Assembly: GCF_900099835.1 (NCBI RefSeq) | Contig: NZ_FNKP01000003.1 | Span: 1,240,001 to 1,304,000 of the forward strand | DNA length: 64,000 nt | Direction: 5' to 3' | From: Paraburkholderia fungorum | Lineage (GTDB): Bacteria > Pseudomonadota > Gammaproteobacteria > Burkholderiales > Burkholderiaceae | Shown: piece after piece, positions 1-64,000 of the stretch | Layout: each line of letters starts with the position of its first letter | How positions within the stretch are numbered: position 1 is the first letter of the stretch | Made by a program: the position numbers and the translations under genes | Notes under the pieces: model-generated | The model's database searches: none | Told to the model about the DNA's origin: nothing | The model's input: only the letters and a program-made list of their open reading frames with translations

Positions 1-41
1 CGAACATCGCCAGAGATTTCAGTAGTTTGAAATAGCGCATG
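1..41 (-). CDS. possible 5' end of a gene cut by the window edge
   Basis: An ATG at 41 on the minus strand opens a frame that stays open to the window edge (13 codons, starting MRYFKLLKSLAMF). It lies downstream of groEL in the same direction. The basic, hydrophobic start could be a signal or membrane segment. Too little is present to name a family. The ribosome-binding site is weak (GGAA just upstream), so the call is tentative. Confidence 0.3.
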
Positions 42-118
42 GTTCCGTGGCAGGCAAGGTCGACCGGCGCATTCACGCACGCACTGGCGTGCCGGATGCG
101 CCGGTGAAAACAGGAAGA

Positions 119-2063
<1,945 letters not shown>

Positions 2064-2087
2064 AAGTCGAATGGATTCGTTAAAGAT

Positions 2088-2114
2088 TTGGCACTCGTCG
2101 AAGGTGAGTGCTGA
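2088..2114 (-). promoter_or_regulatory. CIRCE operator (HrcA-binding inverted repeat)
   Basis: Two 9-nt arms, TTGGCACTC and GAGTGCTGA, are separated by exactly 9 nt. The known CIRCE consensus is TTAGCACTC-N9-GAGTGCTAA, so each arm differs at one position. The element sits 25 bp upstream of groES, just downstream of the predicted -10 box. This is the usual place for HrcA repression of heat-shock operons. Confidence 0.93.
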
Positions 2115-2123
2115 CCGGGATCG

Positions 2124-2153
2124 AGTATAGAAATGCACCGTTGCACGTTCCAA
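2124..2153 (-). promoter_or_regulatory. predicted sigma-70-type promoter of groESL
   Basis: On the minus strand, TTGGAA (2148-2153) and TATACT (2124-2129) are separated by 18 bp. The expected transcription start would fall within or next to the CIRCE element, so HrcA binding would block initiation. I did not see a clear sigma-32 box. Confidence 0.55.
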
Positions 2154-2417
2154 TAACGAATCCTCGAATCGTTATCTGCGAATCTTATTAACGTCGTGGG
2201 CGGGCAGACCAACATCAGGTTGGGTATTCATAGAAATGAACCCAATCCAGCACGGCGAATATTCATAGCTCAATTCACTGGTTTAGCGAAAATCGCTGCG
2301 TCCCTATACTGATTCGTTGCGCGAGCAGGCGCGGTTTCGCCGCTTGCTCCATCAAAGACTCTGATCGGATAGAAGGATCGTTCGCGATCCGTCTGCACTT
2401 ATAAAAGGAAAGCATGT

Positions 2418-3635
2418 ATGCCGGACTCCCGCAAAACTGAAGCGCCAGCGACACTCGACGACGCACTGGCCGCACTGCCAGCGCTGGCCAAAGCAATTGG
2501 AGAGGACGCTGCGCAACGCGAGGCGCGGCGCGAGTTGCCGTTCGATCGTTTCGACCTGTTTCGTCAGTCGGGGCTAGGCGTACTGCGTTTTCCGGTTGAG
2601 TGGGGTGGACTCGGCGGGTCGCTGGAGGACCTCATTCATGTCGTTACGTCGATTGCCGCCGCGGAGTCGAATGTCGCGCACGCTCTGCGAATCCATTACG
2701 ACCAGACCGAACAACTACTGCTTTCGCCTCGCTCGGCATTCAACGACACGCAGATCGAGCGCGTGCGCAGTGGTGCGATTTTTGGCGGTGCGTCGACGGA
2801 ACGCGGCACGTCGCGTCCCGGTGAAATCGTCACGAAACTCGTGCGCGACGGTGACAATTTCCGCGTGACCGGCAAGAAGTACTATTCGACCGGCACTGCG
2901 TTCTCCGACTACGCGCGTATCAATGTTCAGGACGAAAACGACGAGAAAGTGTCGATTGTCATTCCGGTGTCGCGCGAAGGTCTGACGGTACTCGACGACT
3001 GGGACGGCATGGGCCAGCGCATGACGGCGAGCGGCAGTCTCGTTCTGGATAACATGCAGGTTCTGGCACATGAAGTGGCGACGCGCGGCTATACGAGTCT
3101 CGCCGGGCGTCATGGCAGTGCGCTGCGTCAACTGCATCTGGTCGCCGTGGCAGCGGGCATTGTGCGCAATATTCTCGCGGACGCACGGCGCTATGTCGTC
3201 GAACATGGCCGCCCGGTGTTACATAGTCCGGCACCGTCCGCGCGCGAAGACGGCTTCGTGCAGCAGGTAGTGGGCGATCTTGCCGCGCATAGCCTCTCTA
3301 TCGACGCGCTGGTGCAACAGAATGCGCGGACGCTGGACCGCTCGGCGAAAGCGATCCGCAACGGCGCCGCGAACGCCGAAGAGCTGGTGCTGGAAGGTGC
3401 GCTCGCCACGGCCAAGACCCAACTCGTGGTGAGCAAGCTGGCGTTGTATGCAGGCGAGCGGCTGTTCGAGATTGGCGGTGCATCGGCGACCGCGCGCGCG
3501 CATAACTTCGATCGCCACTGGCGCAATCTGCGAACCATCTTCAGCCATAACCCGCTGCTGCACAAGGCGCGGGTCATTGGCGAATACGAACTGAACGGCG
3601 TGACCACGCATCTGACCGAAGGGCGTGTGTTCTAG
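2418..3635 (+). CDS. acyl-CoA dehydrogenase-fold flavin monooxygenase, DszC/SfnB-like
   Basis: The 405-aa protein has the acyl-CoA dehydrogenase fold: an N-terminal helical domain, a middle beta domain with the flavin-contacting segment YYSTGTAFSDYA, and a C-terminal four-helix domain. Its closest recognisable group is the DszC/SfnB branch. These are FMNH2-dependent oxygenases or sulfur-starvation proteins rather than true acyl-CoA dehydrogenases. The setting supports this: transporters, two DszA-type monooxygenases and a TauD-type dioxygenase follow. It probably oxidises an organosulfur compound, with reduced flavin supplied by a reductase outside the window. The substrate cannot be read from the sequence. 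A ribosome-binding AAAGGAAAG lies just upstream of the ATG. Confidence 0.8.
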   Translation: MPDSRKTEAPATLDDALAALPALAKAIGEDAAQREARRELPFDRFDLFRQSGLGVLRFPVEWGGLGGSLEDLIHVVTSIAAAESNVAHALRIHYDQTEQLLLSPRSAFNDTQIERVRSGAIFGGASTERGTSRPGEIVTKLVRDGDNFRVTGKKYYSTGTAFSDYARINVQDENDEKVSIVIPVSREGLTVLDDWDGMGQRMTASGSLVLDNMQVLAHEVATRGYTSLAGRHGSALRQLHLVAVAAGIVRNILADARRYVVEHGRPVLHSPAPSAREDGFVQQVVGDLAAHSLSIDALVQQNARTLDRSAKAIRNGAANAEELVLEGALATAKTQLVVSKLALYAGERLFEIGGASATARAHNFDRHWRNLRTIFSHNPLLHKARVIGEYELNGVTTHLTEGRVF

Positions 3636-3982
3636 TTTTTCGCCTACTTAACATGTCAACCAAAGCAGGGGCGGCGAGTCATTAGCGGCCCCCGTTCGAT
3701 CGATCTCCTTTCCATCGACGCAACCGCCTTTGGTATTGCACTGCCATTGGCGCTACCTGTCAAAACCGAAAGGCGGCGTCGCGCCGCTTTCATCATCAAG
3801 CGATCCCACACGTTACTGGTAAGCCTTTCGTCCGCCTGCTGCTTTGCATATGCGGAACGATTGGTTCTGTCGGCAGCGCTGCTGCTTTATCGTAAGTGCT
3901 GCGGCAGCGACGTTGCCGACCACACTATGACGATATCTCGCGCGGCAAAACCGGCGGGTGCTGGCTAAAGGATCTGGATCAC
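3636..3982. other. intergenic gap, 347 bp, with one hairpin
   Basis: No convincing coding frame is present. The only structure I found is an inverted repeat at 3768-3791. The promoter for the peptide-type ABC operon should lie in the second half. Confidence 0.5.
3768..3791 (+). terminator. hairpin downstream of the DszC/SfnB-like gene
   Basis: The arms GAAAGGCGGCG and CGCCGCTTTC pair with a single bulged base around a very short loop. There is no clear T-run, so this is a possible but not a strong intrinsic terminator. Confidence 0.35.
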
Positions 3983-5587
3983 ATGGCAGGGCTGAATCGA
4001 CGCAGTTTTCTGATTTCATCGGGGGCGGCGCTCGCCGCGACGGGTTTGCCTTCGCTGGTTCGCGCGCAAGCCGACGGCGTGACGCCGAAGCGGGGCGGCA
4101 CGCTAAACATGTTGATTAACCCGGAGCCGCCGGTTCTCGTGTCGATTTTCCAGACGACGGGGCCGGCGCTGGTCGCCAGTTCGAAAGTTCTGGAAGGGCT
4201 GCTTGCCTACGATTTCGATCTGAAGCCAAAGCCGCAACTGGCGACTGCATGGACCGTCAGTCCCGATGGTCTGAAGTACACGTTCACACTGCGTCAAAAC
4301 GTAAAGTGGCATGATGGTCAGCCTTTTACGTCGGCTGACGTCGCATTTTCTATCGACCTGCTCAAGTCGGTGCATCCGCGTGGACGCAGCACATTTGCCA
4401 ACGTCACGCGAGTCGCGACCCCGGACGCACGCACCGCAGTGATCGAGTTGTCGAAGCCCGCGCCGTATCTGCTGAAGGCGTTGTCGGCTGGAGAATCGCC
4501 AATCGTACCGAAGCACCTGTACGCATCCGGCGACCCGCTGACCAATCCGCACAACAACGCGCCCATCGGCACGGGGCCGTTCCGCTTCAAATCGTGGACC
4601 CGTGGCGCCAATATCGTTTATGAGCGCAATCCGGATTACTGGGACGCAGGCAAACCTTATATCGACGGCCTCGTATTCAAGGTGATCCCGGACGCAGCCG
4701 CGCGATCCGCAGCCTTCGAAACGGGCGCACTCGATCTGGGCGGTGAAAATCCGGTGCCGTTGACCGACCTGCCGCGTCTTACCCAGTTGCCGCAATTGAG
4801 CATTGAAACGCGCGGCTATCGCTTTCTCGAACCGCAATCGGAGATCGATTTCAATCTCGATCATCCGATTCTAAAAGACCTGCGGGTACGTCAGGCGATT
4901 GCGCATGCGATCAATCCGCAAGTCGTGCAACGCACGATTGCATACGGTTATGCCGAACTGTCGCCCACGCCGATCACGCCGGGTTCGCCCTATCACGATG
5001 GGAAGCTTGCGCCGTACGCATTCGATATCGGCAGCGCGGAAAAGCTGCTCGATGCAGCGGGGTATCCGCGTAAGGACGGTGGTGTGCGCTTCCGTCTCAC
5101 TCACGATTTCCTGCCGTATGGCGACATGTACCGTCGCCAGGCCGACTATGTGAAGTCGGCGCTCTCGCGAGTCGGGATCGATGTGACGGTGCGCTCGCAG
5201 GATCTGCCCGCGTTCCTGAAGCGCGTGTACGCAGACCGCCAGTTCGATTTCACGAGCATCGGCGTGAATACGCTGTTCGATCCGAGTGTGGGCGTACAGC
5301 GTCTTTACTGGTCGAAGAATATTCGACCCGGTGTGCCGTTTTCGAACGCGCCGCACTATAGCAACGCCGATGTCGACCGCTTGCTTGAAACGGCGTCAGT
5401 CGAAACCGATGAGAGCAGGCGCGTCGAGTTGTATCAACAGTTCCAGCAGATCGTCTATCGCGATCTGCCGATTCTCAACCTCGTCGCGCCGCGCATGGTC
5501 ACGCTCGCGAACCGGCGTGTGCATAACCACACGGTGTCCGCGCAAGGCCTCGAAGGCAATCTCGCGGATGTTTACCTGAGCGCATGA
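3983..5587 (+). CDS. ABC transporter substrate-binding protein, family 5 (peptide/opine type)
   Basis: This is the periplasmic binding protein of a Dpp/Opp-type importer. The 534-aa product begins MAGLNRRSFLISSG, with a twin-arginine-type signal (NRRSFL) and a cleavage site near SLVRAQA. The body shows family-5 segments such as LATAWTVSPDGLKYTFTLRQNVKWHDGQPF and GTGPFRFKSW. The ATG at 3983 is preceded by AAAGGAT at proper spacing; an upstream in-frame extension of 29 codons does not look like a signal peptide. It is the first gene of a four-gene importer operon with two permeases and a fused ATPase. In this island the cargo is probably a sulfur-containing peptide or conjugate; that is inference. 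Confidence 0.88.
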   Translation: MAGLNRRSFLISSGAALAATGLPSLVRAQADGVTPKRGGTLNMLINPEPPVLVSIFQTTGPALVASSKVLEGLLAYDFDLKPKPQLATAWTVSPDGLKYTFTLRQNVKWHDGQPFTSADVAFSIDLLKSVHPRGRSTFANVTRVATPDARTAVIELSKPAPYLLKALSAGESPIVPKHLYASGDPLTNPHNNAPIGTGPFRFKSWTRGANIVYERNPDYWDAGKPYIDGLVFKVIPDAAARSAAFETGALDLGGENPVPLTDLPRLTQLPQLSIETRGYRFLEPQSEIDFNLDHPILKDLRVRQAIAHAINPQVVQRTIAYGYAELSPTPITPGSPYHDGKLAPYAFDIGSAEKLLDAAGYPRKDGGVRFRLTHDFLPYGDMYRRQADYVKSALSRVGIDVTVRSQDLPAFLKRVYADRQFDFTSIGVNTLFDPSVGVQRLYWSKNIRPGVPFSNAPHYSNADVDRLLETASVETDESRRVELYQQFQQIVYRDLPILNLVAPRMVTLANRRVHNHTVSAQGLEGNLADVYLSA

Positions 5588-5612
5588 GCCCACGCATGAC
5601 AGGAGAGCGGCA

Positions 5613-6593
5613 ATGAGTCGAGGTATGCGTTTCGGCGCGATAGTGCGCCGCACAGCGTGGCAGGCGTTGCCGACCATAATCGGTATCGTGATCCTGAACT
5701 TCTTTCTGCTGAAGCTGATGCCGGGAGACGCGGCCGACGTGCTCGCCGGTGAATCCGGTTCGGCAACCTTGGAGACGATGCAGGTTCTGCGCGCGAAGTT
5801 CGGATTGGATCAACCGGTTCTGCACCAGTTGTGGTCGTACCTATCGCATCTGGCGCACTTCAGCCTCGGCTATTCGCCGCGTTACGACATGCCGGTGATG
5901 CAACTGATCCTGTCGCGTTTGCCGAATACGTTGTTGCTGATGGGCGTGGCGTTGTCGTTCGCTATTGTGGTCGGCGTGGTGCTCGGCGCGGTGATGGCGC
6001 ATTGGGCCGGCAAGTGGCCTGATCGCGTGCTGTCGGTACTGGCATTGTTTTTCTATTCGACGCCGGGCTTCTGGATCGGGCTGCTCGCCATTGTGCTGTT
6101 CTCGGTGCACCTGGGCTGGTTGCCGAGCGGCGGTAATCAGACACTCGGTGTGTCGTTGCACGGGTTCGCCTATTTCGCCGATGCCGCGAAACACGTGCTG
6201 CTACCTGCCGCGACCTTGTCGACGTTTTTCATCGCGATCTACGCGCGGCTCACGCGCTCGGCGATGCTCGAAGTGCAGCGCCAGGATTTCGTCCGCACAG
6301 CGCAGGCAAAAGGATTGCACCCGTGGCGCGTGACCGTGCGCCATGTACTGCGCAACGCGCTGATGCCGTTGACGACAATCGTCGGCATTCATTTCGGCAC
6401 GCTGCTCGGCGGTGCTGCGGTGACTGAAACCGTGTTCAGCTGGCCAGGCCTTGGACGCCTCGCACTCGACGCAGTCATGGCGCGCGATTTCAGCGTGCTG
6501 CTGGGCGTGCTGTTGCTGTCTTCATTGCTCGTGATCATCGCGAACGTGGTGGTCGATCTATTACAGGCATGGCTAGACCCGCGCGTCGCGTGA
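5613..6593 (+). CDS. ABC transporter permease, DppB type
   Basis: This is the first inner-membrane subunit of the peptide-type importer, 326 aa. It has the N-terminal membrane helix followed by GDAADVLAGESG, which is typical of DppB/OppB, six predicted membrane segments, and the cytoplasmic EAA loop (FVRTAQAKGLHPWRV) that docks on the ATPase. The gene starts 25 bp after the binding protein, behind GGAGAG, and runs to the start region of the second permease. Substrate is set by the binding protein, not by this subunit. Confidence 0.9.
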   Translation: MSRGMRFGAIVRRTAWQALPTIIGIVILNFFLLKLMPGDAADVLAGESGSATLETMQVLRAKFGLDQPVLHQLWSYLSHLAHFSLGYSPRYDMPVMQLILSRLPNTLLLMGVALSFAIVVGVVLGAVMAHWAGKWPDRVLSVLALFFYSTPGFWIGLLAIVLFSVHLGWLPSGGNQTLGVSLHGFAYFADAAKHVLLPAATLSTFFIAIYARLTRSAMLEVQRQDFVRTAQAKGLHPWRVTVRHVLRNALMPLTTIVGIHFGTLLGGAAVTETVFSWPGLGRLALDAVMARDFSVLLGVLLLSSLLVIIANVVVDLLQAWLDPRVA

Positions 6594-6640
6594 TGTCCGA
6601 TTCGACTCGCGTCCGCCCACTCGCTTCCCAGAGGAATGAC

Positions 6641-7630
6641 ATGTCTTCCGATTTACCCAATCTGATTTCCGCTTCGAATGAGCCGGTCGAATCGGCTGGC
6701 TCGGCTTGGCGACGTCAACTGGCGGGCAACCTGTTCGGCCGGTTTGGCGGCAGCCGTGCAAGCGCCACAGACATTTCCGCTTCGACGGCGAAGGGGCGTG
6801 GAATATGGCGTGCGTTGTTGCGTAATCCTTCAGCGCTCGCGGGGCTTTTTCTGCTGGCGGCTTTCCTTCTGCTCGCCGTGTTCGCCGGCCATCTGTTCCC
6901 CGGCGATCCACTCGACATGGTCGCCGCTCCATTCGAATGGCCCGGTACGGATCATCAATACTGGCTCGGCACCGATTCGCTCGGACGTGACGTGGCGGCG
7001 GGCATCGCTCACGGTACGCGCGTGTCGCTGCTGATCGGCGCATCATCCGCTGCGATCGGTCTCGTGATCGGCACGCTGGTGGGTGCAGCAGGCGGATTTT
7101 TCGGCGGATTGATCGATGACGTGCTGGTGCGTATCACTGAACTCTTTCAAACCATTCCGTCGTTTTTGCTGGTGATCGTGATCGTCGCGATTGGCAGCCC
7201 GAGCGTGACGATCATCGCGTTGGCGATTGGCGTCGCGTCGTGGCCCACCGTCGCGCGCATCGTGCGAGCGGAATTTCGCACGCTACGCCAGGCGGATTTC
7301 GTGCTGGCCGCACGCAGCCAGGGCTTCAGCAACGCGCGCATTATATTCGGCGAAATATTGCCCAACGCATTGCCGCCGGTGATCGTCACCGCATCGGTGA
7401 TGGTGGCGAGCGCGATTCTGATCGAATCGTCACTGTCGTTTGTGGGCATGGGCGATCCGAATGTCGTCAGTTGGGGCGGCATGATCGGTTCCGGCCGCGA
7501 CTCCTTGCGGACCGCGTGGTATCTGACGGCGGTGCCGGGTGCGGCGATCGTCCTCGCGGTGCTCGCACTGAATCTTCTCGGCGACGGCCTGAACGACGCG
7601 CTCAATCCGCGTCTGCGTCAACGCCCCTGA
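6641..7630 (+). CDS. ABC transporter permease, DppC type
   Basis: This is the second membrane subunit of the importer. It shows the DppC-type N-terminal segment (LLRNPSALAGLFLL), the motif YWLGTDSLGRDVAAGIAHGTR and the EAA loop (FVLAARSQGFSNARIIFGEILPN). The start is uncertain. ATG 6641 has a well-placed GAGG at 6631-6634, giving 329 aa; ATG 6593 overlaps the DppB stop by one base and would give a product 16 residues longer. I prefer 6641 on the ribosome-binding site. The N-terminal tail of about 60 residues before the first membrane helix is longer than in most DppC proteins. Confidence 0.87.
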   Translation: MSSDLPNLISASNEPVESAGSAWRRQLAGNLFGRFGGSRASATDISASTAKGRGIWRALLRNPSALAGLFLLAAFLLLAVFAGHLFPGDPLDMVAAPFEWPGTDHQYWLGTDSLGRDVAAGIAHGTRVSLLIGASSAAIGLVIGTLVGAAGGFFGGLIDDVLVRITELFQTIPSFLLVIVIVAIGSPSVTIIALAIGVASWPTVARIVRAEFRTLRQADFVLAARSQGFSNARIIFGEILPNALPPVIVTASVMVASAILIESSLSFVGMGDPNVVSWGGMIGSGRDSLRTAWYLTAVPGAAIVLAVLALNLLGDGLNDALNPRLRQRP

Positions 7631-7668
7631 ACAACTCGCGACCGACAACGTTACTGAGGATGCATCAA

Positions 7669-9390
7669 GTGAATAACGCGGCAAACCTGCTCGAAGTCCG
7701 TGATCTGCGTGTGAGTTTCGGCGCGCATGAGGCCGTGCGTGGAATCAGCTTCGACATTGCGCAAGGCGAGACGCTCGCGCTCGTCGGCGAATCGGGTTGC
7801 GGAAAATCGGCTACGGCGCTGTCTCTGATGCGGCTGGTGCCGACGCCAGGCCGCGTGACCGGCAGCCTGCGTTTCGACGGCCGCGAATTGCTCGATCTGT
7901 CGCCGCAGGAAATCCGCGCGGTGCGGGGGCAGCAGATTTCGATGATTTTCCAGGAGCCGATGACGTCGCTGAATCCTGTGCTGTCGATTGGCGCGCAGAT
8001 CGTGGAGACGTTGCGTCAGCACGAGTCGCTGTCGAAGGCAGCCGCATGGAAACGCGCGGTCGAGTTGCTTGAACTGGTGCAGATTCCCGAGCCGCAGCGG
8101 CGTGTGCACGACTATCCGCACGAACTTTCGGGCGGCCAGCGTCAGCGCGTGATGATCGCGATGGCAGTCGCATGCCGCCCCAGGTTGCTGATCGCCGACG
8201 AACCCACTACCGCGCTCGACGTGACGATTCAGGCGCGCATTCTCGAACTGCTCGACGAACTGAAGCGCGAGCTGTCGATGTCGCTGCTGCTGATCACGCA
8301 CGATCTCGGCGTCGTCGCGCAGCACGCGGATCGCGTCGCCGTGATGCTGGCGGGCCGGAAAGTCGAAGAAGCGACGGTTGGGCAACTGTTCACACAACCC
8401 CGACATGCTTATACGCGCGGCCTGCTCGGCGCGTCGCTCAATCTTGCCGACGACCTGCATCATCGCAAGTGGAAGTTGCCGGAAATCCGTCACGGTATCG
8501 CCGACGACGGCCAGCCGACTTTTGCCGTGATACCGCGCACTGCACGCACGGGCCAGAATGGCGAGCCGGCCTTTCCGGCCATCGCGATCGGCGGTGACGA
8601 GCCGCCGTTACTTGCGCTACACGACGTGCGGATTGACTATCCGCATCGGCATGGCAAGACGACATTGCGGGCGGTCGACGGTGTATCGCTGCAAATATCG
8701 CGCGGCGAAACGGTTGGGCTGGTCGGCGAATCCGGTTGCGGAAAGTCGACGTTGTCGAAAGCGATCATGCGGCTCGTGCCCGCCGCAGGCGGCCAGATCC
8801 TTTTGCGCGGCACCGATCTGGTGCCACTGCGCGAGCGCGAATTGCGACCGCTGCGCCGTCATGTGCAGATGGTGTTTCAGGACCCGTACGCATCACTGAA
8901 TCCACGGCGCACGGTGGCGGAGATTCTGGATACGGTGCTGGTAGTCAACGGCATCGGCGATGCAAGGCAACGCCGGACGCGGATCGCCGCGATTCTCGAT
9001 CGCGTCGGTTTGCCCGCGTCCGCGCTCGGCCGTTTTCCGCATGAGTTTTCCGGTGGTCAACGTCAGCGCATCGGCATTGCGCGTGCGCTCGTGCTCGAAC
9101 CCGCTCTATTGATTTGCGACGAGCCCGTTTCCGCGCTCGACGTGTCGATCCAGGCGCAGATATTGAACCTGCTGGTGGAATTGAAACGCGACCTCGGACT
9201 CGCGTATCTGTTTATCTCGCACGACCTTTCGGTGGTGCGTTATATCGCCGACCGCGTGCATGTGATGCAGGCTGGACGCATTGTCGAAAGTGGCGATCAC
9301 GCTGAGATCTGGCGCGCGCCCCGGCATGAGTACACGCGTACGCTGCTCAGCGCGATCCCCGGCAAGACGTTCGACGCGCAAGCTGCATAA
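7669..9390 (+). CDS. ABC transporter ATP-binding protein, fused DppD-DppF (two ATPase domains)
   Basis: Both ATPases of the peptide importer are on one chain of about 573 aa. Domain 1 has Walker A GESGCGKS (residues 40-47), signature LSGGQRQRV and Walker B LLIADEP. Domain 2, from about residue 318, repeats them (GESGCGKST near 352, FSGGQRQRIGIA, LLICDEP). The start is a choice. ATG 7660 is in frame, but the Shine-Dalgarno GAGG (7656-7659) abuts it. GTG 7669 has a 9-base spacing and is preferred. The fusion is common in peptide and glutathione importers (GsiA, YejF). Confidence 0.88.
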   Translation: MNNAANLLEVRDLRVSFGAHEAVRGISFDIAQGETLALVGESGCGKSATALSLMRLVPTPGRVTGSLRFDGRELLDLSPQEIRAVRGQQISMIFQEPMTSLNPVLSIGAQIVETLRQHESLSKAAAWKRAVELLELVQIPEPQRRVHDYPHELSGGQRQRVMIAMAVACRPRLLIADEPTTALDVTIQARILELLDELKRELSMSLLLITHDLGVVAQHADRVAVMLAGRKVEEATVGQLFTQPRHAYTRGLLGASLNLADDLHHRKWKLPEIRHGIADDGQPTFAVIPRTARTGQNGEPAFPAIAIGGDEPPLLALHDVRIDYPHRHGKTTLRAVDGVSLQISRGETVGLVGESGCGKSTLSKAIMRLVPAAGGQILLRGTDLVPLRERELRPLRRHVQMVFQDPYASLNPRRTVAEILDTVLVVNGIGDARQRRTRIAAILDRVGLPASALGRFPHEFSGGQRQRIGIARALVLEPALLICDEPVSALDVSIQAQILNLLVELKRDLGLAYLFISHDLSVVRYIADRVHVMQAGRIVESGDHAEIWRAPRHEYTRTLLSAIPGKTFDAQAA

Positions 9391-9398
9391 GCCGAAAA

Positions 9399-9420
9399 AA
9401 GGCGGCCACGTAGCCGCCTT
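9399..9420. terminator. intrinsic terminator between convergent operons
   Basis: The arms AAGGCGGC and GCCGCCTT are a perfect match around a 6-nt loop. An A-run precedes the stem and the T-side continues on the other strand, so it can work in both directions. It separates the peptide-importer operon from the MetQ-like gene that ends at 9435. Confidence 0.75.
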
Positions 9421-9434
9421 CTCATGCTTCACAT

Positions 9435-10286
9435 TCAGTCTTTATCGAAGTACGCCGGAAGACGGAAACCATCGTAAAAGCGATTGCCGCGAATCGCGTG
9501 TTGGAAATCCACCGATTGATAAGCCTGCACGATATCCTGGGTCGCTCGTGCATCGCGGTTGCCAGCCCGGACCACCACCTGGTTGATATACGGCGGCGTC
9601 ATCTGTTCGAGCGCGAGCGCGTCGGTCAGCTTGTGCCCGCTAAAAATCGCGAAATTGCCCTGAATCGCGGCGTAATCGACATCGTCCAGCGCACGAGGCG
9701 CCTGCGCTGAATCGAGTGGAACGATCTTGATTCCCGCCGGGTTGGCGATCACGTCCTGCTCGGTGACATCGACGGGATTCGGGTTCGGCTTGATCTTGAT
9801 CCAGCCGATGCGTTGCAGGATCTTCAATGCGCGCTCCAGATTCACCGGATCGTTCGGCACCGCCACGCGCGCACCGGGCTTCACTTCGGCAAGCGAACGA
9901 TGCCTGGTCGAGTAGAGGCCCATTGGCGGTGTCGGGACCTGCACGACGCCGACGAGATCGGTGCCGTTGCGGTCGTTATACGACTTCAGATAGACCTCGT
10001 GCTGCATCACGTCCGCCACGATATCCCCGCGATACACAGCCTGATTTGCTTCGAGACCGGTGCTGAACTCGATGTATTTGATCGTGTAGCCTTTCTTGCG
10101 CAACTGCGGTTCGACGCCGGCTTTGAATTCGTCGGCATAAGGTCCGGGAACGAAGCCGACGCGCAGTTCATGGGGCGCGCTGCTGTCGGCGGCACGCGAG
10201 GCGAGAGGAGCGAATGCGGCCATCACAACGAGCGTGCGGACGATACGGCGTCTCAAAGAAGAAACCGGGAAAGTGGAAGGCGTCAT
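9435..10286 (-). CDS. MetQ/NlpA-family ABC substrate-binding protein (orphan)
   Basis: This 283-aa exported binding protein belongs to the MetQ/NlpA family, which binds methionine and related compounds. Family features include RVGFVPGPYADEF at the mature start, VMQHEVYLKSYN, and VAVPNDPVNLERALKIL. The signal peptide ends near PLASRAAD and has no lipobox cysteine, so the protein is probably soluble in the periplasm rather than lipid-anchored as classical MetQ is. No metN (ATPase) or metI (permease) is adjacent. Either it works with a transporter encoded elsewhere, or it feeds one of the local importers. The gene is divergent from the sulfonate-type binding protein. Confidence 0.82.
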   Translation of the reverse strand: MTPSTFPVSSLRRRIVRTLVVMAAFAPLASRAADSSAPHELRVGFVPGPYADEFKAGVEPQLRKKGYTIKYIEFSTGLEANQAVYRGDIVADVMQHEVYLKSYNDRNGTDLVGVVQVPTPPMGLYSTRHRSLAEVKPGARVAVPNDPVNLERALKILQRIGWIKIKPNPNPVDVTEQDVIANPAGIKIVPLDSAQAPRALDDVDYAAIQGNFAIFSGHKLTDALALEQMTPPYINQVVVRAGNRDARATQDIVQAYQSVDFQHAIRGNRFYDGFRLPAYFDKD

Positions 10287-10477
10287 GTCGAATGGAGAGT
10301 GAGAGAACCAGGTCGGTCGCGCTGAACACGTGACGGCGATTCAGCGAAGTATGGAACTGGAACAGTTAATCATTCGGCATTCGGAATCCAAAACAACTAA
10401 TTCTGCTTTCCAATTGAACCGGAAAGTAGTGAGACTGAAAGTAATCGAGTGACGATTGCCGCCAATGTTCTTCGTCG

Positions 10478-10497
10478 AGCTCATAACGTTATGAGCT
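10478..10497. promoter_or_regulatory. perfect 20-bp palindrome in a divergent promoter region
   Basis: AGCTCATAACGTTATGAGCT is a perfect palindrome. It lies between the divergent MetQ-like gene (start 10286) and the sulfonate-type binding protein gene (start 10585). The position fits an operator for a dimeric regulator acting on one or both genes. The regulator is unknown; sulfur-starvation control (CysB- or SsuR-like) is only a guess. Confidence 0.45.
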
Positions 10498-10584
10498 TTG
10501 CTTGGTTGCTGTGCGTTGCACAGGCCGGTAACGTCGCTGGGATAAGTATGTTTCCCACTCGATTTATATTGACCCGGCAATCCT

Positions 10585-11598
10585 ATGGCTCCGCGCATTA
10601 CGTCGATCGATCAAGCAGCCCTCAGTTCAATGGAGTCGCGCCGTCGCACGTTGCTCAAAGCGGCCGCTGCGGGTGCGGCAGCATTTGCCGCCAGTACGCT
10701 ATTGCCGTTGCAACGGGCGCACGCGCAGACCAATGGCAATGTGCTGCGGATCGGCTTTCAGAAATATGGGAATTTTGTGGTTCTGAAGGCGCAGGGCACG
10801 CTCGAAAAGCGCCTCGCGGCGCAAGGCGCGACGGTGCAATGGCTCGAATTTCCGGCGGGTCCGCAGCTTCTCGAAGGCCTGAATGCAGGTGCGGTCGATG
10901 TCGGCACCGTAGGTGAAACACCGCCGATTTTCGCGCAGGCGGCAGGCGTCGACTTCGTCTATATCGGCAACGAGCCGCCCGCACCAAAGGGCGAAGCGAT
11001 CGTTGTGCAGCACGATTCGCCGATTCGCTCGGTGGCGGACTTGCGCGGCAAGAAGGTTGGGCTGAATCGCGGGTCGAATGTTCACTATCTGCTGGTCAAG
11101 GCATTACAGCGCGCGGGACTTTCCTACAGCGATATTCAACCGGTGTATCTGACACCTGCCGACGCGCGTGCAGCGTTCGTGCAGAACAGCATCGACGCAT
11201 GGGTGATCTGGGACCCCTATCTGGCCGCAGCAGAACGGCAGGCCAACGCTCGCGTGCTGACCACGGGTGAAGGACTCGTGCGCAACACGCAGTATTACGT
11301 CGCCGCAAAAAAGTTCGCCGACACGCAGCCGCAATTGCTTCATACGCTATTGGCCGAACTCGATCAGGTCGATCAATGGAGCCGCACGCATATTCCGGCG
11401 GTCGCGAGCCAGTTGTCGCCGCTCGTCGGTCTCGATGCGCCGACACTCGAACTCGCGTTGAATCGGGCGAGTTACGGCGTGCAGCCCATCGATGCCGCGA
11501 CGATCGACTACCAGCAGCAGATTGCCGACACGTTCACCGAGCTGAAGCTGATTCCGAGGAAGCTCGTCGTCGCCGATGCGAAATGGCGCACCACGTAG
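10585..11598 (+). CDS. aliphatic sulfonate-type ABC substrate-binding protein, SsuA-like
   Basis: The 337-aa periplasmic protein is of the SsuA/TauA (NMT1-like) family. The N-terminus carries an arginine-rich export signal (SRRRTLLKAAAAG) ending at RAHAQ. It is followed by LRIGFQKYGNFVVLKAQG and the ligand-site segments LNAGAVDVGTVGETPP and VWVIWDPYLAAAE, all typical of SsuA. An alternative start at 10630 (MESRRRT) would shorten the tail before the signal; neither start has a strong ribosome-binding site. It is followed by a DszA-type monooxygenase 62 bp downstream, so uptake and desulfonation are paired. The importer's ATPase and permease may be the ones at 16.9-18.6 kb. Confidence 0.85.
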   Translation: MAPRITSIDQAALSSMESRRRTLLKAAAAGAAAFAASTLLPLQRAHAQTNGNVLRIGFQKYGNFVVLKAQGTLEKRLAAQGATVQWLEFPAGPQLLEGLNAGAVDVGTVGETPPIFAQAAGVDFVYIGNEPPAPKGEAIVVQHDSPIRSVADLRGKKVGLNRGSNVHYLLVKALQRAGLSYSDIQPVYLTPADARAAFVQNSIDAWVIWDPYLAAAERQANARVLTTGEGLVRNTQYYVAAKKFADTQPQLLHTLLAELDQVDQWSRTHIPAVASQLSPLVGLDAPTLELALNRASYGVQPIDAATIDYQQQIADTFTELKLIPRKLVVADAKWRTT

Positions 11599-11660
11599 CG
11601 TGACGACAACGTCGCGCACGACGCGTCACCGATCCGTCAACCTCTTTTCGCCGACACTCC

Positions 11661-13010
11661 ATGAGCAAACGTAGCGGGCAGTTGCGCCTCGGCGCGTTCC
11701 TTTATCCGACCGGCCATCACATTGCCGCGTGGCGGCATCCCGATACGCACGCCGACGCCGGACTCAATTTCCGCCACTATGTCGAACTGGCGCAGGCCGC
11801 CGAGGCCGCGAAGTTCGATCTCGTTTTTCTCGCGGATGGCGTGGGCACTCGCGGGGACAGCGTCGAATTTCTGAGCCGCACCGCGCACAGTTATGTCGCG
11901 CAGTTCGAGCCCATCACGTTGCTGTCCGCACTGGCTGCGGTGACGGAGCGCATCGGTCTGGTCGGCACCGCGTCGACGAGCTTTAACGAGCCGTATCACA
12001 TTGCCCGCAAGTTCGCGTCGCTCGATCATATTAGTGGGGGACGTGCCGGCTGGAATCTGGTCACGTCTTCGAACGAACACGAGGCAAAGAACTTCAATCG
12101 CGACAGACATTTCGATCACGCCGAGCGTTATGAACGCGCGGCCGAATTTGCCGAGGTGACCGAGGGACTGTGGGACAGTTGGGAAGACGATGCGTTTGTA
12201 CGCGACAAGGTGGAGGGCCGTTTTTTCGACCCAGCCAAACGTCACGTACTGGATCACAAGGGACGCTTCTTCCAGGTAAAGGGTCCGCTGAATGTTGCGC
12301 GCTCACCGCAGGGGCATCCGGTGGTGGTGCAGGCGGGATCGTCGGAAGCCGGGCGCGAATTGGCCGCGAGAACGGCGGAAGTCATTTTCACCGCGCAGCA
12401 AACCCTGCGCGACGCAGTGGATTTTTACGCGGACGTAAAGGGCCGTCTGGAAAAATATCGCCGTCGTCCCGATGATCTGAAGATCATGCCGGGCGTGTTT
12501 CCGATTGTCGGCCGCAGCGAATCCGAAGCGAAGGAGAAGTTCGAGGAATTGCAGTCGCTGATCGATCCGAAGGTAGGGCTCGCTCTGGTTTCGGGCCTGA
12601 CCGGTGGCTTCGATCTGTCGGGTTATCCGCTCGATGGTCCGATTCCAGAATTGCCGGAAACCAATGCAAGCAAGAGCCGTCAATTGCTGACGATCGAGTT
12701 GGCGCGCCGCGAAAATCTGACGATTCGCCAGCTTTATTTGCGGATCGCCGGTGCGCGTGGTCACTGGCAACTTGTCGGCACGCCCGCGCAGATTGTCGAC
12801 GAACTCGAAGAACGCTTCGTCAATTACGGTGCGGATGGCTTTAACGTGATGCCGCCTGTGCTGCCGAATGGACTCAATGATTTCATCGAACTGGTATTGC
12901 CCGAGCTTCGTCGGCGGGGATTGTTCCGCGACGAATACACCGGACGCACGTTGCGCGAGAACCTCGGTTTGCGGCGTCCGCAGAACCGGTATGTGGCCGG
13001 CGGGAATTAG
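11661..13010 (+). CDS. FMN-dependent monooxygenase, NtaA/SnaA/DszA family
   Basis: The 449-aa protein is a bacterial luciferase-like (LLM class) flavin monooxygenase of the NtaA/SnaA/DszA (SoxA) branch. It shows the characteristic stretches LGAFLYPTGHHIAAWR, FDLVFLADG, ISGGRAGWNLVTSSNEHEAKNFN, RSPQGHPVVVQAGSS and ADGFNVMPP. Such enzymes use FMNH2 and O2 to oxidise organosulfur or aminopolycarboxylate compounds, with a separate reductase. Sitting directly behind an SsuA-like protein, it probably cleaves a C-S bond to release sulfite. It is not SsuD itself, which belongs to a shorter branch. Confidence 0.88.
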   Translation: MSKRSGQLRLGAFLYPTGHHIAAWRHPDTHADAGLNFRHYVELAQAAEAAKFDLVFLADGVGTRGDSVEFLSRTAHSYVAQFEPITLLSALAAVTERIGLVGTASTSFNEPYHIARKFASLDHISGGRAGWNLVTSSNEHEAKNFNRDRHFDHAERYERAAEFAEVTEGLWDSWEDDAFVRDKVEGRFFDPAKRHVLDHKGRFFQVKGPLNVARSPQGHPVVVQAGSSEAGRELAARTAEVIFTAQQTLRDAVDFYADVKGRLEKYRRRPDDLKIMPGVFPIVGRSESEAKEKFEELQSLIDPKVGLALVSGLTGGFDLSGYPLDGPIPELPETNASKSRQLLTIELARRENLTIRQLYLRIAGARGHWQLVGTPAQIVDELEERFVNYGADGFNVMPPVLPNGLNDFIELVLPELRRRGLFRDEYTGRTLRENLGLRRPQNRYVAGGN

Positions 13011-13028
13011 CACGCTTACCGCCAGATC

Positions 13029-13061
13029 GACGCACGGAGCGCGCTTGGCGTCCGTGCGCGT
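13029..13061. terminator. inverted repeat between convergent genes
   Basis: GCACGGA (13032-13038) pairs with TCCGTGC (13051-13057), and flanking GACG/CGTC bases extend the stem imperfectly. It lies between the ends of the monooxygenase and the TauD-like gene. It has no T-run, so it is a weak terminator call. Confidence 0.35.
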
Positions 13062-13079
13062 CAGCGCTAACCGATAACG

Positions 13080-14027
13080 TTAATTGAGCGCAACGGCCGC
13101 AGCCGCACCGACCGGCGTGCCCTCGATCGCCACCGATTGCCGTCCGTCGGGACCGACCGGTATGTCGCCGACCAGCGTCGTGCGATACAACTGTCGGTCG
13201 AAGTCGAGATCGAAAATATCCGTCGGCGCGAGATGCGCAGTGGCGCGGTTGTCCCAGAACGCAATGCTCCCCGCTTCCCATTTGAATCGCACCGTGAATT
13301 CGGTTCGCGTAACGTGTTCCCAGAGTAGTTCGAGCAACGCCTGGCTCTCGCGAGGTGTGACGTCCACGATTGATTTCAGGAAGCTCGGACTCACGTAAAG
13401 TGCGCGTTCGCCGGTTTCCGGGTGCACCCTGACAAGCGGATGCTCGGTCACGAGTGCGCGCTGTTCGACCGCTTTGACGAACGCATCGGTGCCGCTTGCA
13501 CCAGCCGGTGGCGTAAAACGGTGAAGGCCGCGCAGGCCATCGACGAATGCGCGCAACGGCGCGGAGAGTTTCTCGTAGGCCGTCACCAGATTAGTCCATT
13601 GCGTATCGCCGCCGTACGGCGGAATCGTCACGCCACGCAAAATCGACGCCCAAGGCGGATTGACCGCAGCAGTCACGTCGGTATGCCAGCCGGTCCAGGG
13701 GCGCTGCAACGTCTGGCCTTCGAAGCGCGTTGCTTTGCGGTACTTCGAGATCGAATACACCTCGGGATACCCGTCGACGTGACCGAACACGGGATGCCCC
13801 AAGGTCAGTTCGCCAAACTGCGCAGCGAATGCAACGTGTTGTTCATGCGTCAAAAACTGCTCGCGAAAGAACACGACTTTCCATTTCAACAGGGCTTCAC
13901 GAATCTGCGTGACCTGGTTCGAATCGAGCTTCTGCGTCAGATCGACACCGTGAATTTCAGCGCCGATGTGCGCGGAGAGCGGCTGGATTTCAAGCTGCGT
14001 GACTGGCTGCAATGCGGCTGCGTTCAT
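13080..14027 (-). CDS. TauD/TfdA-family alpha-ketoglutarate dioxygenase, AtsK/TauD-like
   Basis: The 315-aa Fe(II)/2-oxoglutarate oxygenase shows the metal triad as HTD (H115, D117) and a distal His (H265 in RATAHLA). R282 (YRTTL) is placed to hold the 2-oxoglutarate carboxylate. The sequences GWHTDVTAAVNPPWASILRG and GGDTQWTNL are typical of the TauD/AtsK group, which hydroxylate taurine, alkyl sulfates or sulfonates so that sulfite or sulfate leaves. The gene sits between two DszA-type monooxygenases and is transcribed with the second of them. It may be taurine- or alkylsulfate-specific; the sequence does not decide. Confidence 0.87.
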   Translation of the reverse strand: MNAAALQPVTQLEIQPLSAHIGAEIHGVDLTQKLDSNQVTQIREALLKWKVVFFREQFLTHEQHVAFAAQFGELTLGHPVFGHVDGYPEVYSISKYRKATRFEGQTLQRPWTGWHTDVTAAVNPPWASILRGVTIPPYGGDTQWTNLVTAYEKLSAPLRAFVDGLRGLHRFTPPAGASGTDAFVKAVEQRALVTEHPLVRVHPETGERALYVSPSFLKSIVDVTPRESQALLELLWEHVTRTEFTVRFKWEAGSIAFWDNRATAHLAPTDIFDLDFDRQLYRTTLVGDIPVGPDGRQSVAIEGTPVGAAAAVALN

Positions 14028-14085
14028 GCAAAGCTCCTCGAAGAATCCGGCAAATAGGGGACGTGTTTTCTATGCGGGTGCTGAT

Positions 14086-15441
14086 TCAGGCGGCGAAAAC
14101 CGGCGCTTCTGCATTCGCATGCGGACTCACCGGTCGCTGCAATCCAAAGTGATCGCGTAACGTGCGGCCTTCGTATTCGCTACGGAACAGGCCGCGTTGA
14201 CGCAGAATCGGCACTACGCCGTCGACGAAATCCTGCAAGCCGTCAGGCAGCGCATCGGGCATCAGATTGAAGCCGTCCGCTGCACCGCCTTTGAACCAGT
14301 GCTCGATATCGTCGGCAATCTGTTCGGGCGTGCCGACTACCACGCGATGTCCGCCGCCTCCGGCAAGCGCGCGAATCAGTTGACGTGCGGTGTATCCATG
14401 CGTGCGGGCTTGCGCGAGAGTCGCGTGAAAGAACGTGTGATTGCCATTGCCGCCGCCGGGTAATTGCAGATTGTCGGGCAGGCGTTCGTCGAGTTTCAAC
14501 GTATCGGCAGGGACACCCAGAATGCCTGCTAACCGGTTGAGGCTGTAACTCCATGGAATCAGATCGACCAGTTCGTCGCGACGGCGCAATGCGTCAGCCT
14601 CGGTCGCGCCGATGATCGTAGTCAGCCCGGGCAATACGCGAATCGCGTTCGGGCCGCGCCCGTATGCCGCCGCGCGTGACTTCAGATCGTGCGCATACGA
14701 AGCCGATTCGTCGAACGATTGCGCTGCGGAAAACACCGCTTCCGCGTGACGTGCGGCGAGTTCTCTGCCGTCCGCCGAGCCGCCTGCCTGGATCAATACA
14801 GGATGTCCTTGCGGCGAGCGCGGCAGATTCAACGCGCCTGCCACGCTGAACCATTCGCCGCGATGTTCAATGGGATGAACCTTCGACATGTCGATAAAAC
14901 GTCCCGCCGATTTGTCGCCGATGAACGCGTCGTCTTCCCAGCTATTCCACAGCGCCTTGACTACCGACGTGAATTCGTCCGCGCGCGCGTAGCGTTCGGC
15001 GTGTACCGGCACGGTGTCGCGTCCGAAGTTGCGGGCGGACCCGAGATCGGCTGTCGTCACGACATTCCAGCCTGCGCGGCCGCCGCTGACATGATCGAGT
15101 GTCGCGAAACGGCGTGCGAGGTTATACGGCTCGTTGTAGCTGGTCGATGCTGTGCCGATCACGCCGATGTGCGTGGTCGCCGCCGCGATCGACGCGAGCA
15201 GGACCGTCGGTTCCAGCGCGGTAATCGGGCGGAAGTCGATCTGATCGGCGATCGACGCGTTGTCGGCGAGGAACACGGCGTCGAATTTCGCGGACTCGGC
15301 AATCTGCGCGACCCGCACGTAATGCGCGACGTCGATGAACGCGCGCGGATCGGCGTCGGGCAATCGCCAGGCGGAGGGGACGAAACCGGAATGCAGGATA
15401 TTGACGTTCAGATGCAGGCGGCGTGGAGGAGAAGTGCTCAA
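14086..15441 (-). CDS. FMN-dependent monooxygenase, NtaA/SnaA/DszA family (second copy)
   Basis: This is a second LLM-class flavin monooxygenase of the same branch as the one at 11.7 kb. Family landmarks include LHLNVNILHSGFVPSAWR, FDAVFLADN, VSGGRAGWNVVTTAD, RSPQGHPVLIQAGGS and ADGFNLMPD. The frame is open up to a start at 15546, but the upstream 35 residues lack family similarity; a TTG at 15441 gives MSTSPPRRLHLNVN, which matches the expected family N-terminus (451 aa). It ends 58 bp before the TauD-like gene and is probably co-transcribed with it. The two copies clearly differ in sequence, suggesting different organosulfur substrates. Confidence 0.85.
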   Translation of the reverse strand: MSTSPPRRLHLNVNILHSGFVPSAWRLPDADPRAFIDVAHYVRVAQIAESAKFDAVFLADNASIADQIDFRPITALEPTVLLASIAAATTHIGVIGTASTSYNEPYNLARRFATLDHVSGGRAGWNVVTTADLGSARNFGRDTVPVHAERYARADEFTSVVKALWNSWEDDAFIGDKSAGRFIDMSKVHPIEHRGEWFSVAGALNLPRSPQGHPVLIQAGGSADGRELAARHAEAVFSAAQSFDESASYAHDLKSRAAAYGRGPNAIRVLPGLTTIIGATEADALRRRDELVDLIPWSYSLNRLAGILGVPADTLKLDERLPDNLQLPGGGNGNHTFFHATLAQARTHGYTARQLIRALAGGGGHRVVVGTPEQIADDIEHWFKGGAADGFNLMPDALPDGLQDFVDGVVPILRQRGLFRSEYEGRTLRDHFGLQRPVSPHANAEAPVFAA

Positions 15442-15793
15442 AATAGCTCGCGAAAAAAATGAGTGGTCCAGCTTGCGCGACGGACACGATCGTTCGATGT
15501 TACGGTTCGCGCCCGGCTCGTCGAAGCAAGAAATCGTGCTAACCATCTATGCAGATATGCATTGAAGACCGACCCGAAGCGTGACGCGTTCGACGCAACG
15601 GCAACCGTGCTAACGCACGACCTCCGTCATTGCATCAATTAAGACGTTAAAACATCGATCGATTCTGATTCGGTAGATAAACTAAGCTTGTTTTGTTGGT
15701 TTGCCATTGACCGGGAAACGCAGAAAATTGGGTACACAGAAATGGCTGGCGCCATTTCCGCATACCACTCTTGTTCCCAATCAGGCTGATCCC

Positions 15794-16885
15794 ATGAAGG
15801 CGCTTCTCTCATCCAACCGGCCGCTGTTCGCAAAGCGAGCGCTGGCCGTTGTCGTCGCTGCATCCGCGCTGATTCTGCAAAGCGGCTGTAAGCCTCAGGA
15901 CGACAAAGTGCAGACTTCTGCGTCGGCGGGCGGTCAGCCGGTGAAGCAGGAAATCACGTACTTCAAGTACCCCGACAACCCGGCGTTCGATCTCGTCTAC
16001 CTCGCCGACAAGCTGGGTTACTTCGAGAGCACCAGCACGCGTCCCAAATACGTCGGCAAGATTTCTGCGCCGCAAATCATTCCGTTGGTCGGGACGGGTG
16101 AGATCGACTTCGGCACCCGCATGGTGCCGCTCGTCATCTCGGCTATCGCGAGCGGCGCGGATATCAAGGTGATTTCCGCCGGTGGCGAGACGCTGCAAGA
16201 TGCGCCCCATATGAAGTATTTCGTCCGCGCTGATTCAGGCATTCGCGGGCCGAAAGACTTCGAGGGCAAGACTATCGCGTTCAATAGTTTCGGCGCGTGC
16301 GCGGAATTCGTGACGAAAAAGTATTTGACGCAACATGGCGTTGACGTATCGAAAGTGAACTGGCTCGTCGTGCCCGACAATCAGTCGCAGCAGGCGCTCG
16401 TCACGAAGAATGTGGATGTTGCGATTATCCATCCACCGTTTTCGGGCGCGGCTGAAGCCGACCCGCAATTGCATAAATTGTGGAGCGACTGGGACGAAGA
16501 TCGCGGACTTGGCGGCATGGCGCCGTATAGCGTGAATGGTGCGTTTGCACGTGCGCATCCGCAGGCGGTCAAGGATTTTGTCGCGGCCATAGCGAAAGCG
16601 GGGAACTGGGTCAATGCGCATCCCGACGAAGCCCGCAAGCTGACCGCCGAGCGTCTGGGTATCGACGAGAAACTGGTGGAGCGCTATGCGTATGTGAAGG
16701 ACCTGGTCGTAACCGAGCCGCCGATCCAGTACTACATCGATATTCTCGAACAGGCCGGCAAGATTCCGAAGGGCAAGGTCTCGGTGAAGGACGTCTATAC
16801 GAACGAGTACAACCCGCTCGCACCGAAGCAGACGCAGACTACGGCAAACAACACGGCAATCGCCGGCAGCGGGAAGCGTTCATGA
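15794..16885 (+). CDS. ABC substrate-binding lipoprotein, SsuA/TauA-type
   Basis: This is a 363-aa binding protein of the NMT1/SsuA type and a predicted lipoprotein: the signal ends LILQSGC, with the lipobox cysteine near residue 31. Binding-protein segments follow (FDLVYLADKLGYFE, IIPLVGTGEIDFGTRM, DVAIIHPPFSGAAE). The frame is open 31 codons further upstream, but the lipoprotein signal fixes the ATG at 15794. It is the first gene of an operon with ATPase, permease and an extra binding protein; the stop overlaps the ATPase start (ATGA). Probable cargo is an organic sulfonate or sulfate ester. Confidence 0.85.
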   Translation: MKALLSSNRPLFAKRALAVVVAASALILQSGCKPQDDKVQTSASAGGQPVKQEITYFKYPDNPAFDLVYLADKLGYFESTSTRPKYVGKISAPQIIPLVGTGEIDFGTRMVPLVISAIASGADIKVISAGGETLQDAPHMKYFVRADSGIRGPKDFEGKTIAFNSFGACAEFVTKKYLTQHGVDVSKVNWLVVPDNQSQQALVTKNVDVAIIHPPFSGAAEADPQLHKLWSDWDEDRGLGGMAPYSVNGAFARAHPQAVKDFVAAIAKAGNWVNAHPDEARKLTAERLGIDEKLVERYAYVKDLVVTEPPIQYYIDILEQAGKIPKGKVSVKDVYTNEYNPLAPKQTQTTANNTAIAGSGKRS

Positions 16886-17733
16886 GCGAACGCGTGAGCG
16901 CACTTGCGAGCGTGCGCGACAAGATCGTTGCGCGCGACATCTCGCTGACCTATACGAACGAAGCGAATGGTTCGCGCCACACGGTGCTGGATCGTTTCGA
17001 TCTGAAAGTCCGCGACGGCGAATTTCTCGCGGTGCTCGGTCCGAGCGGCTGTGGCAAGTCGACCTTCCTCAGCATTCTCGCGGGACTCGTGCCGCAGACT
17101 TCAGGAAGCGTCACGGTCGACGGCGAGCCGGTCGGCGTCGCAAGCCAGAAGCTCGGCTTCGTATTTCAGGGCTACGCGCTGTTTCCGTGGCGCACCGTGC
17201 GCAAGAACGTCGAGACGGGGCTGGAGATTCGCGGCGTTGCACGCGCACAGCGGCGCAGCGAGGCAGAACGTTTTCTGCAACTCGTGGGCCTGCTCGATTT
17301 CGCCGATCACTATCCGCATCAATTGTCGGGCGGCATGCGTCAGCGTGTGGCGATTGCCCGCGTGCTCGCCTACGGCCCCGAAATCCTGTTGATGGACGAA
17401 CCGTTCGGCGCTCTCGATGCGCAAACCCGCGAGTCGTTGCAGCAGGAGTTGCTCGGCATCTGGGAGCAGAGCGCGAAAACGGTGGTGTTCGTCACGCACA
17501 GCATCGACGAGGCGATCTTTCTGGCCGATCGCGTGGCGATCATGGGGCGCGGGCCGGGACGGGTCAAAGACATTATCGAGGTCGATCTGCCGCGTCCGCG
17601 CGATGCGTCGATTCGTCATTCGCCTGCGTTCGTCGCTTTGCGCGAGCGCGCGTGGGCAGTCCTCAGCCGCGAATTGGGCGACGTGCACACGCCGTCGCGC
17701 GAACGCAGCATTGCCTATCAAACAGGGACGTAG
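16882..17733 (+). CDS. ABC transporter ATP-binding protein, SsuB/TauB type
   Basis: This is the ATPase of the sulfonate-type importer, 283 aa. It has Walker A GPSGCGKST near residue 53, Q-loop FQGYALFPWRTV, signature LSGGMRQRVAIARVL and Walker B ILLMDEPFGALDAQTR. The H-loop segment FVTHSIDEAIFLADRV is the form usual in the nitrate/sulfonate/taurine ATPase family. The start overlaps the stop of the lipoprotein gene by 4 bp, and the permease follows after one base, so translation is probably coupled. Confidence 0.92.
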   Translation: MSERVSALASVRDKIVARDISLTYTNEANGSRHTVLDRFDLKVRDGEFLAVLGPSGCGKSTFLSILAGLVPQTSGSVTVDGEPVGVASQKLGFVFQGYALFPWRTVRKNVETGLEIRGVARAQRRSEAERFLQLVGLLDFADHYPHQLSGGMRQRVAIARVLAYGPEILLMDEPFGALDAQTRESLQQELLGIWEQSAKTVVFVTHSIDEAIFLADRVAIMGRGPGRVKDIIEVDLPRPRDASIRHSPAFVALRERAWAVLSRELGDVHTPSRERSIAYQTGT

Positions 17734-17734
17734 C

Positions 17735-18583
17735 GTGTCAGAGCAAAATACCGTGTCCGACGTGGCGGTTCTCATCGCGCGGGAGACGCAAAGTCCGCCT
17801 GCACAACGCGGCAGCGTGCGTTTGTCCGTCGTGTTCGAGCGATCCATCGCGTTGATCGTGTTCGTGCTGCTGTGGGAGTTTCTGCCACGGCTCGGCATCG
17901 TGAGCGCGGCCTATCTGAGTCCGCCATCGCAAGTTGCGGTTGCCATCTTCAAGCTGGTGCAGAGCGGTGACGTGTGGGTGCATCTGGGCGCGAGCGCATG
18001 GCGCTCTCTTAGCGGCCTTCTGGTGGCCGTGGCGGGCGGCGTGGTGTGCGGCGTGGCGCTCGGCTGGTTCCGGCGCGCGGAACGCATTATCGATCCGCTG
18101 TACCAGTTGCTGCGACAGGTCTCTGCGTTTGCGTTGTTCCCGGTGTTCATGCTGTTTCTCGGGATCGGCGAATCGTCGAAGATCGCGATTATCGTGTGGG
18201 CCGCGTTCTGGCCGGTTCTGCTCAACACGATTTCGGGCGTCAAACAGGTCGAGCGCATTTTTGTCGATTGCGCGCGTTCGATGGGCGCGTCGCAAGGATT
18301 CATCTTTGCGAAGGTCGTGTTGCCCGCAGCGTTGCCGCAGATCCTCACCGGCGTGCGGCTCGCCGGTGCATACAGCATCACGGCGCTGGTCGCGGCGGAG
18401 ATGATCGGCGCGCGTTCGGGTCTCGGCTTTTACACGCTCAACTCGCAGGAGACGTTCCAGATTCCCGATATGTACGCGGGCATCGTGCTGCTTGCGCTAT
18501 TTGGGCTGTTGATCAACAGGAGCCTTTCGCTACTCGAACGGCGGCTGCTGCGCTGGCGCGTCGGGCTCGAACAGAATGGCTAG
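17735..18583 (+). CDS. ABC transporter permease, SsuC/TauC type
   Basis: This is the membrane subunit of the sulfonate-type importer. It starts at GTG 17735 (VSEQNTVSDV), preceded by AGGG at suitable spacing; the frame is open further upstream, but that part overlaps the ATPase. The 282-aa product has an N-terminal membrane helix (ALIVFVLLWEFLPRLG) and the family loop VERIFVDCARSMGASQGFIFAKVVLPAALPQILTG, which contains the EAA motif. It overlaps the following binding-protein gene by 8 bp. Confidence 0.9.
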   Translation: MSEQNTVSDVAVLIARETQSPPAQRGSVRLSVVFERSIALIVFVLLWEFLPRLGIVSAAYLSPPSQVAVAIFKLVQSGDVWVHLGASAWRSLSGLLVAVAGGVVCGVALGWFRRAERIIDPLYQLLRQVSAFALFPVFMLFLGIGESSKIAIIVWAAFWPVLLNTISGVKQVERIFVDCARSMGASQGFIFAKVVLPAALPQILTGVRLAGAYSITALVAAEMIGARSGLGFYTLNSQETFQIPDMYAGIVLLALFGLLINRSLSLLERRLLRWRVGLEQNG

Positions 18584-19466
18584 AGCCGGACATGCAATTG
18601 GCGTCGGCAACGGCCGGCGATTGCGCTGGGCTCCGTTCGCGGCGCTTGCCGCGCTGGTACTGACAGGCGCATTGCTAAAGTCGATACCAGGTGACGCGTG
18701 GCGCGGAAGATTCGGCGACGAACGACCGTTCGCTGCGGCGATTGCGCGCGGCACACTGGTCGTGGCCGTGCCGTCGCAGCCTGCGCCGATTCTGTATGTC
18801 GGCAAGGTGGATCGTTCGGTGAGGGCGCCGGAGAGCTATTCCGCGTCGCTTGCCGGTGATCTCGGACGACGCGTCGGTTTGCCCGTCAAGCTGCTATTGA
18901 GCGACCCGGCGCAAGCGCGCAAAGCGGTGCAATCCGGCGAGGCCGACGTGGCTATTGCGGGTCTTGCGTTGTCACCCGATGAGTCGATTGCGTTTGCGCC
19001 GACCTCCTATTCGTCGGGCCGTGGCGTGGCGCTCGTGTTGCGCGGCGGGAACGTGCAAACGCAATCCGATATGCGCGGCCGCGCGGTTTGCGCGTCACGC
19101 GAAAGTCCCTATGCGAGCCGGGCCGCGTTCGAGCTCGGCGCGACGCTGCAGAGCTTCGACCGGCCGCTCGACGCGCTGCTCGCATTTCAGGCAGGCGAAT
19201 GTGCCGCGTTGATCGACGACGAGTACGTGATCCGCTCGCTGCTGAAACAACCCGATTGGGCTTACTACCGGGCGCTGCCTGGCTCGTTCGAAGCGGCTCC
19301 CGCGTTCATCGCGGTGCGTGGTAAAGACGCGGCGAGTGCTGTGTATGTCGAGCATGTCGTCGACGATTGGCGGCGTCAACGCTGGCTGACTTCGGTGCGA
19401 GAAGATCGGGCGACGCAGCTTGCGTTCGAGATGTTCAATGCGGAAAACGATTTGTATTGCCACTGA
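18576..19466 (+). CDS. family-3 (amino-acid type) solute-binding protein in a sulfonate importer operon
   Basis: The 296-aa protein has an uncleaved-looking N-terminal membrane segment (APFAALAALVLTGALL) and a family-3 solute-binding domain from about residue 58 (GTLVVAVPSQPAPILYVG, SGEADVAIAGLALSPDES, LIDDEYVIRSLL). This fold normally serves polar amino-acid importers or sensor proteins, not SsuBC-type transporters. It is translationally coupled to the permease gene by an 8-bp overlap. It may give the SsuBC unit a second specificity, or bind a sulfur amino acid. Only the fold is confident; the ligand is unknown. Confidence 0.68.
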   Translation: MARAGHAIGVGNGRRLRWAPFAALAALVLTGALLKSIPGDAWRGRFGDERPFAAAIARGTLVVAVPSQPAPILYVGKVDRSVRAPESYSASLAGDLGRRVGLPVKLLLSDPAQARKAVQSGEADVAIAGLALSPDESIAFAPTSYSSGRGVALVLRGGNVQTQSDMRGRAVCASRESPYASRAAFELGATLQSFDRPLDALLAFQAGECAALIDDEYVIRSLLKQPDWAYYRALPGSFEAAPAFIAVRGKDAASAVYVEHVVDDWRRQRWLTSVREDRATQLAFEMFNAENDLYCH

Positions 19467-19879
19467 AGGGCAGACATGCGGGTCAATAGCGTCGGGTAAT
19501 TGCCGCAACTTTTACCCAATACGCGGAGAAGCCCCTGGGTTGTGGCGCTAGGCCACCCGAGCGGATTGCAATGCACCGGCGGCTCGCATCGAAGGCACGT
19601 TGTTATTTGTGCCAGATCGCGTAATTCTTCCCTCCCGATTCAGCCGCATGTTCGCCGCGCCGCCCGCACTCGCCAGACCTTGCATCGAGTGCGAAAACGC
19701 CAGGCAAAAGAGCCGGTTATTTCAACCGGCTTGCACGTCCCGCCATCTCCCTCCATCCGTCTGATGAACCCTGCCGGGCTGCGGCACGGTTTTCGCTCAT
19801 CTGCCTTAAACTCTTCGTGCCGCAGCGAAGCTATCCTTACAAAGCCTTCGTTTATCTTTCTACCACCAGGATTTTTTCG
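19467..19879. other. intergenic gap, 413 bp
   Basis: I see no credible gene here. A perfect hairpin (AGCCGGTT / AACCGGCT, 5-nt loop) lies at 19711-19731 without a T-run. The stretch should hold the promoter of the dienelactone hydrolase gene. Confidence 0.5.
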
Positions 19880-20659
19880 ATGGACAACTCCAACCACGCC
19901 ACCTCACTGAACGCATACGGCGTCAATCAGTCCCAGACTACCGTTCAGGCCAAGGACGGCCCTTGCAACGTGTGGGTGCTGACGCCGGCCGGCGAGGGCC
20001 AATGGCCGGGCGTGATCTTCTACATGGACGCGTTTGGCATTCGCCCCGCGATGCTCCAGATGGCAAGCCACGTCGCGAGCCAGGGCTATGTCGTTCTGCT
20101 CGCCGATCTGTTCTATCGCTTCGGCAGCTACGGTCCGCTCGACCCGAAGGAAGTTCTGAAGGGCGACTTCCGCGCGACGGTCGGCCCGATGATGGCAAGC
20201 ACCGACAACCACCAGGCAGCCGACGACACCGCTGCACTGCTCGCGTACCTCGACAGCCGCACCGATGTGAAGGGCGCGAAAGTCGGCACCGTCGGCTTCT
20301 GCATGGGTGGCGGCATGGCGCTGACGGCGGCGGCCTGGTACCCGGAGCGCGTGGCGGCAGCGGCAAGTTTCCACGGCGGCAATCTCGCCACCGATCTGCC
20401 GACCAGCCCGCACTTGCAGTTGCCGAAGATGAAGGCGGAACTACTCGTGGCTGCAGCGGATCAAGACCATAGCTACCCGCCGGAAATGGCACAGCGTTTC
20501 GACGCTGCTTTGGTCGAAGCAGGCGTCAAGCACAAGAGCGAACTGTACGAAGGAAAATTGCACGGCTGGATGAAGCCGGACATGCCGGTTTTCGACGCCC
20601 CGGGCGCCGAACGCGGCTGGAATGACCTGTTCGCGCTTTACGCGCGTACGCTCGGCTAA
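19880..20659 (+). CDS. dienelactone hydrolase family protein
   Basis: The 259-aa alpha/beta hydrolase is of the dienelactone hydrolase family (carboxymethylenebutenolidase-like). The nucleophile is Cys141 in GFCMGGG, the acid is an Asp in the AADQDHS segment (194 or 196) and the base is His229 in KLHGW. The usual position of the triad is kept, so the enzyme is probably active. The ATG at 19880 follows CCAGGA with good spacing and begins MDNSNHAT; an upstream in-frame extension lacks similarity. No chlorocatechol genes are nearby, so it is more likely a general lactone or ester hydrolase than a dedicated pathway enzyme. Confidence 0.88.
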   Translation: MDNSNHATSLNAYGVNQSQTTVQAKDGPCNVWVLTPAGEGQWPGVIFYMDAFGIRPAMLQMASHVASQGYVVLLADLFYRFGSYGPLDPKEVLKGDFRATVGPMMASTDNHQAADDTAALLAYLDSRTDVKGAKVGTVGFCMGGGMALTAAAWYPERVAAAASFHGGNLATDLPTSPHLQLPKMKAELLVAAADQDHSYPPEMAQRFDAALVEAGVKHKSELYEGKLHGWMKPDMPVFDAPGAERGWNDLFALYARTLG

Positions 20660-20911
20660 GCTCGCGCGTCTGCCGTAGTGCATCCACGCCCCGCGTCGTG
20701 AGGCGGCGGGGCGTGGAGGACGGAAGTGGACCGGCATCGAGCGTTTCAGGCTTTATCCGCAGCAGGGGTGCCGTCACTTACCGGACTTGCCGGCCTCGCG
20801 AGCAATGCAGCGTGCGGCTGCGTACAGGCTGCGTACACAAGGAGTAGATACAGACAGCATTCCGCGTTACCGTGTTTCCGATCAGGTATTCGTTTGAAAA
20901 GGAGATTGTCC

Positions 20912-21808
20912 GTGGCCAATGAGAAGATGCTGTTGCAAATGCGTGAGAAGCAGGGCTTTATCGCGGCGCTCGATCAGAGCGGCGGCTCCACACCAGGCGC
21001 ACTCAAGCTGTACGGTATTCCCGAAAGTGCGTACAGCGGCGACGCCGAAATGTTCAGACTGATGCACGAGATGCGCGTGCGCATCATGACCGCGCCGGCC
21101 TTCACGGGCGACAAGGTGATCGGTGCAATCCTGTTCGAAGCCACCATGAACGGTGACGCGCATGGCAAACCGGTGCCGGCTTTTCTGTGGGAAGACCGTG
21201 GTGTCGTGCCGTTCCTGAAAGTCGACAAAGGTCTCGAAGACGAAGCCGACGGCGTGCGTCTGATGAAGCCGATCCCCGGCCTCGACGCGTTGCTCGAACG
21301 TGCAGTCGGACTCGGTATCTTCGGTACGAAAATGCGCTCGGTCATCAACGATGCGTCGCCATCGGGCATTGCCGCGATTGCGCGACAGCAGTTCGAGATC
21401 GGCGCGCAGATCAGCAAGCACGGCCTCGTGCCGATCCTCGAACCCGAAGTGTCGATCAAGTCGCCGAACAAGGCCGCTGCAGAGGACATTCTGCGCACGG
21501 AACTGCTGAAGGGGCTCGACGCGTTGCCGGAAGACAGCCCCGTGATGATCAAGCTGACCATACCGGACGTCGCGGATTTCTATCGCCCGTTGATCGAGCA
21601 TCCGCGCGTTGTGCGCGTCGTGGCGCTGTCGGGCGGTTATACACGCTCCGACGCATGTCAGCGGCTTGCCAAAAATCACGGCATGATCGCGAGCTTCTCG
21701 CGCGCGTTGATCAACGACCTGCGCGAGCAGATGAGCGACGCTGAATTCGATCAGGCGCTGAAGCAATCTGCCGACGAGATCTACGACGCGTCCGTCAACA
21801 AGGTTTAA
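20912..21808 (+). CDS. fructose-bisphosphate aldolase, class I (bacterial COG3588 type)
   Basis: This is a metal-independent Schiff-base aldolase that splits fructose 1,6-bisphosphate, 298 aa. Diagnostic segments are GFIAALDQSGGSTPGALKLYG, GVVPFLKVDKGL and LVPILEPEVSIKSPNK (Schiff-base lysine region), and VALSGGYTRSDAC, which binds phosphate. The start is GTG 20912 (VANEKMLL), with AAAAGGAG 8 bases upstream; the longer open frame to 20726 is unsupported. It is monocistronic and is followed by a strong terminator. Most Burkholderia also have a class II enzyme, so this may be a secondary aldolase. Confidence 0.9.
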   Translation: MANEKMLLQMREKQGFIAALDQSGGSTPGALKLYGIPESAYSGDAEMFRLMHEMRVRIMTAPAFTGDKVIGAILFEATMNGDAHGKPVPAFLWEDRGVVPFLKVDKGLEDEADGVRLMKPIPGLDALLERAVGLGIFGTKMRSVINDASPSGIAAIARQQFEIGAQISKHGLVPILEPEVSIKSPNKAAAEDILRTELLKGLDALPEDSPVMIKLTIPDVADFYRPLIEHPRVVRVVALSGGYTRSDACQRLAKNHGMIASFSRALINDLREQMSDAEFDQALKQSADEIYDASVNKV

Positions 21809-21849
21809 TCGGGCGAGTCGAACAAAGCGTTCATTCGCTCGTCGATTCC

Positions 21850-21878
21850 GGGCCGCTTTTCAGCGGCCCGTTTTCTTT
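21850..21878 (+). terminator. intrinsic terminator after the class I aldolase gene
   Basis: The 8-bp arms GGGCCGCT and AGCGGCCC surround a 4-nt loop and are followed by GTTTTCTTT. This is a textbook rho-independent terminator placed 40 bp after the aldolase stop. Confidence 0.88.
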
Positions 21879-21949
21879 AAAGCGCGCCGGCGCAATCCAG
21901 GCGCCGACGCTCCAGCTACACAGACGGGCGCATTCATTCGCCAGTCCAC

Positions 21950-22240
21950 TCAACTGCTGCATACCGATTTCACGATCGACGGAAACTCCGAGTGCGACAA
22001 ATGCGCGCGCGCCTGGCCGCAGCGGAACGCCTGAATCTCGGCGCGATTGGCCGGCGGCGACGGGTACGTGTACATCTCGTCATTGGCCATCGTGCCGGTC
22101 AGAAAGGCCCGGTACAGCTCCTGGCGAACCTGCAGGCGGCTGATTCCCGTCGGGGCGGATTGTGTCGGCACGGCAAACGCCGAGGCGGTGGGCAGGGCGA
22201 TTGCGCTTGCGATCAGAAGCAGGGAAAGGGTTCGTTTCAT
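21950..22240 (-). CDS. small exported protein, DUF4148-like
   Basis: The 96-aa protein has a clear signal peptide (MKRTLSLLLIASAIALPTAS, cleavage near AFAVP). The mature part is about 70 residues and includes ISRLQVRQELYRAFLTGTM, which resembles the short DUF4148 repeat common in exported Burkholderia proteins. Two cysteines (in RCGQ and SVCSS) could form a disulfide. The start at 22240 is set by the signal peptide; the frame is open upstream. It is divergent from the response-regulator gene and has the shared regulon motif 101 bp upstream. Its function is not known. Confidence 0.62.
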   Translation of the reverse strand: MKRTLSLLLIASAIALPTASAFAVPTQSAPTGISRLQVRQELYRAFLTGTMANDEMYTYPSPPANRAEIQAFRCGQARAHLSHSEFPSIVKSVCSS

Positions 22241-22341
22241 GGCGTGGAAAGACTCCAGAGGGTTGATCCGATGCGGTTTCGCACCGTGTGGGACAGCGTG
22301 CAGCCATATTTGCAGAGCGGCCCCGGGAAGCTTGCTGCCGA

Positions 22342-22359
22342 AACATGAAGCTTCCTTTA
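22342..22359 (-). promoter_or_regulatory. regulon motif, copy B (upstream of the DUF4148-like gene)
   Basis: On the minus strand the sequence reads TAAAG-GAAGCT-TCAT-G-TT, matching TAAAG-N6-TCAT-N-TT exactly. It points toward the DUF4148-like gene, 101 bp from its start codon. It is one of four matching sites in the 22-32 kb efflux locus. Confidence 0.6.
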
Positions 22360-22434
22360 GCGATCCCTCCAGCGCTTCACAGGTGCGCGTTAGACGCCTT
22401 CCAGCATGAGGCGGCCACACAACCGGCCGCAACC

Positions 22435-22452
22435 TAAAGGATTTCTCATCTT
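22435..22452 (+). promoter_or_regulatory. regulon motif, copy D (upstream of the response regulator)
   Basis: TAAAG-GATTTC-TCAT-C-TT lies on the plus strand, 72 bp before the response-regulator start. If the regulator binds it, the operon would be autoregulated, as is common for OmpR-family systems. Confidence 0.55.
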
Positions 22453-22524
22453 CACGGTTAATGGCTTTGCGATACTGTCGGCTGTTCTCATCGAAGGCCG
22501 ATGCTCGCAGCGGAGGCGTTAGCC

Positions 22525-23202
22525 ATGACCAGAATCCTGACGATTGAAGACGACCCGATCGTGGGTCGCGACATTACCGATACGTTGCGCGACGCCGGTT
22601 TCGACGTGGAGTGGGTACGCACGGGGCAGGAGGGCATCGCCCGCGCGGTGGACCCCGTGTTCGACGTGATCACGCTCGACCGCGTGTTGCCCGGCATCGA
22701 CGGCCTGACGATCGTCAAGACGATTCGCGGCGTGGGCATCGAGACGCCGGTGCTGATGATCAGCGCGCTATCCGATGTCGATGAGCGGGTGAGCGGACTG
22801 CTGGCAGGCGGCGACGACTACATCGCCAAACCCTTCGCACCCGATGAGATGAAAGCGCGCGTGCAGGTGCTGCTGCGTCGCCGTGGCCGCTTGCAACAGC
22901 CGGTCGCCACGATGCTCAAGGTCGACGATCTGGAGATCGACCTGATCGCGCGTTCTGTGCGGCGCGCGGGTCAGGAAATCGCGTTGCCGCCGGTCGAATT
23001 CAGGCTGCTCGAATACCTCGCGCGCAACTCCGGCCAGATCGTCACGCGGACGATGATCTTCCAGTCTGTCTGGGACATGCACTTCGATCCGGGGACGAAC
23101 CTGATCGAGGTGTACATCGGCCTGCTGCGCAAGAAAATCGACACCCAGGGCATGCGGCCGTTGATCAAAACCGTCCGCGGATCGGGTTACATGCTGGGCT
23201 GA
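22525..23202 (+). CDS. OmpR-family response regulator
   Basis: The 225-aa regulator has a complete receiver domain: acidic residues E8, D9 and D10, phosphoacceptor D52 (in VITLDRVLPG), and the conserved Lys in YIAKPF. A winged-helix DNA-binding domain follows from about residue 130 (LPPVEFRLLEYLARNSGQIVTR, ending KTVRGSGYML). ATG 22525 is chosen because CGGAGG lies 8 bases upstream; an in-frame start at 22501 is less likely. It is followed at once by a histidine kinase gene. It probably controls the RND pump at 25.5 kb through the shared motif. Confidence 0.92.
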   Translation: MTRILTIEDDPIVGRDITDTLRDAGFDVEWVRTGQEGIARAVDPVFDVITLDRVLPGIDGLTIVKTIRGVGIETPVLMISALSDVDERVSGLLAGGDDYIAKPFAPDEMKARVQVLLRRRGRLQQPVATMLKVDDLEIDLIARSVRRAGQEIALPPVEFRLLEYLARNSGQIVTRTMIFQSVWDMHFDPGTNLIEVYIGLLRKKIDTQGMRPLIKTVRGSGYMLG

Positions 23203-23211
23203 GAGATGACT

Positions 23212-24573
23212 ATGAGTCTGTGGCGCACGACGATTTTCCGCCTGTTGCTGATGTTCGCGCTGGTGTTCGCGGTGTCGATGTCGGGGCTGGTGTATCTGAA
23301 CTACTGGAAATCGGCGTCCTATACCGCGACCCAGGCGGATTACAACATCAACTGGCAGTTCGCTTACTTTTCGTCGCTGCCAGTCGATCAGATGCCGACG
23401 CAGATTGCCGCGCATATCCGCAGTGAAATGCACCGTCCGACGAATTACTATGGCCTGTTCGCCGCGGACCGCACATGGATTGCCGGCGACATCGTCGCGC
23501 TGCCCAAAGACGTGATCGCCGATGCCGACGGCGTGTGGAGCAAGCCCGAGTTGAACGGACAGTCGAGCGCCCGGCCCGAGTACATGCGCACCAAAGCCAT
23601 GCGTCTCGCGGATGGCAACGTGCTCGTCATTTCTCGCGACGTCGACGAAATGGCACGGCTGCGCGGCTATATGCTCGGCGGCCTCGCATGGAGCGCGGCA
23701 ATCGTGATGCTGGGCGGCCTGGGCGTGGGGCTGCTGGTGTCGACGGCGCAACTGCGGCGCGTCAACGAGGTGCGACGCGTGGCGCAACAGATTGCACTCG
23801 GCGATCTCGACGCCCGCTTACCCGATGCGGGCCGCGACGAAATCGCGTGGCTGTCGCAGATTGTCAATCACATGCTCGACGAAGTATCGCGGCTGATGCG
23901 CGAAGTGAAGGGCGCTTGCGACGGCATCGCACACGATCTGCGCACGCCCGTGATCCACATTCGTTCGCTGCTCGCGCGTATTCCAACAGAAGGTATGGCT
24001 GCCGAAGACGCGCAACTCGTCGATCAGGCATTCGACGAAGCAGACGAAGTACTAAAACGCTTTGCCGCCATCATGCGCATTTCCGAAATCGAGTCGATGA
24101 ACCGGCGAAAAGGCTTCTGCGATGTATCGATGGAAGACCTTTGCCGTAAGGTGGGCGACCTGTACGCTCCGGTTGCCGCCGCCCGGCGTGTGCAACTGGT
24201 GCAGGATCTGCAAAGCGTACCGATGGTGCGTGCCGACTATCCGCTGATGTTCGAAGCGCTCGTCAATCTGCTCGACAACGCGATCAAATTCACGCCGGAA
24301 GGGGGACGTGTGCAGCTTTCCGTCAGCGCCGCGTCTGACGGTCCGCGCATTGTCGTTCAGGATAACGGTCCCGGCATTCCCGACTCGGAGCGGCTGGCGG
24401 TTTTCCAGCGCTTCTATCGAAGCGAATTGACCAGCACCGTGCCCGGTTCCGGGCTTGGGTTGTCGGTCGTGCAGGCGGTCATGCATCTGCACGAGTTCGA
24501 ACTGAGCTTGTCGGATGCGATGCCGGGACTGTGCGTCACACTCGACTGCTGGCAGCATCGCACTCGCGCATAA
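23212..24573 (+). CDS. sensor histidine kinase
   Basis: This inner-membrane kinase of about 453 aa is partner of the preceding regulator. It has one membrane helix at the N-terminus, a periplasmic domain of about 130 residues, a second helix (AAIVMLGGLGVGLLVS) and a HAMP linker. The dimerisation domain has the phospho-His in GIAHDLRTPV. The ATPase domain shows the N-box LVNLLDNAIKF, G1 VQDNGPGIP and G2 GSGLGLSVV. ATG 23212 has GAGAG at a usable distance, while ATG 23206 abuts it. The sensed signal is not evident from the periplasmic part. Confidence 0.9.
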   Translation: MSLWRTTIFRLLLMFALVFAVSMSGLVYLNYWKSASYTATQADYNINWQFAYFSSLPVDQMPTQIAAHIRSEMHRPTNYYGLFAADRTWIAGDIVALPKDVIADADGVWSKPELNGQSSARPEYMRTKAMRLADGNVLVISRDVDEMARLRGYMLGGLAWSAAIVMLGGLGVGLLVSTAQLRRVNEVRRVAQQIALGDLDARLPDAGRDEIAWLSQIVNHMLDEVSRLMREVKGACDGIAHDLRTPVIHIRSLLARIPTEGMAAEDAQLVDQAFDEADEVLKRFAAIMRISEIESMNRRKGFCDVSMEDLCRKVGDLYAPVAAARRVQLVQDLQSVPMVRADYPLMFEALVNLLDNAIKFTPEGGRVQLSVSAASDGPRIVVQDNGPGIPDSERLAVFQRFYRSELTSTVPGSGLGLSVVQAVMHLHEFELSLSDAMPGLCVTLDCWQHRTRA

Positions 24574-24584
24574 AGGAACCGGAC

Positions 24585-25271
24585 ATGCGGATTGTTTGCG
24601 TGGGAACCAGCGGCGCGCAGCGCTATCTTGCGGAAGCACTCGCTGAGTCGAATCACAGCGTCGTCCAATTCAACCATTTCGACGATGCCGCTTATCTGGC
24701 GAGCGCCGAGCATGTCGATGCGATCATCGTGCTGACCTCGGGCGGCGCATCCGACGCAGCGCGAGCGTTTGCCGTGCGTCCCGCTCATACGGTGCTGGTG
24801 GTGATCGACCGCCAAGGTCAGAAGGACGCCCGCGTGGCCGCGCTCGAAGCGGGTGCCGATATCTGCCTGGATCATCCGTATGAATATGCGGAACTGCACG
24901 CGCGATTGCAGGCGCTTTGCCGTCAGCGCGATCATGCGGCATTGGCTGCTGCGAGACCCTTAACACCGTCTGCTGCGTTCACGCGACCGCTCCTCTCTCC
25001 GGCCACTCGCAGCCTCGTCGGTCGCGATGGCGACCAACTGCTTTTACGCAAACGAGAGTATCTGTTGATGGACCGGCTGCTGCGTGTGCCCGGCGAAGCC
25101 GTCGCGCGCGACGAACTGGTCGACTATATTTTCGGCGAAGCCGATGCCGACACCACGTCGCTTCATCTGCTCGTGTCGAGGTTGCGCGCCCGTCTATCCC
25201 AGACCAATCTGCCCATCACGTTGATGACCGTGCCGAAGCTCGGCTATCGCGCCGTCGTGAATGCGGACTAG
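24585..25271 (+). CDS. response-regulator-like protein with a degenerate receiver domain
   Basis: The 228-aa protein has the two-domain plan of an OmpR-type regulator, but its receiver lacks the key residues. The first strand reads IVCVGTSG with no acidic pair, the position of the phospho-Asp is Leu50 (DAIIVLTSGG), and the conserved Lys is replaced by His in LDHPYEY. The C-terminal winged helix looks intact (LRKREYLLMDRLLRVPGEAVARDELVDYIFG, then LHLLVSRLRARL). The gene follows the kinase by 11 bp, behind AAAGGA. Atypical receivers of this kind are phosphorylation-independent regulators in other bacteria. Here it may modulate the partner regulator or directly bind DNA. Confidence 0.8.
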   Translation: MRIVCVGTSGAQRYLAEALAESNHSVVQFNHFDDAAYLASAEHVDAIIVLTSGGASDAARAFAVRPAHTVLVVIDRQGQKDARVAALEAGADICLDHPYEYAELHARLQALCRQRDHAALAAARPLTPSAAFTRPLLSPATRSLVGRDGDQLLLRKREYLLMDRLLRVPGEAVARDELVDYIFGEADADTTSLHLLVSRLRARLSQTNLPITLMTVPKLGYRAVVNAD

Positions 25272-25333
25272 CTGTTTGCATCAGGCAAGCGGCTCGCTAC
25301 ACGCGCGCTGACGAAGCGCGTTGTTCCCTTCAC

Positions 25334-25351
25334 TAAAGATTCCTTCATCTT
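25334..25351 (+). promoter_or_regulatory. regulon motif, copy A (upstream of the RND efflux operon)
   Basis: TAAAG-ATTCCT-TCAT-C-TT lies on the plus strand, 121 bp before the RND transporter start. The wider region around it (to 25358) matches copy C at 32.35 kb in 23 of 24 bases. Confidence 0.65.
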
Positions 25352-25472
25352 TGCGCCACGGCGGCCTTTAACGGCGATCGCAAAATGACCCGGCATGTCC
25401 TGGATCGGCCTTCACTGATCGGGGAACGAGGTCCGTGTTCTGGCGGACTTCACTGACCGGAGCTCGTATTCG

Positions 25473-28400
25473 ATGTTAAGGCTTGTCCGTCTCGCGCTAT
25501 CGAAGCCGCACACGTTTGTGGTCATGGCGCTGCTTATCCTGATCGTCGGGCCGCTCGCCGCGATGCGAACGCCGACCGATATCTTTCCCGACATCCGCAT
25601 ACCGGTGATCAGCGTGGTGTGGCAATACACGGGGCTGCAGCCGGGCGATATGTCCGGGCGAATCGTGACCTACTACGAGCGCTCGATCGGCACGACCGTC
25701 AACGATGTCCAGCATATCGAGTCGCAGTCGTACCGCAGCTACGGCATCGTCAAGATCTTCTTCCAGCCGTCGGTGGATATTCGCACCGCCACGGCCCAGG
25801 TCACGTCGATCTCGCAGACGGTGCTCAAGCAGATGCCGCCCGGCACCACCGCGCCGCTGATTCTGAACTACAACGCGTCGACGGTTCCCGTGCTGCAGAT
25901 CGCGTTGATGAGCGATCGTCTCGACGAGCAGAAGCTCGCCGATTACGCGACCAACATCATTCGTCCGCAACTGTTGAGCGTGGCGGGTGTGGCGATTCCG
26001 ACGCCATACGGCGGCAAGACACGTCAGGTGCAGATCGATCTGAATCCGGCCGAACTGGTCGCGCATGGTTTGTCGGCGGAAGACGTTGCGACCGCTCTCG
26101 CGCGGCAGAATCAGATCATCCCGGCTGGTACGCAGAAAATCGGCGACTTCGAATACAACGTGCACCTGAACAACAGCCCGTTGTCGATCGACGCATTGAA
26201 CCGCCTGCCGATTAAATCCGTCAGTGGCACCACGGTGCTGATGCGCGATGTCGCGCACGTGCGCGACGGCTTCGGCCCGCAGGGCAACATCGTGCGAGTC
26301 GACGGACACCGCGCGGTGTTGATGAGCGTGCTGAAAAGCGGCTCCGCTTCGACACTCGATATCGTCAGCGGTATCAAGGATCTGCTGCCTGGCATCAAGG
26401 CCACATTGCCGGCAGGTTTGAAGCTCGTCGTGATGGGCGACCAGTCGGTATTCGTGAAGGGCGCGGTGACGGGCGTGGCGCGCGAAGGCGTGATTGCGGC
26501 GGCGCTGACCTCGTTGATGATTCTGCTGTTCCTCGGCAGCTGGCGTTCGACGCTCATCATCGCGACCTCGATTCCGCTCGCGGTGCTGGCGGCGATTGCC
26601 GGACTCGCCGCGCTCGGCGAAACGCTGAACGTGATGACGCTGGGTGGCCTCGCACTCGCCGTCGGCATTCTGGTCGACGACGCGACCGTCACCATCGAGA
26701 ACATCAACTGGCATCTGGAGCAAGGCAAGAACGTGCGCGACGCGATTCTCGACGGCGCGGCGCAGATCGTGACGCCCGCATTCGTGTCGCTGCTGTGTAT
26801 CTGCATCGTATTCGTGCCGATGCTGCTGCTCGACGGTGTCGCGCGATTCCTGTTCGTGCCGATGGCCGAGGCCGTGATTCTGGCGATGGTGTCGTCGTTC
26901 ATTCTGTCGCGAACGTTGGTGCCGACGCTGGCCATGGCGCTGTTGAAGCCGCATGCGCATCTGCAGGATGGTCACGACAGCGAGCATATGGCGGTGTCGA
27001 ATCATCCGCTTGCGCGTTTTCAGCGCGGTTTCGAAGCGTCGTTCGAGAAATTGCGCGCGGGCTATTCGGGACTGTTGCATCTGGCGGTGGCGAATCCGCT
27101 GCGCTTTGCGGCGGGGTTCATCGTCGTGACGCTGGTGTCGTTCGCGACTTTGCCGTGGCTGGGCATGAACTTCTTCCCCGATATCGACGCGGGCGAAATC
27201 GCGCTGCATGTGCGTGCGCCGGTCGGCACGCGGGTCGAACAGGTCGCGGCATTGCTCGACCGTGTGGAGGGCAGCGTGCGCCAGGTGATTCCGCCTGCCG
27301 CCGTGGACAGCATCATCGACAACATCGGCTTGCCGGGCAGCGGTATCAATCTCGCATATAGCAACAGCGGCACGATCGGCCCGCAGGACGGCGACGTACT
27401 GATCGGCCTGACCGGCAAGCACGCACCCACCGCGAGCTACGTGAAGACCTTGCGCGAACGCTTGCCCGCGATCTATCCCGGCGTGACGTTCTCGTTCCTG
27501 CCCGCCGATATCGTCAGTCAGATTCTGAATTTCGGTGCACCGGCTCCTATCGATATCCAGGTGTCGGGCACCAACGAAGCCGGTAATCGCCGCTACGTCG
27601 AGGCACTTTTGCAACGCGTGCAGCACGTGCCGGGCATTGCGGATGCGCGTATCCAGCAAGCGTTCGACTATCCGCAACTGAGCGTGAACGTCGACCGTAT
27701 TCTCGCGGACCAGCTCGGCGTGACCGAGCAGGACATCTCGAATGCGACGGTCGCAAGTCTGTCGGGCACCTCGCAGGTCGCGCCGACTTTCTGGCTCGAT
27801 CCGCGCAATGGCGTGTCGTATCCGATCGTCGCGCAGACACCGCAATACCGGATGACCACGCTCGATTCGCTGCGCACAATGCCCGTCAGCGGCACCGGCG
27901 GCGCGCAGCTGCTCGGCGCACTCGCGACGATTCACCGTGGCGTGACCAGCGCAGTGGTGTCGCACTACAACATCATGCCGCTGGTCGAGATTTACGCGAC
28001 GCCGCAAGGCCGCGATCTGGGCGGCGTCACCGACGACATCGGCGAAATCGTGCGGCAGATGCAGCCGCAATTGCCGGTCGGCTCGCACGTGACGATTCGC
28101 GGCCAGGTGCAGACCATGCACAGCGCGTTCGCGGGCCTGCTGCTCGGCCTGGCCGGTGCGGTGCTGCTGATCTATCTGCTGATCGTCGTCAACTTCCAGT
28201 CGTGGCTCGACGCCGCCGTGATCGTCTCGGGCCTGCCCGCTGCATTGGCGGGCATCGCGTGGATGCTGTTCGTTACGCACACGAGTATCAGCGTCCCGGC
28301 GCTGACCGGCGCGATTCTATGCATGGGCGTCGCGACTGCGAACAGCATTCTGGTCGTCAGCTTCGCGCGCGAGCGGCTGGTGGCGACGCAGGACTCCGTC

Positions 28401-28694
28401 AAGGCCGCACTGGAAGCAGGCTTCACCCGCTTCCGTCCGGTATTGATGACGGCGCTCGCGATGATCATCGGCATGGCGCCGATGGCGCTCGGTCTCGGCG
28501 ACGGCGGCGAGCAGAACGCGCCGTTGGGACGCGCGGTGATCGGCGGCTTGATCTGCGCGACGATGGCCACGCTGATGTTCGTGCCCGTGGTGTTCAGCTT
28601 CGTGCATCGACGCAAGACTGCGGATAGCGCCGCGAGTGGCCATGACCAAAAAGACGACGTGACTGTCAACGAGGAAAACCATGTCAACCAATGA
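25473..28694 (+). CDS. RND-family efflux transporter, inner-membrane permease
   Basis: This is the proton-driven drug or metal exporter subunit of a tripartite pump, 1073 aa. It has the RND plan: an N-terminal helix, a large periplasmic loop, helices 2-6, then a repeat of the same arrangement. The proton-relay Asp pair is present in GILVDDATVTIENI (about residues 402-403), and the second half shows LGMNFFPDIDAGEI and the closing helices GMAPMALGLG. The substrate is not readable. It is the first gene of a pump operon with the adaptor (14-bp overlap) and outer-membrane factor. The inner-membrane gene coming first, before the adaptor, is unusual but known. Confidence 0.93.
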   Translation: MLRLVRLALSKPHTFVVMALLILIVGPLAAMRTPTDIFPDIRIPVISVVWQYTGLQPGDMSGRIVTYYERSIGTTVNDVQHIESQSYRSYGIVKIFFQPSVDIRTATAQVTSISQTVLKQMPPGTTAPLILNYNASTVPVLQIALMSDRLDEQKLADYATNIIRPQLLSVAGVAIPTPYGGKTRQVQIDLNPAELVAHGLSAEDVATALARQNQIIPAGTQKIGDFEYNVHLNNSPLSIDALNRLPIKSVSGTTVLMRDVAHVRDGFGPQGNIVRVDGHRAVLMSVLKSGSASTLDIVSGIKDLLPGIKATLPAGLKLVVMGDQSVFVKGAVTGVAREGVIAAALTSLMILLFLGSWRSTLIIATSIPLAVLAAIAGLAALGETLNVMTLGGLALAVGILVDDATVTIENINWHLEQGKNVRDAILDGAAQIVTPAFVSLLCICIVFVPMLLLDGVARFLFVPMAEAVILAMVSSFILSRTLVPTLAMALLKPHAHLQDGHDSEHMAVSNHPLARFQRGFEASFEKLRAGYSGLLHLAVANPLRFAAGFIVVTLVSFATLPWLGMNFFPDIDAGEIALHVRAPVGTRVEQVAALLDRVEGSVRQVIPPAAVDSIIDNIGLPGSGINLAYSNSGTIGPQDGDVLIGLTGKHAPTASYVKTLRERLPAIYPGVTFSFLPADIVSQILNFGAPAPIDIQVSGTNEAGNRRYVEALLQRVQHVPGIADARIQQAFDYPQLSVNVDRILADQLGVTEQDISNATVASLSGTSQVAPTFWLDPRNGVSYPIVAQTPQYRMTTLDSLRTMPVSGTGGAQLLGALATIHRGVTSAVVSHYNIMPLVEIYATPQGRDLGGVTDDIGEIVRQMQPQLPVGSHVTIRGQVQTMHSAFAGLLLGLAGAVLLIYLLIVVNFQSWLDAAVIVSGLPAALAGIAWMLFVTHTSISVPALTGAILCMGVATANSILVVSFARERLVATQDSVKAALEAGFTRFRPVLMTALAMIIGMAPMALGLGDGGEQNAPLGRAVIGGLICATMATLMFVPVVFSFVHRRKTADSAASGHDQKDDVTVNEENHVNQ

Positions 28695-29883
28695 GATCCG
28701 AGCTTCATCCGACGACGGCACGGCAAAGCGTCTGCGTCGTCTGCGTATTGCCGGCGTGATTGCGGTGCTGCTGGCAGTCGGCGTCTATGCCGAAGGGGTG
28801 TCGAGCCGGCTTCATACCGACCACAGCCTGTCCGCCTGGACCAATGCGCAAGCCGTGCCGTCGGTACGCGTGCTGTTGCCCGTCGCGGAAACCGGCGGCG
28901 CGAGTTTCGATCTGCCGGGCAGGCTCGAAGCGCATGACGACGCGTCGATTCATGCGCGCGTGTCAGGCTATATGAAAGCGTGGTACGTCGATATCGGGGC
29001 GAAGGTCAAGCAAGGTCAGAAACTCGCGACAATCGATACGCCCGAGCTGGATCAACAACTGGCGCAGGCGCAGGCCGATCTCGCTCGCGAGAAGGCCGAC
29101 CTCGCGCTCGCGACGAGCACGTCAGGACGCTGGTCGGCGATGCTGAAGCAGGACTCCGTTTCGCGACAGGCCGCCGACGAGAAGAGTTCGGAACTCGCCG
29201 TCAAACGCGCCGATTACGCGGCGGGTGAAGCGAACGTTCGTCGCCTGCAGGCACTCGAATCGTTCCGCACGCTGACCGCGCCGTTCGACGGCATCGTGAC
29301 CGCGCGTCACGCCGATATCGGCGCGCTGGTGAGTGCGGGCGATACGGGCGGCCCGGAACTTTTTTCGGTCGCATCGACCGCGCAATTGCGGCTGTACGTG
29401 CGCTTGCCGCAAGACTACGCGGGACGGATCGTGCCGGGCATGCATGTGACTTTTGACGTGCCGGAGCGGGCCGGGAAGTCGTTCGATGCAACCGTGGCGT
29501 CGAGCAATGACGATGTCGACGCGCAATCCGGCACGCTGCTGGTGCAACTGAACGCGGACAATCATGACGGCCTGTTGATTCCAGGCGAATACGCGCAGGT
29601 GCATTTCACGTTGCCTGCGGCAGCGGGTAATGTGCGTGTGCCGGCCAGCGCGTTGCTATTTCGCGGCAGCCATCCGCAACTGGCGGTGGTCGATGCGAAC
29701 GGCCGTGTCGCATTGCGCGACATCGTGATCGGCACCGACTACGGCACGGCGCTCGATATTGCCAGCGGCGTGCAGCATGGCGACCGTGTGATCGACAATC
29801 CGCCCGATTCGATCGTGGCGGGCGAGGCGGTGAAGATCGTCGAGTCGAAGGATGCAGGCAATGGGAGCCAGGGTCATGCATAG
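28681..29883 (+). CDS. RND efflux periplasmic adaptor (membrane fusion protein)
   Basis: This 400-aa adaptor bridges the RND permease and the outer-membrane channel. It has a single N-terminal membrane anchor (IAGVIAVLLAVGVYAEG). A lipoyl half-motif (DLPGRLEAHDDASIHARVSGYMKAWYVDIGAKVKQGQ) is followed by a helical hairpin with coiled-coil character (QLAQAQADLAREKADLAL) and a second lipoyl half (APFDGIVTARHADIGALV). Beta-barrel and membrane-proximal domains follow. The start overlaps the permease stop by 14 bp, which supports translational coupling. Confidence 0.92.
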   Translation: MSTNEIRASSDDGTAKRLRRLRIAGVIAVLLAVGVYAEGVSSRLHTDHSLSAWTNAQAVPSVRVLLPVAETGGASFDLPGRLEAHDDASIHARVSGYMKAWYVDIGAKVKQGQKLATIDTPELDQQLAQAQADLAREKADLALATSTSGRWSAMLKQDSVSRQAADEKSSELAVKRADYAAGEANVRRLQALESFRTLTAPFDGIVTARHADIGALVSAGDTGGPELFSVASTAQLRLYVRLPQDYAGRIVPGMHVTFDVPERAGKSFDATVASSNDDVDAQSGTLLVQLNADNHDGLLIPGEYAQVHFTLPAAAGNVRVPASALLFRGSHPQLAVVDANGRVALRDIVIGTDYGTALDIASGVQHGDRVIDNPPDSIVAGEAVKIVESKDAGNGSQGHA

Positions 29884-31291
29884 AGTGCTTCGCATGACGG
29901 CGTGCGCGATGGCGGCCACGCTCGCCGCGTGTTCGTTCGCGCCGGTTTATCACGCGCCGGCGTTGCCGCAGGTTGCCGCGTTCAAGGAGGCGCCCGCGCC
30001 GTCCGGTGTCTGGCACTACGCGCAATGGCCGGCGAAAGTGCGTCACGACGAATGGTGGAGAGCATTCGGCGATCCAACTCTCGATCGTTTCGAAACGCAG
30101 CTTGTGAAGGACAATCCGCAACTGGCTGCTGCGGTGGCGCGGCACGACCAGTCCAGCGCCGACCTCGATACTGCGCGTTCGGGGCTGTTTCCATCGTTGA
30201 CGCTCGAGGTGGATAGCGAGCAGAACCGTCAGTCGGACTATCGTCCGCTGCGCGGTTCTGGGCAACCTGCCACGTATGGGTCGCACACGGCTTCAATCGG
30301 CGTGTCGTATGAGCTGGATCTGTGGGGCAAGGTGCGCAACGAAGTGCGCGCCGGGGCCGCGCAGCAGGCGGCGAGCGTGGACGATCTGGCCGCCGTTAAA
30401 TTGCTGCTGCAAGCCGATCTGGCAAACGCCTATTTCGACACGCGCGGGCTCGACGAACAGGCCGATCTGTTGACGCGCACCCAGGTCGCCGATGCGAAAG
30501 CGTTGAAGCTCACCGAGAACCGTCATGCAGGCGGTATTTCGTCGGAACTGGACGTGTACCGCGCTCGCACCGAACTCGAAAACGTCGCCGCCGATCAGGC
30601 CCGCGTGCGTCGCGCACGGGCTGCTGCCGAACATGCGCTGGCGACGCTGGCCGGCGTACCGGCATCGCTGTTTACGCTTCCTGTTGCCCAGACGTCGGCG
30701 ACGGTGCCTGATGTGCCTGCGGGCGTACCGTCCGAGTTGCTGCAACGGCGGCCCGATATCGCCGCTGCGGAGCAACGGGCTGTCGCGGCCAATTACGCAA
30801 TCGGTGTGGCGCGCGCAGCGTGGTTCCCCGATATCTCGCTTGGCCTGGCGGGCGGCTTCCAGTCCGACGATCCGGGTAACTGGCTGAGCGCGCCTGCGTC
30901 GTTCTGGTCGCTCGGTCCCGAACTCGCGGTCGATCTTTTCGATGGCGGCCGACGCAACGCAATGGACCATCGCGCTCGCGCGGTCTTCGACGAACGTAGC
31001 GCCGATTATCGGCAGGTGGCGCTCCAGGCGTTTCGCGAGGTCGAGGATCAACTGGCGAACGTGCGCGAGTTGCGCAGCGAAGCGCAGCACGAAAGCGCCG
31101 CCGCCGACGATGCGCAGGGCGCGCTCACGCTCGCTACCGGGCAGTATCGCGATGGCGCGGTGAGTTATCTCGATGTGGTCGCGGCACAGACGTCGGCGCT
31201 CGATGCTCAGCGTTCGTTGATTCAGGCGCGGACGGGGCAGTTGCTGGCAGCGGTGAATCTGATCCGGGCGTTGGGCGGTGGGTGGGATTGA
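29876..31291 (+). CDS. outer-membrane efflux lipoprotein (TolC/NodT type)
   Basis: This is the outer-membrane channel of the tripartite pump. The 471-aa lipoprotein is exported by a signal ending TLAACS, with the acylated cysteine near residue 19. Two outer-membrane efflux repeats are visible: DEWWRAFGDPTLDRFETQLVKDNPQL early, and PSELLQRRPDIAAAEQRAVAANYAIGVARAAWFPDISL in the middle, both typical of the NodT family. ATG 29876 overlaps the adaptor stop by 8 bp. A frame open to 29852 exists but would bury the signal. Confidence 0.92.
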   Translation: MHRVLRMTACAMAATLAACSFAPVYHAPALPQVAAFKEAPAPSGVWHYAQWPAKVRHDEWWRAFGDPTLDRFETQLVKDNPQLAAAVARHDQSSADLDTARSGLFPSLTLEVDSEQNRQSDYRPLRGSGQPATYGSHTASIGVSYELDLWGKVRNEVRAGAAQQAASVDDLAAVKLLLQADLANAYFDTRGLDEQADLLTRTQVADAKALKLTENRHAGGISSELDVYRARTELENVAADQARVRRARAAAEHALATLAGVPASLFTLPVAQTSATVPDVPAGVPSELLQRRPDIAAAEQRAVAANYAIGVARAAWFPDISLGLAGGFQSDDPGNWLSAPASFWSLGPELAVDLFDGGRRNAMDHRARAVFDERSADYRQVALQAFREVEDQLANVRELRSEAQHESAAADDAQGALTLATGQYRDGAVSYLDVVAAQTSALDAQRSLIQARTGQLLAAVNLIRALGGGWD

Positions 31292-31446
31292 GCGGGTTCG
31301 ACGCGTACATGCTGGTGTGGCACGCACGCATGCACGCGTCGATAGCCGGGAAATCCTGGAGCGGAATGTCGTGCGGCTATCCGCTCCAGCTCGCCGATTT
31401 GCAGTACGGCTTCGAGCTTATTCCGCGATGTAGTGATGACGGCCTG

Positions 31447-32205
31447 TTAGCCGTTGGTGATGTCCTTGAGCAGGACCCGTCCGTTCATCATCGGTGTGGC
31501 AAGCGTGAGCGCATAGTCCGCGCGGATCGTGCCGATGATCGGTCGTTTCAGATTTGCCTGATGAGTGGCGTCGCTGGTCCAGCGCTCCAGTTGCACCATC
31601 GAATCGGCATGCCCCGTGTCCTCGAAGACATCGAATGAGATATTGCCGGGCGCGGCGCGAAAGGTCGGCGTCACATTGGCGATGTCAGTGCGGAACTGCT
31701 TTTCTGCGGCGCTTTTTACGCTCAGGAATACCAGCACATTACTGGTCTGATCCGCGTGGGTAATCTCTTTGGGCTGGGAGTCGTCGCCGGGGCTAACCGG
31801 TGCAATGCGCATGTGACTGATCGGACCGTCCAGATCGTCCTGCGCCGCCTTGTGCATCGCGAGCAGTGCAGGCTGCTGCATATGCACTTTATACGCGGCT
31901 TCGGTGCTCCATTGTTCTAGTACATAGAGCGTCGACGGAGTCGATAGCGATTGAAATATCGTGAACGAAATATTGCCCGGCGCATGACGCGCATCTGCCG
32001 CGTTCTGACGCAAGACAGTTTCGAACGGCTTCAGCGCAGATGATTTGACGTGCAGCGTAGAGAGATTTTCGTACGGCGGCGGGGTGTCGGCCGGTGCGGC
32101 CGATGCCGCTGATGCAGTCGTAAAAGGAATCAGAGTCAGCGGGACGATGCTCGCGACGAGTGCCAACTTCTGTCTGGCGGCGATGAACGGCTTGTAGTTG
32201 GACAT
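31447..32205 (-). CDS. exported protein with two antibiotic-biosynthesis-monooxygenase (ABM) domains
   Basis: The 252-aa protein has a signal peptide (LALVASIVPLTLIPFTTASAAS) and two similar ferredoxin-like ABM domains, at about residues 45-135 and 150-245. Each carries the same spaced pattern: NISFTIFQ then YVLEQWSTEAAYKVHM in the first, NISFDVFED then VQLERWTSDATHQANL in the second. ABM domains act as cofactor-free quinol oxygenases (YgiN type) or bind small hydrophobic ligands, usually in the cytoplasm. An exported tandem is unusual. The gene faces the RND operon tail-to-tail and has the shared motif 148 bp upstream of its start. Confidence 0.78.
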   Translation of the reverse strand: MSNYKPFIAARQKLALVASIVPLTLIPFTTASAASAAPADTPPPYENLSTLHVKSSALKPFETVLRQNAADARHAPGNISFTIFQSLSTPSTLYVLEQWSTEAAYKVHMQQPALLAMHKAAQDDLDGPISHMRIAPVSPGDDSQPKEITHADQTSNVLVFLSVKSAAEKQFRTDIANVTPTFRAAPGNISFDVFEDTGHADSMVQLERWTSDATHQANLKRPIIGTIRADYALTLATPMMNGRVLLKDITNG

Positions 32206-32353
32206 GAAGATCCCTTGGTAGCGGTTGGTCCTTCATGCCGGAGGGTCAGGCGTGATCCTGATTCTTGTGTCGCGAAGAACGCCATGCGCCGACGCTCCGG
32301 CAAGTGATGCCGTAGAAGAATACGCATAGCGTTTGCGGGAAAAACTGGCGCAA

Positions 32354-32371
32354 AGATGAAGGATTCTTTAT
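32354..32371 (-). promoter_or_regulatory. regulon motif, copy C (upstream of the tandem-ABM gene)
   Basis: On the minus strand the sequence reads TAAAG-AATCCT-TCAT-C-TT, followed by TGCGCCA as at copy A. It points toward the tandem-ABM gene. The 24-base match with copy A, broken at one base, is the strongest evidence that the motif is functional. Confidence 0.65.
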
Positions 32372-32401
32372 TTTTAGAGGGCCACAGGCCATGCTTCTTA
32401 T

Positions 32402-32423
32402 GCGGCCGCCAGAAAGCGGCCGT
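32402..32423 (-). terminator. hairpin downstream of the amidohydrolase gene
   Basis: The arms CGGCCGC and GCGGCCG flank a 6-nt loop, 58 bp past the amidohydrolase stop. A closely similar hairpin follows metE at 44380. There is no T-run on the minus-strand side, so termination is plausible but not certain. Confidence 0.5.
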
Positions 32424-32480
32424 CACGCGCGATAGCGGACCAGTGTCAACCGCCAACCAGATCTTTGCTCACGCTCAATC

Positions 32481-33377
32481 TCACAGACGATACACACGTT
32501 CCGCGTTGTCATGAAACAGCGCCTGCCGTTCAAGCACTGAGAAATCGGCGGTAATTTCCTTGAATGTATCGAATACCGCGTCATAACTGCTAAAGAGTTT
32601 ATCGACCGGAAAATTACTCGCGAACATGCAGCGCTTTACACCAAACGCCTCGATCGCGTGAAGCACGAACGGACGAATACTCGATACCGTCCACTTCCAG
32701 TCGCCCATTCCCAGCCCAGAAATTTTGCAGAACACGTTTTCCGCCGATGCAAGCAGCGTCATGCCTTTTTTCCATCCGTCGATCTCTTCCGGCGAACGGT
32801 CGACCGGCATGCCGGTGTGATTGAGCACCATCGGCGTATCAGGGAACTGACGGGCGAGGGCGAGCGCTTCTTCCATCTGCGTGTAGTAAAGCTGCAGGTC
32901 AAATGACAGATCGAACTGCTTCAGCAGCGCATAGCCGCGACGCCATTGCGGATCGCTCATTAAATGAGGGCTGTCGATGAATGTCTTGACCGGATCGCGA
33001 TGGAAGTTAAGGCACTGGCGGATGCCGCGCACGTTCGCATATTGGCAATGCTCTTCAATCACCGATTGAACAGTCGGCGACGCCAGATCGGCAAATGCAA
33101 CGATACCGTGCGGATAGCCGTGCACATCGGCCACGCTCTGCAACCATCGCGTCTCCGCGACCGGGTCGTTGTGATCGTATTCGACCTGAAGGTGCACGGT
33201 CTTCACGACATTCTGGTGGCGAATATCAGCCAGAAAATCGTCTATCAGATAGTCCCGGCGAATCGCGGAGTAATCGCCGAATACGCGTTTCAGCATGGGG
33301 CCCTGTAGCCACGGATAGTTGCCGTGCTCAAGGTCGAATAGATGATGATGCGGGTCGATGATAGGCAGGTTGTCCAC
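32481..33377 (-). CDS. amidohydrolase family protein, lactonase-like (PDC/fuconolactonase type)
   Basis: The 298-aa TIM-barrel hydrolase is of the amidohydrolase-2 family, close to 2-pyrone-4,6-dicarboxylate lactonase and L-fuconolactonase. It starts at GTG 33377 with MDNLPIIDPHHHLFDLEHG, carrying the metal-binding HxH motif (DPHHH). Further metal or substrate residues are in MVLNHTGMPVD and in CMFASNFPVDKLF. The leader AGGAGACGAC precedes the start and matches those of the neighbouring sugar-transport genes. A lactonase of a non-phosphorylative sugar-acid pathway is the best guess from context. Confidence 0.82.
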   Translation of the reverse strand: MDNLPIIDPHHHLFDLEHGNYPWLQGPMLKRVFGDYSAIRRDYLIDDFLADIRHQNVVKTVHLQVEYDHNDPVAETRWLQSVADVHGYPHGIVAFADLASPTVQSVIEEHCQYANVRGIRQCLNFHRDPVKTFIDSPHLMSDPQWRRGYALLKQFDLSFDLQLYYTQMEEALALARQFPDTPMVLNHTGMPVDRSPEEIDGWKKGMTLLASAENVFCKISGLGMGDWKWTVSSIRPFVLHAIEAFGVKRCMFASNFPVDKLFSSYDAVFDTFKEITADFSVLERQALFHDNAERVYRL

Positions 33378-33458
33378 GTCGTCTCCTCATAGGCAATGCT
33401 GATGAGCCTGCGCCGCTCGTTGCTGCGCGAGCGGCGTTGCGTCTCTCCGATAAAGTTC

Positions 33459-34481
33459 TCAGTAGCTGCCGGCCGACGGCGGATAGACCCGTTTGACGGT
33501 TGCCTGAGCTTCGGGATGATCGATTGTCTCCTTCGTCACGAGCGGCTCCTTGAGTGCCAATTGCTGGGTCGTCGGCTTATGGTTCAACGCGTTGTACACC
33601 TGGGTGGTTGCATCGATTCCCTGTCCGACGGCCTCCTGCAGGAAAATGCCCTGAATCGTGCCGTCTCGCAACAGCTTGATCGTAGTGGGGCTGCCGTCGG
33701 CAGTGACGACCGCCACCTTGCCGACAATCCCACGCGTTTGCAGCGCTTTGGCAGCACCGGTCGCGGCTTCGTCGTACATGCCATAAATCGCCTTCACATC
33801 GGGATGCGCGGTGAGTACGTCGTTAGCCTGCTGCACCGCCTCGTTGACGGTCAGGCCGTGCGTTTCCAGTACCTGAACGAGATCGCAACCGTCGGCCTTG
33901 AACGACTCCTGCGCGCCTTTCATGTACTTCTGCGCGTTCTCGCGATCCTGTGGCAGCGAAAGCATCGCAACCTTGTTGCTGCCACGGTCCTTCGCAAGTT
34001 TGCACACGTAAGTGCCCTGTGCTTTACCCGTATCGTAATTGTTGGCGGTCACTGCCGACGTAAAGTCGGTTTCTCCCGCTTGCGGTCCGATACCGGTGAA
34101 AGCGATCGGCACCGATTTGCTCTTCAGCAGACGAAGCACAGGCGGCGTGCTGGTCGAACTGACCGGGCCCATCACGATGGCAGTGACGCCACGCGTCATC
34201 GCGGTACGCACGTTGTCCATCTGTTTGGCCGGCGAGTTCTCCGAGGTGAATTCGACGTAGTCCATGCCGAGTTCTTTTGCTCTTTGCTTGACACCGTAGG
34301 CGACCCATTGCCAGTACGAAATATCGAGCGACGGCGCAATATAGGCGACAGTCTGCTTGTCCGCAGCGACAACCGGCTGCGATGCTATTACCGGGAGAAG
34401 CACCAGTATCGAGGCCGCGAGTGCACGTTTGAGCGGACGGACGGGCGCGTTATCGAGCGTGCTTGAATTGTCCTTGAACAT
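33459..34481 (-). CDS. sugar ABC transporter substrate-binding protein (RbsB type)
   Basis: This is the periplasmic sugar-binding protein of the importer, 340 aa, with an N-terminal signal ([21 protein letters not shown]). The mature part is a type-1 periplasmic-binding fold ([31 protein letters not shown], then [18 protein letters not shown] and [17 protein letters not shown]). ATG 34481 is preceded by AGGAGACAG at good spacing; the frame is open upstream, but the extension lacks similarity. The gene order is ATPase, permease, binding protein, lactonase-like hydrolase, all on the minus strand. Confidence 0.9.
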
Positions 34482-34518
34482 GATCTGTCTCCTTGACGAT
34501 TGTCTGATTGACCCGCTG

Positions 34519-35514
34519 TTAGCGCCGGGCCTTGGTAGCGCGGTCGACCAGAACCGCAATGAGAATGACAACGCCCGTCACCGTGCCTTGCCAGAAACTG
34601 TTGACGCCGATCAGGTTCGCGCCGTTCTGAATGATCGTGATCATCAGCGCGCCGAGCATCGCGCCGACCGCTGACCCGGTGCCTCCAAACAGGCTCGCGC
34701 CACCGATCACGACTGCTGCTATTGCCTGCAACATCAGGCTGGAACCCGCGGTCGCTTCCGCATTGCTGATGTACGACACACTGACGATGCTCGCAAACGA
34801 CGCCAGCAATCCGGACATCAGATAAGCGCCCAATCTGACGCGATTCACCGGAATCCCGATGACGCGCGCTGACGAACTGCTGCTGCCGATTGCGTATAGC
34901 CAACGCCCCGCGACAACTTTTCGCAAACAGAATTCGATTGCGATCAGCAGCAAAACACACCACAGCGCGTAATTAGGCAGACCCGGAATCAGCGTGCCGG
35001 AATCGAGCAGCCAGTAGTCGGGATTCGAAATAGGCAGTGAGTGGCCGTCGGTGACGATGAACGAAAGGCTGCCCGCGATTGCATAAGTGCTCAACGTTAC
35101 GACGAACGGCGCGAGTCCGACGAAAGTGACCAGCGCGCCGTTGATGGCGCCGATCAGCACACCGACCGACAATCCCGCGACACTGCTCGCAATCGCACCG
35201 TAGCCGTGCGACATCGCAAGTCCCGTCACCATGCCGGTCAGCGAAAACACCGAGCCGACCGAAAGATCGATACCGCCCGTGATGATGACGAGCAGAACGC
35301 CAAAGGACATGATGACGAGCGGGGCGGCCGCCTGCGTCACGTTCGAGATGTTCCCACCGGATAGCGCGGCCGGCACGATCATGCCGACAGCGAGTTCGAT
35401 CACGATGATCGCGATGGCAATCGCAATTTCAGAGCGATATGTCGACAACAATCGACGGCCTGCACCGGAACGTTGCAAACGCTGCTCCGCGATGGGATGC
35501 GTAACTGATTTCAT
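34519..35514 (-). CDS. sugar ABC transporter permease (RbsC type)
   Basis: This is the membrane subunit of the importer, 331 aa, with about eight hydrophobic helices. RbsC-type stretches include [21 protein letters not shown], the family's best-known motif, and [30 protein letters not shown] 35514 follows AGGAGACACTT, and the open frame further upstream is not supported. It lies 73 bp downstream of the ATPase gene. Confidence 0.92.
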
Positions 35515-35587
35515 AAGTGTCTCCTGATCGATCTTTCCTGCACGTCCGCCGGTCGATATGACGACCTGTTTCGCGACGTGCATCCGC

Positions 35588-37129
35588 TTAGGCCGCCATG
35601 CCGGTCGACGTAGCGAGTTGGGTTTCGTTGACGCTGGTGTGACGCAATACGTCAGTGGGTTTGCCGTCCAGATCGAATGCGAGCACCGTGTCGCACAGTT
35701 CGACAAGCTCGACGTATTCGGTAGACCACCAGATGATCGTCGTACCCTGCTGGGCCATTTTTCGGATCAACGCGTAGATTTCGCGTTTGGTTCGGATATC
35801 GACGCCGCGTGTGGGTTCTTCAAGAACGAGAAGCTTCGGGCGTAGCAGCAGCCAGCGGGCGATCAGCAGCTTTTGCTGCGTACCGCCGCTGAGCGTCGCG
35901 GGCAAATCCCATAGTGATCCCGCGCGTATTTTTAGCGCGTCGAGCAGTTGGGTGGCTTGCTCGACCTCTGCGTGTCTGACGATGCCGCGCCGGCTCACCA
36001 CGCGTGCCGCAGCGACGAGGTTGTCGACGATAGGCAGCGTGGCAAGCACACCCTTGTTCGAGCGATCTCCCGATACGAAGCCGACGCCGTCGCGTGCGCC
36101 CGCGCATGGATGCGGATAGTTGATGCGTTTGCCGTCGCGCGTGATGTTCCAGGCGTCGACTGGTGCAATGCCTGTCAATGCATCGATCAGCGATGAAGGT
36201 CCCAGCGGCGCACCGGCAAGTCCAATGATCGAGCCGGCACTCACATCGACCGATATGCCGTCGCGTTCGATGCGAAGCGTGCCAGCATTTCGCTGTGATG
36301 GTTGATGGCCCGCATGATCCGCGACATTCGCGGGCTGGGCGATTTCCGTCGTGACGGCGATGTTCGCGACCGCCTCGTCGATGACGATGCTTTGTCCCAT
36401 GCACTCGACAATTTCGCGGTCCGTGATCGCATCGATTGCAGCACGATCGACGGCGGTTTTGCCATCGCGAATAATCGTGCACACGTCTGCGATCTGCCGT
36501 ATCTCACGCATGCGGTGCGAAACGAACAGAACAGCGAGACCGGTATCGGCAATCAGACGGCGTATCACGGCGAACAGACGTGTCGTCTCGGCGGCGGTGA
36601 GATTCGCGGTCGGCTCGTCGAGTAATAGCAGCTTTGCGCCCGACCCCAATGCGCGAGCGATCTCAACCAGTTGGCGCTCGTGCAAGGTCAGGTCGCCAAC
36701 CAGACGGCCTGCGGATACCTGCGCGAATTGCGCGTCGATTAGCGACAGCGCTTCGATCGCAATGGTCATCGAAGCACGTTCGCTATAACGCGCGGTCCCG
36801 CGCCGCAGTCGCGGCATCGCAATGTTCTCGGCCACTGTCAGGTGCGGCAACAGCGCGAGTTCCTGATTGACTACCGCGAGCGAGCCGTCCGCAACATGCG
36901 AACTCGCCGACGCGCCGATGTCCTGTCCGTCGAATTCGAGCGTGCCGCCGTCGCGATCGAACTGCCCTGAAATGATCTTGATTAGCGTCGATTTTCCCGC
37001 TCCGTTTCCGCCCAGAAAAGCATGCACCTCACCGGGCGCAATCGAAATATCGAAGCCGTTCAACACGCTCGTAGGACCGAAGCGTTTGACTATTGAACGT
37101 GCGGCTAATAAATAGCGAGGTTGATCCAT
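35588..37129 (-). CDS. sugar ABC transporter ATP-binding protein (RbsA type, two domains)
   Basis: The 513-aa double ATPase drives the importer. Domain 1 has Walker A GGNGAGKST (about residue 40), Walker B LLLLDEPTANL and the signature replaced by LTLHERQLVEIARAL, which is usual in RbsA. Domain 2 lacks a normal Walker A (GLAGAPLGPSSLIDALTG instead) but keeps LSGGTQQKLLIARWL and LLVLEEPTRGVD. This asymmetry is normal for the family. The start follows AGGAGACAGGAG. It is the first annotated transporter gene, behind a possible 43-codon leader ORF. Confidence 0.92.
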   Translation of the reverse strand: MDQPRYLLAARSIVKRFGPTSVLNGFDISIAPGEVHAFLGGNGAGKSTLIKIISGQFDRDGGTLEFDGQDIGASASSHVADGSLAVVNQELALLPHLTVAENIAMPRLRRGTARYSERASMTIAIEALSLIDAQFAQVSAGRLVGDLTLHERQLVEIARALGSGAKLLLLDEPTANLTAAETTRLFAVIRRLIADTGLAVLFVSHRMREIRQIADVCTIIRDGKTAVDRAAIDAITDREIVECMGQSIVIDEAVANIAVTTEIAQPANVADHAGHQPSQRNAGTLRIERDGISVDVSAGSIIGLAGAPLGPSSLIDALTGIAPVDAWNITRDGKRINYPHPCAGARDGVGFVSGDRSNKGVLATLPIVDNLVAAARVVSRRGIVRHAEVEQATQLLDALKIRAGSLWDLPATLSGGTQQKLLIARWLLLRPKLLVLEEPTRGVDIRTKREIYALIRKMAQQGTTIIWWSTEYVELVELCDTVLAFDLDGKPTDVLRHTSVNETQLATSTGMAA

Positions 37130-37150
37130 CTCCTGTCTCCTTGCGGCGAA

Positions 37151-37282
37151 CTATCGGAACGAATACGGCGCGGCTCGACGCAATGCGTGAACGTTGGACC
37201 GGAAGGGGAGACAGATGGAGTGAGGACGAATCGGGTGGCCGATGATAAATCGCGCTTCCGGGAGGAAAGTCGGATAATTCAT
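37151..37282 (-). CDS. possible 43-codon leader ORF of the sugar ABC operon
   Basis: An ATG at 37282 on the minus strand is preceded by AGGAGACAGCA, the same leader found before the ATPase, permease, binding protein, SDR and MFS genes here. The frame runs 43 codons (starting MNYPTFLPEARF) to a TAG at 37151, 22 bp before the ATPase start. The peptide has no recognised domain. The matching ribosome-binding site is the main support. It may be a small protein or a translation-coupling leader. Confidence 0.4.
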   Translation of the reverse strand: MNYPTFLPEARFIIGHPIRPHSICLPFRSNVHALRRAAPYSFR

Positions 37283-37447
37283 TGCTGTCTCCTGCGCGGT
37301 TGCTGCACTGCGCAACGTATGCTTATGATTGGCCGCGTCATTCGCGTATGAAAACGCGTGGTTCTGCGAGGCTTGTAGACAGAATGGCAGTACGGAACAC
37401 TTGCGAACAAGGCGGTTTCATTCAACTTCGTCTGAAAAAAATTCACT
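37283..37447. promoter_or_regulatory. divergent promoter region between LysR regulator and sugar ABC operon
   Basis: This 165-bp gap is where the LysR-family regulator would bind, as is usual for divergent LysR/target pairs. I did not find a convincing T-N11-A palindrome, so no operator is marked. Confidence 0.45.
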
Positions 37448-38350
37448 ATGCGCATTCCACCGGTCAAGGCCATCGTCGCGTTCGAAAGCGTGGCCCGAAC
37501 GAAGAGCGTCAACCGTGCGGCCGAGGAACTCGGCCTGACCGCGTCGGCGGTGAGTCACCAGATCAGCAATCTCGAATCGATCATCGGCCAGTCGCTGTTC
37601 TATCGATCCGGCCGTGGACTCGTGCTGACGCCTACGGGCGAGCGTTATCTGTCCGACGTGACGGGCTCGCTGGCCGATCTGAGCCGCGCCACGGAGCGCG
37701 CGTCGAGCCGTTCGGACGTCGACATACTGCGGGTGCATTCGAGCCCGAGCTTCGGTCTGATGTGGCTGCTGCCGCGGCTCGCGTCGTTTCACGAATCGAA
37801 TGGCGACATCCAGTTGAACCTCGCGTGTTCCTATGAAGATGTGTCGTTTACCAGCGGCTATTACGACGTCGATCTGCGTCATGGCTATGCAAACTGGAGC
37901 GACCTCGAAGTTAAAACGCTGCGCAACGAGTTCATTGCGCCGCTGGCTTCGCCAAAATATCTCGCTCAGCATCCCGTGAATTCGCCTGAAGATCTTTTGC
38001 AACACAGGCTCATCTATTCGGAAACGCCGCACGTTCAGTGGAAGCAATGGTTTGGGCGAGCCGGCGTGTCGGCGGCACACAAAACGTTTGATTTCTCGTT
38101 CGACCGCTCTTACATGTCGCTGGAGACGGCTGCCCTCGGTTTCGGCATTGCGCTCGAAAGTCTGATGCTGGCGTCGGTGAGAGTGCGTGAAGGCGTGCTC
38201 GTGCCGGTCTTCGACAACACCCATGCCGTCGAGGTTGGCGCGCATCACCTTGTTTACCCGAGGCAGCATGCAGAGTTGCCGCGAGTCGAGCGTTTCGTCG
38301 CGTGGATCGAACGCGAAATTGCACTTGAATCCCGCACTCTGCGTGAGTGA
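37448..38350 (+). CDS. LysR-family transcriptional regulator (GcvA-like)
   Basis: The 300-aa regulator has an N-terminal winged helix (VKAIVAFESVARTKSVNRAAEELGLTASAVSHQISNLESIIG), followed by a linker helix and a periplasmic-binding-like effector domain from about residue 90. The sequence near residue 45-70 (LFYRSGRGLVLTPTGERYL) is typical of the GcvA branch. Being divergent from the sugar ABC operon and head-on to the SDR-MFS-transketolase genes, it probably controls both arms of the cluster in response to a pathway intermediate. Confidence 0.9.
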   Translation: MRIPPVKAIVAFESVARTKSVNRAAEELGLTASAVSHQISNLESIIGQSLFYRSGRGLVLTPTGERYLSDVTGSLADLSRATERASSRSDVDILRVHSSPSFGLMWLLPRLASFHESNGDIQLNLACSYEDVSFTSGYYDVDLRHGYANWSDLEVKTLRNEFIAPLASPKYLAQHPVNSPEDLLQHRLIYSETPHVQWKQWFGRAGVSAAHKTFDFSFDRSYMSLETAALGFGIALESLMLASVRVREGVLVPVFDNTHAVEVGAHHLVYPRQHAELPRVERFVAWIEREIALESRTLRE

Positions 38351-38487
38351 GCCCGATCATTGCGCCAGGGTTTTCCTGTACCCGGGCTCATCTGAATTTT
38401 TCTCAATGACGATTGAGCCGTAGTGCGTTGATCGCAGCCGCCCCGAGTTAGACACTCTGTCCATCAAATCAAACTCAGGAGACAGAG

Positions 38488-39237
38488 ATGTTGCTCGACA
38501 ACAAAGTGGTGATCGTAACGGGTGCTGCATCGCAGCGAGGCATCGGCAAAGCGACGGCCAGGGCGCTGGTTGCGCAGGGCGCCAAGGTCGTGATTCTCGA
38601 TCTCCGCGAAGAAGAGGCAAAAAATGCCGCAGCGGATCTGGGGGACGGTCATCTCGGACTCGCGTGCGACGTGACCGACAAAGCGGCCTGCGTCGCTGCC
38701 GCGCGTGCGACGCTCGAGAAGTATGGCCGTATCGACGGACTGATCAATAACGCGGGCATTACCCAACCGGTTCGCACACTGGACATTTCCGCGGAGAACT
38801 TCGACGCCATCATGGACGTCAATCTGCGTGGCACGCTCTATATGAGCCAGGCAGTCTTGCCGGTGATGAAAGAGCAGACCAGCGGCAGCATCGTGTGCAT
38901 GTCGTCCGTTTCCGCGCAACGCGGCGGCGGCATTTTCGGTGGCCCGCATTACAGCGCCGCGAAAGCAGGCGTGCTGGGTTTGGCGCGTGCGATGGCACGC
39001 GAATTTGGTCCCAACAACATTCGGGTCAACTCGATCACGCCCGGACTTATCCAGACCGACATCACCGGCGGCAAGCTGACGACCGAAATGCGGGCGGACA
39101 TCATCAAGGGCATTCCGCTCAGCCGTCTCGGGGACGCCGCCGATGTCGCGAATGCGTGTCTGTTCCTCGTGAGCGACCTGTCCACGTATCTCACGGGCAT
39201 CACGCTGGATGTGAATGGTGGCATGCTGATCCATTGA
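38488..39237 (+). CDS. short-chain dehydrogenase/reductase
   Basis: The 249-aa NAD(P)-dependent oxidoreductase has the coenzyme motif TGAASQRGIG (residues 11-20), NNAGI (about 90), the catalytic Ser in CMSSVSAQ and Tyr/Lys in YSAAK (about 156-160). Asp at the end of strand 2 (ILDLRE) suggests NAD preference. The start follows AGGAGACAGAG. It probably oxidises a sugar, polyol or sugar acid delivered by the neighbouring transporters. Confidence 0.9.
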   Translation: MLLDNKVVIVTGAASQRGIGKATARALVAQGAKVVILDLREEEAKNAAADLGDGHLGLACDVTDKAACVAAARATLEKYGRIDGLINNAGITQPVRTLDISAENFDAIMDVNLRGTLYMSQAVLPVMKEQTSGSIVCMSSVSAQRGGGIFGGPHYSAAKAGVLGLARAMAREFGPNNIRVNSITPGLIQTDITGGKLTTEMRADIIKGIPLSRLGDAADVANACLFLVSDLSTYLTGITLDVNGGMLIH

Positions 39238-39425
39238 CGCCGACGCCGGCAATAAGCCGGTTGATTCGCGTACTCAAGAAAAACTTGGGACGCTTTGCAA
39301 GGCATGGTGAAGACCATCTTGCATGAGATTGACGTTATCGCTTGAACGGTCAGTCGGATTCGCTGCATTTGCGCTGACTCCGATTCCGCACGCAAAGCGC
39401 TAACGTCGATCCACAGGAGACAGGC

Positions 39426-40754
39426 ATGAAATCGAAGTTCACTGCTTCGCCCGTGGTGGGCGATATGACGCCGCATGTCGAGTCCGCGACTTTCGAAGCG
39501 CGGACCTACGCGAAGGTCGTGCGTCGGCTGATTCCGTTTCTCATGTTGTGCTATCTCGGCGCGTATCTCGACCGCGTGAATGTGGGGTTCGCGAAGCTGC
39601 AGATGCTGAGCGACCTGCATTTCAGCGAGACCGTGTACGGCATGGGCGCGGGCATTTTCTTCCTCGGCTATTTTCTGTTCGAAGTACCGAGTAACCTCAT
39701 CCTGCATCGCGTGGGCGCACGCAGATGGCTTGCGCGAATCATGCTGACATGGGCCGTGATCTCCGCGAGTTTCATTTTCGTGAAGACCCCCACTGCGTTT
39801 TATTGCCTGCGCTTTCTGCTCGGCGTGGCGGAAGCGGGTTTCGCGCCCGGCGTCATTCTCTATCTCACCTACTGGTTTCCATCGACCCGCCGCGCCAAAG
39901 CCCTGTCGATGTTCTTCATGGCTATTCCGTTTGCGGGAATTATCGGCGGCCCGCTTTCTGGCTGGATCATGCACTCGCTGGCAGGCGTGATGTCGATGCA
40001 AGGGTGGAAGTGGTTGTTCGTGCTCGAAGCCGTACCTTCGCTCGTGCTCGGCATCGCGATCCTGCTCTATCTCGACGACGGCATCGCCAAAGCGAAGTGG
40101 CTGAGCGAGTCCGAAAAGGCACTGCTTGCACGCAACGTCGTGGCCGACGCGAAGCATACGGTCGCGCATATTTCGATCCGCGCGTTTATCGGTGATCGCC
40201 GCTTGTGGTTGATGGCCGGGATCTACTTCTGCGTCGTGCTCGGACAATACGGCCTGACGTTCTGGCTACCCACCATCATTCGCAAATCCGGTGTGGCGGA
40301 TCCGTTGTGGGTCGGTATTTTCACGGCAATTCCATACCTGTGCGCAATCGTCGTGCTGCCGCTGATCGGCATGAGCGCGGATCGCCAACGCGAACGCCGC
40401 TGGCATCTCGCTGTGCCGATGCTGATCGCGGCAGGCGGCTTCGCGACCTTGCCTTTGCTCGGCAGCGTCAGCGCGTCGATCATCTGCCTGAGCATTGCGT
40501 CTGCGGGAATTCTCGCGTCGTCGTCGCAATTCTGGTCGCTGCCTACCGCGGTGCTTGGCGGCATGTCGGCGGCGGCGGGCATCGCTGCGGTCAACTGCTT
40601 CGCCAATCTGGCCGGATTCTTCTCGCCGGCGATTGTCGGCTGGCTGAACGACCTCACCGGCAAGTCGACTGCCGGACTCATCTTTATCTCGACCGCCGTG
40701 ACGATCGGCGCATTGCTCGTCTTCCTCGTGCCCGCGAAAGTGGTCAACCGCTGA
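39426..40754 (+). CDS. MFS transporter, anion:cation symporter (ACS) family
   Basis: The 442-aa transporter has 12 predicted membrane segments. ACS-family signatures are visible: LCYLGAYLDRVNVGFAKLQM in helix 1, EVPSNLILHRVGARRW after helix 2, and LLGVAEAGFAPGVILYLTYWFPSTRRAKAL between helices 4 and 5. Members import sugar acids such as glucarate, galactonate or phthalate-like anions. This fits a cluster for an acidic sugar. The start follows AGGAGACAGGC. Together with the ABC importer it gives the cluster two uptake routes. Confidence 0.88.
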   Translation: MKSKFTASPVVGDMTPHVESATFEARTYAKVVRRLIPFLMLCYLGAYLDRVNVGFAKLQMLSDLHFSETVYGMGAGIFFLGYFLFEVPSNLILHRVGARRWLARIMLTWAVISASFIFVKTPTAFYCLRFLLGVAEAGFAPGVILYLTYWFPSTRRAKALSMFFMAIPFAGIIGGPLSGWIMHSLAGVMSMQGWKWLFVLEAVPSLVLGIAILLYLDDGIAKAKWLSESEKALLARNVVADAKHTVAHISIRAFIGDRRLWLMAGIYFCVVLGQYGLTFWLPTIIRKSGVADPLWVGIFTAIPYLCAIVVLPLIGMSADRQRERRWHLAVPMLIAAGGFATLPLLGSVSASIICLSIASAGILASSSQFWSLPTAVLGGMSAAAGIAAVNCFANLAGFFSPAIVGWLNDLTGKSTAGLIFISTAVTIGALLVFLVPAKVVNR

Positions 40755-40791
40755 GCACGCTGCACTTTTCTCAATGAACACTGGAGCCATG

Positions 40792-41649
40792 ATGGACACC
40801 GACACCATTGATGCGACCACCGCGCTCGCCAACTCCGCCTACCGGATCCGCCGCTTCGCGCTGCGGATGGGCGAAGTCCAGGGGCAGGGTTATATCGGCC
40901 AGGCGCTCGGCTACGCGGACATTCTCGCCGCCGCGTATTGCCACGCGCTGACCTTCCGCGCCGATGAACCCGAGTGGGAAGGGCGCGACCGCTTTCTGCT
41001 GTCGCACGGCCACTACGCGATTGCGTTTTACGCTGCGTTGCTGGAAGCGAAGATCATCCCCGAAGACGAGTTGGAAACCTACGGATCGGACGACAGCCGC
41101 CTGCCCATGTCGGGCATGGCCGCCTACACGCCGGGTATGGAAATCTCGGGCGGCTCGCTGGGGCAAGGCCTGACGATCGCGGTTGGCATGGCGCTCGGCT
41201 TGCGTCTGAAGAACAATCCGGCGTTCGTCTACAACTCGATGTCCGATGGCGAACTGGATGAAGGCGCAACGTGGGAGGCCGCGATGTCGGCCGCTCACCA
41301 CAAGCTCGGCAACCTGATCGCGATTGTCGACGTCAATCGCCAGCAGGCCGACGGCGTATCGCACGAGATTCTCGGTTTCGAGCCGCTCGCCGACAAGTGG
41401 GCGTCGTTCGGCTGGCACGTCGAACGCGTGGACGGCAACGATCTGGCTGCTGTGGTTCAGGCGTTCGATCGCTGCCGCAATCTCGCCGATGCGAAGCCGC
41501 GCGTGATTCTCGCCGACACGCTGATGGGCAAGGGTGTGCCGTTTCTCGAAACGCGCGAGAAAAACCACTTTATCCGCGTCGAGCAGGACGAGTGGCAACA
41601 CGCCATCGACGTGCTCGACCAACTGCATGCGAAAGGAGCCGGAGCATGA
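40792..41649 (+). CDS. transketolase, N-terminal (ThDP-pyrophosphate-binding) subunit
   Basis: This is the first half of a split transketolase, about 285 aa. It shows GYIGQALGYADILAAAYCH, FLLSHGHYAIAFYAAL, GSLGQGLTIAVGMALG and the ThDP/Mg motif in the form SDGELDEGATWEAAM-24-residue-VDVN. Three start codons are in frame: 40774, 40789 and 40792. CTGGAG at 40781-40786 best fits 40792. The stop overlaps the second subunit start (ATGA). Split transketolases often serve dedicated pathways rather than the pentose phosphate pathway. Confidence 0.9.
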   Translation: MDTDTIDATTALANSAYRIRRFALRMGEVQGQGYIGQALGYADILAAAYCHALTFRADEPEWEGRDRFLLSHGHYAIAFYAALLEAKIIPEDELETYGSDDSRLPMSGMAAYTPGMEISGGSLGQGLTIAVGMALGLRLKNNPAFVYNSMSDGELDEGATWEAAMSAAHHKLGNLIAIVDVNRQQADGVSHEILGFEPLADKWASFGWHVERVDGNDLAAVVQAFDRCRNLADAKPRVILADTLMGKGVPFLETREKNHFIRVEQDEWQHAIDVLDQLHAKGAGA

Positions 41650-42659
41650 GCAACGTCATCGACAAACCTGCGGAAAACAAGCCTCGCCTGACGACCTCGG
41701 CGATGATCGCGTCGATTGCCAGCGAAGGCCAGCGCACTCAACCTGCGCCGTTCGGTCACGCACTCGCAGCCGAAGCGCGCAAGCGTCAGAACATCGTCGG
41801 CATGACTGCCGATCTGTCGAAATACACGGACCTGCACGTCTTTTCGCAGGAACATCCGCAGCGGTTCTTCCAGATGGGAATGGCCGAGCAACTGTTGATG
41901 GGCGCAGCGGGCGGCATGGCGAAGGAAGGCTTTATCCCGTTCGCCACGACCTACGCCGTGTTCGCGACGCGTCGTGCTTATGACTTCATCCACCAGGTGA
42001 TCGCCGAAGAAAACCTCAACGTGAAGATTTGCGCCGCGCTGCCGGGCTTGACGACGGGCTACGGTCCGAGCCACCAGGCGACCGAAGACATCGCGATGAT
42101 GCGCGGCATCCCCGGGCTCACGATTGTCGATCCGTGCGATGCGCTCGACACCGAGCAGGCAGTGAGTGCAATTGCCGCGCACAATGGGCCGGTTTATATG
42201 CGGCTATTGCGCGGCAAGGTGCCAGTGGTGCTTGACGAATACGACTACACGTTCGAACTCGGCAAGGCGAAGCTGCTGCGCGACGGCCGCGACGTGCTGA
42301 TTGTGTCGACCGGCCTCATGACGATGCGCGCGCTCGAAGCCGCCAAGCTGCTCGACGACGGCTCGGCGAGCGTGGCCGTGCTGCACGTACCCACCATCAA
42401 GCCGCTCGACGAAGCGACGATTATCGAGCAATGCGCGAGGCCGGGCCGGCTCGTGATCGTCGCGGAGAACCATAGCGTGGTCGGCGGCCTCGGCGAAGCC
42501 GTGGCGAGCACGCTGATGCGCGCGCGGGTTTCGCCCGAGTTCCGCCAGGTCGCGTTGCCGGATCAGTTCCTCGATGCCGGTGCGTTGCCGACGCTGCACG
42601 ACCGCTATGGCATCTCGAGTTCGGTGATGGCAGCGCAAATCAGGACGTGGCTCGGCTGA
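41646..42659 (+). CDS. transketolase, C-terminal subunit
   Basis: This is the second half of the split transketolase, 337 aa. The pyrimidine-binding domain includes MTADLSKYTDLHVF, FFQMGMAEQLLMGAAGGMAKEG (with the catalytic Glu) and FATTYAVFATRRAYDFIHQ. A C-terminal regulatory domain (LIVSTGLMTMRALEAAKLL, PTIKPLDEATI) follows. ATG 41646 overlaps the preceding stop by 4 bp, behind AAAGGAGCCGGAG. The frame upstream of 41646 is open but overlaps subunit 1. The two subunits should form one active site. The acceptor and donor are unknown. Confidence 0.9.
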   Translation: MSNVIDKPAENKPRLTTSAMIASIASEGQRTQPAPFGHALAAEARKRQNIVGMTADLSKYTDLHVFSQEHPQRFFQMGMAEQLLMGAAGGMAKEGFIPFATTYAVFATRRAYDFIHQVIAEENLNVKICAALPGLTTGYGPSHQATEDIAMMRGIPGLTIVDPCDALDTEQAVSAIAAHNGPVYMRLLRGKVPVVLDEYDYTFELGKAKLLRDGRDVLIVSTGLMTMRALEAAKLLDDGSASVAVLHVPTIKPLDEATIIEQCARPGRLVIVAENHSVVGGLGEAVASTLMRARVSPEFRQVALPDQFLDAGALPTLHDRYGISSSVMAAQIRTWLG

Positions 42660-42698
42660 CCCATTCAGGAGACGCAACGCAAACAGTACCGGCAAAGA

Positions 42699-42732
42699 AA
42701 AACCGCCCGCATCTCACGATGCGGGCGGTTTT
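42699..42732. terminator. bidirectional intrinsic terminator between transketolase and porin genes
   Basis: The 15-bp arms are a perfect match (AAAACCGCCCGCATC with GATGCGGGCGGTTTT) around a 4-nt loop. A/T runs on both sides allow it to end both the transketolase operon and the convergent porin gene. Confidence 0.92.
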
Positions 42733-42768
42733 CGCTGAACGTCGCGCCTGACGGGTCAGGCCGCCCGA

Positions 42769-43854
42769 TCAGAAAATATTGCGCAGACCGATGGCAACAC
42801 CCGTCTGATTGTTGCGACCCGGGTAGTCCGCCACGAACGCGCCGCTGCCGCGGGTGAAGTCGACCGTGCCGTACACTTCGGTCCGCTTCGACAGCGAGTA
42901 CTCGGCGAGGATCGTAGCCGAATAGTTGACACCGGTGCCGAGCGTGCCGTCGACGTTCGCTGCGTTACGCGCGTGATCGTAGTAGCCGGCCAGCGTCAGA
43001 GCCAGCGGCGAGGTGACCTGCCACGTCGAGCCGACGTAGAAGCTGTCGTCGATCCGGTTCGGGCTCACGTGGGCCAGCGCGGGAGCGCCGGACTGCTGCA
43101 TGTCGACGTCGGTCAAGCCCGTGTTGTCCTGTGCGTGCAGCCAGCCGCCCAGCAGCTTCAGCGACGGCGTCACCGCGTAGACCGCGCCGATGTTGAACAG
43201 GTTGAACTTCTTGCCCGACACGTCGTTCTGCTGGAATCCGACGACCGCCGACAGATTGCCCAGATCGTACGACGCGGTGAAGCCGTACATGCTGTTCTCG
43301 CCGGTGCTGCCCGCCACGCCGCCGAATCCATACATGCCGCTCAGATGCAGGCCGCCGAACTGATTGGTGTACTTCACCGAGCTGTTGGTGAACAGGAACG
43401 GGCCGATGCCGTTATAGATCCAGCTGTCCTGCCAGAAGTCGCCGACCGTCATCGGGTCGTAGGTGTTGCCCATGGCCTCGAAGAACGGCGTTTGCTGACG
43501 GCCCAAGGTCAACGTTCCGTATTGCTGGTTCGACAGACCGACGTAAGCATTACGTTGGAACAGTTGATTGTTGCTGTTGTCGAGCTTGCCCGACCACAAC
43601 TGGAACTGATTTTCGAGCTTGAAGATCGCCGACGTACCGCCGCCCAGATCTTCAGAGCCTTTCAAGCCGAAACGGCTCGGCGTTTCGACGCCTTCACCCA
43701 TTGCAACCTGAGCGTCGTTATTGGCGTTTGCGTTGGTCAGGTAACGCACGCTGGTATCGACCAGACCGTACAGCGTGACCGAGCTTTGTGCGAACGCGGA
43801 TTGGGTGGCAAGGGCGAGCAGAGCGGCGCCGATTGCCGCAGTCGTTTTTTTCAT
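42769..43854 (-). CDS. Gram-negative porin (OmpC-like, trimeric)
   Basis: This is a 361-aa outer-membrane diffusion channel. The signal peptide ends LATQSAFAQ; the mature start SSVTLYGLVDTSVRYL and GVETPSRFGLKGSEDLGGGTSAIFKLENQF are the classic Burkholderia porin landmarks. The chain ends with a terminal Phe (GLRNIF), required by the barrel-assembly machinery. It faces the sugar cluster and may serve uptake of the same compound, but it has its own promoter region. Confidence 0.93.
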   Translation of the reverse strand: MKKTTAAIGAALLALATQSAFAQSSVTLYGLVDTSVRYLTNANANNDAQVAMGEGVETPSRFGLKGSEDLGGGTSAIFKLENQFQLWSGKLDNSNNQLFQRNAYVGLSNQQYGTLTLGRQQTPFFEAMGNTYDPMTVGDFWQDSWIYNGIGPFLFTNSSVKYTNQFGGLHLSGMYGFGGVAGSTGENSMYGFTASYDLGNLSAVVGFQQNDVSGKKFNLFNIGAVYAVTPSLKLLGGWLHAQDNTGLTDVDMQQSGAPALAHVSPNRIDDSFYVGSTWQVTSPLALTLAGYYDHARNAANVDGTLGTGVNYSATILAEYSLSKRTEVYGTVDFTRGSGAFVADYPGRNNQTGVAIGLRNIF

Positions 43855-44456
43855 GGCAGTAGCGATATTTTTTATAGAAGCCGTCGGTGAGAAATGCTCC
43901 CCGTCGCGGCGGTAACTAAAGGTGATGCGCCGAGTCAGGTCCGCGCAATGGTGCGAATGATATTTCCAGAAACAAAAGCGCAGTAATAAATTGGGCTAGG
44001 CGTCGTCTGATCGCAACAGGTATTGACTAATCGGATGCGGGGTAGAAGCGGGGGGGCGGCGCGGCTGCTGTGCCTGCGTACGAATAGAAGAGCGCGCGAC
44101 CCGTTCGACTGGTTTGAAAGGAGCGGACCGTGGTCGTAGGAGATCAATTGCGTAGCGGGATGGACATAGCGATTGATAGTCTTACGCTTGAGAAAGGCAA
44201 TCCTTTCTCTTTGCCGCTTCATGGCGAGAGTTGAAAGCAGGTTGTAGTTTCGATGTGCACTACTCGTCGTAGTACGCCGGTCGCGCTCGAATACCCGCTG
44301 GGCTGGATCACGCTAATGCTCGATGAAATCGGCGGCGATCCACTTCTTAAAACAGGCAACTGTGACGACTAAAGATGAAACGGCCGCCAGGAGGCGGCCG
44401 TCATTCGCGACTCTCGATCAGGCATCAATCGTTTGCCGGTTTATATTCGCGTGAGA
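43855..44456. other. intergenic gap, 602 bp
   Basis: This is the longest gap in the window. It holds the porin promoter near 43860-43900 (an A/T-rich stretch, TATAAAAAA on the minus strand) and the metE terminator at its other end. I see no credible coding frame or structured RNA between them. Confidence 0.5.
44380..44401 (-). terminator. intrinsic terminator after metE
   Basis: The 9-bp arms ACGGCCGCC and GGCGGCCGT surround a 4-nt loop, and TTCATCTTT follows on the minus strand. It lies 56 bp past the metE stop. Confidence 0.75.
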
Positions 44457-46748
44457 TCAGGCAGCCGAGCGCAAAGTTCTGGCCGCAGCGACCATATTGG
44501 TCAGCGCCGGAATCACTTCAGCCCACGCACGCGTCTTCAAACCGCAATCCGGATTCACCCACAGACGCTCCGCCGGAATCCGCTCAGCTGCCTTCTTCAT
44601 CAATTGAACGATGTGTTCCTCACTCGGGATATTCGGCGAATGAATGTCGTACACGCCAGGGCCGATCTCGTTCGGATAGTTGAAGTTGTCGAATGCGTCG
44701 AGTAGTTCCATGTCCGAACGCGATGTTTCGATCGTGATCACGTCCGCGTCCATATCGGCGATGGACGCGATGATGTCGTTGAACTCCGAATAGCACATGT
44801 GAGTGTGAATCTGCGTCTCGTCCTGCACGCCGTTTGCGGTGATACGGAACGATTCGACCGCCCATCGCAGGTACTCATTCCATCGCGTGCGGCGCAGCGG
44901 GAGTCCTTCACGCAGTGCGGCTTCGTCGATCTGAATCACGCGTACACCGGCCTTTTCCAGATCGAGTACTTCTTCGCGGATTGCCAGCGCGAGCTGGTAG
45001 CACGACACCGAACGCGGCTGGTCATCGCGCACGAACGACCAGTTCAGGATCGTGACAGGGCCGGTCAACATGCCCTTCATCGGCTTGACGGTTTGCGATT
45101 GCGCGTACCGGGTCCATTCGACGGTCATCGCTTTCGGGCGGCTGATATCACCGAACAGAATCGGCGGCTTCACGCAGCGCGAGCCATACGACTGGACCCA
45201 GCCGAACTGGCTGAACGCATAGCCGTCGAGTTGCTCGCCGAAGTATTCGACCATGTCGTTGCGTTCCGCTTCGCCATGCACGAGCACGTCCAGACCGAGC
45301 GCTTCCTGCTCTTGCACCGCGCGTTTGATCTCGCGTTCCATCGCTGTTCGATAGCTGGACTGATCGAGTTCGCCCGCCTTGAACTGGCTGCGCGCGTGGC
45401 GGATTTCGCTGGTCTGCGGGAACGAGCCGATTGTCGTAGTCGGGAACGCGGGCAGCTTGAGAAGCGCTGCCTGTTTTTCTGCACGCTGCGTGTACGCGCT
45501 GACGCGTTTGCCGAGTGCTGCGTCGATCCGCGCAATCGCTGCTTTGACGGCCGGGTTGTGCACACGCGGTGACGCGCGGCGGCTCGCAATCGCCGCCGCG
45601 TTCGCTTCAAGCGCGGCGGCGACAGAGGCACGGCCATTGTTCAGCGCACCGGCGAGCGTCTTCAGTTCGTCGAGCTTTTGCAGCGCGAATGCCAGCCACG
45701 ATCTGATTTCAGCATCGAGCTTCTGTTCGCTATTCAGATCGACGGGCGTATGCAGCAACGAGCACGACGGCGCGATCCACAGTCGGTTGCCAAGCGACCC
45801 ATGTAGCGGCTCGAGCCATTCCAGCGCGGCCGTCAGATCGGTCTTCCAGATGTTCCGGCCATTGATGACACCAACCGACACCACCGACAGATCAGGCAGA
45901 TGCGCGACGACCCTGGCGACTTCATCGCGCGCATTGATCGCGTCGATATGAATGCCGTCAACAAGCAGTTTGCATGCGAGTTCGAGATTGTCCTGAAGCG
46001 GGCCGAAGTATGTTGCCAGCAGCAGTTTGATGCGGCGCGTCGACAGCGCCTCATAGGCCGTGGCGAAAGCCTGGCGCCATGCCGGGTCGAGTTCGGTGAC
46101 GAGCGCCGGTTCGTCGATCTGCACCCACTCGATACCCTGCGCGGTGAAATAGTCGAGCAATGCCGCATACACGGGCAACAGGCGCGGCAGCAGATCGAGC
46201 TTGTCGGAGCCGTCTTTCGACTTGCCGAGCCACAGATACGTCACCGGTCCGATGATCACGGGCTTCGCGTTGACACCGTTCTCACGAGCTTGCGAAAGTT
46301 GTTGCAGCAGGCGCGACGGGTCGAGCGAGAATTGCGTTTTCGCGTCGAACTCAGGGACGATGTAGTGGTAGTTCGTGTCGAACCACTTCGTCATTTCACC
46401 GGCTGCCACGCCGCCGCAGCAGGCGTCGTGATCGTCTGTGCCGTGAGCCGAACGGCCGCGCGCCACGCGGAAGTAGTTATCCAGCGTATCGCCGTGAAAA
46501 TCGCGCACGCGCTCTGGCAGATTGCCGAGCGTGAAGCTCATGTCCAACACTTGGTCATAGAACGCAAAGTCGCCGACAGGGGCGAAGTCGAGCGCTGCCT
46601 GGTCGTTCCAGTGACGCTCGCGAAGCTGCGCGCCGACGGCTTTCAACTCGTCACGCGACGACTCGCCCTTCCAGTATTTCTCGAGTGCAAACTTCAGTTC
46701 GCGTTTAGCGCCGATGCGCGGAAAACCCAGATTATGTGTGGTGACCAT
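44457..46748 (-). CDS. metE: cobalamin-independent methionine synthase
   Basis: The 763-aa enzyme transfers a methyl group from 5-methyltetrahydropteroyltri-L-glutamate to homocysteine, the last step of methionine synthesis without B12. The N-terminus ([22 protein letters not shown]) and length match MetE. The zinc ligands are present as THMCYSEF (His and Cys) and NPDCGLKTR (Cys). ATG 46748 gives this standard N-terminus; a frame open 9 codons upstream is not needed. It is divergent from metR, which should activate it with homocysteine. Confidence 0.97.
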
Positions 46749-46801
46749 TTTTTGTGCGCCGTCCAAAGAAAACAAACTGGAGGCGATGATAGAATTTTAC
46801 G

Positions 46802-46832
46802 TGCATGAATAAAAATGGATTTATTTCATGCA
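46802..46832. promoter_or_regulatory. predicted MetR-binding palindrome between metE and metR
   Basis: The arms TGCATGAATAAA and TTTATTTCATGCA form an imperfect palindrome containing TGAA/TTCA half-sites, as in MetR boxes. It is 54 bp upstream of metE and 30 bp upstream of the metR start, suited to divergent control. Confidence 0.6.
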
Positions 46833-46861
46833 TCGATCAATTATGTTCATGTGAGACCGTG

Positions 46862-47770
46862 ATGCTGGAGCGTAGTCATCTGATGGTTATCAGAGAGGTG
46901 GAGCGGCAGGGCTCGCTCACCGCCGCCGCCGACAAGCTGCACCTGACGCAATCGGCGTTGAGTCATACCGTGAAGAAGCTGGAGCAGCAGTTGGGCACGG
47001 CTGTGTGGGCGCGTGAGGGACGCTCGCTCAGACTCACGCAGGCCGGACAGTATCTGCTTGGCCTCGCGAACCGGATGTTGCCGCAATTCGAACTGGCGGA
47101 AGAGCGTATGAAGCAGTACGCGCAAGGTGAGCGGGGCACGCTGCGAATCGGCATGGAGTGTCACCCGTGCTATCAATGGCTGCTCAAGGTCGTGTCGCCC
47201 TATCTTGCCAACTGGCCTGATGTCGATGTCGACGTGAAGCAGCGGTTCCAGTTCGGCGGCATTGGCGCGTTGTTCGGCTATGACATCGACGTGCTCGTCA
47301 CGCCTGATCCGTTGAAAAAGGCAGGGCTGACATTTCAGCCGGTGTTCGATTATGAGCAGGTGCTGGTTGTCGCCGACGCGCACCCGCTTGCGGGCGAACC
47401 CTACATCACGCCCGATCAGCTTGCTTCGGAGGTGCTGATTACGTATCCCGTCGAAACCGATCGGCTCGACGTCTACACGCAGTTTCTGATGCCCGCCAAC
47501 GTTGTACCGAGGCGCCACAAGGTGATCGAAACCACCGACATCATGTTGCAAATGGTCGCGAGCGGGCGCGGCGTGGCGGCACTGCCGCGCTGGCTGGCAG
47601 AGGAATACGCGGGATGGATGCCGCTTACGCCGTTGCGGCTCGGCAAGAAGGGCATCGCCAAACAGATCTTCCTTGGAACACGCGAGTCGGACGACTCGAT
47701 CGACTACCTCCAGGCATTTGTCGCGTCGGCGCGCAAAGCGGATTGGGCGGAACCGAGGTTTCGCGCTTAA
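46862..47770 (+). CDS. metR: LysR-family regulator of methionine synthesis
   Basis: The 302-aa LysR protein starts MLERSHLMVIREVERQGSLTAAADKLHLTQSALSHTVKKLE, the characteristic MetR N-terminus. The effector domain follows from about residue 90 (GTLRIGMECHPCYQWLLKVV, with cysteine and histidine typical of MetR). An in-frame ATG at 46805 lies inside the divergent operator and is rejected. Position opposite metE and sequence together make this MetR. Confidence 0.93.
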   Translation: MLERSHLMVIREVERQGSLTAAADKLHLTQSALSHTVKKLEQQLGTAVWAREGRSLRLTQAGQYLLGLANRMLPQFELAEERMKQYAQGERGTLRIGMECHPCYQWLLKVVSPYLANWPDVDVDVKQRFQFGGIGALFGYDIDVLVTPDPLKKAGLTFQPVFDYEQVLVVADAHPLAGEPYITPDQLASEVLITYPVETDRLDVYTQFLMPANVVPRRHKVIETTDIMLQMVASGRGVAALPRWLAEEYAGWMPLTPLRLGKKGIAKQIFLGTRESDDSIDYLQAFVASARKADWAEPRFRA

Positions 47771-47799
47771 GGACGTCTCGACGCTACGTGCGGAGTTCA

Positions 47800-48060
47800 T
47801 CAGTGCGGATGCACTGTCCACGCAACGAGCCGGGCGACTATCGGACGCACGATCAGCACGCAGACAAACGCCGCAGGCATTGCCACACGATACGCATTCG
47901 TCACATTTTCCATGTAATGCACATCGATACCGAATTCCGCGACGGTGATCACGAGACACATGAGAAACGCCATAATAGTCGCCATGTAAAGCGCGAAGAC
48001 ATAGGGCGTGGCCGCCGTTGGAAAGCGAATACGGCGACCGTATGTCGTTTTTGATGGCAT
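47800..48060 (-). CDS. small membrane protein, DUF2798 family
   Basis: The 86-aa protein has two membrane helices (about residues 19-43 and 58-78: YVFALYMATIMAFLMCLVITVA and AMPAAFVCVLIVRPIVARLV). This fits the DUF2798 family of two-helix proteins, whose function is unknown. It is divergent from a LysR regulator and is probably its target. Confidence 0.78.
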   Translation of the reverse strand: MPSKTTYGRRIRFPTAATPYVFALYMATIMAFLMCLVITVAEFGIDVHYMENVTNAYRVAMPAAFVCVLIVRPIVARLVAWTVHPH

Positions 48061-48156
48061 GGATCGAACCTCGTTAGTGCTGGCTGGTTAAGAGAGGGCC
48101 AGCGTAGCAAGCCGGCAAACAAGTCGGTAGCGCTCTGATGCTTGATTCATTCTTAA

Positions 48157-48167
48157 GTAAAATTTAC
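48157..48167. promoter_or_regulatory. short palindrome in the DUF2798-LysR divergent region
   Basis: GTAAA-A-TTTAC is a perfect small palindrome 30 bp before the LysR start. It could be part of a regulator-binding site, but it is short. Confidence 0.25.
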
Positions 48168-48196
48168 GAAATGGACGACAGAAGCAACGAGGGGCA

Positions 48197-49147
48197 ATGG
48201 ACATTCTGGGCTTGATCAACGGCTTCATTCGTGTCGTGGAGACCGGCAGCATTGCAGCGGCTGCACGCGCGCAGGGTGTGAGCGCGGCCGCCGTCAGTCA
48301 GGGCATAGCGCGGCTCGAAACGCACGTGGGCGTGCGTCTGCTTTCGCGAACCACACGCAGCATGGCGCTCACCGAAAGCGGCGCACGGTACTACGCGAAG
48401 GTGCGCCATATCCCGGGCGATATCGATCTCGCGTCGCAGGCGGCAACTCTGGAAGCGTCGCCGAAGGGGCGGTTGTGCGTGGCCACGACAGCGGCGTTCG
48501 GCCGCCACGTTCTTGCGCCGCTGATGCCGGCATTCAAGGCTGCTTATCCGCGCATAGACATTGAACTCATCGGCACCGACCGGCCCGTCGATCATCGGCT
48601 TGAGGGCGTCGATGTAAGCATTCGTATATTCGCGCAACTCGATGATCGACTGGTCGCGCGGCGAATTGCGTCGCGCCCGTTTGTGTTCTGCGCGTCGCCC
48701 GCGTATCTCGAACGCGCGGGCGTGCCGCGCTCTCCTGAGGATCTGAAAGACCACGCGTGCGTGGTGTTTCGATATCCGACCGATGGTCGTTTTCTGCCGT
48801 GGGGATTCGTGCGGAACGGCCTGCGCTTCGACGCGCAAGTGAATCCGGCCTTCGTTTGTGACGACATCGACATGCTCGCGCAGATCGCGGCGAACGGCGG
48901 CGGTATCGCACGGCTCGCGAGTTTCGTCGCGCAACCGCTGATCGACAGCGGACGATTGGTGCCGTTGTTCAGACAGGATGGACGCAATAAGGCTTATGCC
49001 GAACCTGAGCCGATGGACCTCTACGCATGCGTCGCCGAGCGGTCGGCGTTGAATGCGCGCGTGCGCGCGTTTATTGGCTTTATCGAGCAGGCGTTGGAAA
49101 GTCAGGCGAGCGCCCGGCCCGGGGCGGTGATGAGTTTGACGATCTGA
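48197..49147 (+). CDS. LysR-family transcriptional regulator
   Basis: The 316-aa regulator has an N-terminal winged helix (MDILGLINGFIRVVETGSIAAAARAQGVSAAAVSQGIARLETHVG). The effector domain starts near residue 90 (GRLCVATTAAFGRHVLAPLMPAFKAAYP) and contains VDVSIRIFAQLDDRLVARRI, as in the AaeR/DmlR-like group. ATG 48197 follows GAGGGGCA. It faces the DUF2798 gene, its likely target, and may also control itself. Confidence 0.88.
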   Translation: MDILGLINGFIRVVETGSIAAAARAQGVSAAAVSQGIARLETHVGVRLLSRTTRSMALTESGARYYAKVRHIPGDIDLASQAATLEASPKGRLCVATTAAFGRHVLAPLMPAFKAAYPRIDIELIGTDRPVDHRLEGVDVSIRIFAQLDDRLVARRIASRPFVFCASPAYLERAGVPRSPEDLKDHACVVFRYPTDGRFLPWGFVRNGLRFDAQVNPAFVCDDIDMLAQIAANGGGIARLASFVAQPLIDSGRLVPLFRQDGRNKAYAEPEPMDLYACVAERSALNARVRAFIGFIEQALESQASARPGAVMSLTI

Positions 49148-49208
49148 TTAGCGGCCGTTTTTTGGTGTTTTGAAGTGGCAGAGCCTTGCACTCAAAACAT
49201 GGCCTGCC

Positions 49209-50123
49209 TTATTTCAACGGAAGCGAAAATATTTCGTTCGTATTCTCGATACAACGAATGAAAAATTCAGCAGGCCGCGTCAATATCGCGCCTTCCCGCA
49301 GCATCAATTGCAACTTCACGTGCTTTGAAATATCGATAAAGTCGAGTTGATGAAACTGTCCCGTCGTATTGACGAGTTCGAGGGTGTGCGAGGTCCACAA
49401 CATGACCGTATCGATTGAAATTGCGAGGCTGTAAAGCAGCGATTGCGATGTGCACCGCGTAATACGGCGTGGCACGGGCAAGCCGTGCTCGCTGAACAGC
49501 GTATCGATGAAGTGCGGATACGCGTTGGTCGTGTCGGAGTGAATCCATTCGGCGTCGCAAAGGTCGGCGAGCGACGTTGCGCTGGCGAGCTTGCCGTTCT
49601 TGCGCACGGCGAACGCGATTGGAATCGTCAGCATCTCGGTCGTCTCGATCGACGCGTCCGACACGCCCTCGTACGACGCCGCCAGCGCGAAATCGAGCGA
49701 TCCCTGGCGCAAACCCTCCACCAGCCGCGATGCCGATTGCTCGAGGAACTCCACGTTGACCTCCGGCATATGCTGCCGGAACCGCGCATAGGCGTGCGGC
49801 AAAAGCGTCAGCGCGGCGAGCGGCGACACGCCGACCGTCACCTTGCCTTCCAGCGCGCCTCGCTCCGTCGCCATCTGCTGCTCGGCGCGCTCCAGCTCGC
49901 CGACGATCAGGCGAGCGCGTTGCAACAGCGATTCGCCACTCGGCGTCAGCGTGACGCCGCTCACGCTGCGTCCGAGAAGCGTAATGCCGAGATCGGTTTC
50001 CAGTTCGCGAATCGCCTTGGTCACGGCAGGCTGACTGACGAAGAGCGCGCGCGATGCGCCGATCACGCTGCCATGGTCGGCGACCGCTACAAGAGCACGG
50101 AGTTGATGGAGCCTGATCGCCAC
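49209..50123 (-). CDS. LysR-family transcriptional regulator
   Basis: This is a 304-aa regulator with the winged helix IRLHQLRALVAVADHGSVIGASRALFVSQPAVTKAIRELETDLG and an effector domain from about residue 90 (GKVTVGVSPLAALTLLPHAYARFRQHMP), close to the CbpR/TsaR group. It is divergent from the M20 amidohydrolase and porin genes. A good LysR box lies between them at 50145. It probably controls those two genes. Confidence 0.9.
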   Translation of the reverse strand: MAIRLHQLRALVAVADHGSVIGASRALFVSQPAVTKAIRELETDLGITLLGRSVSGVTLTPSGESLLQRARLIVGELERAEQQMATERGALEGKVTVGVSPLAALTLLPHAYARFRQHMPEVNVEFLEQSASRLVEGLRQGSLDFALAASYEGVSDASIETTEMLTIPIAFAVRKNGKLASATSLADLCDAEWIHSDTTNAYPHFIDTLFSEHGLPVPRRITRCTSQSLLYSLAISIDTVMLWTSHTLELVNTTGQFHQLDFIDISKHVKLQLMLREGAILTRPAEFFIRCIENTNEIFSLPLK

Positions 50124-50144
50124 TATTACCCTAGGGAAAATACT

Positions 50145-50159
50145 ATAACTAACGGTTAT
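50145..50159. promoter_or_regulatory. LysR-type T-N11-A box
   Basis: ATAAC-TAACG-GTTAT is a perfect 5-bp inverted repeat with the T-N11-A spacing of LysR regulator sites. It lies 22 bp from the LysR start and 115 bp from the amidohydrolase start. Confidence 0.65.
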
Positions 50160-50273
50160 TGGTATAAAACTTTATCATGTTTTTATTCACCGCCGACCTC
50201 GTAGACTCGCTCCACAACACGCGCTGGCATCAATTGCGCGCCATGTGTCCGACGAGACTGTACGAGGAGAAAG

Positions 50274-51458
50274 GTGTTGTCCCAAACAATAAATATCGAC
50301 CCCGCAATTCGCGAGCAGGCAACCGAGTTTGTCGAACTTCGCCGACGTATTCATGCACATCCCGAGCTGGGTTTCGAGGAACTCGAAACAAGCCGGCTGG
50401 TATCGGAAAGACTGAAGGCCTGGGGTTATGAAGTGACGGAGGGCGTTGGCGGCACGGGTGTGGTCGGCCGGTTGAAGGTGGGCGATGGACCGCGATCGAT
50501 CGGCATACGCGCGGATATGGACGCGCTGCCGATTATCGAAGACACCGGCCTTCCGTATGCAAGCCAGGTGCACGGCAAGATGCACGCGTGCGGGCACGAC
50601 GGACACACGGCGATTCTGCTGGCTGCCGCGCGTTATTTCGCGGAGACCCGTCGTTTCGACGGCACGCTGAACCTGATTTTTCAGCCGGCGGAAGAGGGCA
50701 TGGGCGGCGCGGTACGGATGATGGAAGACGGCCTTTTCGAGCGCTTTCCGTGCGACGCCGTCTACGCGCTGCACAACGCACCGGGCGTGCCGGTCGGCTA
50801 TTTTGTCGTGCAGAGCGGCGCGATGATGGCGTCCGCCGACCTCGTGACGATCACGCTAAGCGGCGAGGGCATGCATGGCGCGATGCCGCACCTCGGACGC
50901 GACCCGGTAGTGGCCGCCGCCAGCATCGTGATGGCATTGCAGACCATCATGTCGCGCAACGTTTCCCCGGCCGAGTCCGCAGTCGTGACGGTTGGCGCGA
51001 TCCAGGCCGGGACGGCGCACAACGTCGTGCCGTCCACCGCCACCATCCTGATGACGGTGCGCACGCTCAACAACGGCGTCCAGCAACTGATCGAAACGCG
51101 CTTGCGCGAGATCGTCGAGAGCCAGGCGCGCAGCTTCGGCGTGACCGCGCACATCGATTATCAGGCGGTGACGCGCGTGCTGATCAACACGGAAAAAGAA
51201 ACCGCGCAGGCGCGTCAGGCGATCGCCAGGGTCGTCGGCGCGAACAATATCCTGCCGATGCCGCCCGGCATGATGGGCAGCGAAGACTTCTCGTGGATGC
51301 TCGAAAAGGTCCCCGGCTGCTATGTCGCGCTCGGCAACGGCGCGACCGGTCACGGCAGCTGCATGATCCACAACCCCGGCTATGACTTCAACGATCAGGC
51401 GTTGCCGATTGGCGCCGGCTACTGGGCCGCGCTGGTCGAGCAATACCTGAGCGTCTGA
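50274..51458 (+). CDS. M20-family amidohydrolase (hippurate hydrolase-like)
   Basis: The 394-aa metal-dependent amidohydrolase belongs to the M20D group, which splits N-acyl amino acids such as hippurate. Metal-binding motifs are RADMDALPI, MHACGHDGHTA (Cys and His ligands), QPAEEGMGGA and HNPGYDFND. The lid domain lies around residues 185-300. The start is GTG 50274 with GAGGAGAAAG upstream. The neighbouring porin and LysR gene suggest scavenging of an acyl-amino acid. Confidence 0.9.
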   Translation: MLSQTINIDPAIREQATEFVELRRRIHAHPELGFEELETSRLVSERLKAWGYEVTEGVGGTGVVGRLKVGDGPRSIGIRADMDALPIIEDTGLPYASQVHGKMHACGHDGHTAILLAAARYFAETRRFDGTLNLIFQPAEEGMGGAVRMMEDGLFERFPCDAVYALHNAPGVPVGYFVVQSGAMMASADLVTITLSGEGMHGAMPHLGRDPVVAAASIVMALQTIMSRNVSPAESAVVTVGAIQAGTAHNVVPSTATILMTVRTLNNGVQQLIETRLREIVESQARSFGVTAHIDYQAVTRVLINTEKETAQARQAIARVVGANNILPMPPGMMGSEDFSWMLEKVPGCYVALGNGATGHGSCMIHNPGYDFNDQALPIGAGYWAALVEQYLSV

Positions 51459-51525
51459 GATTCGCCATTGCATGCCGGGTGTCGCGCCCGGTTGCTCGCA
51501 CTATCAAGTCCATATCGGGGTTCAG

Positions 51526-52710
51526 ATGAAATACAAAAAGACTGTTTGCGCAGCGGGCATGGCGCTGCTCTCTCACTCGGTATTCGCCGAGTCTTATCTG
51601 CTGGATGAGCTGGCCGCGTGGCCGCAAATCGAAAGCTCGCAGCAAAGCGGCATCTCGCTCTATGGTGCCGTCGACATGGGGTTGAATTACCAGAGCGTCA
51701 GCGGCAATTCGCGCTGGCAGACGCAGAGCGGCGGTGTCCACACCTCGCAGTTCGGGATTTTCGGCCGTGAAGATCTGGGCGGCGGCCTGAAGGCGGAATT
51801 CAACCTCGAAAACGGTTTCATGGCGAACACGGGCAGCTTGTCTACCAGCAACACGCTGTTCGATCGTGCGGCGTGGGTGGGACTCAATTCCGCGAGTTGG
51901 GGGCAGCTGCGGCTCGGTCTGCAACCCACCGCGAATCTGCCCGAGTTCATCGACCCATTCGGCGAAGTGACCACGAATTCGGTCGTCACCTGGCTCGCGG
52001 GCGGGGCAGTGCAGACGCCGAAGGGCGTCGGCTACAACTCGGACCTGGGCCCGGGGTCCAGTCAGATTCTCGTGCGCGAGAGCAATTCGGTAACGTGGAC
52101 CACGCCGCGCGTCGCGGGTTTTGGCGCGACGTTCATGTACGCGTTCAACGGCACGCAGGGTGTGTCCCCGTATGCGTCGAATCAGGGCGTCGTCGCGTCA
52201 TGGACGAACGGCGCGCTGTATCTGTCGGGCGCCTATAACCGCGTGTGGAGCGCGCCGGTCGCAACCGCAAGCGGCACGCAGACGGTTCGCAACGACATTT
52301 ACGGCGTCTCGGCGATCTATGACGTCGGCAGTTACGTGCTGTCCGCGGCATTCGCGCAGGTTGCGCCGGACCTGGCCGGCAACGGCATCGCGCGTTCGTA
52401 TCTGGTGGGCGCGACGCTGCCGTGGGGACGCAACGCGTTGCGCGCGTCGGTGGTCTATCGCGATACGTCCGGCGTGCGCGATGCTGCCGGCAATCCGGCG
52501 AAAGATTCGGCGCTGGGGATGATGTTCGGTTACGACTATTCGCTGTCGAAACGCACGTCGCTCTATGCGCGCGCCGGGTTCATCCGCAATTACGGCATTT
52601 CGTCGATCATCCTGAACAGCAATCCTTTGCCGCTGCAAACCGGCACCGCGTCACCCGAATTGGGGACGACGCCGTTGACGGCATCGGTCGGTGTTTATCA
52701 CCTGTTCTAA
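51526..52710 (+). CDS. Gram-negative porin, with an N-terminal insertion
   Basis: This is a 394-aa OmpC-like porin. The signal ends SHSVFAES. The usual start of the barrel (GISLYGAVDMGLNYQSV) comes only after about 22 extra residues (YLLDELAAWPQIESSQQ), which are absent from the other porins here. Barrel landmarks follow (SQFGIFGREDLGGGLKAEFNLENGF), and the chain ends in Phe (VGVYHLF). ATG 51526 is set by the signal peptide; the frame is open further upstream. It is probably co-transcribed with the M20 hydrolase. Confidence 0.9.
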   Translation: MKYKKTVCAAGMALLSHSVFAESYLLDELAAWPQIESSQQSGISLYGAVDMGLNYQSVSGNSRWQTQSGGVHTSQFGIFGREDLGGGLKAEFNLENGFMANTGSLSTSNTLFDRAAWVGLNSASWGQLRLGLQPTANLPEFIDPFGEVTTNSVVTWLAGGAVQTPKGVGYNSDLGPGSSQILVRESNSVTWTTPRVAGFGATFMYAFNGTQGVSPYASNQGVVASWTNGALYLSGAYNRVWSAPVATASGTQTVRNDIYGVSAIYDVGSYVLSAAFAQVAPDLAGNGIARSYLVGATLPWGRNALRASVVYRDTSGVRDAAGNPAKDSALGMMFGYDYSLSKRTSLYARAGFIRNYGISSIILNSNPLPLQTGTASPELGTTPLTASVGVYHLF

Positions 52711-52851
52711 GTCGATGGCGAACGCGGCTGGCGATGTTTGTCCAGCCGCGCAATACGCGTAACTCGCGTTCGCTTCGCAAGACTAGCTGTTGATATTTCG
52801 CTTCGAGAAGAACGACATGTTCATCCAAAGACAGATAAAAGGAGAAAGACA

Positions 52852-53217
52852 ATGAATGCGGTTCGGTTCGTCAAACTGGTGGGCAGCACAGCCATCGTAC
52901 TGGGATGTCTCGACGCACACGCTCAACCGGCCGCGCCCGCGCAGAGCACATCGAATTCCGCACGAGTCGCGAAGGACGCAAACCGGCAGCTTGCGAGAGA
53001 TGTGCGTCGCGCGTTGAAGGATGCGCGGAATCAGGGGCTACGCTTTCGCAACATTACTGTTCGCGCGAATAACGGCGTCGTGTCGTTGAGCGGCAGCGTG
53101 CCTGAAGTGCGGCAGATCGATCTCGCGATCAACGCGGCGAGGAATGTACCGGGCGTGCAGTCGGTTAATAACCGGCTTGCGGTACGCAGTGAAATTGCGG
53201 GGCGCGGCAGCCAGTAG
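52852..53217 (+). CDS. exported BON-domain protein
   Basis: The 121-aa protein has a signal peptide (VKLVGSTAIVLGCLDAHAQ) and a BON domain at about residues 45-115 (DVRRALKDARNQGLRFRNITVRANNGVVSLSGSVPE and AARNVPGVQSVNNRLAV). BON domains bind phospholipid and help stabilise the envelope, as in OsmY. ATG 52852 follows AAAAGGAG. It is monocistronic. A stress role is inferred from the family. Confidence 0.85.
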   Translation: MNAVRFVKLVGSTAIVLGCLDAHAQPAAPAQSTSNSARVAKDANRQLARDVRRALKDARNQGLRFRNITVRANNGVVSLSGSVPEVRQIDLAINAARNVPGVQSVNNRLAVRSEIAGRGSQ

Positions 53218-53351
53218 CCGGTCGCGGCGGATCGATACGGGAGACGGGTTCGGCTGCGGTACGTTGCATGGTGCGTCGCGAACAATTCAACGTGCCCGCG
53301 TCCCGTCCGCGATATCTACTGCCTACTCTCGCCGCAGCCGCCCCGCACCCA

Positions 53352-54674
53352 TCAAACCTCCGCCAGCGCCGCCGAACGCGCCGCGTCGCGCGCGCCTTCC
53401 TGATGCATGCGTGTGATCAAACCGAGCGCGCAGAACAGCGTAATCAGTACGTGCAGGATACCCAGCGCGACGACCGAAAGAATCGATCCGGTTGCGCCGA
53501 GCAGGTACTGCCCGAGAATCGGCGTCGTGCCGGCGAACACCATGCCGCAAATCTGATAGGAAAGCGAAATACCCGTGTAGCGCACCTGAACCGGAAACGA
53601 TTTGGCGAGGATGCCGGCCATCGCCGCGTAATACAGCGAATGCGGAATCGAAGCGAGCGCCATGCCGAGCATCGCGAGTTTGGTGGAGCCGGTGGCGATC
53701 AGCGAGAACATCAACGGCAGCGCGACGATTTCCGGCACCAGCATGTAAATGACCGCTTTTTTCAGGTCCATTTTCGTGGCAAGCACCGCGCCGAACGGTT
53801 GCACGATGAGTTGCACAACGATCGCCCCGGTAATCACCGTGAGAAACTGCGTGCGGTCGAAACCGATGCTCGTGACAGCCCACGACAGCGCAAACGTCGT
53901 CTTGAAGTAAGTCGCCGACAGACCGATCACGCAAGCGCCCACGCCCATCGCTACCAGCCCCTTGTGGTTACGCAGGACTTCGCCGATCGGCAGCTTCGCC
54001 ACCTTGTTTTTGTCCTTCAATTCCTGCATGGCCGGTGATTCGTCGACGCTCATCCGAATGAACATGCCCACCACGACCAGCAGTGCCGAGAACAGAAACG
54101 GAATACGCCAGCCCCACGTCATGAACTGGTGATCCGGCAGCATCGAGGTCAGCAGGAAAGCGACGGTAGCCAGCAGATTGCCCGCAGGCGAACCTTGCTG
54201 CGCGAACGCGGAATAAAGAATCTCCTTGCCCTTCGGCGCATGTTCCGACGACAGCACCACCGCGCCACCCCATTCGCCGCCCATCGCAATGCCCTGCATC
54301 AAGCGCAGCAGAATCAGCAGAGCCGGAGCGAGCAGCCCGACCTGGTTATAGGTGGGCAGCAAGCCCATGCCGGTCGTGCAGCATCCCATCAGCATCAGCG
54401 TGATGATCAGCGTTTTCTTGCGGCCGACCTTGTCGCCGAGGTGGCCGAAAATGATCCCGCCGATTGGCCGCGCCAGGAAGCCCACCCAGAAAGTCGCAAA
54501 AGCCGCGAGCGTGCCGGCTAGCGCGGACGTTGTCGGGAAGAATATCTTGCCGAGCACAAGCGCTGCCGCCGTGCTGTACGCGTAGAAGTCATACCATTCG
54601 ATCGTTGTCCCAACGAAAGAGGCAATCCCCGCTTTGCGGGCGTTGCGGTGCTGCGTGTCGAGCGTGAGCGCCAT
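53352..54674 (-). CDS. MFS transporter, metabolite:H+ symporter (MHS) family
   Basis: This 440-aa transporter has 12 membrane segments. The N-terminus (RKAGIASFVGTTIEWYDFYAYSTAAALVLGKIFFP) and ARPIGGIIFGHLGDKVGRKKTL are MHS hallmarks, as in the shikimate, alpha-ketoglutarate and citrate symporters. ATG 54674 gives MALTLDTQHRN; the longer frame upstream is unsupported. It is divergent from the IclR regulator and is probably the uptake system for the substrate of the 55-60 kb cluster. Confidence 0.9.
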   Translation of the reverse strand: MALTLDTQHRNARKAGIASFVGTTIEWYDFYAYSTAAALVLGKIFFPTTSALAGTLAAFATFWVGFLARPIGGIIFGHLGDKVGRKKTLIITLMLMGCCTTGMGLLPTYNQVGLLAPALLILLRLMQGIAMGGEWGGAVVLSSEHAPKGKEILYSAFAQQGSPAGNLLATVAFLLTSMLPDHQFMTWGWRIPFLFSALLVVVGMFIRMSVDESPAMQELKDKNKVAKLPIGEVLRNHKGLVAMGVGACVIGLSATYFKTTFALSWAVTSIGFDRTQFLTVITGAIVVQLIVQPFGAVLATKMDLKKAVIYMLVPEIVALPLMFSLIATGSTKLAMLGMALASIPHSLYYAAMAGILAKSFPVQVRYTGISLSYQICGMVFAGTTPILGQYLLGATGSILSVVALGILHVLITLFCALGLITRMHQEGARDAARSAALAEV

Positions 54675-54738
54675 CCTGGTACGTCTCCGGTTTTGTGCCG
54701 CGAATGCACGTTGCGGACTTGATGTCCGTCTGCAGTTT

Positions 54739-54772
54739 GTTCGCCAAAAGAACTTAAGGTCCGTTGGCGAAC
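54739..54772. promoter_or_regulatory. candidate IclR operator (9-bp inverted repeat)
   Basis: GTTCGCCAA and TTGGCGAAC are perfect inverted repeats with a 16-bp gap, between the MFS gene and the divergent IclR gene. A related half-site, GTTCGCTTAAC, lies further toward the IclR gene near 54830. The arrangement suits dimeric IclR binding. Confidence 0.5.
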
Positions 54773-54915
54773 GGAAAGCGCGACTATAGGGACGGCCCGT
54801 CAAACGCGTCAATTAAGTGATTACCCTGCGTTCGCTTAACTGGAAACATCGAGCGAGTAGGTGTAAACCCGTCAACCCATTGTAATCTTGGTATCGATAT
54901 GCCGATAATGTTGTC

Positions 54916-55659
54916 ATGGATGTGAAAACTGCAGTGCGCGTCTTTGACGTGATAAACCTCTTTGCCGAAGTGCGGCAACCCATGATTTACAGCGAGATCG
55001 CGCGTCGCACCGAGATCCCGCTGTCGAGTTGTCACGCGCTTTTGCAGACCATGGTGGCCAAGGGCTACCTGTACGCGCCGGGCGTGAAGGCGGGTTACTA
55101 CCCGACGCAACGGCTGCTTCATGTCGCCCGCGACATCTGCAGCGAAGACCCGTTGACGTTGCTGTTCCAGCCGTTGCTCACTTCGCTGCGCGACGCCACC
55201 GGCGAAACCGCGGCGCTCGCGACGCTGGCCGGAAATCGCGTGGTCTACCTCGACGTGATGGAGTCGCGGCAAAAGATCCGCTACAGCGACGAACCCGGCG
55301 GCTTCATGTACGTGCATGCGAGCGCGGCCGGCAAGGCCTTGCTCGGCGCGCTGTCGGTGGATGCGCGCTGCAGGCTGCTCGACAGTTGCGAACCGTTGAC
55401 CGCATCGACCGACGGTTCGGTGATCGACCGCAAGACGCTCGAGATCGAAGTGGAAGAGGGCGTGAAAAAAGGCTGGCATCGCTCGACCGGCGAGAACGTC
55501 GAAGACGTGGCGGGGCTGGCGCGCGGTTTCCTGATTCACGGCGAGGCATTCGCGCTCGTGATCGGCGGCCCGAAAGCGCGGCTGCTGAAAAACGAAGCGC
55601 GCGCGGTCGAAGCGCTGCTTGAAATTTACGGCCAGATTCCGCCCGCCCTGCTCGCGTGA
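54916..55659 (+). CDS. IclR-family transcriptional regulator
   Basis: This is a 247-aa regulator. The N-terminal winged helix (VFDVINLFAEVRQPMIYSEIARRTEIPLSSCHALLQTMV) is followed by the IclR effector domain from about residue 75 (LLTSLRDATGETAALATLAGNRVVYLDVMES, then HASAAGKALLGAL, the ligand-pocket signature). It is divergent from an MHS transporter and lies just upstream of the cyclase-family gene, so it probably controls this catabolic cluster in response to its substrate. Confidence 0.9.
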   Translation: MDVKTAVRVFDVINLFAEVRQPMIYSEIARRTEIPLSSCHALLQTMVAKGYLYAPGVKAGYYPTQRLLHVARDICSEDPLTLLFQPLLTSLRDATGETAALATLAGNRVVYLDVMESRQKIRYSDEPGGFMYVHASAAGKALLGALSVDARCRLLDSCEPLTASTDGSVIDRKTLEIEVEEGVKKGWHRSTGENVEDVAGLARGFLIHGEAFALVIGGPKARLLKNEARAVEALLEIYGQIPPALLA

Positions 55660-55736
55660 CGGAGTGCTTCACTGTCCGCTGTTCGCGGTCCGCACATGGA
55701 CAAAACACGCAGCCTGGATTGCCATAGGAAGTTGAC

Positions 55737-56789
55737 ATGCGCTGGAAGAACAAACCCGAAGGATCGAACTGGGGCGACTTCGGTCCCGACGACCAACTCG
55801 GCAGGCCGAATCTGATCGGCACGCAACAGGTCCTCAAGGGCGCGCGTGAAATCCGCGCGGGTTTGAGTTTTTGCCTGTCGTTGCCGCTCGATTTTCCCGG
55901 CGACAACAAGCTGAACGTGCGCCGACATCCGCCCGTGTTGCGGCCGACTTTCAGGGACGGCCTGCCTTACGTCAACTTCCCGTTCGCGCGCAACGAAGCG
56001 GGCGCGACCGACGTGGTCAGCGACGACCAGGTACTGCTGAGCCTGCAATACTCGACGCAATGGGACTCGCTCGCGCATGTGGGCGCGCGCTTCGACGCGG
56101 ACGGCGACGGCGTGCCCGAGAGCGTCTACTACAACGGCTATCGCGCCAACGAAGATATTGTCGGCCCGGTCGAATATCGCGCGAACGAAGGCTTTGCAGC
56201 GCACGCGTGCGGCGGCGAACACAGTCACGCCGACGTGCTCGGCATCGAAAATCTCGCGGTGAAGGGCATGCAGGGACGCGGCGTGCTGGTCGATCTGGTC
56301 GCGCACTTCGCGCGCGAACATCGCACGGTGGGCTACGACGACCTGATGTTTGCCATCGAAGCCGATCGCGTCGAGATCGAGCGCGGCGACATGCTGGTGC
56401 TCCGCACCGGCTTCGCCGAGATGGTGCTGGAGATGAACCGCCAGCCCGACGAAGCGGTGCTCGACAGCCACTGCTGCGCACTCGACGGCCGCGACGAACG
56501 GCTGCTGCAATGGATCACCGATTCCGGCATCGCCGCCCTCGCCGCGGACAACTACGCGGTGGAGCGTTATCCCGCGCGCGCCCCGGCCACGCCGGGGGAC
56601 CATCCGCTGATGCCGCTGCATCACCATTGCCTCTTCAAACTCGGTTTGCCGCTCGGCGAACTCTGGTATCTGCGCGATCTCGCCGCGTGGCTGCGCGCAA
56701 ATGGCCGCTCGCATTTCATGCTGACCGCGCCGCCGCTCCGCCTGCCAGGCGCGATGGGTTCGCCTGTCACGCCGATCGCCACCGTCTGA
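55737..56789 (+). CDS. cyclase-family metal-dependent hydrolase
   Basis: The 350-aa protein is of the cyclase family that includes kynurenine formamidase and isatin hydrolase. These use a divalent metal to hydrolyse amide or lactam bonds. Landmarks are QYSTQWDSLAHVGARFD (first metal-ligand region), GGEHSHADVLGIENLAVKGMQGRGVLVDLV and EIERGDMLVLRTGF. It is longer than bacterial kynurenine formamidase (about 210 aa) and matches the longer branch of unknown substrate. It is the first gene of the run that follows the IclR gene. Confidence 0.82.
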   Translation: MRWKNKPEGSNWGDFGPDDQLGRPNLIGTQQVLKGAREIRAGLSFCLSLPLDFPGDNKLNVRRHPPVLRPTFRDGLPYVNFPFARNEAGATDVVSDDQVLLSLQYSTQWDSLAHVGARFDADGDGVPESVYYNGYRANEDIVGPVEYRANEGFAAHACGGEHSHADVLGIENLAVKGMQGRGVLVDLVAHFAREHRTVGYDDLMFAIEADRVEIERGDMLVLRTGFAEMVLEMNRQPDEAVLDSHCCALDGRDERLLQWITDSGIAALAADNYAVERYPARAPATPGDHPLMPLHHHCLFKLGLPLGELWYLRDLAAWLRANGRSHFMLTAPPLRLPGAMGSPVTPIATV

Positions 56790-56821
56790 GTCTTTCCTCT
56801 TTATCACCCTGAATCCGGAAC

Positions 56822-57523
56822 ATGGCCAAAGAACGAGTTTTGATTACCGGCGGTGCCGCCGGCATCGGTGCTGCGTGCGCTGAACGTTGCAAGGAAGACG
56901 GTTACGACGTGGTCGTGATCGATCGCGTCGGCAATGGATTGATCGCCGATCTGTCGGATCAGCAGGCCACCGCCGACGCGCTCGCACAAGCACTCGCGGA
57001 TGGTCCCATCACGCGCCTCGTGAATAACGTCGGCGTGGTGGTGCCGGCGAGCGCGGAAGATCAATCGGCCGAAGAACTCGAACGCGCGTGGGCGCTCAAC
57101 GTGCGCTGTTCGCTGCAATGCATGCAGGCCTTGTTGCCGGGCATGAAGGCGGCGGGTTTCGGTCGGATCGTGAATATGTCGTCGCGCGCGGCGCTCGGCA
57201 AGGAATTGCGCACCGCGTATTCGGCGACCAAGGCCGCGTTGATCGGCATGACGCGCGTGTGGGCGCTCGAACTCGGCGCGTTCGGCGTCACCGCCAATGC
57301 GATCGGTCCCGGCCCGATCCGCACCGAGTTGTTCGATCGCGCGAATCCGCCGGATGCGCCGCGTACGCGCGCGATCATCGAAAGCGTGCCGGTCAAACGC
57401 GTCGGGATGCCGGACGATATCGCGCACGCCGCGTCGTATCTGCTGGATGCGCGCAGCGGCTTCGTGACCGGCCAGGTGCTGTACGTGTGCGGCGGCATGA
57501 CCGTCGGCGTCGCGGGAGTGTGA
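56822..57523 (+). CDS. short-chain dehydrogenase/reductase
   Basis: The 233-aa oxidoreductase has TGGAAGIG at the coenzyme site (residues 8-15), NNVG (about 68), the catalytic Ser in NMSSRAALG and YSATK (Tyr/Lys about 136-140). VIDRVG after strand 2 suggests NAD use. It begins 32 bp after the cyclase-family gene and ends 2 bp before the next dehydrogenase, so the three are one operon. Confidence 0.9.
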   Translation: MAKERVLITGGAAGIGAACAERCKEDGYDVVVIDRVGNGLIADLSDQQATADALAQALADGPITRLVNNVGVVVPASAEDQSAEELERAWALNVRCSLQCMQALLPGMKAAGFGRIVNMSSRAALGKELRTAYSATKAALIGMTRVWALELGAFGVTANAIGPGPIRTELFDRANPPDAPRTRAIIESVPVKRVGMPDDIAHAASYLLDARSGFVTGQVLYVCGGMTVGVAGV

Positions 57524-57525
57524 GC

Positions 57526-58485
57526 ATGAACGCACGGGCGGCGCGGCGGGCGGGCATTGTGGGCGGGGGCAGTATCGGCATTGCGTTCGCGGTGGTGTTT
57601 GCGCGGGCCGGCTGGCAGGTGCGCCTGTTCGATCCGGCCGCCGGGCGGCGCGACCTTGCGCTCGCGGAAATCATGCAACGCCTGAACGAGTTGACGCATT
57701 TCGGCTTACTCGATGAGGCCGCCCACGACATCGCCGCCCGTGTCGAAATCGTAACGAGTCTGGAAGCGGCAGCAGCAGACGCCGATCTCGTGCAGGAGTG
57801 CGCGCCGGAAATCGAAGCGCTCAAGCGCGAGTTGTTTCTCGAACTCGATCGCGCTGCGCCACCGCACGCGATTCTGGCGAGCGCGTCCTCGTTTCTCGCG
57901 GCGTCGCGCTTTGTCGATGAAACGCTGCCGGGTCGCGGACGCTGCGTCGTCGCGCATCCGGGCAATCCTCCGTATCTGATTCCCGTGGTCGAAATCGTGC
58001 CCGCGCCTTTTACCGACGACGCGGCCGTCACGCGTGCAATCGGTCTCTACACCGAAGCGGGCCTGAAGCCAGTTCGCGTGGCCAAAGAAGTGGAAGGTTT
58101 CATTTTTAACCGGCTGCAAGGCGCGTTGCTACGCGAAGCGTATTGCCTCGTGCGCGATGGCGTTGCGTCCGTCGACGATGTGGACACCGTGGTGCGTGAA
58201 GGTCTCGGATTGCGCTGGTCTGTGATCGGCCCGTTCGAGACGGCGGATCTGAACACGCGCGGCGGCATCGCTTCGCATGCACAGAAGATGGGGCCGTCGT
58301 ATGCGCGTATGGGCGCAGAACGCGGCCAGAACGATCCGTGGACACCGGAACTCGTCGCTGCAGTGGAAGCCGCGCGTCGCAGCGCGATGCCGCTCGAACA
58401 GTGGGAAGAACGCGTCGCGTGGCGCGACCGCGCATTGATGGGCTTGACGCGTTATCGCAAAGACTCCGCGCAAAACGAATCGTAG
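57526..58485 (+). CDS. 3-hydroxyacyl-CoA dehydrogenase family protein (carnitine/gulonate dehydrogenase-like)
   Basis: The 319-aa protein has an N-terminal Rossmann domain (AGIVGGGSIGIAFAVVFARAGWQVRLFDP) and the family segment VAHPGNPPYLIPVVEIVPAPFT with the catalytic His. The C-terminal helical domain includes EVEGFIFNRLQGALLREAYCLVRDGVAS. This is the single-domain form used by L-carnitine dehydrogenase and lambda-crystallin/L-gulonate dehydrogenase. ATG 57526 follows GGGAG; the open frame further upstream overlaps the SDR gene. The substrate is a beta-hydroxy acid, not necessarily a CoA ester. Confidence 0.87.
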   Translation: MNARAARRAGIVGGGSIGIAFAVVFARAGWQVRLFDPAAGRRDLALAEIMQRLNELTHFGLLDEAAHDIAARVEIVTSLEAAAADADLVQECAPEIEALKRELFLELDRAAPPHAILASASSFLAASRFVDETLPGRGRCVVAHPGNPPYLIPVVEIVPAPFTDDAAVTRAIGLYTEAGLKPVRVAKEVEGFIFNRLQGALLREAYCLVRDGVASVDDVDTVVREGLGLRWSVIGPFETADLNTRGGIASHAQKMGPSYARMGAERGQNDPWTPELVAAVEAARRSAMPLEQWEERVAWRDRALMGLTRYRKDSAQNES

Positions 58486-58567
58486 GGAGTATCCGTAGGA
58501 CCCAGCTTCATTCGCTGTATCACCGCATGACCCGATAAATATATTTGACCAAGCCAGAGACAGTCAC

Positions 58568-59896
58568 ATGCAGAAAATCACCGCATTCTTCACGGAGCTG
58601 ATGCGCAAGTATCTGCCCGATCCGTTCGTGTTCGCCATCGGCCTCACGTTGCTCACGATGATTCTCGCCGTGCTGGTTCAGGGGCAGGCAGTCAGCGCAC
58701 TCACGCTGAGTTGGGGCAAGGGCTTCTGGGCACTGCTCGCGTTCACCACGCAAATGGCGGTAATTCTGGCGATGGGCTACGTGCTCGCCACCGCGCCGCT
58801 TACCGAGCGCTTCCTCGACCGTCTCGTCGCACGCGTGCACGATCCTCGCATGGCGGTGATCGTCGCCACGCTGGTCGGCGGAATCGGCAGCTATCTGAAT
58901 TGGGGCTTCGGTCTCGTGATCGGCGGCATCGTCGCGCGCAAGCTAGCGCTGAGCATCAAGGGCGTGCATTACCCGTTGATCATCGCGTCGGCCTATAGCG
59001 GATTTACGATGTACGGCCTCGGTTTGTCGGCGAGTATTCCGGTGCTGATCTCGACCAAAGGGCATCCGATGGAAGCGCAGATGGGCGTGATTCCGCTGTC
59101 GGAAACCATCTTCTCGCCCGCGATGCTTCTGACGAGCCTCGTTGTCATTATCACGCTGCCGCTGTTGAATGCGTGGCTGCATCCGAAGCCGGGTCAGCCC
59201 GTGACGGAAATCGACCGCGCGTTGAACGAGGCACCGAAAACGGCGGCGCCGGCCGTCGATATCGACGAAAGCAATACGATCGCCAATCGCCTGAACAACA
59301 GCCGCCTGCTGAGCTATGTGATCGGCGCAATCGGCGTGGTCTACGTGGTGCTGTACTTCCACGGCGGCGGTTCGATGGATCTGAACCTGATCAACTTCAT
59401 CATCCTGTTCCTCGGCATCATTCTGCTCGGTACGCCGATTCGTTACGTGGAGAAACTGAACGAAGGTATCAGGACGATTAGCGGCATCATTCTGCAGTAT
59501 CCGTTTTACGCGGGGATCATGGCGATCATGGCGTCGTCGGGTCTGGTGAACACGTTCTCGCATTTCTTCGTGAAGATCGCGACGCCCGCCACGTTGCCGT
59601 TCTGGGGGCTGGTCAGTTCGTTCTTCATCAACTTTTTCGCGCCGTCGGGCGGCGGTCACTGGGTGATTCAGGGGCCGTTCATGATCGAGGCGGCCAAGTC
59701 GATCGGCGCTTCGGTGGGACATACCGCGACGGCCGTGATGCTCGGCAATGCGTGGAACGATCTGGTCCAGCCGTTCTGGATTCTGCCGGCGCTCGCGCTA
59801 TCGAAGCTGAAACTGAAGGACATCATGGGCTATACGGTGATCATGATGTTCTGGATCGGCATTGTGTACACGGTGGCGGTTCTCGCCTGGGGTTGA
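58568..59896 (+). CDS. short-chain fatty acid transporter, AtoE family
   Basis: The 442-aa membrane protein is of the AtoE (TIGR00366) family, which transports short-chain fatty acids. Its N-terminus (ITAFFTELMRKYLPDPFVFAIGLTLLT) and the segments GIGSYLNWGFGLVIGG, ILQYPFYAGIMAIMASSG and FFAPSGGGHWVIQGPFMIEAA are family landmarks. The gene lies 82 bp after the hydroxyacyl-CoA dehydrogenase. It gives the cluster a second carrier, possibly to release or take up a short acid intermediate. Confidence 0.88.
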   Translation: MQKITAFFTELMRKYLPDPFVFAIGLTLLTMILAVLVQGQAVSALTLSWGKGFWALLAFTTQMAVILAMGYVLATAPLTERFLDRLVARVHDPRMAVIVATLVGGIGSYLNWGFGLVIGGIVARKLALSIKGVHYPLIIASAYSGFTMYGLGLSASIPVLISTKGHPMEAQMGVIPLSETIFSPAMLLTSLVVIITLPLLNAWLHPKPGQPVTEIDRALNEAPKTAAPAVDIDESNTIANRLNNSRLLSYVIGAIGVVYVVLYFHGGGSMDLNLINFIILFLGIILLGTPIRYVEKLNEGIRTISGIILQYPFYAGIMAIMASSGLVNTFSHFFVKIATPATLPFWGLVSSFFINFFAPSGGGHWVIQGPFMIEAAKSIGASVGHTATAVMLGNAWNDLVQPFWILPALALSKLKLKDIMGYTVIMMFWIGIVYTVAVLAWG

Positions 59897-59906
59897 GGCA
59901 ACACAT

Positions 59907-59926
59907 GGCCGCCCGCAAAGGCGGCC
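59907..59926 (+). terminator. perfect hairpin between the AtoE-like and isomerase-like genes
   Basis: GGCCGCC and GGCGGCC pair around CGCAAA, only 10 bp after the AtoE stop and 25 bp before the next start. There is no strong T-run. It could reduce read-through into the two small downstream genes or protect the upstream mRNA. Confidence 0.45.
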
Positions 59927-59951
59927 TGTTCAATGGAATGGAGTGGTTCGA

Positions 59952-60236
59952 ATGCTGTATCTCGTTCACATGCAGGTTCAGATTCCTGCCGACGCCGACA
60001 CGGCGCTCACCGATCGTCTGAAAGCCGAAGAAAAAGCGTTCTCGCAAAATCTGCAACGCGAAGGGAAGTGGCGCCATTTGTGGCGCGTCGCCGGCCAGTA
60101 CGCGAATTACAGCGTATTCGACGTGGAGTCGAACGACGAGCTGCATACGCTGCTCAGTGCGTTGCCGCTGTTTCCTTATATGGTGCTCGACGTCACGCCG
60201 CTGGCGCAGCACCCGTCCGCTATTGCGTCGAACTGA
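59952..60236 (+). CDS. muconolactone delta-isomerase-like protein
   Basis: The 94-aa protein is of the muconolactone isomerase (CatC) family, small ferredoxin-like oligomers. It starts MLYLVHMQVQIPADADT and includes EKAFSQNLQREGKWRHLWRVAGQYANYSVFDVESNDELH and LPLFPYMVLDVTPLAQHP, all matching CatC. No catA or catB is nearby, so it may isomerise another lactone. An open frame upstream (to 59862) is unsupported. Confidence 0.85.
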   Translation: MLYLVHMQVQIPADADTALTDRLKAEEKAFSQNLQREGKWRHLWRVAGQYANYSVFDVESNDELHTLLSALPLFPYMVLDVTPLAQHPSAIASN

Positions 60237-60246
60237 AAGGAGTCGC

Positions 60247-60543
60247 ATGCCCTACATCATCGAAACATTCGATAAGCCGGGTCACGCCGACATGCGCGCT
60301 CGCGAGCGCGACACGCACCTGGCGTTTCTGGAAAAGCACAAGGCGCTGCTGCTTGCCTGCGGCGCGAAGCTGAACGACGACGGCAGTGGCGCGGGCGGCG
60401 GCGTGTATGTCGTCGATCTGGAAACGCGCGACGAAGCCGAACAATTTATCGCTGCCGATCCGTTCTTTCTGGTCGGATTGTTCGAGCGCGTGACGATCAC
60501 GCGCTGGCGCAAAGCGTATCTCGATGGCGAGTGTTATCTGTAA
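60247..60543 (+). CDS. YciI-like protein
   Basis: The 98-aa protein is of the YciI family (ferredoxin-like, small dimeric proteins, some with dehalogenase-like or isomerase roles). It starts MPYIIETFDKPGHADMRARERDTHLAFLEKHK, with the conserved His, and shows GGGVYVVDLETRDEAEQFIAADPFF. ATG 60247 lies 10 bp after the isomerase-like gene, preceded by AAAGGAG. It is the last gene of the cluster. Confidence 0.85.
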   Translation: MPYIIETFDKPGHADMRARERDTHLAFLEKHKALLLACGAKLNDDGSGAGGGVYVVDLETRDEAEQFIAADPFFLVGLFERVTITRWRKAYLDGECYL

Positions 60544-60646
60544 GCGCGGACAGGCAACGGGTGAGCGCGGCTGATTCGACAGGCGCTATGTAAGCCTGTG
60601 TGCGAGTGCTTGCCGGCGGCACGCCCGGACTTCATCCGCGCATCGC

Positions 60647-61774
60647 CTAGAAGCGGTTAATCATCCCGAACTGCACGCCTCGCACGCTCGCGCCGGGCCA
60701 CGATGGCGTAAGCCCGGTGACGTTCACCCCCTTGAGCGTCATTTCGCCGTCGCCGCGATTGCGCAGCCAGCCCGCACTCGCATAGAGCAGCACACGTTTC
60801 GACAGATCGTATTCGCACGCGGCGCTGAACTGGTCGGCGTTGTCGTCGCCTCCCGAGCGGTCGCGCATGTAGGTATAGCCGAGCGACGCGCGGAAGCGGT
60901 CGCTGAGCGCGTAGCGCGCCGACACCGATGCGCCGTCGTTGTGATAGCGCGGCGTGCCGCCGTCGCCGTTGAAGAATGACAGGAATCCGGTGACGGGTCC
61001 GTACACATAAGAGACGCCGCCGAGATTGGCGCGCAACGCGCCGTCGCCGTGCGTCTGCTGATGCGCGTAGGAAATGCGGAACGGTCCGTTGCGCCACGCG
61101 AGCGTTTCGATGTGGGCGGCGACGCCGTTGCCGTCACCGTCGGTAGAGTCGCGCAGCGAGGCCATCAACGTCGTCGAGAAGCCGTGGAATTCGGGCGACA
61201 GATACGTGATTGCGTTGCTCTCGTACGGGGTGATCTTCGACAGATTGTCGAGCCCCGAGGCGATCGTGCCGGCGCCGAACGCGTCGAGTTGTCCCTTGAA
61301 CGGGATGTAGATCGGCGAATACTGACGGCCCACGCGGACCGTGCCGTAGGGCGTCGAAGCGCCGACCCAGGCCTGACGATTGAAGATCGAGCCGGCAACG
61401 GCGAGCGAGCCATTGCTCGAGCTGAAACCGTTTTCCAGGTCGAACAGAATCTTGACGCCGTTGCCGATGTCTTCCGCGCCGCGCACGCCGACGCGTGAGC
61501 CGCGATAGGCGCCGGAGTCCATGCGCGCAACGTAGCCCGCGCCGGGGTTGGTGATTTCGATGCTGGTGTCGATCGCGCCGTACAGCGTGACCGAGCTTTG
61601 CGCGTGGGCCGTCACCGCGGATGCGGCGAACACGGCCAGCATTGCCGAGCTACGCCGTGCGAATCGGCTGAGCGCGCGCAGCGCGGTGCGTGATCCTGCG
61701 GGTTCGCGAAGTGGGTGACGTAAAGGCGAGGCTTCACGGCGCGCGGCATACGGCGCGATTGGTGAGTCGTTCAT
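60647..61774 (-). CDS. Gram-negative porin (OmpC-like)
   Basis: This 375-aa porin has the start SSVTLYGAIDTSIEITN after a signal ending TAHAQ, then GAYRGSRVGVRGAEDIGNGVKILFDLENGF. It ends in Phe (GMINRF). From ATG 61774 the region before the signal core is about 45 residues and rich in Arg, which is much longer than normal. A start further in would leave the signal without its basic end, so the long form is kept, with doubt. Confidence 0.88.
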   Translation of the reverse strand: MNDSPIAPYAARREASPLRHPLREPAGSRTALRALSRFARRSSAMLAVFAASAVTAHAQSSVTLYGAIDTSIEITNPGAGYVARMDSGAYRGSRVGVRGAEDIGNGVKILFDLENGFSSSNGSLAVAGSIFNRQAWVGASTPYGTVRVGRQYSPIYIPFKGQLDAFGAGTIASGLDNLSKITPYESNAITYLSPEFHGFSTTLMASLRDSTDGDGNGVAAHIETLAWRNGPFRISYAHQQTHGDGALRANLGGVSYVYGPVTGFLSFFNGDGGTPRYHNDGASVSARYALSDRFRASLGYTYMRDRSGGDDNADQFSAACEYDLSKRVLLYASAGWLRNRGDGEMTLKGVNVTGLTPSWPGASVRGVQFGMINRF

Positions 61775-61932
61775 AAAAGCTGGAAAAGAACCGCACGCAA
61801 TGCGCTGCGGGGATCGCAAGAAAAAACGGCATGCGGCCAACGCGGAACTGCGTCGACGGCATGCCGTTGCCAGGATTGCGTGCGCTGAAGCGCGTGAAAA
61901 GCTAACCGCGCTTCAGGCTCTCGCGTCGCGAG

Positions 61933-64000
61933 TTATTGCGGCAACGCGTAGGCGATCACGTAGTCGCCACGATCCGGCGACTGACGTGCGCCGCCCGCCG
62001 AGATCACGATGTACTGGCGGCCGTTGACCTGATAGCTCATCGGCGTGCCCTGGCTGCCCACGGGCAGACGAGCCTTCCAGACTTCCTTGCCGGTCGAGCT
62101 GTCGAACGCGCGCAGATAGTAGTCCTGGGTCGCGGCGAAAAACACGAGGCCGCCGCCGGTGCTGAGCGAGCCGCCGATTGTCGGCATCCCGATCGGGGCC
62201 GGCATGTGCATCTGCACGCCGGCGAGGCGGGTGTCGCTCACCGTGCCGAGCGGCACCTGCCACGCGACGCTGCGCGTCTTCAGGTCGATTGCCGTCAGGC
62301 TGCCGAACGGCGGCTTCTGGCAAGGAATGCCCAGCGGCGAGAAGAAGCGGTCCTTGGTCACCGAGTACGGCGTGCCGCCGAGCGGTACCGCGCCCATGCC
62401 CGCGTTCACTGCTTCGTTGCCGTCCGACGTGCCGCTGCGAGTCGCTTCCTTGACGAGGCGCACCCACAGACCGAGGCGCATGTCGTTCACGAAGATCATG
62501 CCCGCGTCCGGGTCGTACGACAGACCACCCCAGTTCATCCCGCCGAGCGAGCCGGGGAAGCTGAGCGACGTGTCGGTGTCCGGTGCAGTGAACTTACCGT
62601 CATAACGCATGCCGTGGAAAATGATCCGGCACATCATCTGGTCGATGGGCGTCATGCCCCACATGTCCGAGCCCTTCAGCACTTCCGCGCCGATCTGCGG
62701 CATGCCGACCGACACTGGCTGGGTCTTCGAGTACGGCTCGCCCGGGATCGTCGCGGTCTTCACCGGCTGTTCGACGACCTTCGTCAGCGGCTTGCCGGTC
62801 AGACGGTCGAGCACGAACAGTTGGCCCATCTTCGTGCCGACCACCAGCGCCGGCACCGTCTTGCCGCCTTCGACCGGGAAGTCGATCAGCGTCGGCTGCA
62901 TCGGCACGTCGTAGTCCCACAGATCGTGGTGGACGGTCTGGAAGTGCCACTTCTCGACGCCGGTCGTCGCATCGAGTGCGAGGATCGACGCACCGTACGA
63001 CTCGTCGAGCGAGGTGCGCTTCACGCCCCACAGGTCGATTGCCGCATTGCCGACCGGCATGTACACGGTGTTCGACGTCGCGTCGTACGACATCGGCGCC
63101 CACACGTTGGGCGTCGAGCGCGTGAATGTCTTGCCGGCTGCGGGCGCCTGCTTGTCCTGCGGATTGCCCGGGTCGAATGCCCATTTCATCGCGCCGGTGA
63201 TCACGTCGAAGCCGCGGATCACGCCGCCCGGCATGTCGAGCGACACGTTGTCCGCGACGCGGCCGCCGACCACGATGGTCGTGCCCGCGACGGTCGGCGC
63301 GGAGGTCAGTTCATAGAGCGGGTCGGTCGCACTGCCGAGACCTGCCTTCAGATCGATCATGCCGTTCTGACCGAAGTCCGGGCAGAGCTTGCCCGTGTCC
63401 GCGTCGAGCGCGACGAGACGGGCGTCGATCGTGTTCATGAAGATGCGGCGACGGCAGACGGCCTGGTCAGCCGGCAACGCAACCGGCGTGATCGGCGTCG
63501 AACCGCTGACACTCGGCTGTTGCACCGGCTTCGTCGTATCGAAGTACGCGAGGCCGCGGCAACGCACCCAGACGGTCGTCTTGCTCGGGAATGCATGACG
63601 CCACTTTTCGTGACCGCTCGCGGCGTCGAGCGCGATTACCGTGTTGTGCGGCGAGCACACGTAAAGCGTATCGCCAACCTGCAACGGCGTTTCCTGATCT
63701 TCCGCGCCGCCGCCGGTCGGGCTGAGCGGCACGTCGCCGGTGTGATAGGTCCACGCAACCTGCAGATCCTTCACGTTGTCGCGATTGATCTGCGGAATGC
63801 CGACGAAGCGGTCGCCGCCAGCCGAGTGGCCGTACGCGGACCAGTCGCCACCACCGGTGTGATTTCTCGCGAGCGGGATGCTCGACTCGGTGCCGAACGT
63901 GCCGTGCGGAATGAACATGCCATACACGAACAGTGCATTGCAGGCGAGCAGCACGACGCCGACCGTCCACGCAAAGCCCTTCGCAGAACTCTTGCCCTCG
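61933..64000 (-). CDS. gcd: membrane-bound PQQ-dependent glucose dehydrogenase, 5' end outside the window
   Basis: This is the C-terminal 689 residues of a quinoprotein dehydrogenase of the glucose/quinate/shikimate group, which oxidises glucose to gluconolactone in the periplasm and passes electrons to ubiquinone. Landmarks are GGGDWSAYGHSAGGDRFVG, the repeated propeller segments, HDLWDYDVPMQP, and GGLVFFAATQDYYLRAFD near the end. The frame is open to the window edge; a GTG at 63954 lies within the last membrane helix and is not the start. The membrane helices of the N-terminus lie mostly outside. A quinate/shikimate enzyme cannot be excluded. Confidence 0.9.
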   Translation of the reverse strand, partial: EGKSSAKGFAWTVGVVLLACNALFVYGMFIPHGTFGTESSIPLARNHTGGGDWSAYGHSAGGDRFVGIPQINRDNVKDLQVAWTYHTGDVPLSPTGGGAEDQETPLQVGDTLYVCSPHNTVIALDAASGHEKWRHAFPSKTTVWVRCRGLAYFDTTKPVQQPSVSGSTPITPVALPADQAVCRRRIFMNTIDARLVALDADTGKLCPDFGQNGMIDLKAGLGSATDPLYELTSAPTVAGTTIVVGGRVADNVSLDMPGGVIRGFDVITGAMKWAFDPGNPQDKQAPAAGKTFTRSTPNVWAPMSYDATSNTVYMPVGNAAIDLWGVKRTSLDESYGASILALDATTGVEKWHFQTVHHDLWDYDVPMQPTLIDFPVEGGKTVPALVVGTKMGQLFVLDRLTGKPLTKVVEQPVKTATIPGEPYSKTQPVSVGMPQIGAEVLKGSDMWGMTPIDQMMCRIIFHGMRYDGKFTAPDTDTSLSFPGSLGGMNWGGLSYDPDAGMIFVNDMRLGLWVRLVKEATRSGTSDGNEAVNAGMGAVPLGGTPYSVTKDRFFSPLGIPCQKPPFGSLTAIDLKTRSVAWQVPLGTVSDTRLAGVQMHMPAPIGMPTIGGSLSTGGGLVFFAATQDYYLRAFDSSTGKEVWKARLPVGSQGTPMSYQVNGRQYIVISAGGARQSPDRGDYVIAYALPQ

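Follow-up and report, generated by a model that had tools for sequence, protein, structure and literature searches.

The spaced motif TAAAG-N6-TCAT-N-TT, found in four promoters of one gene cluster of Paraburkholderia fungorum, is very probably the operator of the response regulator encoded at 22525-23202. As judged by comparison of sequences, this regulator would control its own regulator-kinase-companion operon, the divergent DUF4148 gene, the RND pump operon and the exported tandem-ABM gene, as well as an unlinked exported dehydroquinase gene in trans.

Organization of the locus

The DNA analysed (the window) is a 64,000 nt stretch of the P. fungorum assembly GCF_900099835.1 (contig NZ_FNKP01000003.1, positions 1,240,001-1,304,000, forward strand). 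The relevant features are as follows.

21950-22240, - strand: small DUF4148 protein, 96 aa, signal-like N-terminus (PF13663, E=4.7e-08)
22342-22359, - strand: predicted operator site 1, TAAAGGAAGCTTCATGTT; exact match, 101 bp upstream of the DUF4148 gene
22435-22452, + strand: predicted operator site 2, TAAAGGATTTCTCATCTT; exact match in the regulator promoter, 72 bp to the start codon
22466-22477, + strand: putative -10 region, TTTGCGATACTG; GATACT at 22471-22476, 18 nt past site 2
22525-23202, + strand: OmpR-family response regulator, proposed binder (PF00072 and PF00486)
23206-24573, + strand: sensor histidine kinase (HAMP and HATPase_c)
24585-25271, + strand: companion winged-helix protein (only PF00486 above cut-off)
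25334-25351, + strand: predicted operator site 3, TAAAGATTCCTTCATCTT; exact match, 121 bp upstream of the RND permease gene
25473-28694, + strand: RND permease (PF00873, E=1.1e-195)
28681-29883, + strand: periplasmic adaptor, MFP (TIGR01730, 204 bits, above cut-off)
29870-31291, + strand: outer membrane efflux protein (TIGR01845, 378 bits, above cut-off)
31447-32205, - strand: tandem ABM-domain protein, signal-like N-terminus (PF03992, two stretches)
32353-32370, - strand: predicted operator site 4, TAAAGAATCCTTCATCTT; exact match, 147 bp upstream of the tandem-ABM gene

The regulator carries both a receiver and a winged-helix domain, with the phospho-acceptor Asp read from the sequence in VITLDRVLPG. 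Its best NCBIfam model is cztR_silR_copR (TIGR01387, the heavy-metal response regulators CusR/CopR/CzcR), at 194 bits and thus under the cut-off of 279.2; the kinase likewise scores under the cut-off of TIGR01386 (129.6 against 292.55 bits). The permease falls under the cut-offs of both the heavy-metal pump model TIGR00914 (CusA/CzcA; 400.6 against 701.45 bits), which sets it apart from those pumps, and RND_permease_2 (519.7 against 1250 bits). In the receiver-like half of the companion protein, the usual Asp and Lys residues are absent as read from the sequence.

Occurrence of the motif in the window and the genome

An exact scan of the whole window finds four matches to the motif, whereas 100 dinucleotide shuffles yield none. 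The expected chance count is 0.0305 with uniform bases, in agreement with the value of about 0.03 given in a preliminary description of this DNA, and about 0.005 at the window's GC content of 61%. The four-site cluster is therefore far beyond chance. Sites 1 to 3 lie exactly where that description had placed them, and each of the four copies faces its gene as it had claimed. The fourth site exists but had been placed one base off, at 32354-32371; of the start-codon distances, 101, 72 and 121 bp hold, and 148 bp becomes 147 bp. The identity of 23 of 24 bases claimed for the copies at 25.3 and 32.35 kb was close: measured from TAAAG, 24 of 27 bases agree, with one difference in the first 25.

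The genome-wide scan that the same description had suggested returns five copies in 8.58 Mb and none of the reversed pattern. Of two relaxed patterns, one with a single mismatch allowed gives 95 matches in this genome against 43 for its reversed control, and the other 29 against 5. The fifth exact copy lies 138 kb from the window cluster, upstream of a gene for an exported type I dehydroquinase. Base composition predicts about 0.66 copies per genome; the fifth copy is not beyond chance by itself, so its support comes from comparison with other species.

The motif as part of an inverted repeat

By its letters, TAAAG-N6-TCAT-N-TT covers one arm and half of the other in an imperfect palindrome of 6-4-6 geometry, ATGAAR-N4-YTTCAT. 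The preliminary description had missed the inverted-repeat nature of the string. Site 4 can also be read on the opposite strand, at 32357-32374, with two mismatches, and its equivalent in P. metrosideri (L035:19868-19891) is a perfect 24-bp palindrome, AAAGATGAAGGATCCTTCATCTTT. Across 19 clade sites the dyad symmetry is modest (0.59 of pairs); 33 of 2000 permutations of the columns score at least as high.

The spacing to a downstream -10 element was computed for the regulator promoter only. There, GATACT follows the TCA[T/C] arm by exactly 21 nt in all 12 orthologous promoters, and GATACT at 22471-22476 is, on this evidence, a probable -10 element. The presence of site 2 in the regulator's own promoter suggests autoregulation.

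A fixed distance to this conserved element in the regulator promoter, together with the fixed gene-ward orientation in the window, would also be expected if the motif were a promoter element of an alternative sigma factor. This reading is very improbable, since the conserved blocks are just 6 nt apart, the version in distant relatives is a clean palindrome, and a separate -10-like element lies downstream.

Conservation and co-distribution across genomes

Close orthologues of the regulator occur in 12 of 144 genomes. The equivalent of site 2, TAAA[G/A]-N6-TCAT, is present in 11 of the 12 orthologous regulator promoters; the promoter in genome G083 has a degenerate box only. Among the eight genomes with a divergent DUF4148 gene, site 1 is identical in one (G056), and in six its position is kept with CTTAAT, a weak form, as the proximal arm.

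The exported dehydroquinase is found in five of the 144 genomes, all of them among the 12 regulator-positive ones (Fisher p 1.6e-6, ignoring shared ancestry). In four related genomes the gene lies close to the regulator orthologue and the site is kept; the five upstream regions have otherwise diverged and share CTAAAGAA..CTTCAT.TTT.G. A porin gene adjoins the dehydroquinase gene in several species.

Similarly, five of the six genomes with the tandem ABM gene (of 144) belong to the regulator-positive set (Fisher p 9.5e-6, again ignoring shared ancestry). Two of them, G137 and G138, carry the ABM site on contigs other than the regulator's, 60 and 56 bp upstream of the likely start codon, and the ABM site of G108 is degenerate, with two mismatches. 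G116 has the ABM gene and lacks a close regulator orthologue; a similar site found there lies on the opposite strand and might belong to the neighbouring divergent gene.

The pump is present at 98% identity or more in only two of the 144 genomes, those of P. fungorum and P. metrosideri, and the conservation of the pump site inside the genus is based on these two genomes with their 98% identical pumps. The term 'efflux regulon', used in the preliminary description, thus fits these two species and not the other regulator-positive genomes. Its proposal of one regulator serving several promoters is well supported: sites recur at orthologous genes across species, also where the gene lies on another contig, and they track the presence of the regulator.

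The 11-base string alone is not specific: at least one exact copy occurs in 49 of the 132 regulator-negative genomes, and a reversed control string matches in about 50 of the 144. Four such matches examined in regulator-negative genomes (G077, G106, G107, G134) fall on the start codons of genes for porin-like proteins. These single copies and the genome-wide expectation given above would be in keeping with chance or a dispersed repeat, which for the cluster has a negligible probability given the result with shuffled sequence, the mostly different flanks of the sites and their retention in other species. At the level of sequence, conservation already excludes either origin for the cluster as a whole.

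A position-specific profile was built from 19 of 24 candidate rows. The rows removed were one duplicate each of site 1 and of the pump site, two ABM sites read in reverse, and the site of G116; the regulator sites of G138, G137, G108 and G083 were missed by the collecting filter and are outside the profile. A genome scan with this matrix returns exactly the five P. fungorum sites at E<=10, all five being training sites. When the profile is built from 12 sites of other species, four of the five are recovered and the pump site is missed. At E<=0.1 this second profile matches 12 of 12 regulator-positive genomes, nine of which contributed to its training, and 3 of 132 regulator-negative ones. In G083, outside the training set, the only match is at a porin-like gene.

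The box in distant relatives and the identity of the binder

In distant relatives, the box lies upstream of a pump adjoining a regulator of the 22525 type. Specifically, ATGAA-N6-TTCAT occurs exactly between -150 and -50 of the pump gene in 42 of 62 distant loci, compared with 6 of 1240 random windows from the same loci; with up to two mismatches the counts are 58 of 62 and 19 of 1240. A closely similar operator upstream of the same kind of pump was seen from Burkholderiaceae to Rhodanobacteraceae and Solimonas.

These loci bear on whether the binder could instead be the companion winged-helix protein (24585-25271), or its heterodimer with the regulator, which would account for the unequal arms of the box. 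All eight Paraburkholderia loci (L035-L042) have a gene for the companion alongside that of the regulator, and the winged-helix domain of the companion scores above cut-off. Yet fewer than 300 bp separate kinase and pump in 53 of the 62 distant loci, which leaves no room for a companion, even though 58 of the 62 have the box with up to two mismatches. Among 18 loci with open reading frames listed, a similar companion follows the kinase in L046, L047 and L077; the first two have no box at up to two mismatches upstream of the pump, and the third has no adjoining pump. We consider a role of the companion as binder improbable. As a main reading, the asymmetric box as the mark of a heterodimer was rejected, given that in L046 and L047 the recognition helix is different and the box absent, and that most loci with the box have no room for the companion. 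The presence of the box before the adjoining pump in distant loci, together with the short kinase-pump gap, supports the 22525 regulator as the best candidate binder.

Relation to known regulators and to paralogues

According to excerpts of the report on AgrR of Cupriavidus metallidurans (PMC7380067), the AgrR box is a 16-bp 6-4-6 imperfect inverted repeat whose promoter-proximal half is the better conserved one. In the promoter of AgrR itself the box is centred at -43.5, and -35 elements are poor; the authors read this as type II activation. The system described here resembles it in its OmpR-family regulator, 6-4-6 geometry and stronger promoter-proximal half, and its box may likewise lie near a poor -35. 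It differs, as far as those excerpts describe AgrR, in half-site (ATKACA/TGTMAT for AgrR) and in targets, a silver resistance regulon as opposed to the pump, DUF4148, ABM and dehydroquinase genes.

The E. coli CusR box, AAAATGACAAnnTTGTCATTTT (as quoted in excerpts of PMC11195947), was located at L265:3513-3528, between cusR and cusC. Its spacing, ATGA(C/A)-N6-(G/T)TCAT, is the same, both systems adjoin an RND efflux operon, and the difference is one base pair per half-site. The half-site ATGAAR/YTTCAT thus matches neither that of AgrR nor that of CusR (ATGACA/TGTCAT). The 6-4-6 inverted repeat of CusR/AgrR-type operators is found in the distant pump promoters and is imperfect in this clade. 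Among solved DNA-binding domains, PcoR (PDB 2jzy) is the best match to the regulator (E=3.3e-20), and differs in its recognition-helix stretch (TNVIDVAVRRLRSKID versus TNLIEVYIGLLRKKID).

Excerpts of PMC11195947 describe Pseudomonas CopR, CzcR and CusR as metal-type regulators that use one common palindrome and whose metal response is demonstrated; CusR regulates its own gene, which diverges from the target operon. Their half-sites, ATTCATnnATGTAAT and GAAACn6GTAAT, are different. This precedent lends some weight to the tentative alternative that the boxes are operators common to several paralogous regulators (for example G000:C1:1582054 and C1:1594738), such that the regulon in vivo blends two or three systems. 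Paralogues in the same genome are 58-59% identical, one adjoins a second pump that is 75% identical, and the boxes near them are TAAAACAAATTTCATTCT and TAAAACTTGTTTCATTTG; with such similar boxes (TAAAA-N6-TTCAT) in one genome, cross-binding is possible. Against a blended regulon, the exact TAAAG form is confined in this genome to the cluster in the window and the site of the dehydroquinase gene, and the dehydroquinase and ABM genes follow the 22525 regulator rather than the commoner paralogues (E<=1e-60 match in 93 of 144 genomes). A simple code linking helix to half-site was also considered. TAAAG pairs with the clade helix EVYIG.LRKKID, and ATGAA with the helix of the distant loci, DVHIGRLRRKID; the code is not clean, since a paralogue in the same genome has the DVHVGRLRKKVE helix and a TAAAA box.

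Searches of a limited literature collection found no paper on the 22525 two-component system. The whole looks like a real new regulon on a known operator design; what appears to be new is the half-site and the set of targets.

Proposed mechanism

On a signal from the kinase (23206-24573), the 22525 regulator probably binds the 16-bp inverted repeat ATGAAR-N4-YTTCAT as a symmetric dimer; in this clade, CTAAAG would be a decayed form of the promoter-distal arm. Upstream of the regulator gene, the box appears to occupy the expected place of the -35 element, with a seemingly good -10 downstream. This arrangement suggests that the regulator is probably a class II activator of the CusR/AgrR kind, which would recruit RNA polymerase, and we infer activation rather than repression, in response to an inducer common to the targets. 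It is conceivable, though doubtful, that a lineage of metal-type regulators has turned to plant hydroaromatic or phenolic compounds sensed in the envelope by one kinase. The system would then jointly switch on an exported dehydroquinase, which would turn 3-dehydroquinate into 3-dehydroshikimate outside the cytoplasm, together with an ABM oxygenase-like protein, also exported, and a porin, plus an efflux pump in two species.

Implications

For the two-component system, this gives an operator prediction and a brief list of testable targets, including an unlinked dehydroquinase gene that was revealed by the motif itself. With a similar operator across many relatives, one binding experiment could help to annotate the system in dozens of genomes. 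Furthermore, the TAAAG, TAAAA and ATGAA half-sites, with their differing recognition helices, offer a natural series on how paralogous regulators stay separate.

Occurrence of the motif

Exact copies of the string TAAAG-N6-TCAT-N-TT, first noticed from the sequence alone, stand at four places in the window. The preliminary description gave this number and placed the copies correctly except for the last, which lies one base lower, at 32353-32370 instead of 32354-32371. The sites and the neighbouring regulatory genes are as follows.

22342-22359 (-), site preceding the DUF4148 gene
22435-22452 (+), site preceding the regulator gene
22525-23202 (+), OmpR-family response regulator
23206-24573 (+), kinase
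24585-25271 (+), companion winged-helix protein
25334-25351 (+), site preceding the RND pump gene
32353-32370 (-), site preceding the tandem-ABM gene

The cluster is real and not a product of chance, since 100 shuffles contained no match and composition predicts only ~0.005 per window. The whole-genome scan proposed at the outset (8,581,175 bases, four contigs) yielded five matches, and the reversed pattern gave none in the same sequence. The fifth copy precedes an unlinked gene for an exported type I dehydroquinase, and requires further support because about 0.66 copies are expected per genome.

Specificity of the profiles

A profile built from 19 clade sites, whose training set included the five sites of this genome, recovered those five and nothing more in this genome at E<=10 (150 of 1275 first-look candidates scored). 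A second profile of 12 sites was trained on other species only, excluding this genome and P. metrosideri. When used with stricter filters to search 144 genomes of the genus at E<=0.1, it found four of our five sites and missed the one at the pump. It matched all 12 genomes carrying a close regulator orthologue, nine of which were covered by its training, and 3 of the 132 others (G028, G044 and G111). Among the three positive genomes outside training, the matches in our own (G000) and G056 are cluster sites, with the dehydroquinase site in addition in G000, and that in G083 is 92 bp upstream of a porin-like gene (L214:1508-1525, contig C15; TAAAGGAAGTTTCATTTT). The identical TAAAGGAAGTTTCATTTT string occurs at G044:C105:343314, in a genome without a close regulator orthologue.

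The exact string is less specific than the 12-site profile, with at least one copy in 49 of the 132 regulator-negative genomes. At four loci (L217-L220) the matching sequence is in fact the start codon of a porin-like gene (ATGAAGAAA..CTTTA), which explains part of this background.

Architecture of the box

The ABM promoter of P. metrosideri carries a perfect 24-bp palindrome, AAAGATGAAGGATCCTTCATCTTT (L035:19868-19891), whose counterpart in the window is AAATAAAGAATCCTTCATCTTT. Comparison of the two indicates that the original string comprises the entire proximal arm of an inverted repeat, ATGAAR-N4-YTTCAT, and a piece of its decayed distal arm. The 19 clade sites (consensus ACCTAAAGGATCCTTCATnTT) are invariant at T4, A6, A7, TCAT at 15-18, and T20. 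Their symmetry is modest, because the observed fraction of symmetric pairs about the centre (0.59) is reached by 33 of 2000 column permutations.

In distant relatives the symmetry is plain. Among 62 loci (within L043-L114) with a kinase and a suitably spaced pump gene, ATGAA-N6-TTCAT occurs 50-150 bp upstream of the pump gene exactly in 42, with at most one mismatch in 54 and with at most two in 58. The corresponding counts in 1240 random 100-base control windows from these loci are 6, 6 and 19; real sites may fall within some of these windows. The best-scoring site lies 80-97 bp upstream of the pump gene in 49 of 58 loci, at 107 bp in three and at 142 bp in six; in each of the latter nine loci another site is present at -89 or -95.

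Conservation of the regulator and its proposed targets

Regulator orthologues (76-100% identity; next tier at most 62%) are present in 12 of the 144 genomes. Their promoters carry TAAA[G/A]-N6-TCAT in 11 of 12 cases, the box being degenerate in G083 (76% identity), and GATACT exactly 21 nt past TCA[T/C] in all 12. The divergent DUF4148 gene was detected in eight of these genomes, with an exact site in two and a weaker one in six. A paralogous cluster at G000:C1:1577000-1600000 (L211, L212) encodes a regulator, kinase and companion, porin-like genes, an adaptor, a pump and another regulator. Its two regulators are 58-59% identical to that of the window and its pump is 75% identical. TAAAA-N6-TTCAT boxes lie near these genes, and cross-binding between the two systems may occur.

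The exported dehydroquinase (PF01487) occurs in five of the 144 genomes, every one within the regulator-positive 12, and its site is kept in all five despite much upstream divergence. The gene lies 138 kb from the regulator in our genome and starts ~3.3 to 3.6 kb from the regulator start, on the same contig, in G103, G108, G137 and G138 (L037, L038, L039 and L042, matched by coordinates). Near it, at L037:15606-19568, is a set resembling a GMC oxidoreductase, a cytochrome c and a small subunit, named by sequence impression only.

The tandem ABM gene is found in six of the 144. In G137 and G138 it and the regulator are on different contigs, and an exact site lies 60 and 56 bp, respectively, upstream of the likely start codon. 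The site is degenerate in G108. G116 has the ABM gene and a related site, TGAAGAAAGTTTCATGTT, within a divergent region; no close regulator orthologue was found for it among the same-genus genome matches.

Candidate binder and possible role

By domain content the regulator is an OmpR-type protein. Its best curated family is cztR_silR_copR, at a score under the cut-off, and the nearest solved structure to its DNA-binding domain is PcoR. The inverted repeats reported to be bound by AgrR and CusR, ATKACANNNNTGTMAT (PMC7380067) and AAAATGACAAnnTTGTCATTTT (PMC11195947), have arm spacing equal to that of the box predicted here; the CusR site was located in the E. coli K-12 sequence. The authors of the AgrR study describe the promoter-proximal half as the better conserved one, the -35 elements as poor and the mode of activation as type II (PMC7380067), a pattern that the regulator promoter here resembles.

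The response regulator is a better candidate for the binder than the companion protein encoded at 24585. This companion, a winged-helix protein present behind the kinase in L035-L042, has a receiver-like half from which the acidic pocket, phospho-acceptor and lysine normally found there are missing. Elsewhere, regulators whose helix reads VN.HMSRLRKK share a different upstream element (AAGGAATTAA / AAGGAATAAA; L046:9762, L047:7972, L077:9865).

In acetic acid bacteria, quinate is oxidised to 3-dehydroquinate, which is dehydrated to 3-dehydroshikimate (PMC9171043). Metal sensing would be the conservative reading of the system; that it is linked instead to plant hydroaromatics is our guess. The dehydroquinase, ABM and DUF4148 sequences each read as having a signal-like N-terminus, which together with the pump points to the cell envelope.
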